Assembly: GCA_905479975.1 (NCBI GenBank)
Contig: CAJQOS010000015.1
Span: 1 to 62,239, forward strand
DNA from: an uncultured Puniceicoccaceae bacterium
Lineage (GTDB): Bacteria; Verrucomicrobiota; Verrucomicrobiia; Opitutales; Coraliomargaritaceae
Reading direction: 5' to 3'
DNA length: 62,239 nt
Shown here one piece after another: positions 1 through 62,239 of this stretch. Below the pieces are notes generated by a model that worked only from the letters and a program-made list of their open reading frames with translations, made no database searches and had not been told where the DNA came from. The translations under genes and the position numbers were made by a program. Position 1 is the stretch's first letter. Each line of letters begins with the position of its first letter.

Positions 1-702
1 GTCTGGAGCGTTAATATCGAGAGTGCTTCGGGGAGCCCCGTCAGTCGGACTTCGATTGCTGGAGACCCGCAGGCGAATCTAGATCCCAATATTCAAAAAA
101 TCGGCACGCATCAACGTTTGAGCGATACACAAGTGCGTGCACTGGCCACCGAAATCGTGGAGCAGGTGAAGACGCGTGGCCCGTTTCTTTCGCTGTCCGA
201 ATTTATGAATCGAAGCCTATCAACGGATCGCTCGCTGGCGAGAGTTGGAGCGGTCGAGGCGGCTTTGAATGAGCTCGCCACGCGAGGCGCTTCGGAGAAT
301 CCCTTTTCGGGGATTCAGAGTTATTTTTCGGAGACAGTGACTGTGCCTGGTGGCGTGACTTATCCTTTTCAGGAAGCTGCAGAAGGGCATCTTGCATATG
401 GGTTTCCTGGTTGGATCCGCCAAGCAGATGTTTTGAGACCCATCGCACCGATTCTCACTGCACGAGACGATACCTTTACCGTTCGTGCTTACGGTGAAAG
501 TAAAGATCCGTTAACCGGAAAATCCAAAGCGGGAGCGTGGTGCGAAGCCGTCTTGCAACGACGGGCTGACTACGTCGATTCGACCAATGACGCCGCGATC
601 ATTCTGCCCAGTGAGGCAACACTGACATCAGAGATCAACAAACGTTTCGGTCGTCGTTTTGTCATCGTTTCCTTCCGCTGGCTGTCGGCGGATGAAGTTT
701 AA
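1..702 (+). CDS. Verru_Chthon cassette protein A, C-terminal part
   Basis: The frame is open from the first base, so the gene starts outside the window and 233 codons are visible. The C-terminal segment, including PILTARDDTFTVRAYGES, a following GAWCEAVLQR stretch and FVIVSFRWL near the end, matches what I know of the Verru_Chthon cassette protein A family. That family is specific to Verrucomicrobia/Chthoniobacter relatives and lies in clusters with pilin-like proteins; its biochemical role is not established, but surface or secretion-related pilus-like structures are the usual suggestion. The next gene follows 19 bp after the stop and is probably part of the same cassette. The family call rests on motif memory; the function is inference. 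Confidence 0.72.
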   Translation, partial: VWSVNIESASGSPVSRTSIAGDPQANLDPNIQKIGTHQRLSDTQVRALATEIVEQVKTRGPFLSLSEFMNRSLSTDRSLARVGAVEAALNELATRGASENPFSGIQSYFSETVTVPGGVTYPFQEAAEGHLAYGFPGWIRQADVLRPIAPILTARDDTFTVRAYGESKDPLTGKSKAGAWCEAVLQRRADYVDSTNDAAIILPSEATLTSEINKRFGRRFVIVSFRWLSADEV

Positions 703-705
703 CCC

Positions 706-712
706 AAGGAAG
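706..712 (+). promoter_or_regulatory. Shine-Dalgarno AAGGAAG selecting a TTG start at 722
   Basis: AAGGAAG lies 9 nt before an in-frame TTG at 722. Starting there gives a clean signal peptide, whereas the ATG at 692 would overlap the previous stop and lacks a ribosome binding site. Good Shine-Dalgarno motifs are rare in this window, which adds weight to this start. Confidence 0.6.
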
Positions 713-721
713 TATCATATT

Positions 722-1411
722 TTGAATCTACGAACATTACTTTTAAAGGCTGCTTTGCTCAGTGTCGTCCTATTGACCACATCCTCAGTGTCTGCTGAGC
801 GTGTGGCACGCATCATGTATTATGGTGCTTCGAAAGCTGCGCCGAAAACAGCTTTTATTTATGATCAAACAGGAGCGTCTCAACCAGTTAAGCTGGGGCG
901 CCATCACTTCTCAGATTCGTTTGAAATCCCTTCTGGAGATATTGTTTTAAAATTCGTCTCTAAGCAATTACCCGAGGATCAGCTTCCGCCGGAGGGTGCG
1001 CCTGGGTTGAAGATACCAAAAAAATGGAAGAAGGTCCTCATTATGGTCTCTGAAGATCTAGAGAATGCTGTGTTTCCGATTACACTCAATGCGATCGACG
1101 CCAGTGATAATGTCTTTGGGCCAGGGGAATTATTTTTTATCAATTTCACAGAAATCGGAGTTTTTGGCATGGTGGGTGATCAGAAGTTGGTGCTCAAGCC
1201 TCAGGCAACTGCAGTGATTTCCAATCCCGCATCGAAACGAGAAGACTATTATGTGCAGTTGGATTCGGTTGAGAGCACGATCGAGACGCGTCGGTGGTTT
1301 CTTCGCCAAAAGTGGCGTCACCAACCAAAACAGCGCTATGTCGCTTTTATCATTCCGATGCCCAAACCGAGAGTCGCAAAGATTTATGCGACACCGATTC
1401 GAGATTTCTAG
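722..1411 (+). CDS. secreted protein following Verru_Chthon cassette
   Basis: This 229-residue protein starts at a TTG with a good Shine-Dalgarno. Residues 1 to about 25 form a signal peptide: a hydrophobic core rich in L, V and A, ending TSSVSA before ER. The mature part has no motif I recognise. It alternates hydrophobic strands (MYYGAS, AFIYDQTG, LFFINFTEIGVFG, YVAFIIPMPKP), suggesting a beta-rich exported protein. Its position directly behind cassette protein A, on the same strand with 19 bp between stop and start, suggests co-transcription and a role in the same exported apparatus. An alternative ATG start at 692 overlaps the upstream stop and looks worse. Export is well supported; function is unknown. 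Confidence 0.7.
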   Translation: MNLRTLLLKAALLSVVLLTTSSVSAERVARIMYYGASKAAPKTAFIYDQTGASQPVKLGRHHFSDSFEIPSGDIVLKFVSKQLPEDQLPPEGAPGLKIPKKWKKVLIMVSEDLENAVFPITLNAIDASDNVFGPGELFFINFTEIGVFGMVGDQKLVLKPQATAVISNPASKREDYYVQLDSVESTIETRRWFLRQKWRHQPKQRYVAFIIPMPKPRVAKIYATPIRDF

Positions 1412-1508
1412 GTGAACGATAAAGTCAGGCAGTATTCTAGTCTAAAAGGTGTTGCCCAAAGCTCAGTCTACCAGTGCATCCGTCTCTAAGAATTAAATTT
1501 CAAATCAA

Positions 1509-3458
1509 ATGATGAATCGCCACAAACTGGCACCCGTGTGTGCGTTGCTCTCAGTGCTTTGGGTGTTGCCCACAACGCTTGCCTCGGCTGCATCTCAGCG
1601 TCCTGAAAAACCGCCTGTGGTGAGGCCCTCGAAACCAAATATTATTTTGATCCTGACCGATGATCTTGGTTGGCAGGATGTGAAGTGCTACGACATTGAC
1701 GAACCCTCGCCGATGGAGACGCCGAATCTGGATGCACTCGCCAAGAAGGGCGTGCTGTTTTGGCAGGCTTATTCACCTGCGCCGACTTGCGCGCCCTCGC
1801 GTGCAGCAATCCTCAGCGGGGATCATCCGGCGCGTGCGCAGATGACGCATGTCATGGGGGGCAAGCCGCCGCGTCCGCATCATCTCACTCGTTGGCCAAT
1901 GCTATCGCCGTGGTATAGCGCACGCATGCCCGTGGAAACGGTGACGATTGTTGAAGCGCTCAAAGCAGATGGTTATACGACTGGGCATAGTGGTAAATGG
2001 CATGTAGCGAAGGGGCACCACAGTTATCCACAGCCAGAGGATCAGGGCTTTGATTACACGCGTAACAGTCGTGGGGTGCAGGGGCGGATGCAGCCGGATC
2101 GGCTGACGGGATTTGCCACCGATGCTGCGAATGATCCGTATCGTTTGGATGCGAATGGCTTCCCATTTGATCAGACGCACGAGGATGCGATGACGTTCCT
2201 CAAAGAACAGACCCTCCTGCGCCCAGGCTCCGGCGTGGCAAGTAAGCCGTTCTTTCTGTATTACGCGACTTGGTTGGTGCACGCGCCGCTGGTGATGCGC
2301 AGTGAAGCATTGCTGCGTAAGTATGAGGCCAAGCTGGGTGTCACATTAACGGAGGAGCATGCGAACACATGGAAACAAGATGGGCAGACCAATCCATTCT
2401 ATTGTGCGATGGTGGAGCAGTTGGATTATTATCTCGGCGGCTTGTTTGACTATTTGGAAACGACCGAGGATCCGCGCTGGCCGGGGCATACACTGGCCGA
2501 AAATACCTATGTCATTTTTAGCTCGGACAATGGCGGAATGAGGGGAACTCGAGATGAAATCTACACGGATAATGCGCCACTCTCCAAAGGGAAAATATCT
2601 GTAATGGAAGGGGGCACGCGTGTGCCGTTGATCATCACTGGACCAGGGATCGATGGTAATGTGCAGACGGATGTCATGGTCAATGGACTCGATTTCTATC
2701 CCACGATTCTCTCATTGGCGGGCGCACCGGTGCCTGAAGGTAAGCGCTTTGATGGACTGGATATAGCTTCGCTGTTGCTGGAGAATCCCAAAGATGCGTC
2801 ATTGATTCGCACTGCAGAGAATGCAGTGCGTGATACGATGCTGTGGCACTTCCCAAATAGTGTGGCCTTGGAAAGCTCGATCCGTATCGGAGATTATAAG
2901 TTGGTGCGCAACTACCAGCATTTATCTGCGGATGTATCGGAACTGGAGCTGTATCGACTGTATAATTCAGAGAGTGGGGCGCAGGTGCGTGTTGATATTG
3001 AGGAGGCGCACAACCTCGCCGATGCGATGCCCGAGAGGGCACAACTGATGAATCAGAAGTTAACCATCCTGTTGACTGAAATGGAGGCGAGCTACCCATA
3101 TTGGAATCCAAATTATGGCGATTCACTGCCACACAAAGAAGCAGTTTGTAAGGTGCTGTCTGCAAAGCAAACTGGCAGCGAGATCGTCGTCAGCTATCGT
3201 GGCAATGGAGCCAAAGTCGTGCATGCCAACTTGATCTATACCCTCAATGGGGGCGAGCAGTATGAAGAGTGGTTTCGTTCGCCCGCAGTTGTTAAGAATG
3301 ACAGCACCGTGGTGGCCACCTTGCCAAAAGGCACGACTCATTATTTTATTAATCTGATCGACGAGAATAACTTCCTCGTCAGCTATCCGGAAATCGACGA
3401 AGTCAAACGCAGCAAGGCGAAGCATCCATACTCCACCGTGGCATTGCCAGTTCAGTAG
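1509..3458 (+). CDS. exported formylglycine-dependent sulfatase
   Basis: The 649-residue protein begins with a signal peptide (residues 1-28, ending LASAA). The alkaline-phosphatase-like sulfatase fold follows: the metal-binding start NIILILTDDLGWQD with D51-D52, then the C-x-P-S-R active-site signature with Cys94 in PTCAPSRAAILSG. That cysteine would be oxidised to formylglycine by a maturase not in this window. SGKWH at about 159-163 and FSSDNGG further on are other conserved catalytic-site segments. The last 120 residues form a beta-rich C-terminal domain. Family knowledge says such S1 sulfatases remove sulfate esters from polysaccharides such as fucoidan or carrageenan; the substrate here cannot be told. 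No polysaccharide lyase or glycosidase is adjacent. Confidence 0.93.
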   Translation: MMNRHKLAPVCALLSVLWVLPTTLASAASQRPEKPPVVRPSKPNIILILTDDLGWQDVKCYDIDEPSPMETPNLDALAKKGVLFWQAYSPAPTCAPSRAAILSGDHPARAQMTHVMGGKPPRPHHLTRWPMLSPWYSARMPVETVTIVEALKADGYTTGHSGKWHVAKGHHSYPQPEDQGFDYTRNSRGVQGRMQPDRLTGFATDAANDPYRLDANGFPFDQTHEDAMTFLKEQTLLRPGSGVASKPFFLYYATWLVHAPLVMRSEALLRKYEAKLGVTLTEEHANTWKQDGQTNPFYCAMVEQLDYYLGGLFDYLETTEDPRWPGHTLAENTYVIFSSDNGGMRGTRDEIYTDNAPLSKGKISVMEGGTRVPLIITGPGIDGNVQTDVMVNGLDFYPTILSLAGAPVPEGKRFDGLDIASLLLENPKDASLIRTAENAVRDTMLWHFPNSVALESSIRIGDYKLVRNYQHLSADVSELELYRLYNSESGAQVRVDIEEAHNLADAMPERAQLMNQKLTILLTEMEASYPYWNPNYGDSLPHKEAVCKVLSAKQTGSEIVVSYRGNGAKVVHANLIYTLNGGEQYEEWFRSPAVVKNDSTVVATLPKGTTHYFINLIDENNFLVSYPEIDEVKRSKAKHPYSTVALPVQ

Positions 3459-3775
3459 GGATTAAACGACACTCATAACAGGAAGAATTATCTGTATACG
3501 GTTCCGAGGAACGCAGTGACGGCAAGAGCGAGCGTTCAAATGAAATTCTCAAAGAACAGTTGAATCATAGCGTGAAATTGAACTTGAGCCACTAAGTCCC
3601 GAAATTTAGCCAAAAAAGTCGAAGAGAGTGCGGGATGACGGCCCGTTCTCTGTCAGTCAGTTCGAAGAGAGGGGGGGGGGTAATTCAATTTGAAAGTTCA
3701 ACGCTGTGCACTAAATTTTATACCGATTTGTGACATGTGTTGATGGGGCGGCACAAGCTTTCGTCAGAACCTAGT
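3459..3775. other. 317-bp spacer without a recognisable gene
   Basis: No coding remnant is recognisable. It contains a run of 12 G just after 3670. Upstream of the truncated ROK gene, TTGAAA is followed about 17 nt later by an A/T-rich AAATTTTATACC, a possible promoter for that gene; this is a weak visual match only. Confidence 0.4.
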
Positions 3776-3997
3776 ATGATCGTTGCAATAGATCTCGGGG
3801 GGACCCGCACGAAGTTCGGCTTGGTTGACCATGGACAAGTGGTGGCCAGCTCGACCTGTCCTGCGGATGCGCAGGGTTCGTTGGAGGGGCATCTCGATGA
3901 GTTGCTGCATCGTTTGCGTGGCTTGTGTGCGGAGCAGGGGCTGGCCCTAGAGGCCTGCGAGGGGATTGGTTGGTGCGCTGTCGGAATAGCTTGGTGA
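3776..3997 (+). pseudogene. truncated ROK-family sugar kinase/regulator
   Basis: Translation from ATG 3776 gives MIVAIDLGGTRTKFGLVDHG, the phosphate-binding DxGGT start of ROK proteins (glucokinases, N-acetylhexosamine kinases and NagC-type repressors). It continues in ROK style to about GIGWCAVGI and then hits a stop at 3995, so only about 70 of the usual 300 or so residues remain. The downstream sequence belongs to an AraC-family gene on the other strand; both frames still read well across about 3961-3988. The missing zinc-binding and sugar-binding parts make it non-functional. A GTG start at 3737 is possible but adds unconserved residues. Confidence 0.78.
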
Positions 3998-4208
3998 AGT
4001 AGGGCAGGGATTGCCCCGAGTGTGCGGCCATGTCATCCAGCGTGAGCGGCATGTCGAGGTGCTGCTCCATAAATGCCAGTGTGGACACGACCCGGTTTTC
4101 TGCGGATTGACGCTGTGCACCGGGGAAGCCTTGGTGGAGCTTGGCCAGGCTGAACAGGCGCAGTCGTTCGCTGGTCATCGCCAGTAGGCCGGCGTCCGTA
4201 TAATGATA
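3961..4208 (-). pseudogene. truncated AraC-family regulator (HTH fragment)
   Basis: Reading the minus strand from about 4208, the frame encodes TDAGLLAMTSERLRLFSLAK, then an AraC DNA-binding domain: a first helix pair around FMEQHLDMPLTLDDMAAHSG, then LPYFTKLFRQRTNQSP at its end. The family pattern would continue with one more helix, but the sequence passes into the oppositely oriented ROK fragment. The N-terminal sensor half is also missing, ending near a TGACCCCTG repeat. Both ends are therefore lost and the fragment cannot make a working regulator. A rearrangement that fused two neighbouring sugar-regulation genes head-on is the simplest explanation. Confidence 0.72.
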
Positions 4209-4217
4209 GTTCCGACA

Positions 4218-4244
4218 TGACCCCTGCCTTCTGACCCCTGCCTT
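4218..4244. repeat. 13-bp tandem direct repeat TGACCCCTGCCTT
   Basis: TGACCCCTGCCTT occurs at 4218-4230 and again at 4232-4244 (period 14). It sits exactly where the AraC fragment loses its family resemblance, so it may mark a breakpoint or the trace of a lost mobile element. Similar GGGGTCA-type runs often occur beside Y1-transposase genes; that association is from memory and no transposase is present here. Confidence 0.6.
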
Positions 4245-4391
4245 TCCTGGGGTGTGCGCTCACCAGCACTGTCGAGGTTGCATTGGCTGATTAGGTCATG
4301 TGGTCGAACCCGGTTCTCGGCTTCGCTACGAGGCAATGTTTTGTAGCGGAATGGGGAACCCATTTCGATGCGGGTGAATGGGGGCAGTGAA

Positions 4392-4411
4392 AAGCGACAA
4401 GAGTGTCGCTT
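4392..4411. repeat. short hairpin AAGCGACA...TGTCGCTT, dispersed type
   Basis: AAGCGACA-AGAG-TGTCGCTT is a perfect 8-bp stem with a 4-nt loop, followed by CTAC. A close relative with the same trailing CTA lies at 39976-39996 after asd, so this looks like a dispersed palindromic element. Confidence 0.5.
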
Positions 4412-4432
4412 CTACGCTTTAATCAGGGCACT

Positions 4433-4466
4433 AAAAAGCCCTTCGTTACTTTCGTAGCGAAGGGCT
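4433..4466 (-). terminator. rho-independent terminator after tRNA-Glu
   Basis: Arms 4437-4449 and 4454-4466 form a 13-bp stem with one wobble and a TTTC-type loop. On the minus strand it is followed by five T. It lies just past the 3' end of the minus-strand tRNA. Confidence 0.75.
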
Positions 4467-4469
4467 CTA

Positions 4470-4550
<81 letters not shown>

Positions 4551-4657
4551 GTGATGCGAAGTCACGGAAGCTACGTTTCAACGCATCCCTCGCAAGTCTT
4601 TTTTCTGATTATCTCAGGAATTTTACGTTGTTCTTCGTTGAGCATTGGCACCGACAT

Positions 4658-4685
4658 AAAAAAAAACGACCCGCTTTAGCGAATC
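4658..4685 (-). terminator. minus-strand terminator with nine T
   Basis: On the minus strand GATTCGCT-AA-AGCGGGTC pairs over 8 bp (two G-T), followed by G and a run of nine T (A at 4658-4666 on the plus strand). It could end transcripts coming from the gene at 5088-6461, or be left over from lost genes. Confidence 0.55.
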
Positions 4686-4810
4686 GGCGTTTAAATGGGT
4701 GCAGGGACAGGATTGTTTGGTCGGACGACAGGCCTCCTGTCTCGTCGCGCGGTTCCTCGGTAGAACCTGTGAGCTTTAGAACTGTGAGCCTGAACGACTA
4801 TTGCTGATAT

Positions 4811-4939
4811 TCAGCTGCTTATGCGATTTTATGCCTAATCGCGGTAACTGCCATTGAGACGGGAGCAACTGTGCTGCACAAAGATCGCGATTTCGATTTC
4901 ATCGCGCGTCATTATCCCTTGGTGATAGTTGAGCAGTGA
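4811..4939 (+). pseudogene. VapC-like PIN-domain toxin, C-terminal remnant
   Basis: Too short for a normal gene call. The frame ending TGA 4937-4939 reads CLIAVTAIETGATVLHKDRD followed by FDFIARHYPLV and IVEQ. This is the characteristic end of VapC toxins: the (D)CLIA helix, the xxAIExGAxxLHKDRDF strand with the catalytic aspartate of the fourth acidic position, and a hydrophobic tail. The usual Asp before CLIA reads as a changed residue, an in-frame stop lies just upstream of 4811, and no antitoxin is visible. It is thus a degraded remnant of a type II toxin-antitoxin locus. The endonuclease fold needs about 130 residues, of which about 40 remain. Confidence 0.68.
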
Positions 4940-5087
4940 TTGTTCCCGGGGATTAGTGGACTCAACTGTTAGATCTTTATATTTTGCGTTTGACCCCCTT
5001 CGTCCTTCTCCGTCGCGATGATCTGGGTCTTTAACTCTTTTTCTCGCTCCGACTTATGACACTTAGGGGGCGTAAATGAGAGTGACG

Positions 5088-6461
5088 CTACTCGACATCC
5101 ACTTTGAAAAAAGCCGCATCTTCTGGAGCACTGAACTCAAACTCAATATCACCCTGAGCATTGACGGAGACCTCCGGGCTAGTAACGGGGAAATCGAGAA
5201 AGGTGCTTAAGTCCGTCGCCTTCTTCCAATCCATCGTCAATGTAAACTTACCAGTCGCCTCATCACGTGCAATGACAGGTGCGGGGGCATGAATCGCTTG
5301 CACTTCAGATGTGGAGTATAGACCCGCCTTCGATGCATGATCCATCAAGGTGCTAACCAGATCCAATTGAGTTACCTGCCAATCGAATCCAAGCTCTCTT
5401 AGTTGGTATTCCGCGGCGTCACTCATTCCGTCGCTGTCACTGTCGAGCGTCGTGGCTTGAAGAGTTGTTGCAATAAGTGCTATTGAGAAAGGATTCTCGT
5501 CGGCATCGTTACTCGTGATACTCAGTGTCGCGTTTTTCTCGCCTAATGTGCCTGCGGTGACCGTCACGGTGAAAGGAAATTCGCTGAACCACTGGACGGT
5601 GGCGGCAGGAGCTGTAGTCAACGTGAAATCCGCAGCATCTGGCCCTGAGATGCTAACGGATACACCCGTTAAGTCTAGGTGCCCATTGTTCGCGATAAGG
5701 AAGTCAAATGGGAGTGATGGGCCGCCCTCATTTAGTAACAATTCCACTGTCGAAGAACCGCTGGTAAGGTCAGTTTTCGCCGAATCCTTAACGGAAATGT
5801 CAGAAGGAGTAATTGCAACGATTGAAATCCATTGGCCAGGATCAGCGGGTGTCGCTGAGTATGCGGAGAGGTAGCCGCCAAGATTAAACGTCCCAATCGC
5901 CGCATTGATGTTATCATTGATTCCCGCAGGAACGGTCGTAGTGAGGGAGATCGCAGAGGCCCTATAGGTGTTCCCCATTGTAAGATCCCAGGAACAGACG
6001 GCGTTCACGGTGTTCGCAGAGGTGGGGCGAACCATCATATAGTGTGAACTACCCGTATAGCTGCCAAGTGAATCACCGCTCTCTCCATACAGAGTCAACG
6101 TGGGAGTAGTGTCGTAGTGGCTCACCCCGCCACTCAAGCCTGCTTGAAACTGAACATATAAACTTCCATTTTCCCAGCCAGCGGGAGGAGCGATCTCGAT
6201 AACGTGACCAGCAGGAGCCTGCCAAGTGACAGTCCAGACGACCTCGCCGAGAGTATTAAAGTCCTGAGTAAATGTCCCCTTCGGTGCCGGGACATCGAGT
6301 TGGGCAGAGCTCGAATACCCCACAAAATCATCGGGATAATAAGTATTCGATTCCTCGCTGACGACACCGATGGTGGTAATGTCTCCGAAACTGCAGGAGA
6401 GCGCGAAGGTCTGTAGTAATCCAAAGACCAGGCCGAAGCGAACAGTTCGCGTTCTCATGGC
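5088..6461 (-). CDS. secreted protein with HYDIN/ASH-like domain and Ca-binding repeat
   Basis: From the methionine at 6461 the protein has 457 residues and begins with a signal peptide (MRTRTVRFGLVFGLLQTFA, then SCSFGD). Residues 25-200 look like a beta-rich lectin or PEP-type fold without a named family. A middle domain resembles choice-of-anchor/HYDIN-type immunoglobulin modules, with ATLSITSNDADENPFSIAL as its typical last strands. DSDSDGMSDAAEYQL follows, a thrombospondin-type-3-like calcium-binding motif. The C-terminus FFKVDVE is like the tail endings seen on many verrucomicrobial exported proteins. In-frame starts further upstream (6488, 6587) add unlikely N-terminal sequence. Adhesion or surface display is a guess. 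Confidence 0.72.
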   Translation of the reverse strand, partial: AMRTRTVRFGLVFGLLQTFALSCSFGDITTIGVVSEESNTYYPDDFVGYSSSAQLDVPAPKGTFTQDFNTLGEVVWTVTWQAPAGHVIEIAPPAGWENGSLYVQFQAGLSGGVSHYDTTPTLTLYGESGDSLGSYTGSSHYMMVRPTSANTVNAVCSWDLTMGNTYRASAISLTTTVPAGINDNINAAIGTFNLGGYLSAYSATPADPGQWISIVAITPSDISVKDSAKTDLTSGSSTVELLLNEGGPSLPFDFLIANNGHLDLTGVSVSISGPDAADFTLTTAPAATVQWFSEFPFTVTVTAGTLGEKNATLSITSNDADENPFSIALIATTLQATTLDSDSDGMSDAAEYQLRELGFDWQVTQLDLVSTLMDHASKAGLYSTSEVQAIHAPAPVIARDEATGKFTLTMDWKKATDLSTFLDFPVTSPEVSVNAQGDIEFEFSAPEDAAFFKVDVE

Positions 6462-6757
6462 TCTAAGATTCGAAGATCGAGCAGTCATGGCCGCAGGAAC
6501 ATCAGTTGCGCATCTCTGCTGCGCGGCTCCTGAGGTAATGGTTTTTAATGATGAGGTGAGTATCTGGGTTATTAGGGGTAGTATCATAGCTTATTAGATA
6601 TAGGCTATATGGACTATTGTCAAATAGGTATAAATACCTACTCGCTCTTCCGCCCGTCGCGATGATCGATGGCGATTGCCGCAGCCCTTTTGGTCGGATG
6701 AATGCTGGCGCCGATCTCGTGCGTCGCCGGATGCGGCTGCGCTACTTCAGAGAAGCA

Positions 6758-8833
6758 TTACGGCGCATCCACCCATTTGCCGTGCTCTTTGATCAGGTCG
6801 ATCAGGCGATCTAGTGCTTCTTCGGCGGGGACGTTATATTTTACGCATTCTTTGCCTACGTAGAGATTGATTTTGGCTGGGGCGCCGCCGACGTAGCCGA
6901 AGTCGGCGTCGGCCATTTCACCGGGGCCGTTGACGATGCACCCCATGATCGCAATCGTGACCCCTTTGAGGTGGTCGGTGCGGCTGCGGATGGTTTGCGT
7001 GACACTCTGTAAATCAAACAGGGTGCGGCCGCAACTTGGGCAGGCGATGAACTCGGTCTTGGTGATGCGGGCGCGGGCGCCTTGTAAAATATTATAGGCG
7101 AGTGTGGTGGCTTTGTTGAGCAGCGGTTCGGTCTCGATGCTGATCATGTCGCCGATGCCGTCGCAGAGGAGTGTGCCGCTGAGGATGCTGCTTTCGAGTA
7201 GGCGGTCGGAGTAGTAGGGGTTGGGCGCGAGTGTGTTGGTCAGCGTGTTGCGTATCCAAATCGGTGCGTCGGGCACGAAGGCTTGGGCGGCTTCGGCGAG
7301 GGCGCGGTAACTGCCGACGGGGTGACGGGGCGACTCTGATGCAGGGCATTCGCAAGCGGAGCCCCCACAAAGAATGAGGTTTTTGCTGCCCATGGGGGCG
7401 AGCTGTGCGCCGATCTCGTCGCGCAGGGCGTCGGCTTGGCAATCCATGGCAAAGTTGAAACCTTTGTCGCGGCAGAGTTGTAAGAGGTTGCTGGCGTAGA
7501 AGGCGTCTTCTTGCTCGATGTGTTGCAGAATCGTGATGCCTGCGAGGCCGTCTGTGGGCCATTCGTAGGCTTCGAGGTCGGTAATATCGACGTTCTCGGT
7601 GAGCTCTAGCACGAAGACTTGCACGACGCTGTGGAGGGCTTCGTGCAGTCCGGTGAATGCGGCGAGGTCGCCGCTGCTGTTGATGCCGAGTTGTAAGCCT
7701 TCGAGCTTACTTTCTTTGAGTGATGTCTGTGTGCTGCAGACGTCTTGAATGATTTCGGCGGTGGCGCTGATCGGGTGCGCTGTCTTGACGATGACTGCGG
7801 GGGCGACTTCGCCACCGATGCTGCAGTTCGGGCCGAGCTCGATCACGCGGGTGCTGCGACGGCGGAAGTCGAAGGGATCAATGCTGTCTTTGGACGGTTC
7901 GACGATGGGGGCCTCGGCTTGCTGCTCCCAGAGCGCCATTGCTTTGTCGGCGAGGTCGCGGGCAACGGGCACTTCGTAAATTGGGTCTTCGGTGAGGGAC
8001 ACGCGGATAGTGTCGCCGAGTCCATCGTTGAGGAGGGCGCCGATACCGATGGCGCTTTTGACGCGGGCGTCTTCGCCGTCGCCAGCCTCGGTCACGCCGA
8101 GGTGGAGCGGATAGTTCATGCCTTCTTCATCCATGCGGGCGGCGGCGAGGCGGTAGGCCTCGATCATCACCTTAGGATTGCTGGCCTTCATCGAGAGGCA
8201 AATGTCGTAATAGTTATGACTTTCGGCGATACGGATAAATTCGAGTGCACTCTCGACCATGCCGAGTGGCGAGTCGCCGTAGCGATTCATCAGCCGGTCG
8301 GCGAGGGAGCCGTGGTTGGTGCCGATACGCATGGCGCGGCCGAGCTCTTTGCAGCGCAGGACGATCGGGGTGAAGGCTTCGTGCAGACGCTCCAGTTCTT
8401 CGGCGTAGGCGGCGTCAGTATATTCGGTGACCGCGAATTTCTTTTTGTCGGCATAGTTGCCGGGATTGATGCGCACTTTCTCGACGTGGAGGGCGGCTTC
8501 CATCGCAGCAGAGGGCAGGAAGTGAATGTCGGCGACGAGCGGCACATCGCATTTCGCGGCGCGGAGTTTCTTGGAAATTTCGCCGAGTGCGGCGGCCGCG
8601 GCTTTGTTGGGCGCGGTGATGCGCACGATCTCGCAACCCGCTTCGGCGAGGCCGAGGGTTTGTGCCACGGTGGCGTCGACGTCCTGGGTGTTGGTCGTCG
8701 TCATCGATTGAATCCGGATCGGATTATTGCCGCCGATGGCGATATTGCCGACATGGATGACGCGTGAGTCGCGGCGCTTGGCGAGGAAGCGCGATGCGCA
8801 GTAATCGAGATTGGAAAGAGATGGCGTTGTCAT
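6758..8833 (-). CDS. ispG: 4-hydroxy-3-methylbut-2-enyl diphosphate synthase, long form
   Basis: IspG converts MEcPP to HMBPP in the MEP isoprenoid pathway using a [4Fe-4S] cluster. The N-terminal TIM barrel starts about residue 20 (VIHVGNIAIGGNNPIRIQSM). The cluster-binding end holds CPSCGRT at about 595 and GCIVNGPGE at about 630, giving three cysteines and the conserved glutamate. At 691 residues it is far longer than the E. coli type (about 370), because a roughly 270-residue insert separates barrel and cluster domain, as in plant, chlamydial and Bacteroidetes enzymes. It ends the uppS-cdsA-dxr-rseP-ispG gene order. The start ATG has no Shine-Dalgarno. Confidence 0.97.
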   Translation of the reverse strand: MTTPSLSNLDYCASRFLAKRRDSRVIHVGNIAIGGNNPIRIQSMTTTNTQDVDATVAQTLGLAEAGCEIVRITAPNKAAAAALGEISKKLRAAKCDVPLVADIHFLPSAAMEAALHVEKVRINPGNYADKKKFAVTEYTDAAYAEELERLHEAFTPIVLRCKELGRAMRIGTNHGSLADRLMNRYGDSPLGMVESALEFIRIAESHNYYDICLSMKASNPKVMIEAYRLAAARMDEEGMNYPLHLGVTEAGDGEDARVKSAIGIGALLNDGLGDTIRVSLTEDPIYEVPVARDLADKAMALWEQQAEAPIVEPSKDSIDPFDFRRRSTRVIELGPNCSIGGEVAPAVIVKTAHPISATAEIIQDVCSTQTSLKESKLEGLQLGINSSGDLAAFTGLHEALHSVVQVFVLELTENVDITDLEAYEWPTDGLAGITILQHIEQEDAFYASNLLQLCRDKGFNFAMDCQADALRDEIGAQLAPMGSKNLILCGGSACECPASESPRHPVGSYRALAEAAQAFVPDAPIWIRNTLTNTLAPNPYYSDRLLESSILSGTLLCDGIGDMISIETEPLLNKATTLAYNILQGARARITKTEFIACPSCGRTLFDLQSVTQTIRSRTDHLKGVTIAIMGCIVNGPGEMADADFGYVGGAPAKINLYVGKECVKYNVPAEEALDRLIDLIKEHGKWVDAP

Positions 8834-8905
8834 TTTGTAAAGGGTGCGCGAAGTTGAAAACGTGGCATCAAGCCCGCTCGATGCGGTGTGTTGCGTGTCG
8901 TTCGC

Positions 8906-9014
8906 ATTATTCTGCCACTAATTATTCTGCCCAATTAGCGTCGGGTTAGCTCTCCTGTCTAGGTGAGAAGCTATGACTACGTGGTTCTGGCAGAATAATT
9001 AGTGGCAGAATAAT
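8906..9014. repeat. perfect 26-bp inverted repeat, MITE-like element
   Basis: Arms at 8906-8931 and 8989-9014 are exact reverse complements, separated by 57 bp. Each arm is itself two copies of the 11-mer ATTATTCTGCC (or its complement) joined by ACTA/TAGT. The element is the main content of the 302-bp spacer 8834-9135 between ispG and rseP. No ORF is inside. It could fold into a long hairpin in RNA or be a small non-autonomous transposon; no target-site duplication is obvious. Confidence 0.85.
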
Positions 9015-9125
9015 CCACTCAGACGTGGGGTTTAGTCTGGGGTGCAAATCACAATTCATGCGGTGCGTGAGTATCAATACGGATCGGTGTTAGGGACTTA
9101 AGATATTTATGAGTGTTTATCCGTG

Positions 9126-9183
9126 GTTCTCCACATCACTCATTGATTTTCTCTGCGTTCTCCGCGTCCTCTGCGGTTAATTC
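9126..9183 (-). repeat. stuttering repeat (CGCAGAGGA words) overlapping rseP 3' end
   Basis: On the minus strand the words CGCAGAGGA, CGCGGAGAA and CGCAGAGAA follow each other, then GGAGAACCACGGATAA. This kind of accgcagag/cacgga sequence is a widespread dispersed element in environmental genomes, to my knowledge. Here it supplies the last codons of rseP (residues LTAEDAENAEKINE). Confidence 0.65.
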
Positions 9184-10608
9184 TTCATTGGTTGGCTCTG
9201 TCGGGTTGGCTTCTTCGACTTGAGCGGCTGGTGCTTCGTCGTCTTGGCCGATGCCCATGTCTTGGCCGACGCGTTTGACGTCGAAGAAGGAGACGTAGAT
9301 CACAAAGGAGAGGAGCATGACGATGCATGCGGTGTAGGCGCCTTCCATGACTTTACGTGGGAGTGGGCGGCCGAGGATTTTTGAAATGGTGGCAAACATC
9401 ATGTGACCGCCATCGAGCACGGGGATCGGTAGGACGTTGAAGATCGCGAGGTTGACGTTGATCAATGCGAGAAACCAGACGAGGTCGATCCAACCGTAGC
9501 GTGCCATGGCGGTGAGGCCGTGGACGATGCCGACGGGGCCGCTCATGTTGCGCACTTTGACGTCGGACTCCGTGTGCACGAGTGCGATGAGTGTGGACTT
9601 CATGGTGCGTGCCATTGCGCTGATCTGCTCGATCGGGTTGAGATGCACGCGCTCGGTTTGTGCTTCGTAGTAGTAAGCAAATCCGAAGCGTGGAGAGTCT
9701 TCGCCGCGGGCGATTCGTGGTTCGATCGGGAGAACGACTTCGTTGCCCTCGCGGAGCACGGTCACGTCGATCACGCCGCCTTTGTGGTTTTTCAGATAGA
9801 CGCTGAGGAAGGCTGATGAAGTGATGGGTTCGTCGTTGAGTTCAATCGGTTGATCGCCTGGGAGCATGCCAGCTTCAAAGGCGGGCATGTTTTCCTGGAC
9901 CATGCTGACGACGAGGTCGGTGCCTGGTTGTAGGGCGAGGGTGCGAATGTCTTCGGAGGTCACTAGCACAGGATAGGCGGTGACAGTGAGCTCTTCTTTG
10001 TCGCGTAGCACGGTGACTTCGACGCTTGGGCGTCCGTCGTCTTCGCGTCCGGTGCTGGTCATGACTGAATTTTGCAGGTGCATCCAGTCGTTGATGTGCT
10101 CGCCGTTGATTTCTAGGACGGTGTCGCCTGATTGCAGGCCGGCTTCGAATCCAGGGCCTGCGACGATTTCGTCGTCTGAATTAACGATTTGTTCCGGGAC
10201 GACGTCGATGATGGTTGTTTTGACAATGTCGCGTCCGACGCCCCAGAGGATGAGGGAGAGGCAGAAGGCGAGAATGATGTTAAAGACCGCGCCCATGACG
10301 GCGACGATCATTTTGTCGGCGTAGGAAATCGGGGGGAGGTCGTCGGCTTCCTCTTCTTCGCCGCCTTCGAGTCTGCCCATGTCGGCGAGCTGTGGGAGGG
10401 AGACATAGCCACCGAGTGGTAGGAGCGAGATGCGGAAGTCGGTGCCGCGCCATTTCCAGCCGAAGAGGCGCGGGCCGAAGCCGATCGAGAAGCGGTCGGC
10501 GATGAGTCCACGCTTTTTAGCCGCGATGAAGTGGCCGAGCTCGTGAATGAAAATACAGAAGCTCAGTGCGAGGAGCGCGATGGCGATATAGAAGATGTTG
10601 AGAAGCAT
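9136..10608 (-). CDS. rseP: RIP site-2 metalloprotease RseP
   Basis: RseP is an inner-membrane zinc protease that cuts transmembrane substrates such as anti-sigma factors or signal peptide remnants. The zinc site HELGH is at residues 22-26 in the first membrane segment; the second zinc-binding segment NVLPIPVLDGGH is near residue 390. Two PDZ-like regions lie between them (about 130-215 and 225-300), with further membrane segments around 90-120 and 350-440. The last 14 residues are encoded by a dispersed repeat and are unlikely to be functional. Neighbours are dxr upstream (139 bp) and ispG downstream, the order conserved in many bacteria. A natural stop was probably replaced when the repeat arrived. 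Confidence 0.95.
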   Translation of the reverse strand: MLLNIFYIAIALLALSFCIFIHELGHFIAAKKRGLIADRFSIGFGPRLFGWKWRGTDFRISLLPLGGYVSLPQLADMGRLEGGEEEEADDLPPISYADKMIVAVMGAVFNIILAFCLSLILWGVGRDIVKTTIIDVVPEQIVNSDDEIVAGPGFEAGLQSGDTVLEINGEHINDWMHLQNSVMTSTGREDDGRPSVEVTVLRDKEELTVTAYPVLVTSEDIRTLALQPGTDLVVSMVQENMPAFEAGMLPGDQPIELNDEPITSSAFLSVYLKNHKGGVIDVTVLREGNEVVLPIEPRIARGEDSPRFGFAYYYEAQTERVHLNPIEQISAMARTMKSTLIALVHTESDVKVRNMSGPVGIVHGLTAMARYGWIDLVWFLALINVNLAIFNVLPIPVLDGGHMMFATISKILGRPLPRKVMEGAYTACIVMLLSFVIYVSFFDVKRVGQDMGIGQDDEAPAAQVEEANPTEPTNEELTAEDAENAEKINE

Positions 10609-10610
10609 GT

Positions 10611-10696
10611 CTGGGAAAAGCTGAAAGAGGGAAAAGCTGAAAAACGGAAACTTGGAAAAACGGAAACGCTGAAACTTGGGAGGCTGAAATTAAAAG
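10611..10696. repeat. stuttering repeat (GGAAA/CTGAAA words)
   Basis: On the plus strand words such as GGGAAAAGCTGAAA, CGGAAACTTGG, AAAAACGGAAACGCTGAAA and CTTGG repeat with changes across the dxr-rseP spacer. No coding potential. It is one of several such spacers in the window. Confidence 0.6.
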
Positions 10697-10705
10697 ACTG
10701 GGATC

Positions 10706-10747
10706 GGCTGCTTTAGCTGCCGACGTTGGCTTGGTGGATGTAGGCAG

Positions 10748-10758
<11 letters not shown>
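10706..10758. repeat. 16-bp perfect inverted repeat containing the dxr stop codon
   Basis: GGCTGCTTTAGCTGCC at 10706-10721 and its exact complement at 10743-10758 are separated by 21 bp. The right arm carries the final Leu-Leu codons and TAG stop of dxr. It may act as a transcription-attenuating hairpin or be a dispersed palindromic element that replaced the original gene end. Confidence 0.8.
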
Positions 10759-11929
<1,171 letters not shown>

Positions 11930-12769
11930 TTAGAAGATGAAGTATTTGAACATCAAATACCCGAGTGGTGCGGTGAGCAGTAGGCTGTCGGTGAGATCGA
12001 AGATGCCGCCGATGCCAGGGATGATGTTACCCGAGTCTTTGACGTCGGCTTGGCGCTTGAAGGCGGATTCGACGAGGTCGGATGCGATGGACGCGATGCC
12101 GATGGGGATTGCCATGAGTGCGGAACGCCACCAAGTGAAGCCTTCCGGAGCATAGTTGTTAAAAATGCCCAATAGGAAGAGTCCGATGAGCATGGCAAAG
12201 ACGATACCGCCAGCGCCACCTTCGACTGTCTTTTTCGGACTGATGACGGAGAGGGGGGTCTTGCCGATCTGCATGCCGACCAGGAGGCCGCCGACGTCGG
12301 TGCATTTCGCAACTGCAACGATCCAGATGGTGAGGAAGATGGCGGTGCCGTCTGTGTAATCGACTCCGCCATGTTGCTCTGCCAGTTTCACGACTTTGAC
12401 AAAAAAGTGCAGCATGAATGGCACGTAGAGCAGTCCGAACAGGGTCGGCATAAAGCTACGTAGGCGACCGGCCTGTAGGTCTTTGATGATGATCGTCAGT
12501 GCCGCGGCTAAAAAGCAGAAGATAAAGATGTCCGTGCCCGCATCGACTCCACCGAGGTAGTAAGAACCGAGGATGATTACGGGCGCGCAGGCGACGCCGA
12601 GTGCTTTGAAGGGCTTAAGGCCCATCTTGTCGAAGAGTTGGTAGAGTTCCAACTGCGTGAAAAACGCGAGTGCTGCGATCAGCCAGACGCCTGCGTCGAT
12701 GCCGAAGATGAGTAGAGAGACGGTGACGATCAACCAAAGGATCGTGAAGCTGAAGATACGTTGCTTCAT
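11930..12769 (-). CDS. cdsA: phosphatidate cytidylyltransferase
   Basis: CdsA makes CDP-diacylglycerol from CTP and phosphatidic acid in the inner membrane, the branch point for phospholipids. Starting at the ATG at 12769 gives 279 residues with about eight membrane segments beginning right after MKQRIFSF. The signature near the C-terminus reads SAFKRQADVKDSGNIIPGIG followed by GIFDLTDS, close to the family S-x-x-K-R-x4-K-D...P-G-x-G-G-x-x-D-x-x-D-S. The reading frame continues upstream past 12769, but that part is low-complexity spacer. Its stop codon abuts the dxr start. Cluster position between uppS and dxr is conserved in many bacteria. Confidence 0.94.
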   Translation of the reverse strand: MKQRIFSFTILWLIVTVSLLIFGIDAGVWLIAALAFFTQLELYQLFDKMGLKPFKALGVACAPVIILGSYYLGGVDAGTDIFIFCFLAAALTIIIKDLQAGRLRSFMPTLFGLLYVPFMLHFFVKVVKLAEQHGGVDYTDGTAIFLTIWIVAVAKCTDVGGLLVGMQIGKTPLSVISPKKTVEGGAGGIVFAMLIGLFLLGIFNNYAPEGFTWWRSALMAIPIGIASIASDLVESAFKRQADVKDSGNIIPGIGGIFDLTDSLLLTAPLGYLMFKYFIF

Positions 12770-12775
12770 AATAAA

Positions 12776-12835
12776 ATAGTGAGGATAATAGTGAGGGTGA
12801 GTGTGGGAGTTAGAGTGAGAGTGACGAAGCGCGAG
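12776..12835. repeat. stuttering repeat (AGTGAG words)
   Basis: The spacer between cdsA and uppS is made of AGTGAGGATA, AGTGAGGGTGAG, AGTTAGAGTGAGAGTG and similar words. No coding function is seen. Confidence 0.6.
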
Positions 12836-12923
12836 TAGCGCGTAGATGGTCTGTGAGGTCTGCCGAGCTGGCCCCGCAGGTGTGACTGAACTGGGTGCCC
12901 TTTGGGCAAGTGAAGGAACAAAG

Positions 12924-13667
12924 TTAACTGTTTTGCAACTGTTCGGCGGTTTTACCGTAGCGGCGTTCACGTGCTGCGTAGTCGGTGAGTGCGGCTTTGA
13001 AATGGGATTCGTCGAAGTCGGGCCAGAGCACTGGCGTGAAGTAGATCTCGGCGTAGGCGGCTTGCATGAGCAGGAAGTTGCTCAGGCGTGCTTCGCCGGA
13101 GGTGCGGATCACTAGGTCGGGGTCGGGTAAGTCGCCGGTGTAGAGATATTGGCGAAAGTCGTCGTATTCGAGTGTGTCGGGGTCGAGATCGCCCGCCTGT
13201 GCGGCTTGCGCGATGGCTTTGGCCGCATCGATGACCTCGGTGCGCGAGCCATAGTTGAGCGCGAGTGCGAGTGTGTTGTCAGTGAAGTGTTCGGTGGCTT
13301 TTTCAGCGTTGGCGAGGCGCTTTTGCACGTTTGCCGGGAGTTCCTGATAGCGGCCGACGATACGTAGACGGATTTTGCGTTTGATCAGTTCCGGCAACTG
13401 CTCGGATACGAAGCGATCCAGCAGCTTCATCAGTGCATCGACTTCGTCTTTCGGGCGGTTCCAATTTTCCACGCTAAAGGCATAGAGGGTGATGATTTCG
13501 ACACCATTGTCCTTTGCTGCTTTTAAGGTGCGTTTGACGGCTTCTGCCCCGCGGCGGTGGCCTTCGATGCGCGGGAGTCCGCGTTCTTTAGCCCAACGAC
13601 CATTGCCGTCCATGATGATGGCGACGTGTCTAGGGGAACGATCCTTGTGGCTTGGAGAGGAATTCAC
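12924..13667 (-). CDS. uppS: undecaprenyl diphosphate synthase (isoprenyl transferase)
   Basis: UppS elongates farnesyl diphosphate with isopentenyl units to the C55 carrier lipid used for peptidoglycan and surface polysaccharide. The diphosphate-binding start reads HVAIIMDGNGRWAKERG, and the C-terminal signature VIRTSGEARLSNFLLMQ with the AYAEI that follows is intact. From the GTG at 13667 the protein has 247 residues, the usual family length; a longer in-frame start at 13766 adds 33 atypical residues. It heads the minus-strand cluster uppS-cdsA-dxr-rseP-ispG. The product supplies the lipid on which the priming transferase at 35454-36866 would act. Confidence 0.95.
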   Translation of the reverse strand: MNSSPSHKDRSPRHVAIIMDGNGRWAKERGLPRIEGHRRGAEAVKRTLKAAKDNGVEIITLYAFSVENWNRPKDEVDALMKLLDRFVSEQLPELIKRKIRLRIVGRYQELPANVQKRLANAEKATEHFTDNTLALALNYGSRTEVIDAAKAIAQAAQAGDLDPDTLEYDDFRQYLYTGDLPDPDLVIRTSGEARLSNFLLMQAAYAEIYFTPVLWPDFDESHFKAALTDYAARERRYGKTAEQLQNS

Positions 13668-13893
13668 TGTGATGACGATAAGAGAAATGTAGGGACGGCT
13701 CGACGTGTCTTGCCTGTGAGCCTGACTCAAAAGCCATGATAAAAAGCCCTGCACGCTCGGGTGCAAGGGTAGAGCGTCGTGAGTTGCTCGGAAATTTCAG
13801 AGACTTGAGGGGGGAGGGCTGCGGGGGGAGACTTGAGAGCTGAGGGGGATTTATCGGCTCGCCACTTTTACGCAGAAACGCTCAACTTTCGGT

Positions 13894-14112
13894 ATGCCTA
13901 CTTATGTTTACGAAACGATTCCATCCAAGCCCAAGGAGAAGGCTGTGCAGTTTGAAGTGCAGCAATCGATGAAGGACGCGCCGTTGACGACGCATCCAGA
14001 GACTGGGCAAGCGGTGAAGCGAGTGATCTCCGGTGGCTACGGCTACGCGTCGAAGGGCAAGTCGGGCTCAGGTGGCGGACATTCCTGCGGACAGGGCTGT
14101 GGTTGCGGCTAG
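13894..14112 (+). CDS. FmdB-like small protein lacking the CxxC zinc ribbon
   Basis: The 72-residue protein starts MPTYVYETIP and continues FEVQQSMKDAPLTTHPETGQ, then VKRVISGGYGY. This is the layout of FmdB-type zinc-ribbon proteins (MPxYxYxC..C....F...QSM.D..L..CP..G...R.ISGG). The four cysteines expected in the ribbon are replaced by T, P, T and H-type residues, while a separate cluster appears at the very end (HSCGQGCGCG). Metal binding may thus have moved to the tail, or the fold no longer needs metal. FmdB proteins are of uncertain function, proposed as regulators. It stands alone, divergent from uppS. Confidence 0.75.
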   Translation: MPTYVYETIPSKPKEKAVQFEVQQSMKDAPLTTHPETGQAVKRVISGGYGYASKGKSGSGGGHSCGQGCGCG

Positions 14113-14123
14113 CGCTACGCGCT

Positions 14124-14208
14124 GTATGAAGGTGTGAAAGTTCGAACGTAGGAAGGTCGGAAAGTGACTGACCTTCAAACTTTCATACCTTTGAACCTTC
14201 TTACTAGC
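14124..14208. repeat. stuttering inverted repeat (GAAGGT/GAAAGTT words)
   Basis: Words GAAGGTGTGAAAGTTCGAAC and GGAAGGTCGG on the left are mirrored by GACCTTCAAACTTTCATACC and TTTGAACCTTC on the right, so the spacer between the FmdB-like gene and cysH can fold back. Because both genes converge here it may serve as a bidirectional terminator, although T-runs are lacking. Confidence 0.55.
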
Positions 14209-14214
14209 TTTCAG

Positions 14215-14940
14215 CTAAATCTGGTAGTCAGAGCCCGCGTTGGACTCGTGGAGTCCGCACTCGCGCTTGAGGCCGCCGAAGCGTGTGTCTTCTGCGCTCA
14301 TGCCTTCGCCCATCTTGGTGGTGCTGTGCCAGTCGCCGACTGAAACGTAGCCTTCGTCCCAGAGTGGGTGGTAGGGCAGATTGTTTTCTGTCAGGTAGTT
14401 GTAAATGTCTCGGTCGTTCCAATCAATGATCGGATATACCTTCATGATCTTGTTCTGCTGCTCGGCAACGGTGCGCTTTTGGCGAGACGAAGATTGATGC
14501 CTGCGCAGGCCTGATAGCCATGCAGTGGCTCCGAGCTCTTGCACTGCGCGGTTCATTGGCTCGACCTTGTTGATGCGGTTGTATTCGCCGAGGGCTTCGA
14601 CGCCGTCTTCCCAGCGCTTGCCATAGACTGCTTCTTGGTGAGCGGCAGATTGACGGGGGAGGTAGGTCTTGATGTTTAAATTCAGGCGTTCGGTCAATGC
14701 ATCCGCAAATCGATAGGTTTCTGGGAAAAGGTAGCCGGTATCGATGAAAATGACGGGGATCTCGGGGATTTGACTGGTTACCAGATGCAGCATGACAGCG
14801 CTTTGAATTCCGAAGCTGGTAGTCAATACCAACTTGTGGCCATGTTGCTCATACGCCCAGCGCACGCGGTCGACCGCGGAGGCATTTTCCAAATCCGATT
14901 GCGAGATGCTTGAGGTGTTGACTGTCTGTGCGTCTTTCAT
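14215..14940 (-). CDS. cysH: phosphoadenylyl-sulfate (PAPS) reductase, thioredoxin-dependent
   Basis: CysH reduces PAPS to sulfite in the cytoplasm. The substrate-binding PP-loop region reads [37 protein letters not shown] then [10 protein letters not shown] matches the E. coli PAPS-type enzyme, and the C-terminal redox motif KRECGLHE is present. The two cysteine pairs that hold the [4Fe-4S] cluster in APS reductases are absent, so the PAPS type is favoured. It has 241 residues, as usual. The sulfite it makes would go to the CysJI pair at 56104-59858, about 41 kb away in this window. No other cys gene is adjacent. Confidence 0.95.
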
Positions 14941-15013
14941 TGGTGCTTATCTTTAGTTCTTGACTGAGAAAGTCAAGATATAGCCATGCTTTTATTTTAA
15001 GCAGTAAATATGC

Positions 15014-15053
15014 AAAAAAAGTGCCCCCACCAAGTGATGCATGGTGGAGGCAC
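15014..15053 (-). terminator. strong rho-independent terminator of gal-pyk operon
   Basis: GTGCCTCCACCA pairs with TGGTGGGGGCAC (15042-15053 with 15021-15032, one G-T), followed on the minus strand by seven T. It lies 37 bp beyond the pyk stop. Confidence 0.85.
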
Positions 15054-15089
15054 GTTGTAATGTTTGCGGACTGTTGTATGCTTTGTAAG

Positions 15090-16514
15090 TTACTCAATCA
15101 CAAGTAGTTGTGTGGTGTCGAGTCGCTGTTCGCCCGCACGCATCTTGGTGATGACGACTACGGAGTCGTCCTTTTTGACCCATTCACCTTTTTTCAATTC
15201 GGCGAACGAATCTTGAATGGTCCGTTCAAAGTCTAGGCTGTTGAACTCCATGAAGAACGGCTCGATGCCGCGCATCAGCAGCAATTGCTTAAACAATACC
15301 GGATTATCGGTGAAAGCATAGACCGGAACCGACGGGCGCAGCGACGAAAGCTTTTGCGCGTAAAAGCCACGGCGAGTGAATACCACAATCGCAGAATCCA
15401 TCTCTGCTGCCAAATAAGCCGCAGAGCGCAGCATTTTGGAGCGTGGTTGGGCTAGCGTCAGGTCGGCACGTAGGCCTTTGTCGCTGTCAGGCTCCATTCG
15501 GGTTGCAATGCGCTTCAGCACGTCGACGCACTCTAGCGGGTATTTACCCACAGTGGTTTCGCCCGAAAGCATGACGCAGTCGGCTTGCTCGCGAATCGCA
15601 TTGGAAACGTCTGTGACTTCAGCGCGAGTCGGGATCGGGGAATCGATCATCGATTCCAGCATGTGAGTGGCCACGATGACCGGCTTGCTCTGCTGGATGC
15701 AGGAGTCAATTGCCCGTGACTGAATTAGCGGCAAATCCTCAAACGGGCATTCCACTCCGAGGTCTCCGCGTGCCACCATTAGGCCGTCCGAAGCTTTAAT
15801 AATGGCATCGAGATTTTCGATCGCTTGTTGGTCTTCGATCTTCGCAATGATTCTGGCATCAGAATTCTGCTCTACCAGATACTTTCTGAATGTGTGCAGA
15901 TCGTCCGCTTCTCGCACGAACGAGAGCGCGAAGAAATCAATGCCTGTCTCGATGCCGACGTCGATGTCACCTTTGTCTTTAGCGGTGAGCGCTGGCAGTC
16001 TGACACGCACGCCAGGTAGGTTGATGTGACGACGGTTGCCCATTGGCCCAGGGATCAGCACTTCGCAGCGCACAGCAGTGCCTTCGATCTTGATGACCTT
16101 GAAGCGGATTAAGCCGCTATCCACGAGCACGGTATCGCCCACGTTGATGTCCTCCGCGAACCCTTCGTAATTTACGTCGGCGCGACGGATGCCATCTTCG
16201 GACAGGCCGCCAATGCCTTCACCATAGGTGAATTCAAAGATCTCGCCTTTTTCTAGTTCGAAGGTTTCGGGGACATCGCCTGTGCGAATTTCCGGTCCCT
16301 TGACGTCCATCAAGGTCGCGATTTGTCGCCCCGCGCGTTCGCCCGCTAGATTGACATTCGCCACGATTTCGCGTGTCCACGCGTGATCGGCGTGCGCCAT
16401 GTTGATGCGGCAGATGTCGACACCTGCACAGATCAATTGCTCAAGCATGGCTACGTCTGCTGTCGCTGGTCCGACTGTGAATATAATTTTTGTCTTACTT
16501 TTTTTTCCTATCAT
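15090..16514 (-). CDS. pyk: pyruvate kinase
   Basis: Pyruvate kinase turns PEP and ADP into pyruvate and ATP. The TIM barrel holds [14 protein letters not shown] with its catalytic Lys-Glu, [14 protein letters not shown] as the nucleotide/metal loop, [13 protein letters not shown] as the family signature, and [11 protein letters not shown] early in the chain. It has 474 residues, typical. It is the last gene of galT-galE-galK-pyk, 23 bp after galK, with a strong terminator behind it. Placing a glycolytic exit enzyme in a galactose operon is unusual and suggests joint induction of the entry and exit of the sugar. Confidence 0.97.
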
Positions 16515-16537
16515 AGGGAATGATTGATTTTCTAGGC

Positions 16538-17758
16538 TTAGACCGACAACGGAGCAATTGTGATGCCATCTACCGTGCGGCAGGAATGAATCGCAAACTT
16601 GTCAGCGAATTTCGGCTGGCAGAGCGGGTAGGCCGCTTCAACCGTTGCCTTCAATGCTTCAAATGCATCAGCTTTGATCAATGCGCCACTGGCACCCTTG
16701 TCGCCACCGCCGAGCATACGCTCACCTAGGACCCCGGGGACGGTGCGAGCGATGTCGCACATGGTTTCCAGCTCGGGGCCGCTGATGACGTAATCATCAC
16801 GCAGCCCGATGCCATCAGCGCGGAAGTTTTTGCCCACTTGTGCAATGTCACCACTGCGCCACGCTTCAAGTGTTTCGGCGAAACGTGTTTGTGCTTCATA
16901 CAAATACTTTAGGTGCCCCGAACTCACCGGAGCCTCGGCCTTTATAAACGCAGCGACTTCGGCATATTTCTCTGGAGTCGAGACTTCTGCCAGCGAGGCA
17001 TAGCCGAACTTTTTGTTTAATAATGCGTTCATATGATCACATTCGTCGCGACGGATCTTATAAGTGGATTTCTCCAGCCCCGGGCGCACTGTGCCTGTAT
17101 CCAGACTGACAATACGGAAGTCATCTGCGTTGCCGCCAAATGGAATGTGCTCGATGGTGCCCTTGTTCGGGTTGAAGTAGGTGCCCATGCCTTCCTTGGC
17201 AAAGTAGATCATGATTTGATCGAGCTGACCGCAAGGCGAGCCGATATAGTCTGTCTCTACCATTTGCGCGAGATCGACGATGCGCATGCCGTCTTCGACT
17301 TCGACCGAGTTGACCTCAAAGAAAGTGAGGATCAAATTCAGCGCCAGCGATGCGGAGCGTGACATGCCGCCACCGGGGATGTTGCCATACAGCACCGCAT
17401 CGAAACCAGTCGCCAACGCGTAGCCTTCGCGGCGAAGAATCGATTCCACACCGCGCGGGAAGCGCTCCCAGCTGTCTTTTAGCTTTTCTGGTGCGCAGTC
17501 TTCGCCCAATGCGAAATCAACGATGCGATCTTCCGGGAAGTTTTCACTGAAGATACGAACGCGGCCGGATGTGTTCGGTTTGAATGCCAACCAGATGAAG
17601 CGGTCGGTGCCTACGCCGAAGAGTTCCATGCCGTTGTAGTCGCCATGCTCAACGCCGAAGCAGAAGCGAGATGAGCTACGACGCACTTGACCACCTGCGA
17701 TGTCCAGCCCGCACTTGTCTGCAGCGGTAGCGAGTTTTTTATGAATGTCTTGTTCCAT
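16538..17758 (-). CDS. galK: galactokinase, divergent
   Basis: GalK phosphorylates galactose at C1. This 406-residue GHMP kinase keeps EHGDYNG (family EHTDYN) at residues 38-44, the ATP loop [18 protein letters not shown] near 125-142 and [17 protein letters not shown] near the C-terminus. The first part differs from the textbook galactokinase PGRVNLIGEH pattern (here [14 protein letters not shown]), so substrate range may differ slightly. The place between galE and pyk in a Leloir operon supports galactose as the substrate. It is 31 bp from galE and 23 bp from pyk. Confidence 0.9.
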
Positions 17759-17789
17759 ACTGTTATTTGTTGATTCTGGGGTTGGGGGC

Positions 17790-18770
17790 TTAGTCTTCGT
17801 ATCCGTTTGGATTGGCTTGGTGCCATGCCCAAGCGCTCGCGATGATTGATTTCAAGTCTGGGAATTTTGGATCCCACTTAAGTTCGCTGGTGATCTTGCC
17901 ACTCGCAGCGATTAGGGTCGCTGGGTCACCTGCGCGGCGTGCTTTCACGTCGGCTGGGATTGCGTGGCCAGTCACTTCGCGTGCGGTCTCGATGACTTGC
18001 TTGACTGAGTAGCCTAGGCCGTTGCCGAGGTTGTAGATCTTATCTTCATTCTCGATCGCGCCCAGCGCGAGGATGTGTGCCTGTGCGAGGTCGATCACGT
18101 GGATGTAATCACGCACGCATGTGCCGTCTGGTGTGTCGTAGTCGTCGCCGAACATGTAGATCTTCTCACGCTGCCCGAGTGCCACTTGTAGCACGAGCGG
18201 GATCAGGTGAAGCTCCGGAGTGTGGTCTTCGCCACGTTCTGCACTTGCACCAGCTGCATTGAAGTAGCGCAGCGCCGCGTAGTTGAAGAACGGATATATG
18301 CGAGACATCCAGTGCAGGTAGCGCTCGATGATGTATTTTGACTCGCCGTAAGGGCTGCCTGGGATGATGCGCTCGTCTTCTGCGATCGGCATGCGCTCGG
18401 GATCGTCAAACAAGTTCGCAGTGGAAGAGAGGATGAAGCGAGGCACTTCAAATTCGACGACGCACTTCAATAGGTTGAGCGCATTGGAGACGTTGTCTCC
18501 CAAGTAGATGAACGGATCCTCCATCGACTCGCCGACGAGCGACTTCGCTGCGAAGTGCATGATCGCCTCTGGCTTGAAGCGGCCCATTGCCTCGCGGATG
18601 GATTCGATGTTGGCAAGATCGCCAACGACGAGCTCTGCGCTCGGGTGCACTGCGGCGCGATGGCCGAGCGATAGATTGTCAAAGACCATGACGTCATGTC
18701 CGGCCAAGACGAGTTGTTCTACTGCGACACTGCCGATATAACCGGCACCTCCTGTTACGAATACTTTCAT
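17790..18770 (-). CDS. galE: UDP-glucose 4-epimerase
   Basis: GalE interconverts UDP-glucose and UDP-galactose with bound [23 protein letters not shown] at the start is the Rossmann nucleotide site and [10 protein letters not shown] carries the catalytic Tyr-x3-Lys. From the ATG at 18770 it has 326 residues, the normal length; the open frame upstream is not conserved. It lies 11 bp behind galT. Besides galactose catabolism, it could supply UDP-galactose for the polysaccharide locus at 21-37 kb. Confidence 0.97.
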
Positions 18771-18781
18771 AGTGTTATATT

Positions 18782-19822
18782 TTATTTTTGAGTGTAATGA
18801 ATATCTGAGAGTGCCGCCAGTTGTGTGGCGGCTTGTTCTGCGGTTAAATCGCGTTGTGCGTTGGCGAGCATTTCGTAGCCCACCATGAATTTTTTGACTG
18901 TGGCAGAACGTAATAGAGGCGGATAGAAATGCGCGTGCAACTGCCAATGCTCGACGTCGTCTGTCAAAAACGGCGCACCGTGCCAACCCATAGAGTAGGG
19001 GAACGATGTTTCGAACAGATTATCGTAGCGGATGAGCATGCGCTTGAGGATGTCAGCAAGATTGTCGCGTTGGCAATCCGTCAAATCAGTGAGGCGCTTT
19101 ACGGCAAAACGTGGCAGTAACAGTGTCTCGAACGGCCATGTCGCCCAATACGGCACGACGACCACCCAGTCGTCGTTGATCGCGACGATGCGCTCGTTCT
19201 TTTCGACTTCAGACTTCGCATAGTCGAGCAGCAGGTTGCTGCCGTGCTTTTTCAGGTAAGCAGCTTGGTGGATGTCTTCCTTGGTCGCTTCGTTGGGCAG
19301 GTAGTCACTTGCCCAAATTTGACCGTGTGGATGCGGGTTGGAGCAGCCCATGGCTGCGCCTTTGTTTTCGAAAATCTGCACCCAGCGATATTTTTCACCC
19401 AACTCGGCCGCTTGATCCGACCATAGATCGATCACCTCGCGAATCGCGGGGAGCTCCATTTCCGGAAGGCTGAGGTCGTGGCGTGGGGAGAAGCAGACCA
19501 CGCGGCATTCACCGTGTGCTTCTTCTTTCTGAAAGAGAGCGTCTGGCTCGATTGTCGCCGGAGTCGTCTGGTCTGGAGTCAGTAGTGCCGCAAAGTCATT
19601 CTTAAACACATACGGCCCTGTGTATGCTGGGTTCGTTTCGCCGCCGATGCGGTCGTTGCCAGGGCAGAGGTAGCACTTTTCATCGTAGGCGGGCTTCTTC
19701 TCTTGGGAAACCGTCTCTTTGGCACCTTGCCATGGGCGGAGCGCGCGGTGCGGCGAGACTAAGATCCACTCACCAGTGAGCGGATTATAACGACGATGTG
19801 GGTTATGTTCGGACGCGTTCAT
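18782..19822 (-). CDS. galT: galactose-1-phosphate uridylyltransferase
   Basis: GalT swaps galactose-1-phosphate for glucose-1-phosphate on [23 protein letters not shown] starts the HIT-type fold, CYLCPGNDR is the zinc-binding Cys pair, and [14 protein letters not shown] carries the active-site His-Pro-His. It has 346 residues, as in E. coli. It is the first gene of the gal operon; a 160-bp spacer separates it from the divergent regulator at 19983. Confidence 0.97.
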
Positions 19823-19982
19823 ATAATTTTTATGTTAAGTGGGGAGTTAAATGCTTCCTAATATTAATCATTAGGGTCTGATCTGTAGGGTGCTATAGTA
19901 GCTAGTATTAGAGATTAGCAGAGAACCTAGACTTGATTTAAGACACAATCGGCTCTAATTATTAAGACATCGGGTCACACTT
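19823..19982. promoter_or_regulatory. divergent control region between galT and AraC/XylR-type regulator
   Basis: The 160-bp A/T-rich spacer must carry the promoters of both the gal operon and the regulator gene. I see TAATATTAATCATTA and TAGTAGCTAGTATTAG as partly symmetric elements but no clear paired half-sites, so no operator is assigned. Confidence 0.45.
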
Positions 19983-21119
19983 ATGAAACGTATTGCCATC
20001 CTCGCCGAAACCTCGCTCGCCTCCGGTCGTCAAATTGTAACGGGTATTTCCCGCTTCCTTGACGAGCGCAACGATTGGTCGGTCTTTCAGCACTCCGGCC
20101 CGCTCGGGGCGATGGATCCCACGGCGATCAGTCAGTGGCAGGGCGACGGCATTATTGCGCGTATTGCAAACCCCGAATTACTCGCGCTGATTCAGGCCAA
20201 AGGCCTACCGACGGTCGATGTGCTGGGGAACGTGCGACCGCGGCCTTTTCCGCTGGTCAAATGCAATGACCGATCCATCGGTGCATCTGTGGCGAAGCAC
20301 TTTATGCAAAACGCCCACACGAATTTCGCTTTCATCGGACTTGGCGACGAGCGCTGGTCGCTGGAGCGAGAGGAGGGCTTTTCGGGCGCGCTGGAAGACT
20401 ACAAAGATTCCGTCCACATATACCATATTCACCAGCAGCGCACCGAAGGGCATCCGGTGCGGGATAATCTCGACTCGGTCAAGGCATGGCTCTCTGCCCT
20501 GCGCCCGCCGATCGGCCTGATGGTGGCCAGTGATCAACTCGCTCCCATTGTGTTTGAAGCCTGTCACCAGCTCGGGTTGGCGATCCCAGAGCATGTCAGT
20601 GTGGTCGGCGTCGATAACGACCGGCCGTTTTGTAACCTGTGCCGACCTCGGCTCAGTAGCGTCGAGCCAAACCATGAACTTGTCGGTTACCGCGCAGCGC
20701 AAACTCTGGAGCGACTCATTAATGGCGAAACGCTCGACGAGCAGGTGATCGAAATCGATCTACATACTCTGCATCCTCGGCTCTCAAGTGAACTCATTGC
20801 GATTGATGATCCCGCACTATTGAAAGCGCTCAACTACATTCGCGAGCATGCCTGCGTGGGGACGAGTCTCGACGCGATTGCCAGAGCCTCCGGGCTGTCG
20901 CGCAGTGTGCTGCAACGCCGCTTCAGGGATAAATTGAACCGCACGGTAGGCGATGTCATACTCAACGAAAAATTACGTAGCGCTCGCGAAATGCTGAAAG
21001 AGACGGAGCTGCCGATCGCGCTTATTGCTGAGCGTAGTGGTTTTAATTGCCAAGAGTATATGAATCACATCTTCAAGAAGCACCTAGAGACGACCCCTCG
21101 GAAGTATCGTCTGCGTTGA
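19983..21119 (+). CDS. XylR-type regulator: LacI-like sugar sensor with AraC HTH
   Basis: The 378-residue protein starts directly with a periplasmic-binding-protein-like sensor (residues 3-270; RIAILAETSLASGRQIVTGI, PIGLMVASDQLA, VSVVGVDNDRPFCNL) in place of a LacI HTH. An AraC-type DNA-binding domain follows at about 275-378 (LDAIARASGLSRSVLQRRF, then IALIAERSGFNCQEYMNHIF). This is the architecture of E. coli XylR. Placed divergently from galTEK-pyk, it most likely senses galactose or a related sugar and activates that operon. Such regulators are plentiful in polysaccharide-degrading Verrucomicrobia. Its stop lies 22 bp from the stop of the convergent gene at 21142. Confidence 0.9.
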   Translation: MKRIAILAETSLASGRQIVTGISRFLDERNDWSVFQHSGPLGAMDPTAISQWQGDGIIARIANPELLALIQAKGLPTVDVLGNVRPRPFPLVKCNDRSIGASVAKHFMQNAHTNFAFIGLGDERWSLEREEGFSGALEDYKDSVHIYHIHQQRTEGHPVRDNLDSVKAWLSALRPPIGLMVASDQLAPIVFEACHQLGLAIPEHVSVVGVDNDRPFCNLCRPRLSSVEPNHELVGYRAAQTLERLINGETLDEQVIEIDLHTLHPRLSSELIAIDDPALLKALNYIREHACVGTSLDAIARASGLSRSVLQRRFRDKLNRTVGDVILNEKLRSAREMLKETELPIALIAERSGFNCQEYMNHIFKKHLETTPRKYRLR

Positions 21120-21141
21120 GTGTTGATCGTCTGTATCGGAG

Positions 21142-22998
21142 CTATTCTGCAGTGGTTTCTAGCATTGAGGCATATTTTGTTCGCCCATACAGGGTGTCGG
21201 CATCTTCGAGATTTAGATTATATGACTGATCACTTAGGTCATACCGGTGATCCACGCGGTCGGTCTTCAGTGCTAGTATCCCTATCAAGGTGTCGTAGAT
21301 GCTATCGTTACAAAAAAGCTTATTTGTATGCGCTGCTAATGTGGTAAATGTATCTTCATATCTCTGCTGGTATTTTGGAGAAAACCACATGACTAAGGGG
21401 ATGTTTATCATCGGGAGGGTCGCCTGGCTGGAGTTGTGCCCTAAGTCGCCATAGACATCCTCGCCGTGATCCGAGAAATAAATCAGACTGGATACTCCCC
21501 CTTGTTTGATGAGTCCGTCGATTAGAGCGCTTATGACGAAGTCGTTATATGCAACGCTGTTGTCGTAGTGGTTTACTTTTTCACGGACTTCGTCACTCAG
21601 TTGGTTCCAATCATTTGAACGGGGGACCTCATTTGTTCCGGTAAAATGGTTGAATGCCTCTGGATAACGGTCTTTATAGTCCCAGTGGCTACCTCTTAGA
21701 TGTATGAAAATGACCTGGTTATTGCTGGCTGCTTGGGCGATTTTTGCTAGCGCAGGTTCTATGATCACTCCGTCGTATCCTCGCTTGTCTTGCTGAGATG
21801 CTTGATTGTTGCTTAGCAGGTTGAGCTCATCTGCGTGCATAACGATCGTTGAAATTGAATTGGTGAAGTCGTCGCGTAGCCACTGATTGGACAACCATGT
21901 CGTGTCGATGTCTGCGTGATTTAAAATGTGAAGTATCGAGGGAGACTCGAAGAACTTCATCTCATTTTGTAAATTCGCTTCTGTTAGGGCCAGACAGAGT
22001 GATTCCACAGTGTGTGTGTGCGACGCGAATGCATGATTAAAGATTAGCAGGTCGTTCTCTTTGGCGTGGTTTGCTAGTAGCGGTGTCGTGTCTCTATGGT
22101 ATCCGTAGATGCCCATGTGTGATGGGCTTAGTGATTCTCCGATGACTACGATGCATGTCTCGTCGCGCTCTTCTTTCGATGACTGAATAAGTCCCTCTTC
22201 CGTGGCGTAGCGTCGTTGCGTTTCGAAAAAACGCCCGGTCTCCGCGTAATACATACGCACCGAACTGTAGATAAACCCGTAGAGCCTGAAATCTTTGGGT
22301 TGAAGTGCCATGAGTGCCGTGAGCACTGCGATTTGAACGATGATGAGCTTTGGCCGTATCCGAGGTGGGTTGGGTTTGTTGGTCTGAAGGCGAATCAAAC
22401 TAATGAGCATGACGACTAGAATGGCTCCGAACAGTAGTAATTGAGGCGACAGGTAGACGAGTGCAAATTCGAGGGATTCTTGCTGGTTACTTGCCATGAT
22501 CGCAAATATCACATCTCGGGTTATTTCTGCATTCAGACCAAGACGGTAGGTGATGTATGAACCCGGGATGATAATGGTCAGCAACGTGACCAGGCTATTG
22601 AATGTCAGTATGTAAGCTGGTTTCTTGTCATTTAGAAGCGTCCTAGTTAAGTTGAGCCCAAGGATGTAAATGACAGATGCGAGTGAGTAACTTAACTGAA
22701 AGGGTATGAATTTGTCGCCATACCTCGGGAGCACTGCCTCTCTAAAGCATAGTTCATCGGCTAGAAACATTAGCAGATAGATCGTGTAGCCTAAGATGGC
22801 ATGATAGGCGAACCCCTTGGATCTGAAGTAGATAAATAAGATCGACCAACTTGCAGGCAGCAGAATGCCCCAGATGGATAAGTAGTCTGTGCTACCACTT
22901 AAGTATCCAATCAGATACCATGTGGAAAATATGCAAAGAGTGGAAAGTGTGAGACGTAGCATAGAGATTTTTTGCGCAATGAACTCATTTGATTTCAC
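21142..22998 (-). CDS. EptA-like phosphoethanolamine transferase, inner membrane
   Basis: The 618-residue protein has five or six membrane segments in the first 250 residues and a periplasmic alkaline-phosphatase-like catalytic domain from about 285. GESLSPSHMGIYGYHRDTTP is the family metal-site start, SHTHTVESL holds the likely nucleophilic threonine, and YFSDHGEDVYGDLGHNS carries the second metal site Asp-His and a later His. Family members move phosphoethanolamine from phosphatidylethanolamine to lipid A, LPS core or other glycans. At the edge of a polysaccharide locus it probably decorates that glycan or lipid A; this could lower binding of cationic peptides. Substrate unproven. Confidence 0.88.
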   Translation of the reverse strand: MKSNEFIAQKISMLRLTLSTLCIFSTWYLIGYLSGSTDYLSIWGILLPASWSILFIYFRSKGFAYHAILGYTIYLLMFLADELCFREAVLPRYGDKFIPFQLSYSLASVIYILGLNLTRTLLNDKKPAYILTFNSLVTLLTIIIPGSYITYRLGLNAEITRDVIFAIMASNQQESLEFALVYLSPQLLLFGAILVVMLISLIRLQTNKPNPPRIRPKLIIVQIAVLTALMALQPKDFRLYGFIYSSVRMYYAETGRFFETQRRYATEEGLIQSSKEERDETCIVVIGESLSPSHMGIYGYHRDTTPLLANHAKENDLLIFNHAFASHTHTVESLCLALTEANLQNEMKFFESPSILHILNHADIDTTWLSNQWLRDDFTNSISTIVMHADELNLLSNNQASQQDKRGYDGVIIEPALAKIAQAASNNQVIFIHLRGSHWDYKDRYPEAFNHFTGTNEVPRSNDWNQLSDEVREKVNHYDNSVAYNDFVISALIDGLIKQGGVSSLIYFSDHGEDVYGDLGHNSSQATLPMINIPLVMWFSPKYQQRYEDTFTTLAAHTNKLFCNDSIYDTLIGILALKTDRVDHRYDLSDQSYNLNLEDADTLYGRTKYASMLETTAE

Positions 22999-23072
22999 TA
23001 GTCAAATGTCGAACGTATTCTGGATTTGGGTGTGCCTCTTACCCACTGCTGTCTTTTTCGATCTGGTCGATT

Positions 23073-24221
23073 TTAGTCGGTCGTTTGGCGCATCCTTTTT
23101 TTCGAGAGATGGAATTCATAGCACTTGAGAGTGTCTTCGCTGATCGTATCCCATTTAAATTGCTGAATGATGGATTTCGACTTGTCGCGTATTACGCGAT
23201 CTGAACTAGCGATCGCATCACTCAGTCTTGTGCACATCTCTGTGACGTTGCCTGGTTCGACGAGCCATTCGTTTGGTAATAGATCGTGTGCGCCGGGTGT
23301 ATTGTATGCGATTGTAGGTATGCCCGCAGCTAGAGTCTCCTGCACAGCAAAGGGGAATCCCTCGTAGTAGGAGGGGAAGATTGCCACATGTTTGCGTGCG
23401 AGCAGTTTGTCGATGGTCTCGGGGGCAAAGGTCATATGGACCTGGAGGTATTGATTCTCTTCCTTGCTAAAGAATGCCCGCACTTCTTTCTCGGTTTGGT
23501 GCAGACCCTTAGCGCCAATCAATGTGAGCGTTAGAGTGGGGTGTTGAGTTCGTAGCTGACGGAAGCACTCGACTAAATCGAGGCATCCTTTGCGGTAGTC
23601 GAAAGTGCCGAGGAATACCATTTGAGGCGCTTTATTCGTCGTAGGGGCTTCAGTATTAGACAATTGATCGATTGTGATCTGATCTAAGGCGTAAGGGAAC
23701 TTGCAGATTTTGCTGTTAGGGATGCCCAAGGATTCCGCAGACTCAATATCGAGTTCTGATGTGACATTAATCAGATCGGCTCCAGATAGGCATTTTCCGA
23801 GCTTTTTGAGAGCTTCTTCAGGTGTCTCATTCGGTGGAATGAGATGGCGCTTAATGATACGGCTGATTTTTGTTTTTAATTTTTGTTTTTCAGGTGGGTT
23901 GATGTGAAATCGATGTGCATCAAATAGCACGGAACGACCAACGATTAAAGTATCTGGAAGATTTGTGGGCATTTCTGGCAGAAAGCCGTGATCGATGTCG
24001 ATGATATCGTATTGGGCGCCGTTTTCTGTGATGAATTTTTCTGTCGCGGCTTTTTCTGATAATGAAGGGCTGTTGGATTGGTATTCCTTAGCTAATTGAT
24101 CCACTCCGATTGATTTGACCGAATGTCCCATTCGCCTCCATGCCTGAGCTAGAAAATACTGTGCTTTGCCGCCGCCCTTGTGTAGCGATGGTTCGACTTG
24201 AGCGATCATACAGATTTTCAT
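23073..24221 (-). CDS. glycosyltransferase family 4
   Basis: A GT-B fold enzyme of 382 residues. The N-terminal acceptor domain starts MKICMIAQVEPSLHKGGGKA, with the glycine-rich loop. The donor-binding domain starts near PQMVFLGTFDYRKG and carries the E-x7-E signature in YYEGFPFAVQETLAAG. The sugar and linkage are not readable from sequence. It is 74 bp from the EptA-like gene and on the same strand, and is divergent from the flippase at 24286. Confidence 0.88.
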   Translation of the reverse strand: MKICMIAQVEPSLHKGGGKAQYFLAQAWRRMGHSVKSIGVDQLAKEYQSNSPSLSEKAATEKFITENGAQYDIIDIDHGFLPEMPTNLPDTLIVGRSVLFDAHRFHINPPEKQKLKTKISRIIKRHLIPPNETPEEALKKLGKCLSGADLINVTSELDIESAESLGIPNSKICKFPYALDQITIDQLSNTEAPTTNKAPQMVFLGTFDYRKGCLDLVECFRQLRTQHPTLTLTLIGAKGLHQTEKEVRAFFSKEENQYLQVHMTFAPETIDKLLARKHVAIFPSYYEGFPFAVQETLAAGIPTIAYNTPGAHDLLPNEWLVEPGNVTEMCTRLSDAIASSDRVIRDKSKSIIQQFKWDTISEDTLKCYEFHLSKKRMRQTTD

Positions 24222-24285
24222 AGCTACTTAGCTATTGAATTGCCAAAAAATATACGAGTCCTTTTAAATAGGCGTTTTGAATTCC

Positions 24286-25557
24286 ATGCTCGTTACACTG
24301 ATTCGTTATGCTCGGCTGTTGGCTACCTATTTTGTAGGCCAAGGGGTGACGCAATTACTCAAGTTGGGTATTGGATTCCTTCTGATTCGTGCGTTGCCCA
24401 AAGAAGACTACGCGGTGTTTACGCTAGTAATGGCGATTTACGCCACTTCGAGTATTTTGGTGGAGTTGGGCGTCGGTCAGGTGCTGACCGCGTTACTCGG
24501 TTCGGTCCATGGTAATACTCGGGCGATGGGGCGTTATCTGAGTGCCTGTCGTTACTATCGGGATCGAATGTTGGGTGTTGGTATTCTCGTTTTGTTTCTG
24601 ATACTGCTTTTTATCGCTCCGGTATATGGATGGGGCGGCGGTTTTTGGTTCATTGTATGGGTCTGCATCTCATGTTCTTTGATCTGTCAGGCGGTCGTTT
24701 CTATTTATAGCCCGATCCTTTTGTTGGACCAGGATTTGAAACGTGTTTACACGCTCGGAGTGGTGAGCGGTCTCTTTCGACTGAGTTGTATCGGTATCGC
24801 CTATTATTGTGGTTTTTTAAATGCGACTTGGGCGATTGTTATCGGTACTTTGCAATTGTTCGTTGAAGCAAGAGCCTACTGCTACATGACTCGTGGGAAA
24901 GTCGTCTATGCGGATCGATCGACCGATATCCGTAAGGAGAAGAAAGAACTACTTAGTCAGACGCTTCCCCGCGTGCCAGGATATACTTTCCTTGCGTTTG
25001 AAGGGCAAATTACGATTTTTATGATGAGTGTGCTAGGCACTGCGAGTGGTCTCGCCGAGCTTGGGGCATTGAGCCGATTGGGGATGTTATTTATCCTTCT
25101 GGATCGAATGGGTGCGATGCTTGTTGGGCCTTATATGGCAAAGTTGCGTGCTGCTGATGTCTTCCGTAAAACGGCAGTGATTCTCAGCTCTATTACTGTT
25201 TTGGTATTGGGGATATTAACTGTGGTTTACTTATTCCCCCAGTTGCTACTGTTCATACTCGGGGATGGGTATCAGTCCTTGGAATACGAAGTGTTTCTGG
25301 TGGTGCTGGCCAGTTGTATCCGCACGGTTGATGTGTTTATCTTCTCAATTTGCTCGGCTCGTAAATATATCTATTCATGGTTTGCCGTGCTTGATGTTGC
25401 ACCTGTCATTGCTGTGATGGCTCTGGGATTCTCATTACTGGACTTTAGTCAATTAACCAATGTTCTTTATTTCACAATCGCAATGGTGGTGGTGCGATTT
25501 CTATCTAAAATTCTGATTATTACCGTTGGTTTGCGGCGTGAGAAAATTGATGTTTAA
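24286..25557 (+). CDS. Wzx-type polysaccharide flippase
   Basis: This 423-residue integral membrane protein has about 12 predicted hydrophobic segments spread over its whole length. YFVGQGVTQLLKLGIGFLLI then RALPKEDYAVFTLVM near the N-terminus is the typical start of MATE/Wzx exporters. It would move undecaprenyl-diphosphate-linked repeat units across the inner membrane. An upstream TTG (24277) is possible but the ATG at 24286 fits better. It is one of two plus-strand genes in a mostly minus-strand locus, followed by the membrane protein at 25567 with a 9-bp gap. Confidence 0.85.
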   Translation: MLVTLIRYARLLATYFVGQGVTQLLKLGIGFLLIRALPKEDYAVFTLVMAIYATSSILVELGVGQVLTALLGSVHGNTRAMGRYLSACRYYRDRMLGVGILVLFLILLFIAPVYGWGGGFWFIVWVCISCSLICQAVVSIYSPILLLDQDLKRVYTLGVVSGLFRLSCIGIAYYCGFLNATWAIVIGTLQLFVEARAYCYMTRGKVVYADRSTDIRKEKKELLSQTLPRVPGYTFLAFEGQITIFMMSVLGTASGLAELGALSRLGMLFILLDRMGAMLVGPYMAKLRAADVFRKTAVILSSITVLVLGILTVVYLFPQLLLFILGDGYQSLEYEVFLVVLASCIRTVDVFIFSICSARKYIYSWFAVLDVAPVIAVMALGFSLLDFSQLTNVLYFTIAMVVVRFLSKILIITVGLRREKIDV

Positions 25558-25566
25558 TGTGACCCT

Positions 25567-26298
25567 ATGAAATTCGATTTTTTAAATAGACTGCAAATAC
25601 ACCAGAGAACTTCTGTTTATTTGCTGTGTGTCCTGTGTGCGATTAACTTCGGTATCGTCCTGTTGGCGCTCTTTAATGCGACGCTTCAACCTGAAATTCC
25701 AATGCTGTCTTTGGACTTGGATGGTAGCTTAGCGGAGTATTTTCAGTATTTTGAAGAGCTATCGATTGCCTTGATACTTCTCGGCTTAGCGATACGTCGA
25801 AGAGACGGTGGGCTGTTGCTTTGGGGATTGCTGTTCCTCTATTTATTTATCGATGATGGATTCTCGATTCATGAGAATATGGGCTTACTGATTGAAGGTG
25901 CCTTTCAATCTGTGGCGTCTATCAATTTGTCTGTGCATATATATGAAATGCTTTTTTCAATGATGGTTGCGGCGGTGTTCCTCTTATCGATCGTCTTCAA
26001 CTGTTTCAGGCAGAAGTCCGTGTATGATCGAGCAATTACCTATGATTTGGTTTTTTTACTCGGATTGATCGGTTTTTTCGGAGTCTTTGTCGATGTGCTG
26101 CATGTTATTTTAGGCAGCGTGTGGTGGATGTATTTACTGTTCACCGTCGTCGAAGAGGCAGGGGAACTGTTTACCTTCAGTTTAATTCTCGTCTACGTCT
26201 ATCAATTGGCTCGTTCCAATGAGGGGGAGGGGGTGCTCGTGATCCAGCCCATCGCGCATCGACTCTACATGCGCTATATCGATCCCCGTCGCGGATAA
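25567..26298 (+). CDS. polytopic membrane protein with conserved-looking Asp/His/Glu sites
   Basis: I do not recognise the family with certainty. The 243 residues hold about six hydrophobic segments. Polar residues are concentrated within or next to these: E63-E64, FIDDGFSIHE (D96, D97, H102, E103), H124 and E127, D176 and H179, and VVEEAGE (E196, E197, E200). Such spaced acidic and His residues in membrane helices suggest a metal-dependent membrane enzyme, or a redox or transport site. It is almost certainly co-transcribed with the flippase. A role in modifying or exporting the polysaccharide is inference from context alone. Confidence 0.7.
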   Translation: MKFDFLNRLQIHQRTSVYLLCVLCAINFGIVLLALFNATLQPEIPMLSLDLDGSLAEYFQYFEELSIALILLGLAIRRRDGGLLLWGLLFLYLFIDDGFSIHENMGLLIEGAFQSVASINLSVHIYEMLFSMMVAAVFLLSIVFNCFRQKSVYDRAITYDLVFLLGLIGFFGVFVDVLHVILGSVWWMYLLFTVVEEAGELFTFSLILVYVYQLARSNEGEGVLVIQPIAHRLYMRYIDPRRG

Positions 26299-26299
26299 C

Positions 26300-26830
26300 T
26301 TATACCTGATCGATCGGTGCGTCTCGAATGACTTCGCAGGCTCCGATTACGGTCGAGTCAATGAGTCGGACGCCAGGGAAAATAAAAGCTCGAGCTCCGA
26401 TGAATACATCGGAGCCAATGTGTATCGGGGCGGTTTTAAGGGGTTTGTTCGGATGGCTGAGCGAGTGCGTGCCAGTGCAGAGATAGGCTTCTTGAGCGAT
26501 GATACTTCGTTCGCCTACGACAATTCGATCGAGTGAATATAAATGAGTGCGGTCGCCGATGCATGATCGATCCTGCAGTTCAATATTCCATGGGATTTGA
26601 ATGCGCGCCCGCTGATGGACAAAAGGGCGACCTTGGATCGTTGCACCGAACAGGCGGAGTATGCAAAGCCGCCATTTGTTTGCCGGCTTTGGCGTCCATT
26701 TACAGCAGAAGAACCAGCAACATTCCCACGCGAGTAACTTGCAGCGCATCTGTAAAGACCAAGGACTGGCGCCTAATTCCTCTGCACTGCCTAGGTGTGT
26801 GGTATAACTGGTGGACTGCTTATTTTTCAT
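26300..26830 (-). CDS. left-handed beta-helix acetyltransferase (WcaF-like)
   Basis: The 176-residue protein has hexapeptide repeats from about residue 75 on (IELQDRSCIGDRTHLYSLDR, IVVGERSIIAQEAYLCTG, then IHIGSDVFIGARAFIFPGV) and the histidine of LCTGTHSLSHP expected in WcaF/VatD-type O-acetyltransferases. The N-terminus with WSLQMRCKLLAWECCWFFCC is membrane-associating and Cys-rich. Such enzymes acetylate sugars in capsule or exopolysaccharide. It is the last gene of the long minus-strand operon and overlaps the preceding glycosyltransferase by 11 bp, implying coupled translation. The convergent plus-strand gene ends 1 bp before its stop. Confidence 0.87.
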   Translation of the reverse strand: MKNKQSTSYTTHLGSAEELGASPWSLQMRCKLLAWECCWFFCCKWTPKPANKWRLCILRLFGATIQGRPFVHQRARIQIPWNIELQDRSCIGDRTHLYSLDRIVVGERSIIAQEAYLCTGTHSLSHPNKPLKTAPIHIGSDVFIGARAFIFPGVRLIDSTVIGACEVIRDAPIDQV

Positions 26831-27935
26831 TTAGGAGATGAACAAACGCATCAAGGAATTGATTGCTGATCTTGTCGATTGAATGACTGACGCGCACCTT
26901 GATCGCTTCTTGCATCATGTCACTACGATCGATTCTGGCAATGTGTAAAATGGACTCACTCAGACTCTTGGCAGGATCTGTGGATCGATGGTCAAAGATG
27001 ACTCCATTTTTCCCATGCACGATGAAATCCTGGAAGCATTGAATTTGTGAGACAACAGGCACTGCGCCCCAAGCCATTGCTTCTAGGGGAGCTAAGCCAA
27101 AGGTTTCGCCTTTCTCAGCAAGAGAGGGGTATACAAATATACTCGAATGCTTATAGTATTCGTTTAACTTTTCAGTGTCAAAAATAGGATCTACCCAGTG
27201 AATGTTTTGATGGTCAAAGAGCCCCATTAAATGCGCACGGTAGTCTCGTCCGCCACCTCCATCCGCCACCTCCCAAGGGCCGACGAGATCTAGCTGCCAG
27301 TCGCTCAAGTCGGGGTGTTGGGCTATGAGGGTCTGGAAGGCTTCAATTATTAGATGGACGCCTTTCTCCGGATGGATTCGTCCCGCGTATAGTATCCGTT
27401 TTTCTTTTGAGAGCTGAGGGCAATCGACCTCTGCTTTAAAGGGCAAAGGGTTGGGGATGAGGATACTGCGATTTTCGAATTCAGCGTTTTCCTCTATAAT
27501 CGCGTTTAAGACTGCACTGGAATTGGCGCGGAAGTATTTCGCCTTTTTGTAGAGGCACAGCTGTCCCTTGGGGATGCGGGCGACATCGACTACGATTGCA
27601 CCCGCTCGTTTTGGGGCAAATATGGGACTCCAGAATGTATTTGTAATCAGAATGTCCGCTTCGGGGAGTTGCCTTAAGCTGCGCAGGGTGTAGAGCAAAT
27701 CATACCACTTAAGGACTTTTAACGATCGCGGCGTATCATACCCTTTTACCCTGAGGTGGGTGACTCCATCGATTACTTCTTCTTCGCTTAAGCCGGGAAG
27801 GCGGCGAGAGATATGTGTGACGGTGTGACCTTCTGCTGCAAAGACTTTGGCCATTTCATACCAGCGTTTTTCAACGGCACCGCCATTATGCGGCGGCAAT
27901 GCTAAAAAGGCTCCTTGGAGTATAGTTATACGCAT
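26820..27935 (-). CDS. glycosyltransferase family 4
   Basis: A 371-residue GT-B enzyme. The start MRITILQGAFLALPPHNGGA has the acceptor-site Gly-Gly loop, KRILYAGRIHPEKGVHLII begins the donor domain, and EKGETFGLAPLEAMAWG holds the E-x7-E pattern. It overlaps both neighbours (10 bp with the gene at 27926, 11 bp with the acetyltransferase), so it is translated as part of the polysaccharide operon. Sugar specificity unknown. Confidence 0.9.
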   Translation of the reverse strand: MRITILQGAFLALPPHNGGAVEKRWYEMAKVFAAEGHTVTHISRRLPGLSEEEVIDGVTHLRVKGYDTPRSLKVLKWYDLLYTLRSLRQLPEADILITNTFWSPIFAPKRAGAIVVDVARIPKGQLCLYKKAKYFRANSSAVLNAIIEENAEFENRSILIPNPLPFKAEVDCPQLSKEKRILYAGRIHPEKGVHLIIEAFQTLIAQHPDLSDWQLDLVGPWEVADGGGGRDYRAHLMGLFDHQNIHWVDPIFDTEKLNEYYKHSSIFVYPSLAEKGETFGLAPLEAMAWGAVPVVSQIQCFQDFIVHGKNGVIFDHRSTDPAKSLSESILHIARIDRSDMMQEAIKVRVSHSIDKISNQFLDAFVHLLNEK

Positions 27936-29104
27936 TCTGTATGAGGTTTCGTGGGAATGACTTGTTGAATGTGCCTCACCAACTTTTGAGTCGTCTTGCG
28001 CATGTCAAAATGTTCCTGAAAAAGGGGCTCAGCGTTCCTTTGCATGGTGCTCTTTTCACTTTCACTTAAGGCGCACCATTTTGATAGAATGGTATAAGCA
28101 TCTTCTGTGGTATCGTTGCAGACCATACCTGCGTGCATTTGATCTACTTCTCGCCAAATATTAACTTTGTTTGAGATCAATACGGGCGTGCCGACAGCGA
28201 GCGCCTCTGCGACCACTATGCCGAAGTTTTCTTGATGAGAAATCAGAGCCATTGCTTCTGCGAAAGCCAGTGATTGCCATTTCAGATCACCCTGTAGCGA
28301 GCCGACCCACGAAATGCCATCTTGTGAGTTAGCTTCTTTGATTGATTGACTGTAAGATGGCTGGCTGTCGGGGCCCGCGATGACAAGGTTTGGGATGTCG
28401 GACTGCTTCGCCTTCAGCTTCGCATAAGCTTGAACGAGCAAATCAAGGCCTTTCTTCTCTTGGATTCGACTTAAGAACAAGAAGTAGGGACGCTTTGCCC
28501 AGTTCGGGCGGTTCAGTTCGAAGTCGTGGCGCAGCTGTTCGCGAGATTGATTGGGGCATACTGTGCCTAGGCCGACCACTGCCTCATTCACCTCATATAT
28601 TTTGAAACTTTCTCTGGCTAAGTATCGCTCTTCCTCGCAGGTGAAGAGGACGGCTCGTGCATCGCGCAGCACGCGATATTCGCCCCATCGCCAGTAGAGA
28701 TTTTTTTTGATTTTTTTAAGCGGATAGGTGGTGTTAAACCATGGGTCGAGCATCCCGTGAGTGAAGACAAAGTAGGGGACGTTCTTGTTTTTGCAGGCAT
28801 TCGACGCGGCGAATCCGGTGTGTTGCCATAGTCCATGTATGATTACGGCATCGAAGCGTGTGACATTTTTATCGCACCATTGCTGATAGGTCTTGGAGTA
28901 GTTAAACGAGCCGAGCCCGCCCGGGCCTAAACGGTGAGTGATCCAGAGCGGGGAATCAACTGCGCCGTCATGGAGTGGCGCATCGATACTTGCCACTTCC
29001 ACTGCATGGCCTAGCTCGCACATGATTTGTGCGGAACGTATCACCGCTTCAGCGGTGCCTCCGGTCTTTGGGTCGATCGAAGTGATGACGTGCAGAATCT
29101 TCAT
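27926..29104 (-). CDS. glycosyltransferase family 4
   Basis: A 392-residue GT-B enzyme starting MKILHVITSIDPKTGGTAEA. FLFLSRIQEKKGLDLLV begins the donor domain and HQENFGIVVAEALAVG is the E-x7-E segment. The start overlaps the stop of the upstream gene as ATGA at 29101-29104. Part of the same minus-strand polysaccharide operon; acceptor and donor cannot be named. Confidence 0.9.
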   Translation of the reverse strand: MKILHVITSIDPKTGGTAEAVIRSAQIMCELGHAVEVASIDAPLHDGAVDSPLWITHRLGPGGLGSFNYSKTYQQWCDKNVTRFDAVIIHGLWQHTGFAASNACKNKNVPYFVFTHGMLDPWFNTTYPLKKIKKNLYWRWGEYRVLRDARAVLFTCEEERYLARESFKIYEVNEAVVGLGTVCPNQSREQLRHDFELNRPNWAKRPYFLFLSRIQEKKGLDLLVQAYAKLKAKQSDIPNLVIAGPDSQPSYSQSIKEANSQDGISWVGSLQGDLKWQSLAFAEAMALISHQENFGIVVAEALAVGTPVLISNKVNIWREVDQMHAGMVCNDTTEDAYTILSKWCALSESEKSTMQRNAEPLFQEHFDMRKTTQKLVRHIQQVIPTKPHTECV

Positions 29105-30276
29105 GAATCAGTGTTCAATTGTGCTTCGTAGAGTTCGAGATACTGAGGGATGATACGCTCTAGGCTGAATTTAAGCGCAAACGCTTTAAGCTGCAACTGT
29201 TGCTCATCCTTAATTGGTGCGGGCGAATTGATCGCCTCCGAGCAGGCGAGTGTGGCTCGATCTTCCCACTGTGGTGAGTCGTCAGCGTCGATCATCAGGC
29301 TCGGGCTTGCGTTGAGTTCGTTCATCGGCGCACGGTCGAGTGTCAGGACGGAGCAGCCACAGGCTTGAGCTTCTAGGATCGGCCAACCAAACCCCTCGAT
29401 GAGCGAGGGGAATAGTAATAACTCTGCGTGTTTGTAGATGTTTTGAAGGGCATCGTCATCGATGTCTTTTAAGTAAAATAGCTTTGATGCTAATGTTTCA
29501 CAGCCGTTCTCGACGAGTGCTTTATCCGTATATTCTGGGCCGATGACTACCAATTTAAGGTCAGGAATGCTGTTGCTCAGTTTTGAGAAAATACGTAACA
29601 CCGCTGCTCGATTCTTATACCACGATCCGGAGCCAATATGCATGACGTAGCGCCCCTCGACTGCGCGTTCTTCAGTCGATACGGTTGTCAGGGCTTGGTT
29701 TGCTTCGTGTATAAATGAAGCGTTGAGCGCATTGGGTATTACGTATTGGCAAGAGGGATGCCTGCCAACTATGCGTGTGACATCGTCGCGAGTGGCAGAG
29801 GACACGCTGGTGATGCTTCGAGCACGTTTCAACCCTCGCAGGATCATCGCTTGGAGTTGTCGCCCCATCCACTGCGTTCGATTTTCAGGGAACTCTCCAA
29901 GTGCAGAGCGAATTGCAAGTAGATCGTGGCAGGTGACGAGATGTGGCTGGTCGGTGAGCCACTTTGTGTAAGGCGCATTCGAGTGGTCACAAATATGCAC
30001 AATACAGGGGCTTGAAATCGAACGAATTCTGCTACGTAACAGAAATGGAAATAGTAGGAATTTGTCGACATAGCCGAGATATTTGCTAACCCCATTGTTC
30101 TTTGAGCAGAGTTTGCCGAAGACGACGGGCGGCAGTATGAGTTCTACGTCCACACCTTGCGCGGAGAGCCCGAGCTGTAAGAGTTGGGCAAACCGTTGCA
30201 TGCTGAATTGCTGGTCGGGTAAGTAATTGCCGATCAACACCACGCGATGGTTAGGATTCTGGACTTGAGGTTTCAC
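29101..30276 (-). CDS. glycosyltransferase family 4
   Basis: A 391-residue GT-B enzyme. VVLIGNYLPDQQFSMQRFA is the N-terminal loop, YVMHIGSGSWYKNRAAVLRI begins the donor domain, and LIEGFGWPILEAQACGC is the E-x7-E segment typical of mannosyl- or rhamnosyltransferase-like enzymes. The gene overlaps the upstream polymerase gene by 26 bp. The specific sugar is not inferable. Confidence 0.9.
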   Translation of the reverse strand: MKPQVQNPNHRVVLIGNYLPDQQFSMQRFAQLLQLGLSAQGVDVELILPPVVFGKLCSKNNGVSKYLGYVDKFLLFPFLLRSRIRSISSPCIVHICDHSNAPYTKWLTDQPHLVTCHDLLAIRSALGEFPENRTQWMGRQLQAMILRGLKRARSITSVSSATRDDVTRIVGRHPSCQYVIPNALNASFIHEANQALTTVSTEERAVEGRYVMHIGSGSWYKNRAAVLRIFSKLSNSIPDLKLVVIGPEYTDKALVENGCETLASKLFYLKDIDDDALQNIYKHAELLLFPSLIEGFGWPILEAQACGCSVLTLDRAPMNELNASPSLMIDADDSPQWEDRATLACSEAINSPAPIKDEQQLQLKAFALKFSLERIIPQYLELYEAQLNTDS

Positions 30277-31588
30277 TGGTAGTCTTGGTTATTTGCGGAC
30301 GCGGCCTCATCGCTGCAATCGTCAGGCCTATGCCCATTATCGTGAAGCCATGAACCGTGGTTTGTCCTAGGTTTCCGATTAAGAGGTTAAAGATGACTGC
30401 GGATAGGAAAATTACGCCCATGCCATTGCCACTTCGCAATTTGATGAAGGCATAGATGGAGAGCTTGTAGGTGAGCCAGATACGCCATAGAATAAATAGA
30501 CCGCCTAGGATGACGCCGCCTTCACCTGTTAAGCGATACCATTCTCCTTCACCGAGGTTAAATCCTCTGCGGCCACTGAGCAGTTTGTTGCCTGGCTGTG
30601 TGCCTGCGCCAATGCCTGAGCCAAAGTAAGAGAGGTTTTCGTCACCTGAGAATGGGCCGATGAATTCGTCGATGATTCGATTGCCGATTGCGTGTTTGAC
30701 GCCGCCGCGATCCTCTCCTGTTGAGGTTTCCCATCGGGAGAGAAATGCCTCCTTCGCATTGTCGAAAATCGACAATTGGTTAACGGCAAACAGGGCGAGG
30801 CACAGGAAAAAGGCAACTCGAAGAAGGCGTAACAATGCATGCTTTTGTAGGGCCGATGTCAGCATGCCGACTGTGAATGTGAGGCCGACCGCTAATAGCA
30901 GTGATCGACTAATCGAGATCGGTATCGCGAGTAATACCGCAGCGGCACCGACTGCGAGTAACCATTTTGGGTAGCGCGTATGCTGTGTCATGCCCGCGAC
31001 GAGGAAGGCCATTGAATAGGTGTAAAACCATACGATGCCGACAATGAAGCTAAAGGTTCCTGGCGGGCGGTATTTGCCCATTGCGCCGCTGAATCCTCCG
31101 CCTTCGGAACCACCAATCGAGCGGTTGATCCATGCCGATTGTGGTGCGTTGAATTGTAGTATGATGATTGCAGTCATCAGCAAAGTCGCCAGTAGCCACC
31201 ATTTACCAAGCACGATCAGATCAGATCGGTAAAATACTGTACCGATTATAAATGCAAAGGGGATGTGCAAATAATTGGCACGGAAGCCGAAGCCAGTAAC
31301 CAATAAGTTGCCGTGCCCAAATAATATCGTTTCGACGCTCCAGAGAGCTACTAAGATCAGGCCAGAGATGACCAAGCGATTAACCGGGAATTTGCCGTGA
31401 ATCATCGCGATGGCATATGCGAGTAGGACAATTGGATCGCGCGCGAGTAGTAAGAGGTCGGAGAATCCCGGTAGCACCCATTTGCGCAATGCACCTTCAA
31501 GCACGAGTAATATGATATAAGCCACCGCGAGCCAGCGCAGTTGTCGCGTTGGCTTATCGAGTGGAGTATATTGAGCTTGCTCGGACAT
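30251..31588 (-). CDS. O-antigen polymerase/ligase-like membrane protein (Wzy/WaaL superfamily)
   Basis: A 445-residue protein with about 11 membrane segments and one larger periplasmic loop between residues 270 and 370, containing SGIGAGTQPGNKLLSGRRG and a GEGEWYRLTGEGG segment. This loop before the last membrane helices is the usual site of action in Wzy/WaaL proteins. It would polymerise repeat units or ligate the finished chain. With a flippase and priming transferase in the same locus, a Wzx/Wzy-dependent pathway is indicated. Polymerase and ligase cannot be told apart here. Confidence 0.82.
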   Translation of the reverse strand: MSEQAQYTPLDKPTRQLRWLAVAYIILLVLEGALRKWVLPGFSDLLLLARDPIVLLAYAIAMIHGKFPVNRLVISGLILVALWSVETILFGHGNLLVTGFGFRANYLHIPFAFIIGTVFYRSDLIVLGKWWLLATLLMTAIIILQFNAPQSAWINRSIGGSEGGGFSGAMGKYRPPGTFSFIVGIVWFYTYSMAFLVAGMTQHTRYPKWLLAVGAAAVLLAIPISISRSLLLAVGLTFTVGMLTSALQKHALLRLLRVAFFLCLALFAVNQLSIFDNAKEAFLSRWETSTGEDRGGVKHAIGNRIIDEFIGPFSGDENLSYFGSGIGAGTQPGNKLLSGRRGFNLGEGEWYRLTGEGGVILGGLFILWRIWLTYKLSIYAFIKLRSGNGMGVIFLSAVIFNLLIGNLGQTTVHGFTIMGIGLTIAAMRPRPQITKTTSETSSPES

Positions 31589-31594
31589 CGAGGA

Positions 31595-32722
31595 TTATGG
31601 CGCTAAGTCTGTGAGGAATTGTTGAGCGACTTTGGTTAGGCTCGATTCTGGGGCTCGCTTCTCCGGAGTTTGTAGCAGGTCGATTAAGGTGCTGTCATCG
31701 TCATTGATGCTAAAGAGAGAGGTATCCTCTGGGCGTGGAAGTTCACGGCGTGACTCGGGGGTCATGCCTGCGCACAGCACTGGCAATCCATGTTCTAGCA
31801 TGCTGAGCACTGCGCCGCTTTTCTGGCACATTTGAATGTGTGCGGAATTCATGCCTAAGTCGGCGTGCTGCATTAATTGCGAGATCGTGGCTGAGTCTTG
31901 TGCTCCGAGTTGATCGCATTGCCAGCCCCATTGCTCGCAGAGATTCGTTATTTGTTGCCACCGCGATTCGCCGTTACGATCCATGCCGACTTGCACGAGG
32001 CGGAGTGATACGTCCGCCGCGTTTGCGAGCTGATGCAGGCGCTCCATCGCGTCGTGCATTTCCCAGCGATCTAGTTGGCTGAAGGGCACGATGACGATGC
32101 GCTCTTGTGTGGCTGAAGTGTGTTTGCTTAAGAGGGCGGATGCACTGTCCGGCGATGCTGTTGCAATTGGAATGTTGCCAAACAGAGGCAGCTCCTTTGA
32201 CGCTATTTTGTTGTCTGAAAGAATCGCATTGTAGAGCGCGTTGCTCGTGTGGCATTGCTGTGGTTGCCAACGTCTGACCGAGCTTAGTATTTGTCTGCGT
32301 TGTAAGAGCCCGAGTGTTCTCAACTTGAGAGGCATGACTGGTGCTTGCCGTATCCAGAGCTCGTGAAACATGACATGCCGCTTTGCTGTTCTAGGTAAAT
32401 TGTTTAGAAACGAAAACAGCGCGTGCACCAATCCCTTGGGGTGAAATGCGAAGCAAACAAACTGTAAACTATACCAATCCGGGTCCCATTGAGAGAGTTC
32501 TGTATGGAGCACTGCTTGGTGTTTGGTGGGCGTGTTGAGAATGTTACGGCGACGTATGAGTTGAACTCCGTCCGTTTTAGATTCTTCATCCACTACGTCG
32601 CAGAGGGATACCAGTAAGCAGGAGTGCCCTCGCTCGACGCATGCACGAGCGAGCTGACGTGTGTAATCTCCCACACCATCGCGCCCTGGGTCGAGCGAGC
32701 CGCATATAAATAAAAGTCTCAT
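31595..32722 (-). CDS. glycosyltransferase, atypical GT-B
   Basis: A 375-residue protein beginning MRLLFICGSLDPGRDGVGDY, like GT4 acceptor domains (GxGDYT loop). RIVIVPFSQLDRWEMHDAME is where the donor domain begins. The E-x7-E signature is missing; instead the segment reads SAHIQMCQKSGAVLSMLEHG, so catalysis or donor binding differs, or the enzyme serves another role. The gene sits between two clear operon members with 6 bp and zero spacing, so it is kept under selection with them. Confidence 0.75.
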   Translation of the reverse strand: MRLLFICGSLDPGRDGVGDYTRQLARACVERGHSCLLVSLCDVVDEESKTDGVQLIRRRNILNTPTKHQAVLHTELSQWDPDWYSLQFVCFAFHPKGLVHALFSFLNNLPRTAKRHVMFHELWIRQAPVMPLKLRTLGLLQRRQILSSVRRWQPQQCHTSNALYNAILSDNKIASKELPLFGNIPIATASPDSASALLSKHTSATQERIVIVPFSQLDRWEMHDAMERLHQLANAADVSLRLVQVGMDRNGESRWQQITNLCEQWGWQCDQLGAQDSATISQLMQHADLGMNSAHIQMCQKSGAVLSMLEHGLPVLCAGMTPESRRELPRPEDTSLFSINDDDSTLIDLLQTPEKRAPESSLTKVAQQFLTDLAP

Positions 32723-33988
32723 TTAGGCTGTCGCTGCATTGGTGGCTGTGGATTGCTTTTCAGGCAATCGAACTGCTGCAACTATCCCATCATGATAATT
32801 GCTCCAAGTGTGTGCGCGGGCGGCTTCGAGAGCATGGCATTTCATTTGTTGGAGTAATGATCGATCTTCAGATAGTTTAGTCAGCCGGTCGGCGATGGCA
32901 TCTGGATCTCGAATGGGGACGATGAATCCTTCTTTCCCGTCCGTTATTAAGTCCGGCGCGCAGGTGTGATTTGTCGAGATGATTGGTAGCCCCTGTGAGA
33001 GTGCTTCTGTTAGCACGAGTCCAAAGCCTTCGAAGAGAGAGGGGAATACCAGCACGTCGTGTGCACGCATTGTGGATAGGATTTTTTCGTGTGGTAAGCT
33101 ATCGATCCATTTGTAGCGCTGTAGCGCAGCATCAAGCGGTGCGCAGCCTGCAATGCGCTTGCCGACCAGAGTGAGTTCTACATCGCCTTCAATTTGTGCG
33201 ACTGCTTTGAGCAAGTCGGCGACGCCTTTACGTTGGCTCAGGCCGCCGACATAGAGCACTCTGAGCGGGCGGGATGGATCTGATTCTGTGGGAGTGTCGA
33301 GTTGAACCTGAGGGCAACCGTAAGGCACAATAAAGGGTTCAGGGACTTGAAAGGGTGTCGCTTGAAGTGTGCTCGCAGCAAAGCGACTGGCGACGATGAT
33401 ACTGTCTGCCAGTTGTAATTCCGCATCTTTCCGCTCCAATTTTGCGACACTATCTTGTAGTGCTGGCATGGTAGCCTGCCATTCCGGCAGTCTTTCCGCT
33501 TCCTGCTGTTGGATTTCTAGCGCCATACGCCAATAGCCAATCGGTAGGTCGTAGATGCGGTGTAGCTGTAGCTCTTTCGCGGCTCTAAAGGTTTTGATCG
33601 CACCGTCTTCATAGCAGTAAACGGCTTGGATTTTTGACGCGATCGCTCGTGCACGTTGAGCGGTGAGCTGATCAATATGTTGGTAGATCTTATCAATGCA
33701 GAAGGCGCCGGTCTCATGTTCTGTGAGTTTGCTGAGCCCGATTTTTGGGGCTAAGATGCGGGTGAGTTCGTGTAGCGGCGCTTGACGTGTGAGATGTTGT
33801 ATCTCGGGTGGATAAGACCTGCGGGCGAGTTCTGCACAGCCTGGGAGCTTTGCTATTTTACCAAAGACATTGTTGTCGAACGTAGCGACTGTAGTGACAA
33901 ATTCCTGAATCAGGTTTGCTTTGTTGAGCGCGATTAGAGCGTTGCGAGCAAAACTGTTTCCTGTCGGGTGAGAGAGTAGGATGCTCAT
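32723..33988 (-). CDS. glycosyltransferase family 4
   Basis: From the ATG at 33988, which overlaps the wecG-like stop as ATGA, the protein has 421 residues. LRVLYVGGLSQRKGVADLLK begins the donor domain and LFEGFGLVLTEALSQG is the E-x7-E segment. The N-terminal MSILLSHPTGNSFARNALIA resembles glycosyltransferases that lack the GG loop. An in-frame ATG at 34015 lies inside the upstream gene. The stop TAA is followed directly by the ATG of the next gene. Confidence 0.9.
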   Translation of the reverse strand: MSILLSHPTGNSFARNALIALNKANLIQEFVTTVATFDNNVFGKIAKLPGCAELARRSYPPEIQHLTRQAPLHELTRILAPKIGLSKLTEHETGAFCIDKIYQHIDQLTAQRARAIASKIQAVYCYEDGAIKTFRAAKELQLHRIYDLPIGYWRMALEIQQQEAERLPEWQATMPALQDSVAKLERKDAELQLADSIIVASRFAASTLQATPFQVPEPFIVPYGCPQVQLDTPTESDPSRPLRVLYVGGLSQRKGVADLLKAVAQIEGDVELTLVGKRIAGCAPLDAALQRYKWIDSLPHEKILSTMRAHDVLVFPSLFEGFGLVLTEALSQGLPIISTNHTCAPDLITDGKEGFIVPIRDPDAIADRLTKLSEDRSLLQQMKCHALEAARAHTWSNYHDGIVAAVRLPEKQSTATNAATA

Positions 33989-34740
33989 GTTTTTTGAGGC
34001 ATACATTCGCCCCATTGTTTGAGTAATGGCTTCAGTTTTCGAGCGTTCCAGTAGCGAGGGAAGAATGTCTTTGGATCAGCCAAGATGCGCAGTAACCAGC
34101 CGATGTAGATCCGGTCTGCCCACGCGGGGATCGTTGCTTGTTTCCCCGTCAAAAATGCGATGGCGGCTCCGATACAGATGATCGTTGGCGTGTAGTCGAG
34201 TCGATCGCGTAGCCAATGGCCGAGCACTTCTTGCTTGCCGCCGGCAATTGTCAGGATGACGTAGTCGGGGCGTTGCTCGCGGATCGTATCGAGTAGTGTT
34301 TGATCTTCGATCGGGAACTCGGTGTAGTGGGGGGCGAGATAGCAGTGCTGACTCTCAAGCTGTATTTGTTGTGTCGCTAGATACTGTGTTGTGGCATCGC
34401 TGTGCGCTTGATCTGGCACGACCCAGAGCTGCCGCGTGTTGCCTTTAAAGCGAGGTGCATCAATGAGTGCCTGGATGAATTTCAAGCCGGAGTGACGTTG
34501 CAGTGATTCACCGCAGCGCTTTTTCCAGAGCAGGGCGAGATAGCCGCTATCAATTAAGTTGATGTCCGCTGACTGCAGGGCTTTGTCGTAATCTGGATTC
34601 TTTCCGAGTGCGGCGAGGCCTGGGCCGGAGGGTGCTAGGAATAGGCCGCCGTCATTATGTGCAATCTCCAGAGCAGCTTCGAGACTGTCATTGTAGAAGG
34701 GAATGCCTAAAATCTGAACGGTTTTGAATGCTGTCTCCAT
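33985..34740 (-). CDS. WecG/TagA/CpsF-family glycosyltransferase
   Basis: A 251-residue GT26 protein. NIDSG-like segment INLIDSGYLALLWKKR, RHSGLKFIQALI and IICIGAAIAFLTGKQATIPA, then WADRIYIGWLLRILADP, correspond to the family pattern (D..P.....G, G...V, GVGAAFDFLAG...RAP.W....GLEWLYRL..EP). GT26 enzymes add a ManNAc(A)- or glucosyl-type sugar to a lipid-diphospho-sugar primer, usually as the second step. It follows the antiterminator gene by 23 bp and starts the enzyme part of the operon. Confidence 0.9.
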   Translation of the reverse strand: METAFKTVQILGIPFYNDSLEAALEIAHNDGGLFLAPSGPGLAALGKNPDYDKALQSADINLIDSGYLALLWKKRCGESLQRHSGLKFIQALIDAPRFKGNTRQLWVVPDQAHSDATTQYLATQQIQLESQHCYLAPHYTEFPIEDQTLLDTIREQRPDYVILTIAGGKQEVLGHWLRDRLDYTPTIICIGAAIAFLTGKQATIPAWADRIYIGWLLRILADPKTFFPRYWNARKLKPLLKQWGECMPQKT

Positions 34741-34763
34741 TTGGGTAGGAACGGGACGTGGCC

Positions 34764-35306
34764 TTAGTTCGCGTCGGGGGCGAGTAGTATGTCGTCGGCG
34801 CTGACTGCTACGGTGACCTGGTTACCGAGGAATTCGAGTAAGACTTGTATCCGATTCTGCGCGGGTAGTTGAGCGAGCACTTTTCCATTGAGCCCTTTCA
34901 GGCTGCCGGAGATGAACTCGATCTCTGCGCCAGGCTCGATGCTGAGGTCTGGTGCTTCGATAATACCTTCGGGCAGACTATCGCGTAGGTTGATGACGAT
35001 GTGCTCTGGCACTGCTCGGCGATCACCTTGTCCGACCACACCGCTGACACCTTGCGTGTGGATGACGCGACGATAGTTCTCGCGAAAGGAGAATTTTGCG
35101 AAAATGTAGCCCGGAAACATCGCTTCTGTGAACCGTTTTTTGCCAGTTCGTGTTTTCTTGATCTGACTGACTCGGGGGCAGAACACTTCCATGGATTCGA
35201 TTTTCGATAGAATTGCGGCGGCGATATGCTCGCGCTTGGTTTGAGTGCGCAGGCAAAACCATTCGAGTGGTTCGGCGGGTGGTTGGTTATCCGGCGGGGA
35301 AGTCAT
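34764..35306 (-). CDS. NusG-like antiterminator (UpxY/RfaH type)
   Basis: The protein of 180 residues from ATG 35306 (a TTG at 35321 is the alternative) has the NGN domain at residues 15-110 (WFCLRTQTKREHIAAAIL; AMFPGYIFAKFSF) and a short KOW-like C-terminal domain (IEPGAEIEFISGSLKGLNGK). Operon-specific NusG paralogs of this size head capsule and exopolysaccharide operons and let polymerase read through long clusters. Here it is the first gene of a roughly 9-kb minus-strand operon and divergent from the priming transferase, so this role is likely. No ops/JUMPstart element was recognised. Confidence 0.88.
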   Translation of the reverse strand: MTSPPDNQPPAEPLEWFCLRTQTKREHIAAAILSKIESMEVFCPRVSQIKKTRTGKKRFTEAMFPGYIFAKFSFRENYRRVIHTQGVSGVVGQGDRRAVPEHIVINLRDSLPEGIIEAPDLSIEPGAEIEFISGSLKGLNGKVLAQLPAQNRIQVLLEFLGNQVTVAVSADDILLAPDAN

Positions 35307-35453
35307 ATGGCAGCAGTACAATTAAGCTAGGCCTCGGAGGCGCTGTTACAACGGTAAAGATTGCGATTGAGCCAGTTCTTCAGCCTTCTTTTTGTTTACA
35401 ATGCAGGGGGATCGCCTTCATATACACATTTGGCATAATCGATTGCCCCCCCT

Positions 35454-36866
35454 ATGATTGGAAACCGCACACAAGGCCTTCGCATCTTGAGTCACGCATT
35501 TATCGTGCTCTATACGCTCGTCTTGTTTGGCGTGATGCTGTTTGTGGGTGCTGATGTGATGCAGCGCATTGATTTAAATCAGATCAATCTGTTGCTTTAC
35601 TTCTTAGGCGTATTTTTGGCGGGGCTGGTTTCGTATCGTAACAGTCATAATGACATGCAGAAAAGTGATCTCACCTCGTTTCGGTGGGTGCATGCGGTTC
35701 GTCTTACGAATTATCAGACGCTCGTGCTGGCGTTGATGCTGTTTGCGATTGTTTTCAGCACCAAGGACAAGGCGATTAGCCGTCTGTTTGTCGGCTCCTT
35801 TCTGCTGATATTCTGGCTGAGTGTGATTCCGTTGAATCGCTATATATCAGAGTGGATCGCACAATTGGTCTTTCGTGGCGATAACTCGGTGCGCACTGTT
35901 TTTTTAGGCAGTGAGAAGTCGGCTCGTCAGTTAGAGAATTGGGCAGCGCGGCAGCCGTTTTTCGGTATCGATATACTTGGTCTGATCACCTACGAATTCG
36001 TGGGGAAGAGTCAGTTGGAGATGCCGATTCTCGGTGAGTTTATGGAGCTCGAGGAGTTGATGGAGCGGCATAAGATCGACCAAGTGGTGCTGCTGGAGAC
36101 GCGAAACTCGGATTGGTGGGTCGATTCTGTGGTGGAGGTTTGTGGTAAGCTGGGGTGCCGTATCTTGATTTTTAACCCATGGGAGGAATATTTCGAGCAA
36201 GAGCTGATCCCCGTTAATCAGGGCGGTCATACCTTCTTTTCATTGCAGCAAGAGCCACTTGAAAATCCGATCAACCGTGCCCTGAAGCGGGTGCTCGATA
36301 TCTGTATCGCACTGCCGGTTGTGCTGTTTGTGCTACCTTGGATGTGTTTGTTTGCGAAGGTCATGATCATGCGCGAGTCGCCGGGCCCCATGTTTTTCCG
36401 GCAAAAACGATCCGGGCAGCGTGGGCGCTTGTTTAATATCTATAAGTTTCGCTCCATGCATCATTCAGACCCGTCTCGCGAAGGGGAGCAGGCGACTGCT
36501 GGGGATGAGCGCATTTTTAAATTCGGCCAATTGATGCGCCGCACCAGTATCGACGAGTTTCCGCAGTTTATTAACGTGCTACGTGGGCAGATGAGCGTGG
36601 TCGGCCCGCGCCCGCATTTAATTCAGCATGACAGCGAGTTCAGCGAGCAGGTGAACATCTACCGCACACGGCATTTCGTGAAGCCCGGCATTACCGGACT
36701 GGCGCAGTGTAAGGGCTTTCGTGGCGAAGTGACCGAACTGGCACTCATCGAGGAACGCGTTCGCTACGATCTGGAGTATATTCGCAGCTGGTCGTTCTGG
36801 CTCGATGTCTGGATTTTGCTGAAGACTGCGGTGCAGGTCATTTTTCCGCCGAAATCGGCGTATTGA
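35454..36866 (+). CDS. polyprenyl-phosphate sugar phosphotransferase (WcaJ/WbaP type)
   Basis: This 470-residue membrane protein would start glycan assembly by moving sugar-1-phosphate to undecaprenyl phosphate. It has four N-terminal membrane segments (residues 10-140), a Rossmann-like CoA-binding domain (about 150-260) and the catalytic domain: a re-entrant hydrophobic segment at 280-305, then ESPGPMFFRQKRSGQRGRLF, YKFRSMH, the RRTSIDEFPQFINVL segment, MSVVGPRP and KPGITGLAQ. The DE pair in SIDEFPQ is the catalytic site. It is divergent from the NusG-like gene across 147 bp, so both probably share control. Confidence 0.95.
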   Translation: MIGNRTQGLRILSHAFIVLYTLVLFGVMLFVGADVMQRIDLNQINLLLYFLGVFLAGLVSYRNSHNDMQKSDLTSFRWVHAVRLTNYQTLVLALMLFAIVFSTKDKAISRLFVGSFLLIFWLSVIPLNRYISEWIAQLVFRGDNSVRTVFLGSEKSARQLENWAARQPFFGIDILGLITYEFVGKSQLEMPILGEFMELEELMERHKIDQVVLLETRNSDWWVDSVVEVCGKLGCRILIFNPWEEYFEQELIPVNQGGHTFFSLQQEPLENPINRALKRVLDICIALPVVLFVLPWMCLFAKVMIMRESPGPMFFRQKRSGQRGRLFNIYKFRSMHHSDPSREGEQATAGDERIFKFGQLMRRTSIDEFPQFINVLRGQMSVVGPRPHLIQHDSEFSEQVNIYRTRHFVKPGITGLAQCKGFRGEVTELALIEERVRYDLEYIRSWSFWLDVWILLKTAVQVIFPPKSAY

Positions 36867-36870
36867 TTGA

Positions 36871-38157
36871 TTAGTGGCCGCGTCCGCCCCAGCCTCGGCC
36901 GCCGCCACCACCTAGTCCCCACGATCTGGCCGATTCCAGGTTCTTGCGCTCTTTTTCGTTTAAATCACTATTATCCAGATAGTTGGTAAAGCCTTCTGGG
37001 TCGTCATTTTTCCAGTTGGCGGCTACTTGCTGCATCATCTTGTTGCGCATATTCTTGTTGCTGATCGACTCCGCCCAGCTCATCGCAGCTGGAGGATCTT
37101 CTTGCGCGGCGCGGTAAGTGTAAGTGGCGACGGCGCGGTCCAGCTCCGGCGAAGCGGGCAGGGAATTGAGCCATTCCGAGGAGGCGGTCAGGTCATAGCG
37201 GGTCCACTCGCGGGTAATCTGTGCGCTGGCATGCCCATAGGCGGGATCATCGGTGGATAGAGTGCCGAGCCACGCAGCAGCAGCAGCTGGATCGTTCTCC
37301 GCCCATTCGCCGACCAAGGCAGTCTTCATGCTGGTGGTGGCTTCGCTGCCGAGCGATTGCACATAGGCTGCGGCGCTTGCCGGGTCGAATTTTGCCCATT
37401 CGCTGACTAGCTCGCGTTGTAGGCTATCTTTAGTCGAGCCATCGGGCATCAGTGCGATCGTCGTTTGCGCTTCGGCGAGCCCCCCGCCGCGAATCTGAGT
37501 CTCGATCACTTCACTCAATAGACGGTTTTTCTGGCGTAGATCATTTGGCGTCTCTTCGCTCAATGCATTCGCGTAGTTGAATGCGCCCTTTGGGTTCGTC
37601 TCAGCAAAGCCACGTAGGATGGCTCGCATTTGTGAATTGCGCAGGTTTGCTGGCACGTTTGCTAACTCAGTATTTGCCCAAGCCAGCGCTGCCAAGGGCT
37701 CGTGGCTGGCCCATACTTGGAGGATGTCGTTGCGTGCCCGTTCGGCGTCGCGCAGTGAGGGGAGGGCGTTCGCCATGTCGAGGGCGGTCAATGGATCGGT
37801 CGCCGCGAGTTGTTTGAGTAAGTCGTTGATCGTATCGGATCGACCGGGGTCTGACATCGGCGACGCAAGCGCTGCATTGAGCAACTGGCGGGTCATTGCG
37901 GCGCTCTTGTTTTGGAGTTGTTCCAGAGCCGCTTGCGCCTCGTCACCTTCGGTCAGAGTCGTCTCTGCGCTCTCTTGTCGATCAGCAGCGGCCTGCCTTG
38001 CCTGTTCTTGCAGCCGAGCCGAGCCGAGTGCGGTGGATGCGATCTGCTGGCCATCTGCAGTCGTCGATGTGAGCGAGCGTCCGATGAAAAAGGAGAGGGC
38101 GCTACTGGCGCACCAGACTCCGAGGTAGAGGCAAAGTGTCGAGCGTTTCATGGTCAT
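36871..38157 (-). CDS. exported helical-repeat protein with Gly-rich tail
   Basis: The 428-residue protein has an N-terminal membrane anchor or signal (residues 3-25, LCLYLGVWCASSALSFFIG), an acidic coiled-coil-like stretch (45-90), then about eight helical repeats with a consensus W-x3-DP-x2-A-x2-W-x3-L. Examples are QVWASHEPLAALAWANTEL, SEWAKFDPASAAAYVQSL, GEWAENDPAAAAAWLGTL and ANWKNDDPEGFTNYLDNS. The end is glycine-rich (GLGGGGGRGWGGRGH). The repeats resemble TPR/HEAT-type superhelices but match no family I can name; such proteins recur in Verrucomicrobia. The stop is 4 bp from the stop of the convergent priming transferase. Probably a periplasmic scaffold; function unknown. Confidence 0.75.
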   Translation of the reverse strand: MTMKRSTLCLYLGVWCASSALSFFIGRSLTSTTADGQQIASTALGSARLQEQARQAAADRQESAETTLTEGDEAQAALEQLQNKSAAMTRQLLNAALASPMSDPGRSDTINDLLKQLAATDPLTALDMANALPSLRDAERARNDILQVWASHEPLAALAWANTELANVPANLRNSQMRAILRGFAETNPKGAFNYANALSEETPNDLRQKNRLLSEVIETQIRGGGLAEAQTTIALMPDGSTKDSLQRELVSEWAKFDPASAAAYVQSLGSEATTSMKTALVGEWAENDPAAAAAWLGTLSTDDPAYGHASAQITREWTRYDLTASSEWLNSLPASPELDRAVATYTYRAAQEDPPAAMSWAESISNKNMRNKMMQQVAANWKNDDPEGFTNYLDNSDLNEKERKNLESARSWGLGGGGGRGWGGRGH

Positions 38158-38257
38158 GGAATTAATGATGAGTAAAGTGAAGAAGAGCCGAACTCATGGT
38201 AATCGTCCTGTTTTGGGTAAAGTTTCAGCGAGGGTCACACTTTCTGACTTTTTCGGC

Positions 38258-38799
38258 TCAGGCGCCAATCCAAATTAAATCGCCTTCGGTCACGGCATCG
38301 AAGAGCTCGACGACTTCGGGATTGAGCATTTCGACACATCCGCCGCTAAACGGCTCGCCGATCCGATCCTCGTGGTTGGTGCCGTGGATGTAGACGTAGC
38401 GATCGTAGCTATCGCAGCCCGGCCCGCGGTTTTGGCCTGTCTCGAGGCCGCGTAGCCGAATGATGCGGGTGGTGATCAGGTTGCGCGCTTGCTCCTCCTC
38501 GGGGTATTCGGAGAATTTCTGTCCTGTGGGGACGCGCCCTTTAAACACCATGCCGAGCGGTTCACCCTCGCCGATTTTGTCTGCCAGCGCGTGTAGGCCG
38601 AGCGGCGTGCCATAGGAATCTGCCAGGCACGAGGGGGGATTGTTCGATGTGGAAATCGAAAAAATGCGCTGCAACGCACCGTCGTAAATGAGCGCAAGTT
38701 CCTGCCGTTCAATCGAAACGATTATCTGGCGACGTGTCGGCGTGATTGACAAGGCCTCACAGCTTTGTTTTACACGCCCGTTTTCCTTTATAAAATCAA

Positions 38800-38806
<7 letters not shown>
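38258..38806 (-). CDS. L,D-transpeptidase (YkuD domain), small
   Basis: The 182-residue protein has the YkuD catalytic motif YIHGTNHEDRIGEPFSGGCV followed by EM: a conserved His and the Ser-x-Gly-Cys nucleophile (here SGGC). Family enzymes cross-link peptidoglycan 3-3 or attach proteins to it. No signal peptide is seen from this start, unlike periplasmic relatives. The ATG at 38806 overlaps by 7 bp the ATG of the divergent asd gene (shared ATGGCAT); a downstream TTG near 38752 would avoid the overlap. Either the start is wrong or the promoters lie in each other's coding sequence. Confidence 0.85.
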
Positions 38807-39822
<1,016 letters not shown>

Positions 39823-39975
39823 TGACGCCGCCTTCGGCTAGTGACGCGCTTTGAGCGGAGTGAGAGTGAAGTGCTTATCAGTGGTGTCCGCGCTTGCGCG
39901 AGCCTGCGCATGAACCGTGCCGCTAATCGACAAAGTAGAAGTGTCCTTCCAGTCGCTTGCTTTTCCTTCGTGCTC

Positions 39976-40001
39976 AAGCGGCAAGTGCCGCTTCTATTTT
40001 T
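39976..40001 (+). terminator. hairpin AAGCGGC-AAGT-GCCGCTT with T-rich tail
   Basis: A perfect 7-bp stem with 4-nt loop followed by CTATTTTT ends the asd transcript. Its stem and trailing CTA match the hairpin at 4392-4411. The five T overlap the stop codon of the convergent gene. Confidence 0.65.
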
Positions 40002-40512
40002 ACAGCACCTCAAACGCCCGGTTCGCTGCGATGTAGAGCGGGTGCTTCGGTGTTTGGTTGGCGTTTTTCCCGAGGCAGGCAATGTTCAGGTTGGGTAGCT
40101 CTCGGAATGTTTCCAGTAATGCCAAACAGGCGTGTTGGCGGTCCATGTGTAGGCCGTGGTTGCCCCAGCCGCCGACGATATCCAAGTGTCCGCCATTGAG
40201 CTCGTAGGCTTCGGTGATGGCGGCTCTGATGTGGGCGTCGTTCTCTGGGCCGATGGGGTCTTCGACGGCCATCATGTCCTTCGGATCAGTGGCACGGTAG
40301 GCGAAGATATTGAGCATACAAAACTCGTTGGCCCCTAGCCGCCCGCAAAAGGATTTGATGCGCGTGAGGGTTGGGTCGAGTTGGTTTTCGTCGGCGGTGG
40401 ATGGGTTGAGGCAAATGAAGAGTGCGCGTCGGCGCTCAAAGAGCTCATCCCATTTGTGAAGCAGCGTGTAGCGGTAGCCGCGACACTCGGAAAAGGTGCA
40501 ATCGTTTTGCAT
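40000..40512 (-). CDS. DUF1643 family protein
   Basis: From the ATG at 40512 the protein has 170 residues. YRYTLLHKWD, then RRALFICLNPSTADENQLDP and TLTRIKSFCGRLG, with LNIFAYRATDPKDM and a later GGWGNHG, are the recognisable DUF1643 features. The family is cytoplasmic, of unknown function, and often found near defence or phage genes but also alone. Here it follows the esterase gene by 26 bp on the same strand, so they might be co-transcribed without a functional link. Confidence 0.85.
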   Translation of the reverse strand: MQNDCTFSECRGYRYTLLHKWDELFERRRALFICLNPSTADENQLDPTLTRIKSFCGRLGANEFCMLNIFAYRATDPKDMMAVEDPIGPENDAHIRAAITEAYELNGGHLDIVGGWGNHGLHMDRQHACLALLETFRELPNLNIACLGKNANQTPKHPLYIAANRAFEVL

Positions 40513-40538
40513 TGTGTCTATTGTGTTCTTGTCGCGTG

Positions 40539-42080
40539 CTATTTGACTGCATTCGCGGTGATGCACGGCCAATCATCCGTGCGGAATGGGGTGACGGGCA
40601 GGCCGTTGTGATCTTGCAGGTTTGCTACTGGATTGTTTGCCCATGCGTAGCGAACGGCGACTGGGTTGAGCACGCCCGCACTGGAGACGAGCACCTTGTT
40701 TTTACCGATAATCTTGGCGTCGGCCTTCACGAATACCTGGTCCTCCCCAGCTATGGTGAAACCGAATGGGTGCTTCACATCAAATGTGCGTAGCCCTTGG
40801 CTGCTGAGATGATCGAAGGTGAGTGCGATTGCGCTGTCACTGATTTGCATGGATGCGTAGCGCGGGCTTTGCGCGTCGATCTGGTAGCCGTAATCGTTCG
40901 CCAGTGCCAGTCGCACAAGGCGGTTGGCGACGGTGGTTTTGTCACGGGGATGGATATCGCGCCCTTCTCCGGCATCGATAATGACGGCTTGTCCGGTGTT
41001 CGGCAGGCTGAGTGTCATGGTTTGTGCTTCACGCAGCTCGGCCCAAGCACTGTCACTCGGTTCGGGCACTTCTTCCATGAAATCGGCGAGCTGCACCCAG
41101 TAGAACGGGAAGTCGCCTTGTTGCCAAAGGTCGCGCCATGTCGTAATCATTAGTGGGAAGAGGCTTCGGTATTGATAGGCGCGGCCTGAGTTGCTTTCGC
41201 CCTGATACCAAATGACGCCGCGGATGCCGTATCCGATGGTTGGATTCAGCACTCCGTTAAATAGATTGCTTGGTCGGTGTTGACCCGTTCGGAAATCTCT
41301 GGGCGAGCGTTTGTGGGGCTTTGGTTTGCCAGCGGCTTGCCATGCCTTAAATTCGGCTAGTTTGGTGTTATGCACTTCGTCCGTGTAGGCCGCGACTTTG
41401 GCATCCCATGACTCCAGCAGTTCGGTGTAAGTGTCGTCCGCTTCTAGAGCATCACGTGGCACCCATGCTTCGGCTGCTGAGCCACCCCATGCATTATCGA
41501 TCAATCCGACGGGCACGCCGAGTGCGCTATGGATGCGGCTACCGAATAGATAGCCAACGGCGGAAAAGTTGCTCACTGCTTGAGGCGTGCAAATTCCCCA
41601 TGCACCCTCGAAGTTGTTTTGTGGTTCTTGTGTGCCGACTTGTGGCACGGAAATGAGGCGGATTTCAGCATGGTTTGCGGCGGCGATTTCGACTGCCCCG
41701 TTGTTTGCTTTGTTGAGCGGCCACTGCATGTTGGATTGTCCCGAGCAGATCCAGACTTCACCAACCAGCACGTCGGAAATGGAAACCTGGTTGTTGAGAC
41801 CTGAGACCTGAAGCACCTTTGGTTCAGCACTCGCATCCATCGGATTCAACTTAACACGCCATGTGCCTTCGGCGGTGGCGGTGGTCGTGTGCGATTGCCC
41901 GTCGAAACGGACGGTCACTTTCTCGCCAGCGTCTGCCTGTCCCCATACGGGGTTGGCGTGTTCACGCTGGAGCACCATGTGGTCGCCAAAGATATTAGGG
42001 AGTGTGACATCGGCTTCAATCGACGAGATGCCGAGGCTAAGGAGGGATGCTAGGAATAGGGGCGTCTTGAATAACTGCAT
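40539..42080 (-). CDS. exported sialate O-acetylesterase (SGNH fold)
   Basis: From ATG 42080 the 513-residue protein has a signal peptide (MQLFKTPLFLASLLSLGISS, then IEA). The catalytic blocks are ICSGQSNMQWPL with the nucleophile Ser, IWYQGESNSG, and the C-terminal Asp-His in RDIHPRDKTTVANRLV. A beta-sandwich jelly-roll domain (residues 20-100) precedes the first block, as usual. Such enzymes remove acetyl groups from sialic acid or plant/algal polysaccharides, which fits glycan foraging. The frame extends upstream of 42080 without conserved residues. Confidence 0.93.
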   Translation of the reverse strand: MQLFKTPLFLASLLSLGISSIEADVTLPNIFGDHMVLQREHANPVWGQADAGEKVTVRFDGQSHTTTATAEGTWRVKLNPMDASAEPKVLQVSGLNNQVSISDVLVGEVWICSGQSNMQWPLNKANNGAVEIAAANHAEIRLISVPQVGTQEPQNNFEGAWGICTPQAVSNFSAVGYLFGSRIHSALGVPVGLIDNAWGGSAAEAWVPRDALEADDTYTELLESWDAKVAAYTDEVHNTKLAEFKAWQAAGKPKPHKRSPRDFRTGQHRPSNLFNGVLNPTIGYGIRGVIWYQGESNSGRAYQYRSLFPLMITTWRDLWQQGDFPFYWVQLADFMEEVPEPSDSAWAELREAQTMTLSLPNTGQAVIIDAGEGRDIHPRDKTTVANRLVRLALANDYGYQIDAQSPRYASMQISDSAIALTFDHLSSQGLRTFDVKHPFGFTIAGEDQVFVKADAKIIGKNKVLVSSAGVLNPVAVRYAWANNPVANLQDHNGLPVTPFRTDDWPCITANAVK

Positions 42081-42258
42081 GTGGGCAGATAAAGGCCTTC
42101 CCCCCCGATTGTGAAGGTCAAAGACCGGGCTGCTCCGATTTTGGCTGAGATTACGATTCGCAATCTGCTGCGTTTCAGTGGCAAACAGGTCTTTAACGCG
42201 CCCAACTGACTCATCTCCCCAAGGACGATGAACCTCTTTAAAGCCTTTTTCGAGTCGT

Positions 42259-42492
42259 TCAGTGGATCGGCAAAGGCCCCTTGGGAGCCGTGTCCACACG
42301 GAATACATCTGCGCGGAAAAAGGTGATTCGGTAATTCACCGAATTCGCGGTTTTCACGCTGAATTCTTGAGCCTCGGCTTCAGCAGTGAATGTCACAACC
42401 GCACACGGTTCAATCACTTGCAGGAAAGTGTAAATAGATTGCCGCTCACGTGAATGCACTGAGGGGAGAGTCTCATCTTGCAATACGCACAT
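42259..42492 (-). CDS. small hypothetical protein, uncertain
   Basis: A 77-residue frame starting ATG 42492 lies in the 443-bp gap between the esterase and the biotinyl protein. Its composition is protein-like (IEPCAVVTFTAEAEAQEFSV, VNYRITFFRADVFRV), with alternating strands, unlike the arginine/proline-rich shadows elsewhere. No family is recognised and no Shine-Dalgarno is seen. The remaining 42081-42258 holds no convincing gene, although the next frame over (ERLEKGFKEVHRPWGDES) is also rather protein-like, so a frameshifted longer gene is possible. Confidence 0.35.
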   Translation of the reverse strand: MCVLQDETLPSVHSRERQSIYTFLQVIEPCAVVTFTAEAEAQEFSVKTANSVNYRITFFRADVFRVDTAPKGPLPIH

Positions 42493-42523
42493 GTGCTCGA
42501 ATGGTTACCTTTCCTGTGGTGTC

Positions 42524-42859
42524 CTACATGGGGTCTTGTGGGGCGATCTCGACGAGCAATTGCTTGTTTTTAACGAGTTTACCTTCTTCTGCCCTGATGG
42601 CTACGATGGTGCCGTCAAACGGCATAATGATGCAATTCTCCATCTTCATCGCTTCGAGGGTGAGCAGTGGGTCGCCTGCCTTGAGCGTTTGGCCGACTTC
42701 GGCAATAATCTGGAGCACCGTGCCTGGAATGGCGGCGAGTAGGTGATTTGGGTTGGGCGGACGCCATGCGCGACTCGCTTTCCACCCTTCGGTGATGATC
42801 GTGTCGTAAACACCTTCGATGGTGCGCAGTTTGCCGTGTTCGTCGGGTTTGTCTATCAT
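42524..42859 (-). CDS. biotinyl carrier protein of an acyl-CoA carboxylase
   Basis: This 111-residue protein ends in a biotinyl/lipoyl domain: AAIPGTVLQIIAEVGQTLKA, then LLTLEAMKMENCIIMPFDG with biotin attached to the Lys of EAMKME. The first 40 residues (GVYDTIITEGWKASRAWRPP) are a short linker/adaptor. It carries CO2 from biotin carboxylase to the carboxyltransferase encoded just upstream (gap 55 bp). No biotin carboxylase gene is in the window. Propionyl-CoA or methylcrotonyl-type chemistry is more likely than acetyl-CoA given the partner subunit. Confidence 0.92.
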   Translation of the reverse strand: MIDKPDEHGKLRTIEGVYDTIITEGWKASRAWRPPNPNHLLAAIPGTVLQIIAEVGQTLKAGDPLLTLEAMKMENCIIMPFDGTIVAIRAEEGKLVKNKQLLVEIAPQDPM

Positions 42860-42914
42860 GGGACGGAAGGGAATTGATTACTGTTGATGAAGGAGTGAAG
42901 CCAGTTGCCGTCGC

Positions 42915-44459
42915 TTAAAACGGTGGGACGCCGTGCTTTTTCTCCGGCCAATAAACCTGCTTGTCCCGCGAGACTTGCAGTGCATGGATCAGTCGGTCAC
43001 GCGTTTCAGTCGGTTCGATGACTTCATCGACGTAGCCTTTGGAGGCTGCGACGTAAGGGTTTGCAAATTTTTCGCGATACTCGGCGATTTTTTCCGCGCG
43101 CATGGCTTCGGGATCGACGGAATCTTCAATCTCGCGTCGGAACACGATATTGGCCGCGCCTTCTGGTCCCATGACTGCGATCTCAGCGGTGGGCCATGCG
43201 AAGACGAAGTCGGCGCGCATGTGGCGGGAATTCATCGCGATGTAACCACCTCCATACGCCTTGCGGATGATGACGGTAATCTTCGGCACGGAGGCTTCGG
43301 AGAATGCGTAAAGCACCTTAGCACCGTGGCGAATCACACCCATGTGCTCTTGATCAATACCGGGTAGGTAACCTGGCATGTCTTCGAAAACAAGTAGTGG
43401 AATGCCAAAGCTATCACAATAGCGAATGAAACGGGCCGCCTTGTCGGAGCTGTCACAATCGAGCACCCCGGCGAGCACCTTGGGTTGATTGGCCACGATA
43501 CCTACGGTTTCACCTTTCATGCGACCAAAGCCAATCACAATGTTAGGCGCAAAATGTTCCATCACCTCAAAGAAGTCGGAGCTATCCACGACCGCACCGA
43601 TCACATCGCGGATGTCGTAGGGCAGCTTCGGGTTGCTGGGCACGATCTCTTCGATGTCTTTCGAAGGCTTGGGCTCGCACGGTGCGATATGGGGGGACCC
43701 CTTCTGGTTGTTGCGCGGAAGCAAGGTGACCAGCTTTTTGATCTGCTCGAAACATTCCAGCTCGTTCTGAGCATAGAAGTGGGCATTGCCCGTGACTTGA
43801 GCATGGATTTTCGCCCCGCCAATCTCCTCCATCGTGTAATCTTCGCCCAACACGGTTTTGATCACGCTGGGCCCAGTGATAAACATCTTGGAAATATTTT
43901 CGACCACGAACACAAAGTCCGTTAGCGCGGGTGAATATACCGCTCCGCCTGCGCAAGGCCCGAGGATTACGGATAGTTGCGGGATGACGCCTGATGCCAT
44001 TGTATTGCGGTAAAAGATTTCACCATAACCGGCGAGGGAGTTCACTCCTTCTTGGATACGTGCGCCGCCGGAGTCGTTGATACCGATGATGGGCACGCGG
44101 ATCTTTAGCGCGTGATCCATGATCTTACAGATCTTGCGCGAGTGCATCAAGCCGAGCGATCCCCCGGCCACTGTAAAGTCTTGTGCGTAAATACAAACGG
44201 GAGCCCCGTTGATCGTCCCCGTGCCGATGATCACGCCGTCACCTTGGAGCTTCTTTTTCTCCATATCAAAATCGCGCGCCACATGCTCGACGAACATGTC
44301 GTATTCGCGAAAGGAATTGTCGTCGAGAATCGCAATAATACGCTCTCGTGCGTTGAGCTTCCCCATTGCCTTCTGCTTTGCTTGGGCTTTGTCGCCGCCA
44401 CCCTTCTCGGCAGCTTTCTTCCGATTGCGCAGATCTAGTATAAATTTTTTGAATGACAT
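42915..44459 (-). CDS. acyl-CoA carboxylase carboxyltransferase subunit (PccB-like)
   Basis: The 514-residue carboxyltransferase has both crotonase-like halves: GKLNARERIIAILDDNSF then VEH, INDSGGARIQEGVNSLAGYG as the acyl-CoA oxyanion site, GPCAGGAVYSPALTDF, and in the second half FEDMPGYLPGIDQEHMGVIR and KAYGGGYIAMNSRHMRADFV. This is the pattern of propionyl-CoA carboxylase beta and related decarboxylase alpha subunits. With the biotinyl protein 55 bp downstream it makes a two-thirds complex. Methylmalonyl-CoA formation or use is likely; the exact acyl group is not fixed by sequence. Confidence 0.95.
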   Translation of the reverse strand: MSFKKFILDLRNRKKAAEKGGGDKAQAKQKAMGKLNARERIIAILDDNSFREYDMFVEHVARDFDMEKKKLQGDGVIIGTGTINGAPVCIYAQDFTVAGGSLGLMHSRKICKIMDHALKIRVPIIGINDSGGARIQEGVNSLAGYGEIFYRNTMASGVIPQLSVILGPCAGGAVYSPALTDFVFVVENISKMFITGPSVIKTVLGEDYTMEEIGGAKIHAQVTGNAHFYAQNELECFEQIKKLVTLLPRNNQKGSPHIAPCEPKPSKDIEEIVPSNPKLPYDIRDVIGAVVDSSDFFEVMEHFAPNIVIGFGRMKGETVGIVANQPKVLAGVLDCDSSDKAARFIRYCDSFGIPLLVFEDMPGYLPGIDQEHMGVIRHGAKVLYAFSEASVPKITVIIRKAYGGGYIAMNSRHMRADFVFAWPTAEIAVMGPEGAANIVFRREIEDSVDPEAMRAEKIAEYREKFANPYVAASKGYVDEVIEPTETRDRLIHALQVSRDKQVYWPEKKHGVPPF

Positions 44460-44646
44460 GGCTTCTTGGTAGCAGGTGTGCTAATATCAGCAACTGCTAA
44501 ATTGCCGATTGGCCAATAAAAACACCTCTCGGTGTTTAAGAGGATGGGAGGGGCGCCCAAATTAATCTCTCTCCTCGGGGGCAATTCGTTGCGAAATGTG
44601 ATGTGTGGTGGTTGACCTTCGGCCTGAAAGTGTGCGAATTTTCCGC

Positions 44647-45759
<1,113 letters not shown>

Positions 45760-45915
45760 TGGCTGATGGCGAATGGTTTACTCCTAATTTTTAATTCCTA
45801 ATTGTTCCTTCAGTCGCCCAAAGGGCACCCACTTCAATCACCCCTCCGGGGCAAATCGTTCCGATTCACCATCTCCGCGCTGCTCGCGCTGCGTCTAAAT
45901 TTTCAATTCATCCTC
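45760..45915. repeat. stuttering spacer (AATGGCTGATGGCG / CTAATTTTTAATTC words)
   Basis: Words AATGGTTAATGGCTGATGG, then CTAATTTTTAATTCCTAATT, then GGGCACCC and CTGCTCGCGCTGCG form the gap between the aminopeptidase and adenosine deaminase genes. The open frame through it is not conserved protein. Confidence 0.5.
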
Positions 45916-46914
45916 GTGCATCCTCCAATTACTCCCAAAACTGCTGATTTCATTCATCGTCTGCCGAAGACGGAAACGCACCTACACATTGAAGGCGCGT
46001 TGCCGTATCAGTTGTTGCAGGACTTAGACCCTGAGCAATTCAGCGAGCAGCAGGCGTGTTGGGCACAGGATTTTAAGTGGAAGTGTTTTGAGGATTTTGA
46101 GCACCATTTGATCGAGCATGCGATGCAGTGGTTTACCACGCCGGAGCGTTATTACGAGGCGGCGAAGGTCATCTTCGAAGGGCAGCTCGCGCGGAATGTA
46201 CGCTATGTGGAGACTTCGTTTCATGCCGGGATGATTCAGTTTATTGATATTCCCGGGCCGGAGATCTTGGCGGCGATTCGAAGTGCGGTGCCTGCGGGCA
46301 TGGAAGTGCGCGTTTTCATGGGCATGGCGCGGAATTCTTATAATGAGGTGTTGGCGCCGGTGTTGGAGGAGTGTGTGCATTGGGACGGCCTCGCGGGGCT
46401 CGATCTGCATGGCGTCGAGTATTTACCTCTGGAGGATTGGACGCCAAAGCTGTGGGCGAAGGCTCGCGATGCAGGATTAGAGATGAAAGCCCATGCGGGT
46501 GAATTTGGCCCTGCCGAGAACGTGCGTGAGGCGATTGAAGTGCTGAACGTGCGTCGTATCCAACACGGTGTGCGCGCGATCGAAGACGATGTGGTGGTCG
46601 ATCTAGCCATTGAGACCAGCACCACTTTTGACGTCTGCCCAATCAGTAATGTGAAGCTCAACGTGGTGAAGGAACTCGAGGAGCACCCCATTCGTCAACT
46701 CGTGGATCGTGGCTTACGCTGCACCATCAGCACCGATGATCCGTTCTCGTTCGGTAACAATATTGAAGATGAATATGCGGCATTGAGCGCGGGCTTACAG
46801 TTTAGTCATGCCGAACTCGCGCAGCTTGCCAAAAATGGATTTGAGGTCGCGTTAGTCGATGAGGCCACGCGTGCCCAGTGGATCGCCGAAGTCGATGCAG
46901 TCGCTGCCGAGTAG
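45916..46914 (+). CDS. add: adenosine deaminase
   Basis: Adenosine deaminase hydrolyses adenosine to inosine. Starting at GTG 45916 gives 332 residues. The zinc ligands HLHIEG begin the barrel, [17 protein letters not shown] holds the catalytic His-Ala-Gly-Glu, RIQHGVRA the next His, and [11 protein letters not shown] the Asp. A longer frame upstream (to 45802) encodes only repeat-like sequence, so the GTG start is preferred. It belongs to the purine-salvage branch; the 37-bp gap after the stop is followed by a repeat-rich spacer. Confidence 0.93.
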
Positions 46915-46980
46915 CTGTAAGAGAGCATGCAGGAATGTCATCTCACATAAGTCGGGGACGTGTGAAGTTCGCACGAATCA

Positions 46981-47325
46981 GCTCCTTCCCTTACCAAGGG
47001 AAGGTGGATCGCGACTTGTCCGCCGTAGCTCGAAGAGCGAAGGAGGAAGCGAGACGGAAGGGTTCTCCGCAGCGCCTGAGCGATATTTAGCAGCTTGGCA
47101 CAAATAACTGTGAAACCCCCTCCGTCTCGGCAGACCGAGCCACCTCCCCTTGGCAGCCGTCTTCGCTCTAAGCGAGCTACGCCGTGCCAAGGGGGAGGAG
47201 TTTTAAGAAGAGCATAAATAACGCTAACTTGACGAGACAAATATATGTAGAAGGATATGCTTCGCAGGGGAGGAGTTTAAAGTATCGCATTCATAGCGAT
47301 AACTTGACGATACAGAGATGTCTTA
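46981..47325. repeat. compound repeat: inverted CCTTGG-GGAGG element plus imperfect direct repeat
   Basis: The 414-bp gap 46915-47328 holds no gene. TTACCAAGGGAAGGTGG (46991 on) through GAGACGGAAGGGTT is answered in inverse by CCCCCTCCGTCTCGG and CCACCTCCCCTTGG to about 47153. A further GCCAAGGGGGAGGAGTTT (47186-47204) starts a unit of about 57 bp (47191-47247) that recurs imperfectly at 47267-47320, sharing GGGGAGGAGTTT and AACTTGACGA. This CCTCCCCTTGG type of spacer is, from memory, dispersed in many bacterial genomes. Confidence 0.6.
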
Positions 47326-47328
47326 CTG

Positions 47329-48756
47329 CTAGCAGCGCTTACGTTTGCGTAGCCATAATGAGACGCCGAGTGCACTGGTGAGTAGAATCAATAAGCACGC
47401 GATCACAGTGAGCCAGTCGCGCAGTTCTTTACTTAGCGGATCGGCGAAGTGGAACTTGTGCAGGTTAATGAAAATCAAGGCCTCGGCGATGTCGCTTGGC
47501 TTGGTGCGTTTGCTCAGGTGTGCATAAGGCGTATCGACGGCGATGCTGAGATACGGGCTGTTCGTGAGTTTGACGATCTGCACGGGCAGGCGTTTGTAGA
47601 TGAAGCCGTATCGGTTGGTAAAGCTCGTGGCGAGTTCGGTCTGAGTGGCTTGGGCGGTGGGACTCTCGCTGAAGTGAATCGCGAGCTCGGTGGCGTAACG
47701 TGCGTCGCCGTTTTCAAGCATTGTGCCGTCGTGGCAGCTGGCATAGGCGGACTGCCCGGGTGTTTCTCGGTTCATTAAACTGAGACGATAATACGCCTGA
47801 CCATCGATCCGCGCGAATGCAATGTCCTGCACGGGGTGTTTGCTTTGTGTAATGAAATCGCTGAGTTCGTAGTCGAACTCATGGCTCTCGACCGCTGGAT
47901 GGTGTGCCTCCATGAAGCCCCAGTCGAAAGTGTATTTTTTGAGAACGTGCGTGAGTCCCGATAGCGCGGCCATGATATAGAAGAGCGCGGTGACGATACC
48001 GATCAGTCTGTGGAAATACCGATCCTTGCGCATCTTACGTTTTGAGCCGTTGCGAAAGGTGGACGGTAGGCAGGCCCAAATGGAGACGCCGCCGATGCCG
48101 ACCCATAGGGCGAGGGCGATAAAGATACTGACGAGTGTGACGCGTAGCGGACTCGATTCATTGCCTAGGAAATACCACGTGTGGAGATGAGCGAAGAGTG
48201 CTTTTTGTATGCGCGTGGTGGCATTGGAGTAGGTGGCAAGTTTTCCGGTGACGGGATCGACGTAGACCTCGAATTGATTGTCGGCGTCGAAGCGCACGCG
48301 GTAGGCGGGCAGCAGACGATTGATGAAGCGATAGCTGGTGCGGAATTCGGTGAGGCGCTCGGTTTCGGTGATTTGATCGGTGCTGTAGCCCGTGTAGCCG
48401 AGCGCGAGTTGTTGCACGAGTGCGAGTTCTATGTCCGGTGCGGACTCGCCTGTGAGTGTCGAGTAGTAGTCATTCGTGCCACCGCTGTGGATGATTTGAT
48501 AATACCACTGCCCGTCGATTTGCTTCATGTGCAGGTTGTCGATGCGGTTGATGGCGTGGCGCTTCAGCACATCCTCGATGTCGACTTTCAACACGGCAGC
48601 AGGAATAGCTTGTGGACGTAAGAAGCGATGCGCTATCTCCGGCTTTGACCAGTTGGCCATGAACGGGTGGAGAATGCCGCTGAGTGCCCATAGGATGACG
48701 GGCAGCGCGAGTATGCGCGCGAACCAACGGTGTGATTTGTAGAAGAATGTTTTCAT
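47329..48756 (-). CDS. PepSY-associated membrane protein
   Basis: The 475-residue protein has four or more membrane helices (around 12-32, 205-225, 255-280, 450-470) and PepSY-type domains between (LTGESAPDIELALVQQLALG; VYVDPVTGKLATYSNATTRI). The start FYKSHRWFARILALPVILWA is typical of the PepSY_TM family found next to TonB receptors in siderophore and metal uptake loci, where some act as iron reductases or inner-membrane partners. It follows the receptor gene by 24 bp on the same strand. Confidence 0.88.
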   Translation of the reverse strand: MKTFFYKSHRWFARILALPVILWALSGILHPFMANWSKPEIAHRFLRPQAIPAAVLKVDIEDVLKRHAINRIDNLHMKQIDGQWYYQIIHSGGTNDYYSTLTGESAPDIELALVQQLALGYTGYSTDQITETERLTEFRTSYRFINRLLPAYRVRFDADNQFEVYVDPVTGKLATYSNATTRIQKALFAHLHTWYFLGNESSPLRVTLVSIFIALALWVGIGGVSIWACLPSTFRNGSKRKMRKDRYFHRLIGIVTALFYIMAALSGLTHVLKKYTFDWGFMEAHHPAVESHEFDYELSDFITQSKHPVQDIAFARIDGQAYYRLSLMNRETPGQSAYASCHDGTMLENGDARYATELAIHFSESPTAQATQTELATSFTNRYGFIYKRLPVQIVKLTNSPYLSIAVDTPYAHLSKRTKPSDIAEALIFINLHKFHFADPLSKELRDWLTVIACLLILLTSALGVSLWLRKRKRC

Positions 48757-48780
48757 CGATCGTATGTATAAAATGGATAC

Positions 48781-50832
48781 TTAGAAGTGTAGGCGCATGC
48801 CGAGGTAGGCGCTAATGCCGTTGCCTGGACTGTAAGCGCTAGCTGCATTGAACGGATTGATCGTGACGGTGTTGATGGTGCGCTCGTCGAAGAGGTTATC
48901 TACTCCGCCGTAGAGTGAGAGCTGTTCGTTGATTTTGTAATCGCCCGAGAGGTTTACGAGTGTGAAGGGGTCGGTGCTTTCGAGGTTGTTCGCGTTATTG
49001 ACCTCTAGGCCGCTGGCGAGACGCTCGACGGTGAGTGCGATGCGCCACAGGCCTGTTGGCTCTTCGATGCGTAGGCGGGTGGTGAGCACATGCTCGGCAA
49101 TGCCGGGGATTTGGTTGTCGTCGTATTCGCCGCCATCGAAGGAGAAGTCATTCCATTGATAGCTGGCATCTAGGAAGAGATTCACGGGGGCTGTCACGGA
49201 GAGGTCGGGCAAGAGGTTTAACGTCCATGCGGTTTCGATGCCTTGACGCAGCGTGTCATGATTCTCAGAGACGTAACCTCCTGGGCGTATTTCGGCATCG
49301 ATGAAATCGTCCTCGATCTCAGAGTAGTAGAACGTGAGTTCACCGCTGTAGCGCGGACGGTCGATACGGGAGCCGACTTCGTAGGTGCTCGCGGTTTGGG
49401 CGTCGAGTGCGCCGGAGGATTCGCCGAAGGTGGGGGCTTCGAAGGATTGGCTGTAGTTGGCAAACAGTTTCCATTCGTTGGTGAGCGCATAGATGACTGC
49501 GAATCGTGGGGTGGTGCCGTCGTAGCTTTCGTCGAATTTGTCGATCGTGCTGCCTCTGTCGTCTTGTTGACCGCTGTTGATGTGTCGATCGCGTTGCGCA
49601 TGTTGCCAACCGATGCCATAGATGAGTGAGAGTGCTTCGGTTAGGTGGCTTTCATTCTCGATGTAGAGCTGGAAGTTTTCGGCGCCATCGGTGTAATCGT
49701 TGTTGAGTGAACGAGGGGGGCCTCCTCCGTAAACGCTGCGGTAGCCGCCGACGTCGTTATCGCCCCAACTATAGAGCAGGGAGGTGCGTAAGGTTTGATC
49801 GATATCCGCTATGGCGAAGTTCGACGTGCTGCGTCCGCCTAGTCCGTATTCCTTGGTGTCGTAGTCGATCAGATTGGCGGGGCGTTTACTACGGGTGAGG
49901 TGGTCGAGGTCGAGGATTTGGTAGTAGTTGAAGAGCTCGACTTGTGTGTGGTCGAGATCGACGGCTGTCTTTTGTGCGACACGGAAGGTGGAGAGGTCGC
50001 GGTCTTCTGCACCGAGGTTGTTAGACTTTTTCGGATCGTGAATCGCTTCGTATTTGGTGAGGCCGGAAGCGAGGTCGGCATCGGAGTCGCTATAAAGAAT
50101 ATAGGCGCGGGTGATGGCTGTGTCGCTCCAGCTGTAGCCGTAGTTGGCGGTGGTGTTGAAGTCGCGCCAGCTTTGGTGGCTGCGGTAGCCGTCGGATTCG
50201 TTCCAACTCGCGCTGACATACGCATCGCTGCGACCTTCTTGTATGCCGTAGCCGACGTAGCTGCGTGTCGTCTCGAAGCTGCCGTATTCGAACTGCGCTT
50301 CGCCGCCAGGGTTCGAGATGCCGGTCTTTTGCACGAAGTTAATGCTGCCGCCGATTTGATTGCCGCCGTATGCGAGTCCGTTGCCGCCGCGAAAGACTTG
50401 CACGTAGCTGGTGTTCATTGGATTGTAGGCACGGGTGTAAAAGGAACCGTCGATACTGTTGGCGGGAATGCCGTCGATTAACAAGGTGAGCCCACGGTTG
50501 CCGTAGCGGCGAGTCGCGCCACTGCCGCGCACGGAGAGGCGGGCGTCTTGAATGACTGATCCGGCCTGCGCATAGACGCCGGGATCGAATCGAAAAATGT
50601 CGGCGGTGGTGTTCACGCGGCCGATGAATTCGGTATCGAGGTCGATGACGGATGTGCCGCCTGCGGTGTCTTGCGCGAGCGCCTCGGCATCGAGTGCGGT
50701 TGCATCGAGGAGCGGTGCGTTGGTTTCTTCGACTGTGAGCGTCGGCAGTGCTTGGACGTCGGTGGTCGGAGTGGCAGTTGCTGAAAGTGTTGCACAGAGG
50801 AGTGCACAGGTAAGGGTGTGTCGTTTGGTCAT
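48781..50832 (-). CDS. TonB-dependent outer-membrane receptor
   Basis: From ATG 50832 the 683-residue protein begins with a signal peptide (MTKRHTLTCALLCATLSATA). The plug domain follows (about 60-170), with QDARLSVRGSGATRRYGNRG then LTLLIDGIP, and VQVFRGGNGLAYGGNQIGGS. The beta-barrel ends in the expected aromatic residue (YLGMRLHF). The plug resembles FecA/siderophore and copper-type receptors. With the PepSY membrane protein and the small Cys-containing protein it forms a metal or siderophore uptake operon; ligand unknown. The long frame upstream of 50832 is not conserved. Confidence 0.95.
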   Translation of the reverse strand: MTKRHTLTCALLCATLSATATPTTDVQALPTLTVEETNAPLLDATALDAEALAQDTAGGTSVIDLDTEFIGRVNTTADIFRFDPGVYAQAGSVIQDARLSVRGSGATRRYGNRGLTLLIDGIPANSIDGSFYTRAYNPMNTSYVQVFRGGNGLAYGGNQIGGSINFVQKTGISNPGGEAQFEYGSFETTRSYVGYGIQEGRSDAYVSASWNESDGYRSHQSWRDFNTTANYGYSWSDTAITRAYILYSDSDADLASGLTKYEAIHDPKKSNNLGAEDRDLSTFRVAQKTAVDLDHTQVELFNYYQILDLDHLTRSKRPANLIDYDTKEYGLGGRSTSNFAIADIDQTLRTSLLYSWGDNDVGGYRSVYGGGPPRSLNNDYTDGAENFQLYIENESHLTEALSLIYGIGWQHAQRDRHINSGQQDDRGSTIDKFDESYDGTTPRFAVIYALTNEWKLFANYSQSFEAPTFGESSGALDAQTASTYEVGSRIDRPRYSGELTFYYSEIEDDFIDAEIRPGGYVSENHDTLRQGIETAWTLNLLPDLSVTAPVNLFLDASYQWNDFSFDGGEYDDNQIPGIAEHVLTTRLRIEEPTGLWRIALTVERLASGLEVNNANNLESTDPFTLVNLSGDYKINEQLSLYGGVDNLFDERTINTVTINPFNAASAYSPGNGISAYLGMRLHF

Positions 50833-50996
50833 TTGGTAGAAAAGTATGTGAGCCATCCCGGATGGGCATGGTCGGGTGTTACGAAGGCGAACGAGCATGT
50901 CGCGACTCTGAATTCGTGCAGGCATAGGCGCTGCGTGCAGAGTCGCGTATTCGTGAATCCACTCTCTTGTAGTGCGATTCGTTCGATGGAGTCGGT

Positions 50997-51398
50997 TTAG
51001 ACGCGTGCGGCCTTGGGCGGCGGCGGGTCTAGCTTGGCTCGTTGGCAACCGATGAGTTTCGAATCGGTGCGTTGCCATTTACTTTCCTGAGGGGCGTTGT
51101 TGAACGCTAAATTGTGTGCGACTGTTGGCGGAGTCAGTAAGGTCAGCTTGAGTGAGCTGACGAACTGAACCGATTGCTCTTTGAGTTCTGTCTGCGTTTG
51201 CACGAAGTCGCACATGCCGCAGATTTCTTGTCCTTCGAGGATCAACTCAAAGGCTTCGTTGGCCGGCATATAGCGCGTGAGCTGATTCGTCATCTGCGTC
51301 CACGCCGTCAATTGCATGCACAGCAAGAGTAGGCCGCTTTGGCCTAGCATCCATAGCAGTAGCGCGATGCGCACTGTTCGCTGTGTGGTCGTATTCAA
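50997..51398 (-). CDS. small membrane-anchored protein with CGMC motif (DUF2946-like)
   Basis: The 133-residue protein has one N-terminal membrane segment (residues 11-30, ALLLWMLGQSGLLLLC), an ICGMCDFVQTQT segment with the C-x-x-C pair, and a C-terminal DPPPPKAARV. This layout resembles the DUF2946 type of small proteins that precede TonB-dependent copper receptors, whose tail also ends in a proline-rich piece. It is the first gene of the receptor operon (164 bp to the receptor start). It may bind metal in the periplasm; the family link is by resemblance only. Confidence 0.65.
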   Translation of the reverse strand: MNTTTQRTVRIALLLWMLGQSGLLLLCMQLTAWTQMTNQLTRYMPANEAFELILEGQEICGMCDFVQTQTELKEQSVQFVSSLKLTLLTPPTVAHNLAFNNAPQESKWQRTDSKLIGCQRAKLDPPPPKAARV

Positions 51399-51454
51399 GA
51401 GTGGATGAGGTTTATCAGATGTTTGGAGCAGTCAAGCGAATCTGCTGAGTTCTA

Positions 51455-51590
51455 TTAGTGCGCTTCCAGCCAGTTGTCGCCGAGGCCGATGTCGATCTCG
51501 ATGGGGCATTTCAAATCGAGTGCCTTTTTCATGGCGTTTTCCTGAATGCGGGACATTTTGGAGATATAGGAGTCAAGTGAATCGACTGTG
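51455..51590 (-). pseudogene. second copy of the polA 3' end (displaced remnant)
   Basis: On the minus strand the frame reads YISKMSRIQENAMKKALDLK, then CPIEIDIGLGDNWLEAH and a TAA at 51455. The last 25 residues equal the C-terminus of the intact PolA at 52309. The matching DNA runs 51457-51533 against 52311-52387, 77 bp with six differences visible to me. Upstream of that the two copies differ although this copy still reads like a DNA polymerase I end (SRIQENAMKKAL). The higBA genes lie between the copies. Confidence 0.88.
51457..51533. repeat. 77-bp direct repeat, outer copy (polA end)
   Basis: Matches 52311-52387 in the same orientation, with about six substitutions. The repeat ends at the ATG of the MKKAL codons, where similarity stops abruptly. 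Together the two copies bracket the higBA module. Confidence 0.88.
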
Positions 51591-51615
51591 TTGCATTCGG
51601 ATGTTTGAGTTTTGA

Positions 51616-51643
51616 TTGACAATTATTACGCGAGGCGTAATTT
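51616..51643 (+). promoter_or_regulatory. higB: higBA promoter with internal palindromic operator
   Basis: TTGACA (51616-51621) and TAATTT (51638-51643) are 16 nt apart. Between and overlapping them is a perfect palindrome ATTACGC-GAG-GCGTAAT (51625-51641). It is well placed for the HigA antitoxin to block RNA polymerase. The expected transcript start near 51650 is 2 bp from the higB ATG, so the mRNA may be nearly leaderless. Confidence 0.78.
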
Positions 51644-51651
51644 AGGGTCTA

Positions 51652-51930
51652 ATGATTCTCAGCTTTAAAGGGAAAGCAACTAAAGCTTTGTGGGGTGGGA
51701 GAAGTTCGAAATTACCAGCGGACATCTTACAGCGTGCTAGCGACAAGCTAAACGTTATTGATGCCGCCTCATCCCTTGAGTCTTTGCGTGTGCCTCCGAG
51801 CAATCATCTCGAAGCGTTAAGTGGCAATCGTAAAGGCCAGTATAGCATCCGTATCAACAATCAATGGCGTATCTGTTTCCTTTGGAAGGACGGGAACGCT
51901 CAGGAGGTAGAAATAACTGACTACCATTAA
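51652..51930 (+). CDS. higB: HigB-type mRNA interferase toxin
   Basis: A 92-residue RelE/HigB-superfamily toxin. MILSFKGKATKALWGG is the usual HigB start (MIxSFKxKxxxxL), GNRKGQYSIRINNQWRICF carries the central strands with Arg residues of the active site, and VEITDYH ends the fold. Family toxins bind the ribosome and cut mRNA. The gene starts the operon, toxin before antitoxin, as in hig loci. It has its own palindrome-controlled promoter and sits between two polA-end copies, showing acquisition by insertion. Confidence 0.93.
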   Translation: MILSFKGKATKALWGGRSSKLPADILQRASDKLNVIDAASSLESLRVPPSNHLEALSGNRKGQYSIRINNQWRICFLWKDGNAQEVEITDYH

Positions 51931-51947
51931 CCAGCAATCAAATTATC

Positions 51948-52292
51948 ATGACTCCCGAAGCCAAAGCCATGCTCGCCGCCACTCCTGGCGGCATTCTCCT
52001 GCGTGAATTCCTCGATCCTATGGGGATCTCTCAAGCTGAGCTTGCCCGCCGCACTGGTATCCCTGCGTCGCGTATCACCGAGATTGTTAAAGGTCGCCGT
52101 GCCATGAGTGCTGAAACAGCACTCGCTCTGGGTATTTTCTTTAATATGGAAGCGCAGTTTTGGATGAATCTCCAGTCCCACTACGATTTGCGCCGTGCCC
52201 AAATTGAGAAAGAGGCCGAATTACGCGAACGAATTGACTCACTACCTGTTGCCGCGGTCGCTGAAGAAGGGGCACCGTATAATGGCAGGTGA
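51948..52292 (+). CDS. higA: HigA-type antitoxin
   Basis: The 114-residue antitoxin holds an HTH-XRE domain (residues 10-75): GGILLREFLDPMGISQAELA, then RRTGIPASRITEIVKGRR and SAETALALGIFFN. It neutralises HigB and binds the operator upstream. It begins 17 bp after the higB stop. The last codons (APYNGR) end 16 bp before the convergent polA stop, so the module is inserted very tightly. The tail after residue 80 is acidic and helical. Confidence 0.94.
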   Translation: MTPEAKAMLAATPGGILLREFLDPMGISQAELARRTGIPASRITEIVKGRRAMSAETALALGIFFNMEAQFWMNLQSHYDLRRAQIEKEAELRERIDSLPVAAVAEEGAPYNGR

Positions 52293-52308
52293 GATGTTCG
52301 TTTGGTTT

Positions 52309-55122
<2,814 letters not shown>

Positions 55123-55168
55123 GTAGAAAACGTCCAACATTGAACGCCGAACGTCGAACATTGAATCA
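55123..55168. repeat. stuttering repeat (GAACGTCGAACATTGAA words)
   Basis: ACGTCCAACATTGAACGCCG then AACGTCGAACATTGAATC fills the gap before polA. Read as protein it gives the MFDVRRSMLDVFY-like artefact upstream of the real polA start, a known kind of false N-terminus. Confidence 0.6.
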
Positions 55169-55177
55169 GGTATTTTT

Positions 55178-56068
55178 TTACCGACTGAGCGCGTTCACTG
55201 ATTGGCACGTCGGCAGTGCGCTGCGGGCTCCAGCTTTCAGGCAGGTGAGGGCGCCGACGGCGCTGGCGCGGCGGATGTTTTGCTTGGGCGATAGCCCTTC
55301 GGCTAGGCCGAGGGCGAATGCTCCGTGAAAGGCGTCGCCGGCTCCGGTGGTATCGACGGGCTCGATGTCAAAGGCGGGCGTGTGGTGTTGGCCGTATTCG
55401 TCTTGCCAATACACACCATCGGCTCCCCAGGTGCAGGCGATAAAGGGGGCGGTGCCATCGAGTGCAGCGAGTGCAGTGCGTGGCTCGTCCTCGCCGCTGT
55501 AGTGCTTGGCGAATTTCTCGGAAGTGATCAGGTAGTCGACCTTGTTGAAGAGCAGCATTGTGCCGTCGTTGACTGAGCCGGCGTCGAGCACCGTGGGGAT
55601 GCCGAGTGCGCGGGCTTCTTCGACGAGCGCGAGCGAGAGCAGCGGTTGATGGCCGTCAATCAGTAGCACTTTGGCAGGAAACTGTGCTAGTTGGATTGTG
55701 TCTTCTGGTGCGAGCGCGGAGGGCGAACGATAGTCGATGATCGAGCGGTCGCCGTTGGGCTTGATGGTGACTGCTGCGACGGGCGTCGGTGCATCGCCGC
55801 GGTGGAGGACATCGGCCAGCACGCCATCGTCGGCGAATTCACGCAAGTGCGCGTCGCCGAAAGCATCGTTGCCGAGATAACCACTGAAGCGGGCTGAGCC
55901 GCCGAGTCGTGCGATGGTGACTGCCGCATTCGCCGCCGGGCCACCGCCGCAGGTGTGCATGTTGGTGGCGCGCAGCTTTTCATCCGCAGTGGGGTGGTGC
56001 GACGCGTTAAAATTAATGTCCACACACGCATAGCCTACACAAAGGACGTCTATCGTTGGATACTCCAC
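55178..56068 (-). CDS. PfkB-family sugar kinase (ribokinase-like)
   Basis: The 296-residue kinase has the N-terminal Gly-rich signature [20 protein letters not shown] and the C-terminal [20 protein letters not shown], with Asp as catalytic base. The fold is that of ribokinase/fructokinase; substrate not inferable, though the first signature is close to ribokinase-like members. I prefer the GTG at 56068, preceded by AAGG at 9 nt, to the TTG at 56077 that lies in a CAACC-type repeat. It is transcribed with cysJ upstream (about 35 bp) but shares no pathway with it. Confidence 0.9.
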
Positions 56069-56103
56069 AACCAGCAACCTTCAACGTGCAACCGACCGCG
56101 CTC

Positions 56104-57900
56104 CTAGTAAACGTCGCGCAGGTAGCGCTTATCGGCTTTGAGTTGCTTGACGTAGTCGATGGCAGCTTCGTCGCTGAGGCCACCTTCTTGGGCGATCACA
56201 TCGTGCAGTGCTTTGTCGACATCGAGTGCCATGCGGGTGGCATCGCCACAGACGCAGAAGGACGCACCTTCTTCGAGCCATGCGTAGAGCTCTTTGGCGT
56301 TCTCACGCATGCGGTCTTGCACGTAAACTTTGTCCTTTTGGTCGCGGGAGAAGGCGACGTCGAGCTTAGTCAAGATGCCGTCTTCCAAGTAGTCTTGCCA
56401 CTCGGTCTGGTACAGGAAGTCGGTGAGGTAGTGCTGGTCACCAAAAATGAGCCAGTTCTTGCCCTTAGCTTCCGTGGCTTGGCGCTCTTCGATGAAGGCG
56501 CGGAACGGTGCGATACCAGTGCCAGGGCCAACCATGATCAGTGGTAGGTCTGAGTTGGCTGGGATTTTGAAATGCTTGTTTGGTGTGACAAAGATGTCGA
56601 CCGTGTTGCCTTCTTCGATGCGGTCGGAGAGATAGGACGAGCAAACGCCATTGCGTGAGCGACCATTCGAATCGTAGCGAACCACGCCGACGGTGAGATG
56701 CACTTCACCGGGATGCGCCTTCGGGCTCGATGCGATCGAGTAGAGGCGAGGTGGCAATTTACGCATGGTGCCAGCGAGTTGGTCAGCAGTGATGCTTTTC
56801 GCGGGGAAATCGACGAGTACGTCGATGATTTCGCGGCCCCAAGTGTAATCCTTGAGTGCTTCTTTGTCTTCGATTAGGGCAGTGAGCTTCGCATCTTGTG
56901 CGATCTCGTTGTAGCGCTTGAGAACTGGAAGTGAAATCGCAGTTGCGTCGAGCTTGCGTGTAAGCGCATCGCTGAGTGTGCATTCGCCGTCTTTGAGTGT
57001 GACCGTGCTGCTGCCGTCGAGTTTGGTGGCTGCGAGGATCGCGTCCACGACGTCTTGGGCGTTGTGGGGGATCACTGCCAGCGCGTCGCCGGCTTCATAC
57101 GTGAGGCCAGAGCCTTCGAGGTTGAATTCGAGGTGGACGGTTTCCTTGGCAGAGCCTTCGCCGTTGAGCATGACACGTTCGTTGAGCTCGGATGGGAATG
57201 GGTTTTTACGAGAGTATTTAACGGTCGCGGTGGCTGCAGGAGTGGCGACTGCGGCAGGCGCTGCTGCCGGTGCGGCCAATGCTTTGAGCGAGGCGAGGGC
57301 GCCTGTGCTCCATGCTGCATAATCGTCGTCGAAATCAACATCGCAATCCTTGCGGTCGAAGACGCGTTGTGCGCCGAGCGCTTTGAGGCGAGCGTCGATA
57401 TCGATGCCCATCTTGCAGAAATGTTCGTAGCTGGTGTCGCCGAGGCCTAGCACGGAGAAACGTGTGCCTTCAAGCTTCGGTGCTTTGTCGCCCATGAATG
57501 CTTCGATGAAATCGACGGCATTTTCAGGGGGATCACCTTCGCCCCAAGTGCTCACGAGCACGAGTAGGTTGTCAGTGCCTTTGAGCTTGGCTGGCTTGAT
57601 GTCGCCCATGCTCACTGCCTTCGCTTTGAAGCCTAATTTTGTGGCGGCTTTCACTGTTTGATCGGCGAGGCTTTCGGCGTTTCCAGACTCGGAGCCGAAC
57701 AATACGGTCAATTCCGGAGCCTTCGTCGCAGCGACCGGTGCGACTGCTGCACCGCCTTGACCGGCACGGAGGCCGCTGATGAAGCCCTCCATCCAGATCA
57801 ATTGATCGGGTTGGAGATTCGGCAGGAATCCGTTAAGCCATTGCACCTGATCCGGTGTGAAGGGGGCTGTGTTGGGTAGGAAAGCGTCAGAGTTGCTCAT
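56104..57900 (-). CDS. cysJ: sulfite reductase flavoprotein subunit
   Basis: CysJ passes electrons from NADPH via FAD and FMN to CysI for sulfite-to-sulfide reduction. The flavodoxin domain is at about 68-210 (LTVLFGSESGNAESLADQTV; LVLVSTWGEGDPPENAV; LGLGDTSYEHFCKMG). The FAD domain has PRLYSIASSPKAHPGEVHLT and NGVCSSYLSD, and the NADPH part GPGTGIAPFRAFIEER and FCVCGDATRMA, ending KRYLRDVY. It has 598 residues, as in E. coli. The first 65 residues are an extra N-terminal helix pair. It is divergent from cysI and separated by about 200 bp. Confidence 0.97.
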   Translation of the reverse strand: MSNSDAFLPNTAPFTPDQVQWLNGFLPNLQPDQLIWMEGFISGLRAGQGGAAVAPVAATKAPELTVLFGSESGNAESLADQTVKAATKLGFKAKAVSMGDIKPAKLKGTDNLLVLVSTWGEGDPPENAVDFIEAFMGDKAPKLEGTRFSVLGLGDTSYEHFCKMGIDIDARLKALGAQRVFDRKDCDVDFDDDYAAWSTGALASLKALAAPAAAPAAVATPAATATVKYSRKNPFPSELNERVMLNGEGSAKETVHLEFNLEGSGLTYEAGDALAVIPHNAQDVVDAILAATKLDGSSTVTLKDGECTLSDALTRKLDATAISLPVLKRYNEIAQDAKLTALIEDKEALKDYTWGREIIDVLVDFPAKSITADQLAGTMRKLPPRLYSIASSPKAHPGEVHLTVGVVRYDSNGRSRNGVCSSYLSDRIEEGNTVDIFVTPNKHFKIPANSDLPLIMVGPGTGIAPFRAFIEERQATEAKGKNWLIFGDQHYLTDFLYQTEWQDYLEDGILTKLDVAFSRDQKDKVYVQDRMRENAKELYAWLEEGASFCVCGDATRMALDVDKALHDVIAQEGGLSDEAAIDYVKQLKADKRYLRDVY

Positions 57901-58103
57901 GATTGGTAGCGATTGGAAGGTCTATGGATGAAAGCACCGAATGGCTGAAATGCTAGCTTGAATTCGGCTTTTTGCTCTTTTCTTAGGTTTATGAGTGACA
58001 AACTAAAGAAAGGAGCTAGGTTGACTGCAAGATTTAATATTCGAATCCTTTAATCTTCTACGTTTACATGGGTTCGTTGAGCACATTTATTCCCAGTTCG
58101 ATT
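57901..58103. promoter_or_regulatory. divergent cysJ/cysI control region
   Basis: A 203-bp spacer with A/T-rich runs, which must serve both genes of the sulfite reductase. TTGACT at 58021 and a TTTAATATT 9 nt later do not have promoter spacing, so I assign no precise element. An in-frame ATG at 58068 would give cysI 12 more residues. Confidence 0.4.
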
Positions 58104-59858
<1,755 letters not shown>

Positions 59859-59861
59859 TTT

Positions 59862-60524
59862 TTGTTGGTGTCCTATTCACGCATCGCACGGTTTTATAAG
59901 CTGATCGAAAAGGTTACGATTGGTCGCGCCTTGCTGGATGCGCGGCTCGCGCACTTGGACCGGCTTGCGGCAGGCCCGAAGGTTCGGCATGCGTTGTTGG
60001 TGGGCGAGGGGAATGGCTCGTTTCTGCTGCCGTTCACGCAACGATTTCCAGGTGCAGAAATCACCGTGCTGGATGAAAGCCCTGCGATGTTGCAGGTCGC
60101 GCAAGCCAGACTTGCAGCCGCAGGCGTGGACACCGCCCGCATTACCTTCCGCCAAGCTGACATGACGAGCGAGTCACTGCCCGAGGGGCGCTACGACTTG
60201 ATCGTGACCTTGTTCTTTTTCGACAATTTCGATGGGTCCACTGTCCGGCAGATCGTGCTGAACCTAGAGAGCGCTAGCACGCTGACAGCGCAGTGGTTGC
60301 TGTCCGACTTTCAGATCCCCGCGAGCGGTTGGCGTCGCGTCCGCGCGCAAGTTTGGCTTGCGGTGCTCTATGCTTTCTTTCGCTGCGTCGCGGCGATCCC
60401 CGCCCGCTGCGTGCCGCCAACTGAGGCGATTCTTGAGGCGACCAGCTTTAAGCCATTCGCCGCTAAAACCTACTGCGGCGAAATGCTCTATAGCACACTG
60501 TATGTGCGAAATCACATTGGGTAG
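59862..60524 (+). CDS. class I SAM-dependent methyltransferase
   Basis: The 220-residue enzyme has motif I HALLVGEGNGSFLLPF, motif II EITVLDESPAMLQVAQARLA and the DLIVTLFFFDNF segment after the acidic strand. The start is ambiguous: TTG 59862, TTG 59865 or GTG 59868, all within 10 bp after the cysI stop, so translation is likely coupled to cysI. The substrate is unknown; no radical or siroheme-specific (CysG-like) motif is seen. Given the link to sulfite reductase, a role in siroheme or sulfur metabolism is possible but unproven. Confidence 0.87.
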   Translation: MLVSYSRIARFYKLIEKVTIGRALLDARLAHLDRLAAGPKVRHALLVGEGNGSFLLPFTQRFPGAEITVLDESPAMLQVAQARLAAAGVDTARITFRQADMTSESLPEGRYDLIVTLFFFDNFDGSTVRQIVLNLESASTLTAQWLLSDFQIPASGWRRVRAQVWLAVLYAFFRCVAAIPARCVPPTEAILEATSFKPFAAKTYCGEMLYSTLYVRNHIG

Positions 60525-60620
60525 CGCACACTCATGACTGGTGAATTGCGAGTTCTGTGTCCTATCAATACTGCCCATTTCCCTGAAATCGCGCAGTCCC
60601 TCAAAAAAATGAAAAATTTA

Positions 60621-60661
60621 CGGAACTTCTTTGTAACCGTGCGGACTACGTAAAGCGTCAT
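60621..60661 (+). promoter_or_regulatory. possible ECF-sigma promoter
   Basis: TGTAACC (60632-60638) and CGTCAT (60656-60661) are 17 nt apart, the spacing and words expected for ECF-type (sigma-E-like) promoters. GGAACTT at 60622-60628, another ECF-type -35 word, overlaps upstream. A transcript would begin near 60668. No sigma factor gene is in the window. Confidence 0.45.
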
Positions 60662-60667
60662 GCAGTG

Positions 60668-60749
60668 CATGGCTTTTTCATATGTTAGTTAGGGGTAACT
60701 AGTAAGGTAAAAAACAAACTCCCCACCTCTCTTCGGAGAGGTGGGGTTT
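60668..60749 (+). ncRNA. candidate small RNA, about 80 nt
   Basis: No ORF fits the gap 60525-60825 (301 bp). A transcript from the possible ECF promoter would run through TGCAGTGCATGGC and a short A/T-rich part to a stable hairpin at 60721-60746 and end at TTTC. Promoter-like words plus terminator-like hairpin at this distance are the only support. Confidence 0.3.
60721..60749. terminator. 11-bp hairpin, possibly bidirectional terminator
   Basis: CCCCACCTCTC-TTCG-GAGAGGTGGGG with a UUCG tetraloop. On the plus strand TTTC follows; on the minus strand AGTTTGTTTTTT follows. It separates the methyltransferase and cold-shock genes. Confidence 0.7.
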
Positions 60750-60764
60750 CATGTGTCTGGGCAC

Positions 60765-60787
60765 AAAAAAAACGCCCGTTAAGGGCG
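60765..60787 (-). terminator. terminator of the cold-shock gene
   Basis: On the minus strand CGCCC-TTAAC-GGGCG followed by eight T (A at 60765-60772 on the plus strand), 38 bp after the stop. A smaller AGACGC/GCGTCT hairpin lies between at about 60799-60813. Confidence 0.75.
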
Positions 60788-60825
60788 CTTCTCGTAGTAG
60801 ACGCTAAAGCGTCTATTTGCTTAAA

Positions 60826-61029
60826 TTAAGCAGCGTTCACATTCGTCGCGCAGGGACCTTTTTGTCCCGAACCAACTTCGAATGTTACTTTCTGACCTTC
60901 ATCAAGGGAGGCATAGCCATCCATCTGAATTTCTGAGTGATGAACGAAAAGGTCTGTTGCACCACTATCTGGAGTGATGAAACCATAACCTTTTTCCGAG
61001 CTGAACCATTTTACTATTCCTGTTTCCAT
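60826..61029 (-). CDS. cold-shock protein (CspA family)
   Basis: A 67-residue single CSD domain that binds single-stranded RNA and [23 protein letters not shown] includes RNP1 (KGYGFI) and [10 protein letters not shown] is RNP2. [20 protein letters not shown] completes the five strands. It is the rare gene here with a fair Shine-Dalgarno: AGGAAA 8 nt before the ATG. CspA genes are often regulated by a structured 5' leader; the region beyond 61030 is A/T-rich but no cold-box was confirmed. Stand-alone transcription unit with its own terminator. Confidence 0.95.
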
Positions 61030-61212
61030 ATGTATTATTTCCTGAATTAAAGCGTTCTGTTTATGGCGTTATTTGATAAAAGCCACATAAATCGAAAATA
61101 TTTGTTCAATATTATGATTCTTTTTGAAATCATAGTATTTCGTATCGTTTTTTATCAAAAACGCATTGACAGAGAGGTCGAATTTAAGATTCTTTGCGAC
61201 TTCTTCCAAGAA

Positions 61213-61297
<85 letters not shown>

Positions 61298-61301
<4 letters not shown>

Positions 61302-61326
61302 CAGTCAAACGACTGGGGGTTTTTTA
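61298..61326 (+). terminator. terminator of tRNA-Gly
   Basis: CCCCCAGTC-AAAC-GACTGGGGG followed by seven T, a strong rho-independent terminator starting 10 bp after the CCA end. Confidence 0.9.
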
Positions 61327-61438
61327 TTGCAACGACGAAGCGGTGAGGACACTCCCGAGAGTTTGACGGAGCCCGCGCAGCGTGCGGAGATGGTCCGACC
61401 GCTAGGTCGCTGCGCAGCAGTGAGGCACAGCGTCAGGC

Positions 61439-61470
61439 AACCTCTTCGCTCGCTCCATTTTTTAAGCCCC
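61439..61470. repeat. attachment-like direct repeat, second copy
   Basis: Identical over 32 bp to 61270-61301. It starts after GCGTCAGGC, so the tRNA body is not repeated, only its 3' third. It lies 150 bp before the integrase stop. Confidence 0.85.
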
Positions 61471-61496
61471 TAAGTATTTGATAATTAGGGGCTTTT
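61465..61496 (+). terminator. second terminator at the displaced tRNA end
   Basis: AGCCCCTAA pairs with TTAGGGGCT across a short loop and is followed by TTT. It follows the second copy of the tRNA end as the first terminator follows the first copy, so the original tRNA-Gly terminator was probably displaced here. Confidence 0.7.
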
Positions 61497-61550
61497 CTAT
61501 TTCTGGGTAAGCGGCATAGCCGACTTGCGGGGATTGAGGCATCGTCCAAA

Positions 61551-61600
61551 GTGGACTCAAATGGACTAGTGTGGACAATTTATACTGATTTTATACTGAT
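61551..61600. repeat. phased short repeats next to the attachment site
   Basis: GTGGACT, ATGGACT and GTGGACA begin at 61551, 61561 and 61571, exactly 10 bp apart. TATACTGAT follows at 61581 and 61592, 11 bp apart. Helical phasing suggests protein-binding sites, for example integrase arm sites. Confidence 0.55.
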
Positions 61601-61620
61601 CGTTAGCTTTTGACTTCTAG

Positions 61621-62239
61621 CTAGATTCCGCGCTTTTTACGTTCTTTGCGGACTGCAGCCTCAGTGCAGCCGAGCATTTTACCGATCTTTACGTTGCTCA
61701 TGTTCGCAATGAGTTCACGGAATTCCTCCGTGCTCGGCCATTTTACGGTAGGTTGGTGGCGCTTGTGGCGATTCCCGAGTCGAGCCACGTGGTTTGCTGC
61801 GGGTGTAAGTGCGAAGTATTCGATGGCCTCAGCCTTTGAGGTCAGGTTTACATTTACGTAATAGTCGTAGAACGTCTTCTCTTTGCGGTGCCCTGACCAT
61901 TTTCGGACGACACCGTCGTCTCCCATTAATGAGTATGCGTAGGAGCAGAAACAGTGTCTCAGGCAGTTGCGTCGATATGAGACGTCGGCTTCCTCTAGGA
62001 CTGCTTTCATGCGTTTGTATAGGTTGCAGGTGTCGATTCTAGCTTCACTTCCTCCTACTGAGTTCAGCCATGGCCATACTGTTTCAGGCAGATCTTCGAG
62101 TTTTCTTGGAAGGGGGCGATCAGGGCTTTGTCTTTTGGCCACTTCGCCTCGGATATCGATCAGCTTTTTATCCCAGTAGATGTCAGATTCTTTCATGCGC
62201 TTGACTTCGCAGGCTCTGAGTCCTGCGTGCGCCCGGAGG
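61621..62239 (-). CDS. tyrosine recombinase (integrase), partial, with C-terminal HTH-like extension
   Basis: The frame is open to the right edge, so the N-terminal arm-binding part is outside. Visible residues begin LRAHAGLRACEVKRM, box I with catalytic Arg, then MKESDIYWDKKLIDIRG. Box II follows: NCLRHCFCSYAYSLMGDDG with His-x-x-Arg-type positions (RH), then VRKWSGHRKEKTFYDYYV with the WSGH motif and nucleophile Tyr. After the catalytic part about 60 residues remain, ending EFRELIANMSNVKIGKMLGC then TEAAVRKERKKRGI, an HTH-like segment. Adjacent tRNA-Gly with duplicated end shows the element's target. Confidence 0.9.
   Translation of the reverse strand, partial: LRAHAGLRACEVKRMKESDIYWDKKLIDIRGEVAKRQSPDRPLPRKLEDLPETVWPWLNSVGGSEARIDTCNLYKRMKAVLEEADVSYRRNCLRHCFCSYAYSLMGDDGVVRKWSGHRKEKTFYDYYVNVNLTSKAEAIEYFALTPAANHVARLGNRHKRHQPTVKWPSTEEFRELIANMSNVKIGKMLGCTEAAVRKERKKRGI

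Follow-up and report, generated by a model that had tools for sequence, protein, structure and literature searches.

A non-coding inverted-doublet repeat between ispG and rseP of a Puniceicoccaceae bacterium, probably tied to a long GxxExxY nuclease

In REPtrons and TIRtrons, a tyrosine transposase (RAYT or TIRYT) is combined with REPs or with terminal inverted repeats, and MITEs are defined as short, non-coding, intergenic elements with terminal inverted repeats of 15-30 bp (PMC3733652). Short tandem-plus-inverted repeats occur in many bacterial genomes, and their maker is not known. The GxxExxY family (TIGR04256, PF13366) is named after a motif, with no function, role or repeat association described in the open-access papers found.

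The window analysed here is a stretch of 62,239 nucleotides from an uncultured Puniceicoccaceae bacterium (contig CAJQOS010000015.1). Its ispG/rseP gap contains a palindrome with a total length of 109 bp, which is arranged as follows:

6758..8833, - strand: ispG (context; TIGR00612), start codon 72 bp from the left arm
8906..8931, - strand: left arm, two GGCAGAATAAT (read on the - strand) with a 15-bp period and the spacer TAGT
8932..8988, no strand: core of 57 bp, non-coding; both doublets turn their outer side to it (tail-to-tail)
8989..9014, + strand: right arm, two GGCAGAATAAT with a 15-bp period and the spacer TAGT
9136..10608, - strand: rseP (context; TIGR00054), stop codon 121 bp from the right arm

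The two 26-nt arms, 57 nt apart, are 100% complementary, and each consists of ATTATTCTGCC-ACTA-ATTATTCTGCC or the complement with all four 11-mers exact, confirming an earlier note on this DNA that described a perfect 26-bp inverted repeat of doubled 11-mers. The core is also without coding, as that note stated, because the 61-aa mechanical ORF there (8764-8949), which crosses the left arm and enters the core by 18 bp, overlaps ispG and is without support as a gene. Among perfect inverted repeats of at least 16 nt with arms within 300 bp, the 26-nt pair is the only one in the window, and its chance expectation is approximately 3e-9. An intrinsic terminator was considered and rejected, as the stem of 26 bp is A+T-rich and no T run follows either arm. 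The element resembles MITEs and falls within their definition, being short and non-coding with 26-bp terminal inverted repeats. It differs from them in that each end is a tandem doublet; neither a target duplication nor, in a survey covering the Y1_Tnp family, a parental insertion sequence encoding a known transposase was found. These ends are common to the nuclease-bearing unit described below.

The 26-mer arm has a single site in its own genome, that of the window element, and no exact match elsewhere in the genome collection, from which records close to the window's own were possibly excluded. When relatives were scanned for two GGCAGAATNAT separated by a 4-bp spacer with 2 mismatches allowed, doublets were detected in 16 of 92 genomes, with up to 14 per genome, and a reversed-pattern control was nearly empty. 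The search for arms and doublets that the earlier note had proposed yielded a single-copy arm and a scattered doublet. The copies are intergenic facing pairs, lone doublets and 15-bp arrays, mostly short and non-coding. The pattern which the note regarded as contrary to its reading, namely the same site in all relatives with drifting arms and no other copies, was not what we found. The two window doublets are arranged tail-to-tail (-- ++), whereas most GGCAGAATNAT pairs are head-to-head; close pairs in Opitutus-like genomes are mostly tail-to-tail, as in the window, and reversed doublets also surround the long nuclease gene at three loci (L187, L194 and L204). At the core side of both window doublets there is a stretch of ACGTG or ACGCTAATT, resembling stretches beside other copies.

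Several of these copies lie in distinctive settings. Several doublet pairs lie between the genes of a viral contig (L032; 3437-3541, 7968-8071 and 8867-8933), which is a possible vehicle for them; a scan of viral contigs found no long nuclease there, even though doublets are present. In G027 (L034, 6829-9124), consecutive gaps between ordinary genes hold three doublet pairs whose cores are near-identical, and 16-bp arrays are added in two of the three. A 1.1-kb pair in G066 (L017) was discarded as a gene-carrying element, its content being an 83-aa ORF with no Pfam match.

The element is absent from the ispG-rseP gap in all 11 congeners. The gap varies strongly among them and is too divergent for an exact empty site to be read. 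The G008 copy, examined as an empty-site test, gave no clean boundary, and no target duplication was seen at the window flanks (TTCGC / CCACT), for which there is no clean empty site to compare. The "recent arrival" of the earlier note is unproven, as neither a target duplication nor a dated insertion was found. Of the two identities that the note had offered, "small mobile element" is preferred over "protein-binding array" in view of the dispersed doublets, the absence from 11 congeners and the bracketing of a protein gene elsewhere, although the congener-gap and G008 comparisons demonstrated no mobility event. The gap also harbours other repeats. A short GxxExxY gene lies there in G007, G008 and G009 (L058, L056 and L057) and, in decayed form, in G011 (L064), and these genes are bracketed by inverted TTAACCGCAGAGGACGCAGAG-type (CTCTGCG-type) repeats, which are a second repeat family at this gap. 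TCGCGGGGTAAACCCGCTCGCTAC-type repeats are present in the gap of G002, G004, G005 and G006 (L061, L059, L060 and L066), where the units of G006 form a tandem array of about ten.

Among the six doublet-richest members of family f1, five also have doublets at a gene for a PD-(D/E)XK nuclease of approximately 265 aa at the junction of two genes read from sequence as addB and addA. This gene is the long form of GxxExxY (PF13366). It is present in G013, where a doublet pair surrounds a 257-aa GxxExxY gene, and in G016, G023 and G027, and is decayed in G041, always between addB and addA with adjoining doublets, which were seen on both sides in the first four genomes and on one side in G041. The doublets lie immediately 5' of the start codon and 3' of the stop codon. 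The earlier note had suggested looking for copies with a transposase between such arms; a protein gene is indeed bracketed elsewhere, but it encodes a PD-(D/E)XK nuclease rather than a transposase of a known family. The five carriers have 4-14 doublets per genome versus 0-5 in 39 other family members, and 2-14 versus 0-5 (n = 39) after their own flanks were removed (Mann-Whitney p 1e-5, kinship ignored). Within genus g3, again with own flanks removed and kinship ignored, the carriers have 2 and 6 doublets versus at most 1 in 13 others. Some genomes carry doublets though they are without the long nuclease gene, among them G001 with 5. The long nuclease is also absent from the window genome (a 95% complete assembly) and from the 11 congeners, so the local link between enzyme and repeat is indirect.

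In a wider set of genomes, a scan with the long-protein alignment gave 33 long and 47 short homologues, the long ones nearly all from the PVC group. The share of genes flanked by exact inverted repeats of at least 11 bp is 27 of 31 for the long form (control placements, 0.8%) and 15 of 41 for the short form (controls, 1.6%). Under a stricter criterion, a doublet with a period of 14-17 plus an inverted partner across the gene, 25 of 30 long genes are positive (the other five miss the doublet criterion) versus 0 of 275 control placements. The words flanking long genes vary and include GGCAGAATNAT, GACAGAATNAT, AACAGAATAAT, GTCAGAATAAT, GGCAAAATCAT, GGCAGAAAAAT, GGYAGGAARAT and GGCAGGGGAAT. At four loci with the word AACAGAATAAT (L190, L191, L195 and L199), the long nuclease unit lies directly 5' of a gene read as ExbD-like. 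Short GxxExxY genes from many phyla (L210-L256) have inverted doublets in 19 of 32 cases versus 3 of 276 control placements, with words of 8-10 bp and a period of 9-10 bp, such as CACGGATT, CCACAGAT and CCGCTAAT.

The dispersed words largely match those at the nuclease genes. In a 14-genome panel, GGYAGGAARAT doublets number 23 in G096 and 9 in G104, whose own nucleases are so flanked, 10 in the related G105 and 0 in the 11 other genomes; this word also occurs in copies with a spacer of 6, which a 4-bp-spacer scan misses. GGCAGAAARAT has 27 copies in the planctomycete G095, which has the same word at its own nuclease, and 6 in 13 others. In a 12-genome panel, AACAGAATNAT is confined to the nuclease gene flanks in its two genomes and is absent from 10 others. 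GGCAGAATNAT doublets number three in Coraliomargarita and five in Pontiella; Pontiella is an exception, with AACAGAATNAT at the flanks of its own nuclease gene. G105 is another exception unless a second nuclease is present, as GTCAGAAAAAT is the word beside the nuclease sampled from it (L194), although the genome is full of GGYAGGAARAT. The nuclease genes and the repeats are linked, and with these exceptions they co-vary across lineages. This largely shared variation of enzyme and repeat from lineage to lineage suggests a kind of repeat-spreading system not described before.

PF13366 matches all 20 aligned members, in which the presumed catalytic residues D79, E88, K90 and Q102 are invariant. 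In a confident AlphaFold model (pLDDT 92.9), the fold of the N-domain matches PD-(D/E)XK nucleases, with 4ic1 at Z 8.7; Holliday-junction resolvases, Cas4 and AddAB gave Z 5-7, which is middling taken alone. The conserved D...ExK site and the modelled fold together place the long form among predicted PD-(D/E)XK nucleases. Assignment as a Cas4 was rejected, as the similarity is weak and at fold level only. The C-domain has the same helix/strand order as the N-domain, which hints at an internal duplication, although the profile comparison between the two is weak (probability 9.7%). Other PD-(D/E)XK nucleases, namely Tn7-type TnsA and homing endonucleases of this fold, serve mobile elements, and GxxExxY is set beside them by fold class; unlike Tn7-type TnsA, it has no partner transposase visible between the doublet repeats.

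Taken together, the window element is probably an orphan, non-coding member of a dispersed inverted-doublet repeat tied to the long GxxExxY nuclease of approximately 265 aa. The full element would consist of a doublet, the gene for the long PD-(D/E)XK nuclease and an inverted doublet. The doublet may be a protein-binding site of the nuclease, which would recognise it and cleave there; copies would then spread through the cut and host repair, or through transposition, and bare doublet pairs would thereby be mobile in trans, in a MITE- or REP-like manner. Such a move, or else horizontal transfer, considered because the viral contig carries several such copies, may have brought in the window copy, with the enzyme now missing. 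In RNA, its arms would pair as a stem of 26 bp, located between the rseP and ispG frames, and any effect on expression would be secondary.

It is unlikely that the doublets are instead MITEs that belong to an ordinary transposon or to a RAYT system, with the long nuclease a passenger caught between two copies. Such behaviour of REPs and MITEs is already known (PMC3733652), the copies are mostly short and non-coding, and the window genome has 17 Y1_Tnp matches; but one nuclease family is bracketed in many lineages by different words, for which chance capture is hard to accept. Moreover, the GGCAGAATNAT doublet is present at none of 30 Y1_Tnp (RAYT) loci from the family, in a transposase survey covering Y1_Tnp alone, and G016 has 14 doublets with no Y1_Tnp match, leaving a RAYT unsupported as the mobilising enzyme. 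Nor was the doublet found at any of 30 short GxxExxY loci from the family. Quite unlikely, too, is a role of the doublets as regulatory binding sites, for example in autoregulation of a nuclease operon, with the other copies being operators under selection. Their position directly before the start codon, and the resemblance of tandem 11-mers with a 15-bp period to protein sites, would agree with it. However, there are inverted copies beyond the stop codon as well, the dispersed ones occupy unrelated intergenic spots, arrays and a viral contig, and the two-sided bracketing of the nuclease gene across lineages is left unexplained. Very improbable is a palindrome kept for RNA, as an rseP/ispG stem-loop for processing or stability: the strand folds much more stably than shuffled sequence does (z -9.4), and this fits transcription of both genes, which lie on the - strand, but the corresponding gap of 11 congeners lacks the element, no Rfam match to it exceeded the gathering score (two tRNAs were the sole matches in the window), and neither the doubled 11-mers nor the dispersed family is explained.

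A nuclease-linked dispersed repeat would resemble REPtrons and TIRtrons in having one gene within inverted repeats while the same repeats are dispersed gene-free, and in repeats that are species- or lineage-specific and form intergenic pairs and arrays. It differs from them in its enzyme, an unrelated PD-(D/E)XK nuclease in place of an HUH/Y1 transposase, and in its repeats, tandem 11-mer doublets with a 14-17 bp period rather than GTAG-tagged stem-loops. Membership in REP/RAYT was rejected, as the bracketed gene is a PF13366 member and no Y1 transposase; a gene within dispersed repeats is found in the related full elements, not in the gene-less window copy. Within GxxExxY, the doublet-bracketed gene is a member whose long form adds a second domain.

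Somewhat more speculatively, short and long GxxExxY proteins might be enzymes of an undescribed, widespread repeat-propagating class. Each would be a stand-alone PD-(D/E)XK nuclease specific for tandem doublets of a short word, which would stand on both sides of the nuclease gene and, through the enzyme, give rise to non-coding copies. The period would be approximately 10 bp for the short form and 14-17 for the long form with its two domains; repeats of the CACGGATT and CCACAGAT types beside short GxxExxY genes would then be members. The window repeat is best placed among enzyme-linked dispersed repeats, with a fair chance that the class itself is new. We found no description of a nuclease-repeat system in open-access literature, and an earlier one elsewhere is possible; the 11-mer strings led, as far as titles tell, only to unrelated papers. 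The consistent, largely lineage-specific pairing of GxxExxY with repeats offers a testable role for both. If this role is true, a nuclease-based route to repetitive intergenic DNA would exist in bacteria beside the tyrosine-transposase route.

Other repeats are present near the window element. The 3' end of rseP in the window genome contains a CTCTGCG-type repeat, and its final codons (9147-9180) are a CTCTGCGTTCTCCGCGTCCTCTGCGG repeat that gives the protein tail TAEDAENAEKINE. Downstream of the next gene, at 10701-10763, lies an imperfect inverted repeat of 24 bp with a loop of 15 bp.
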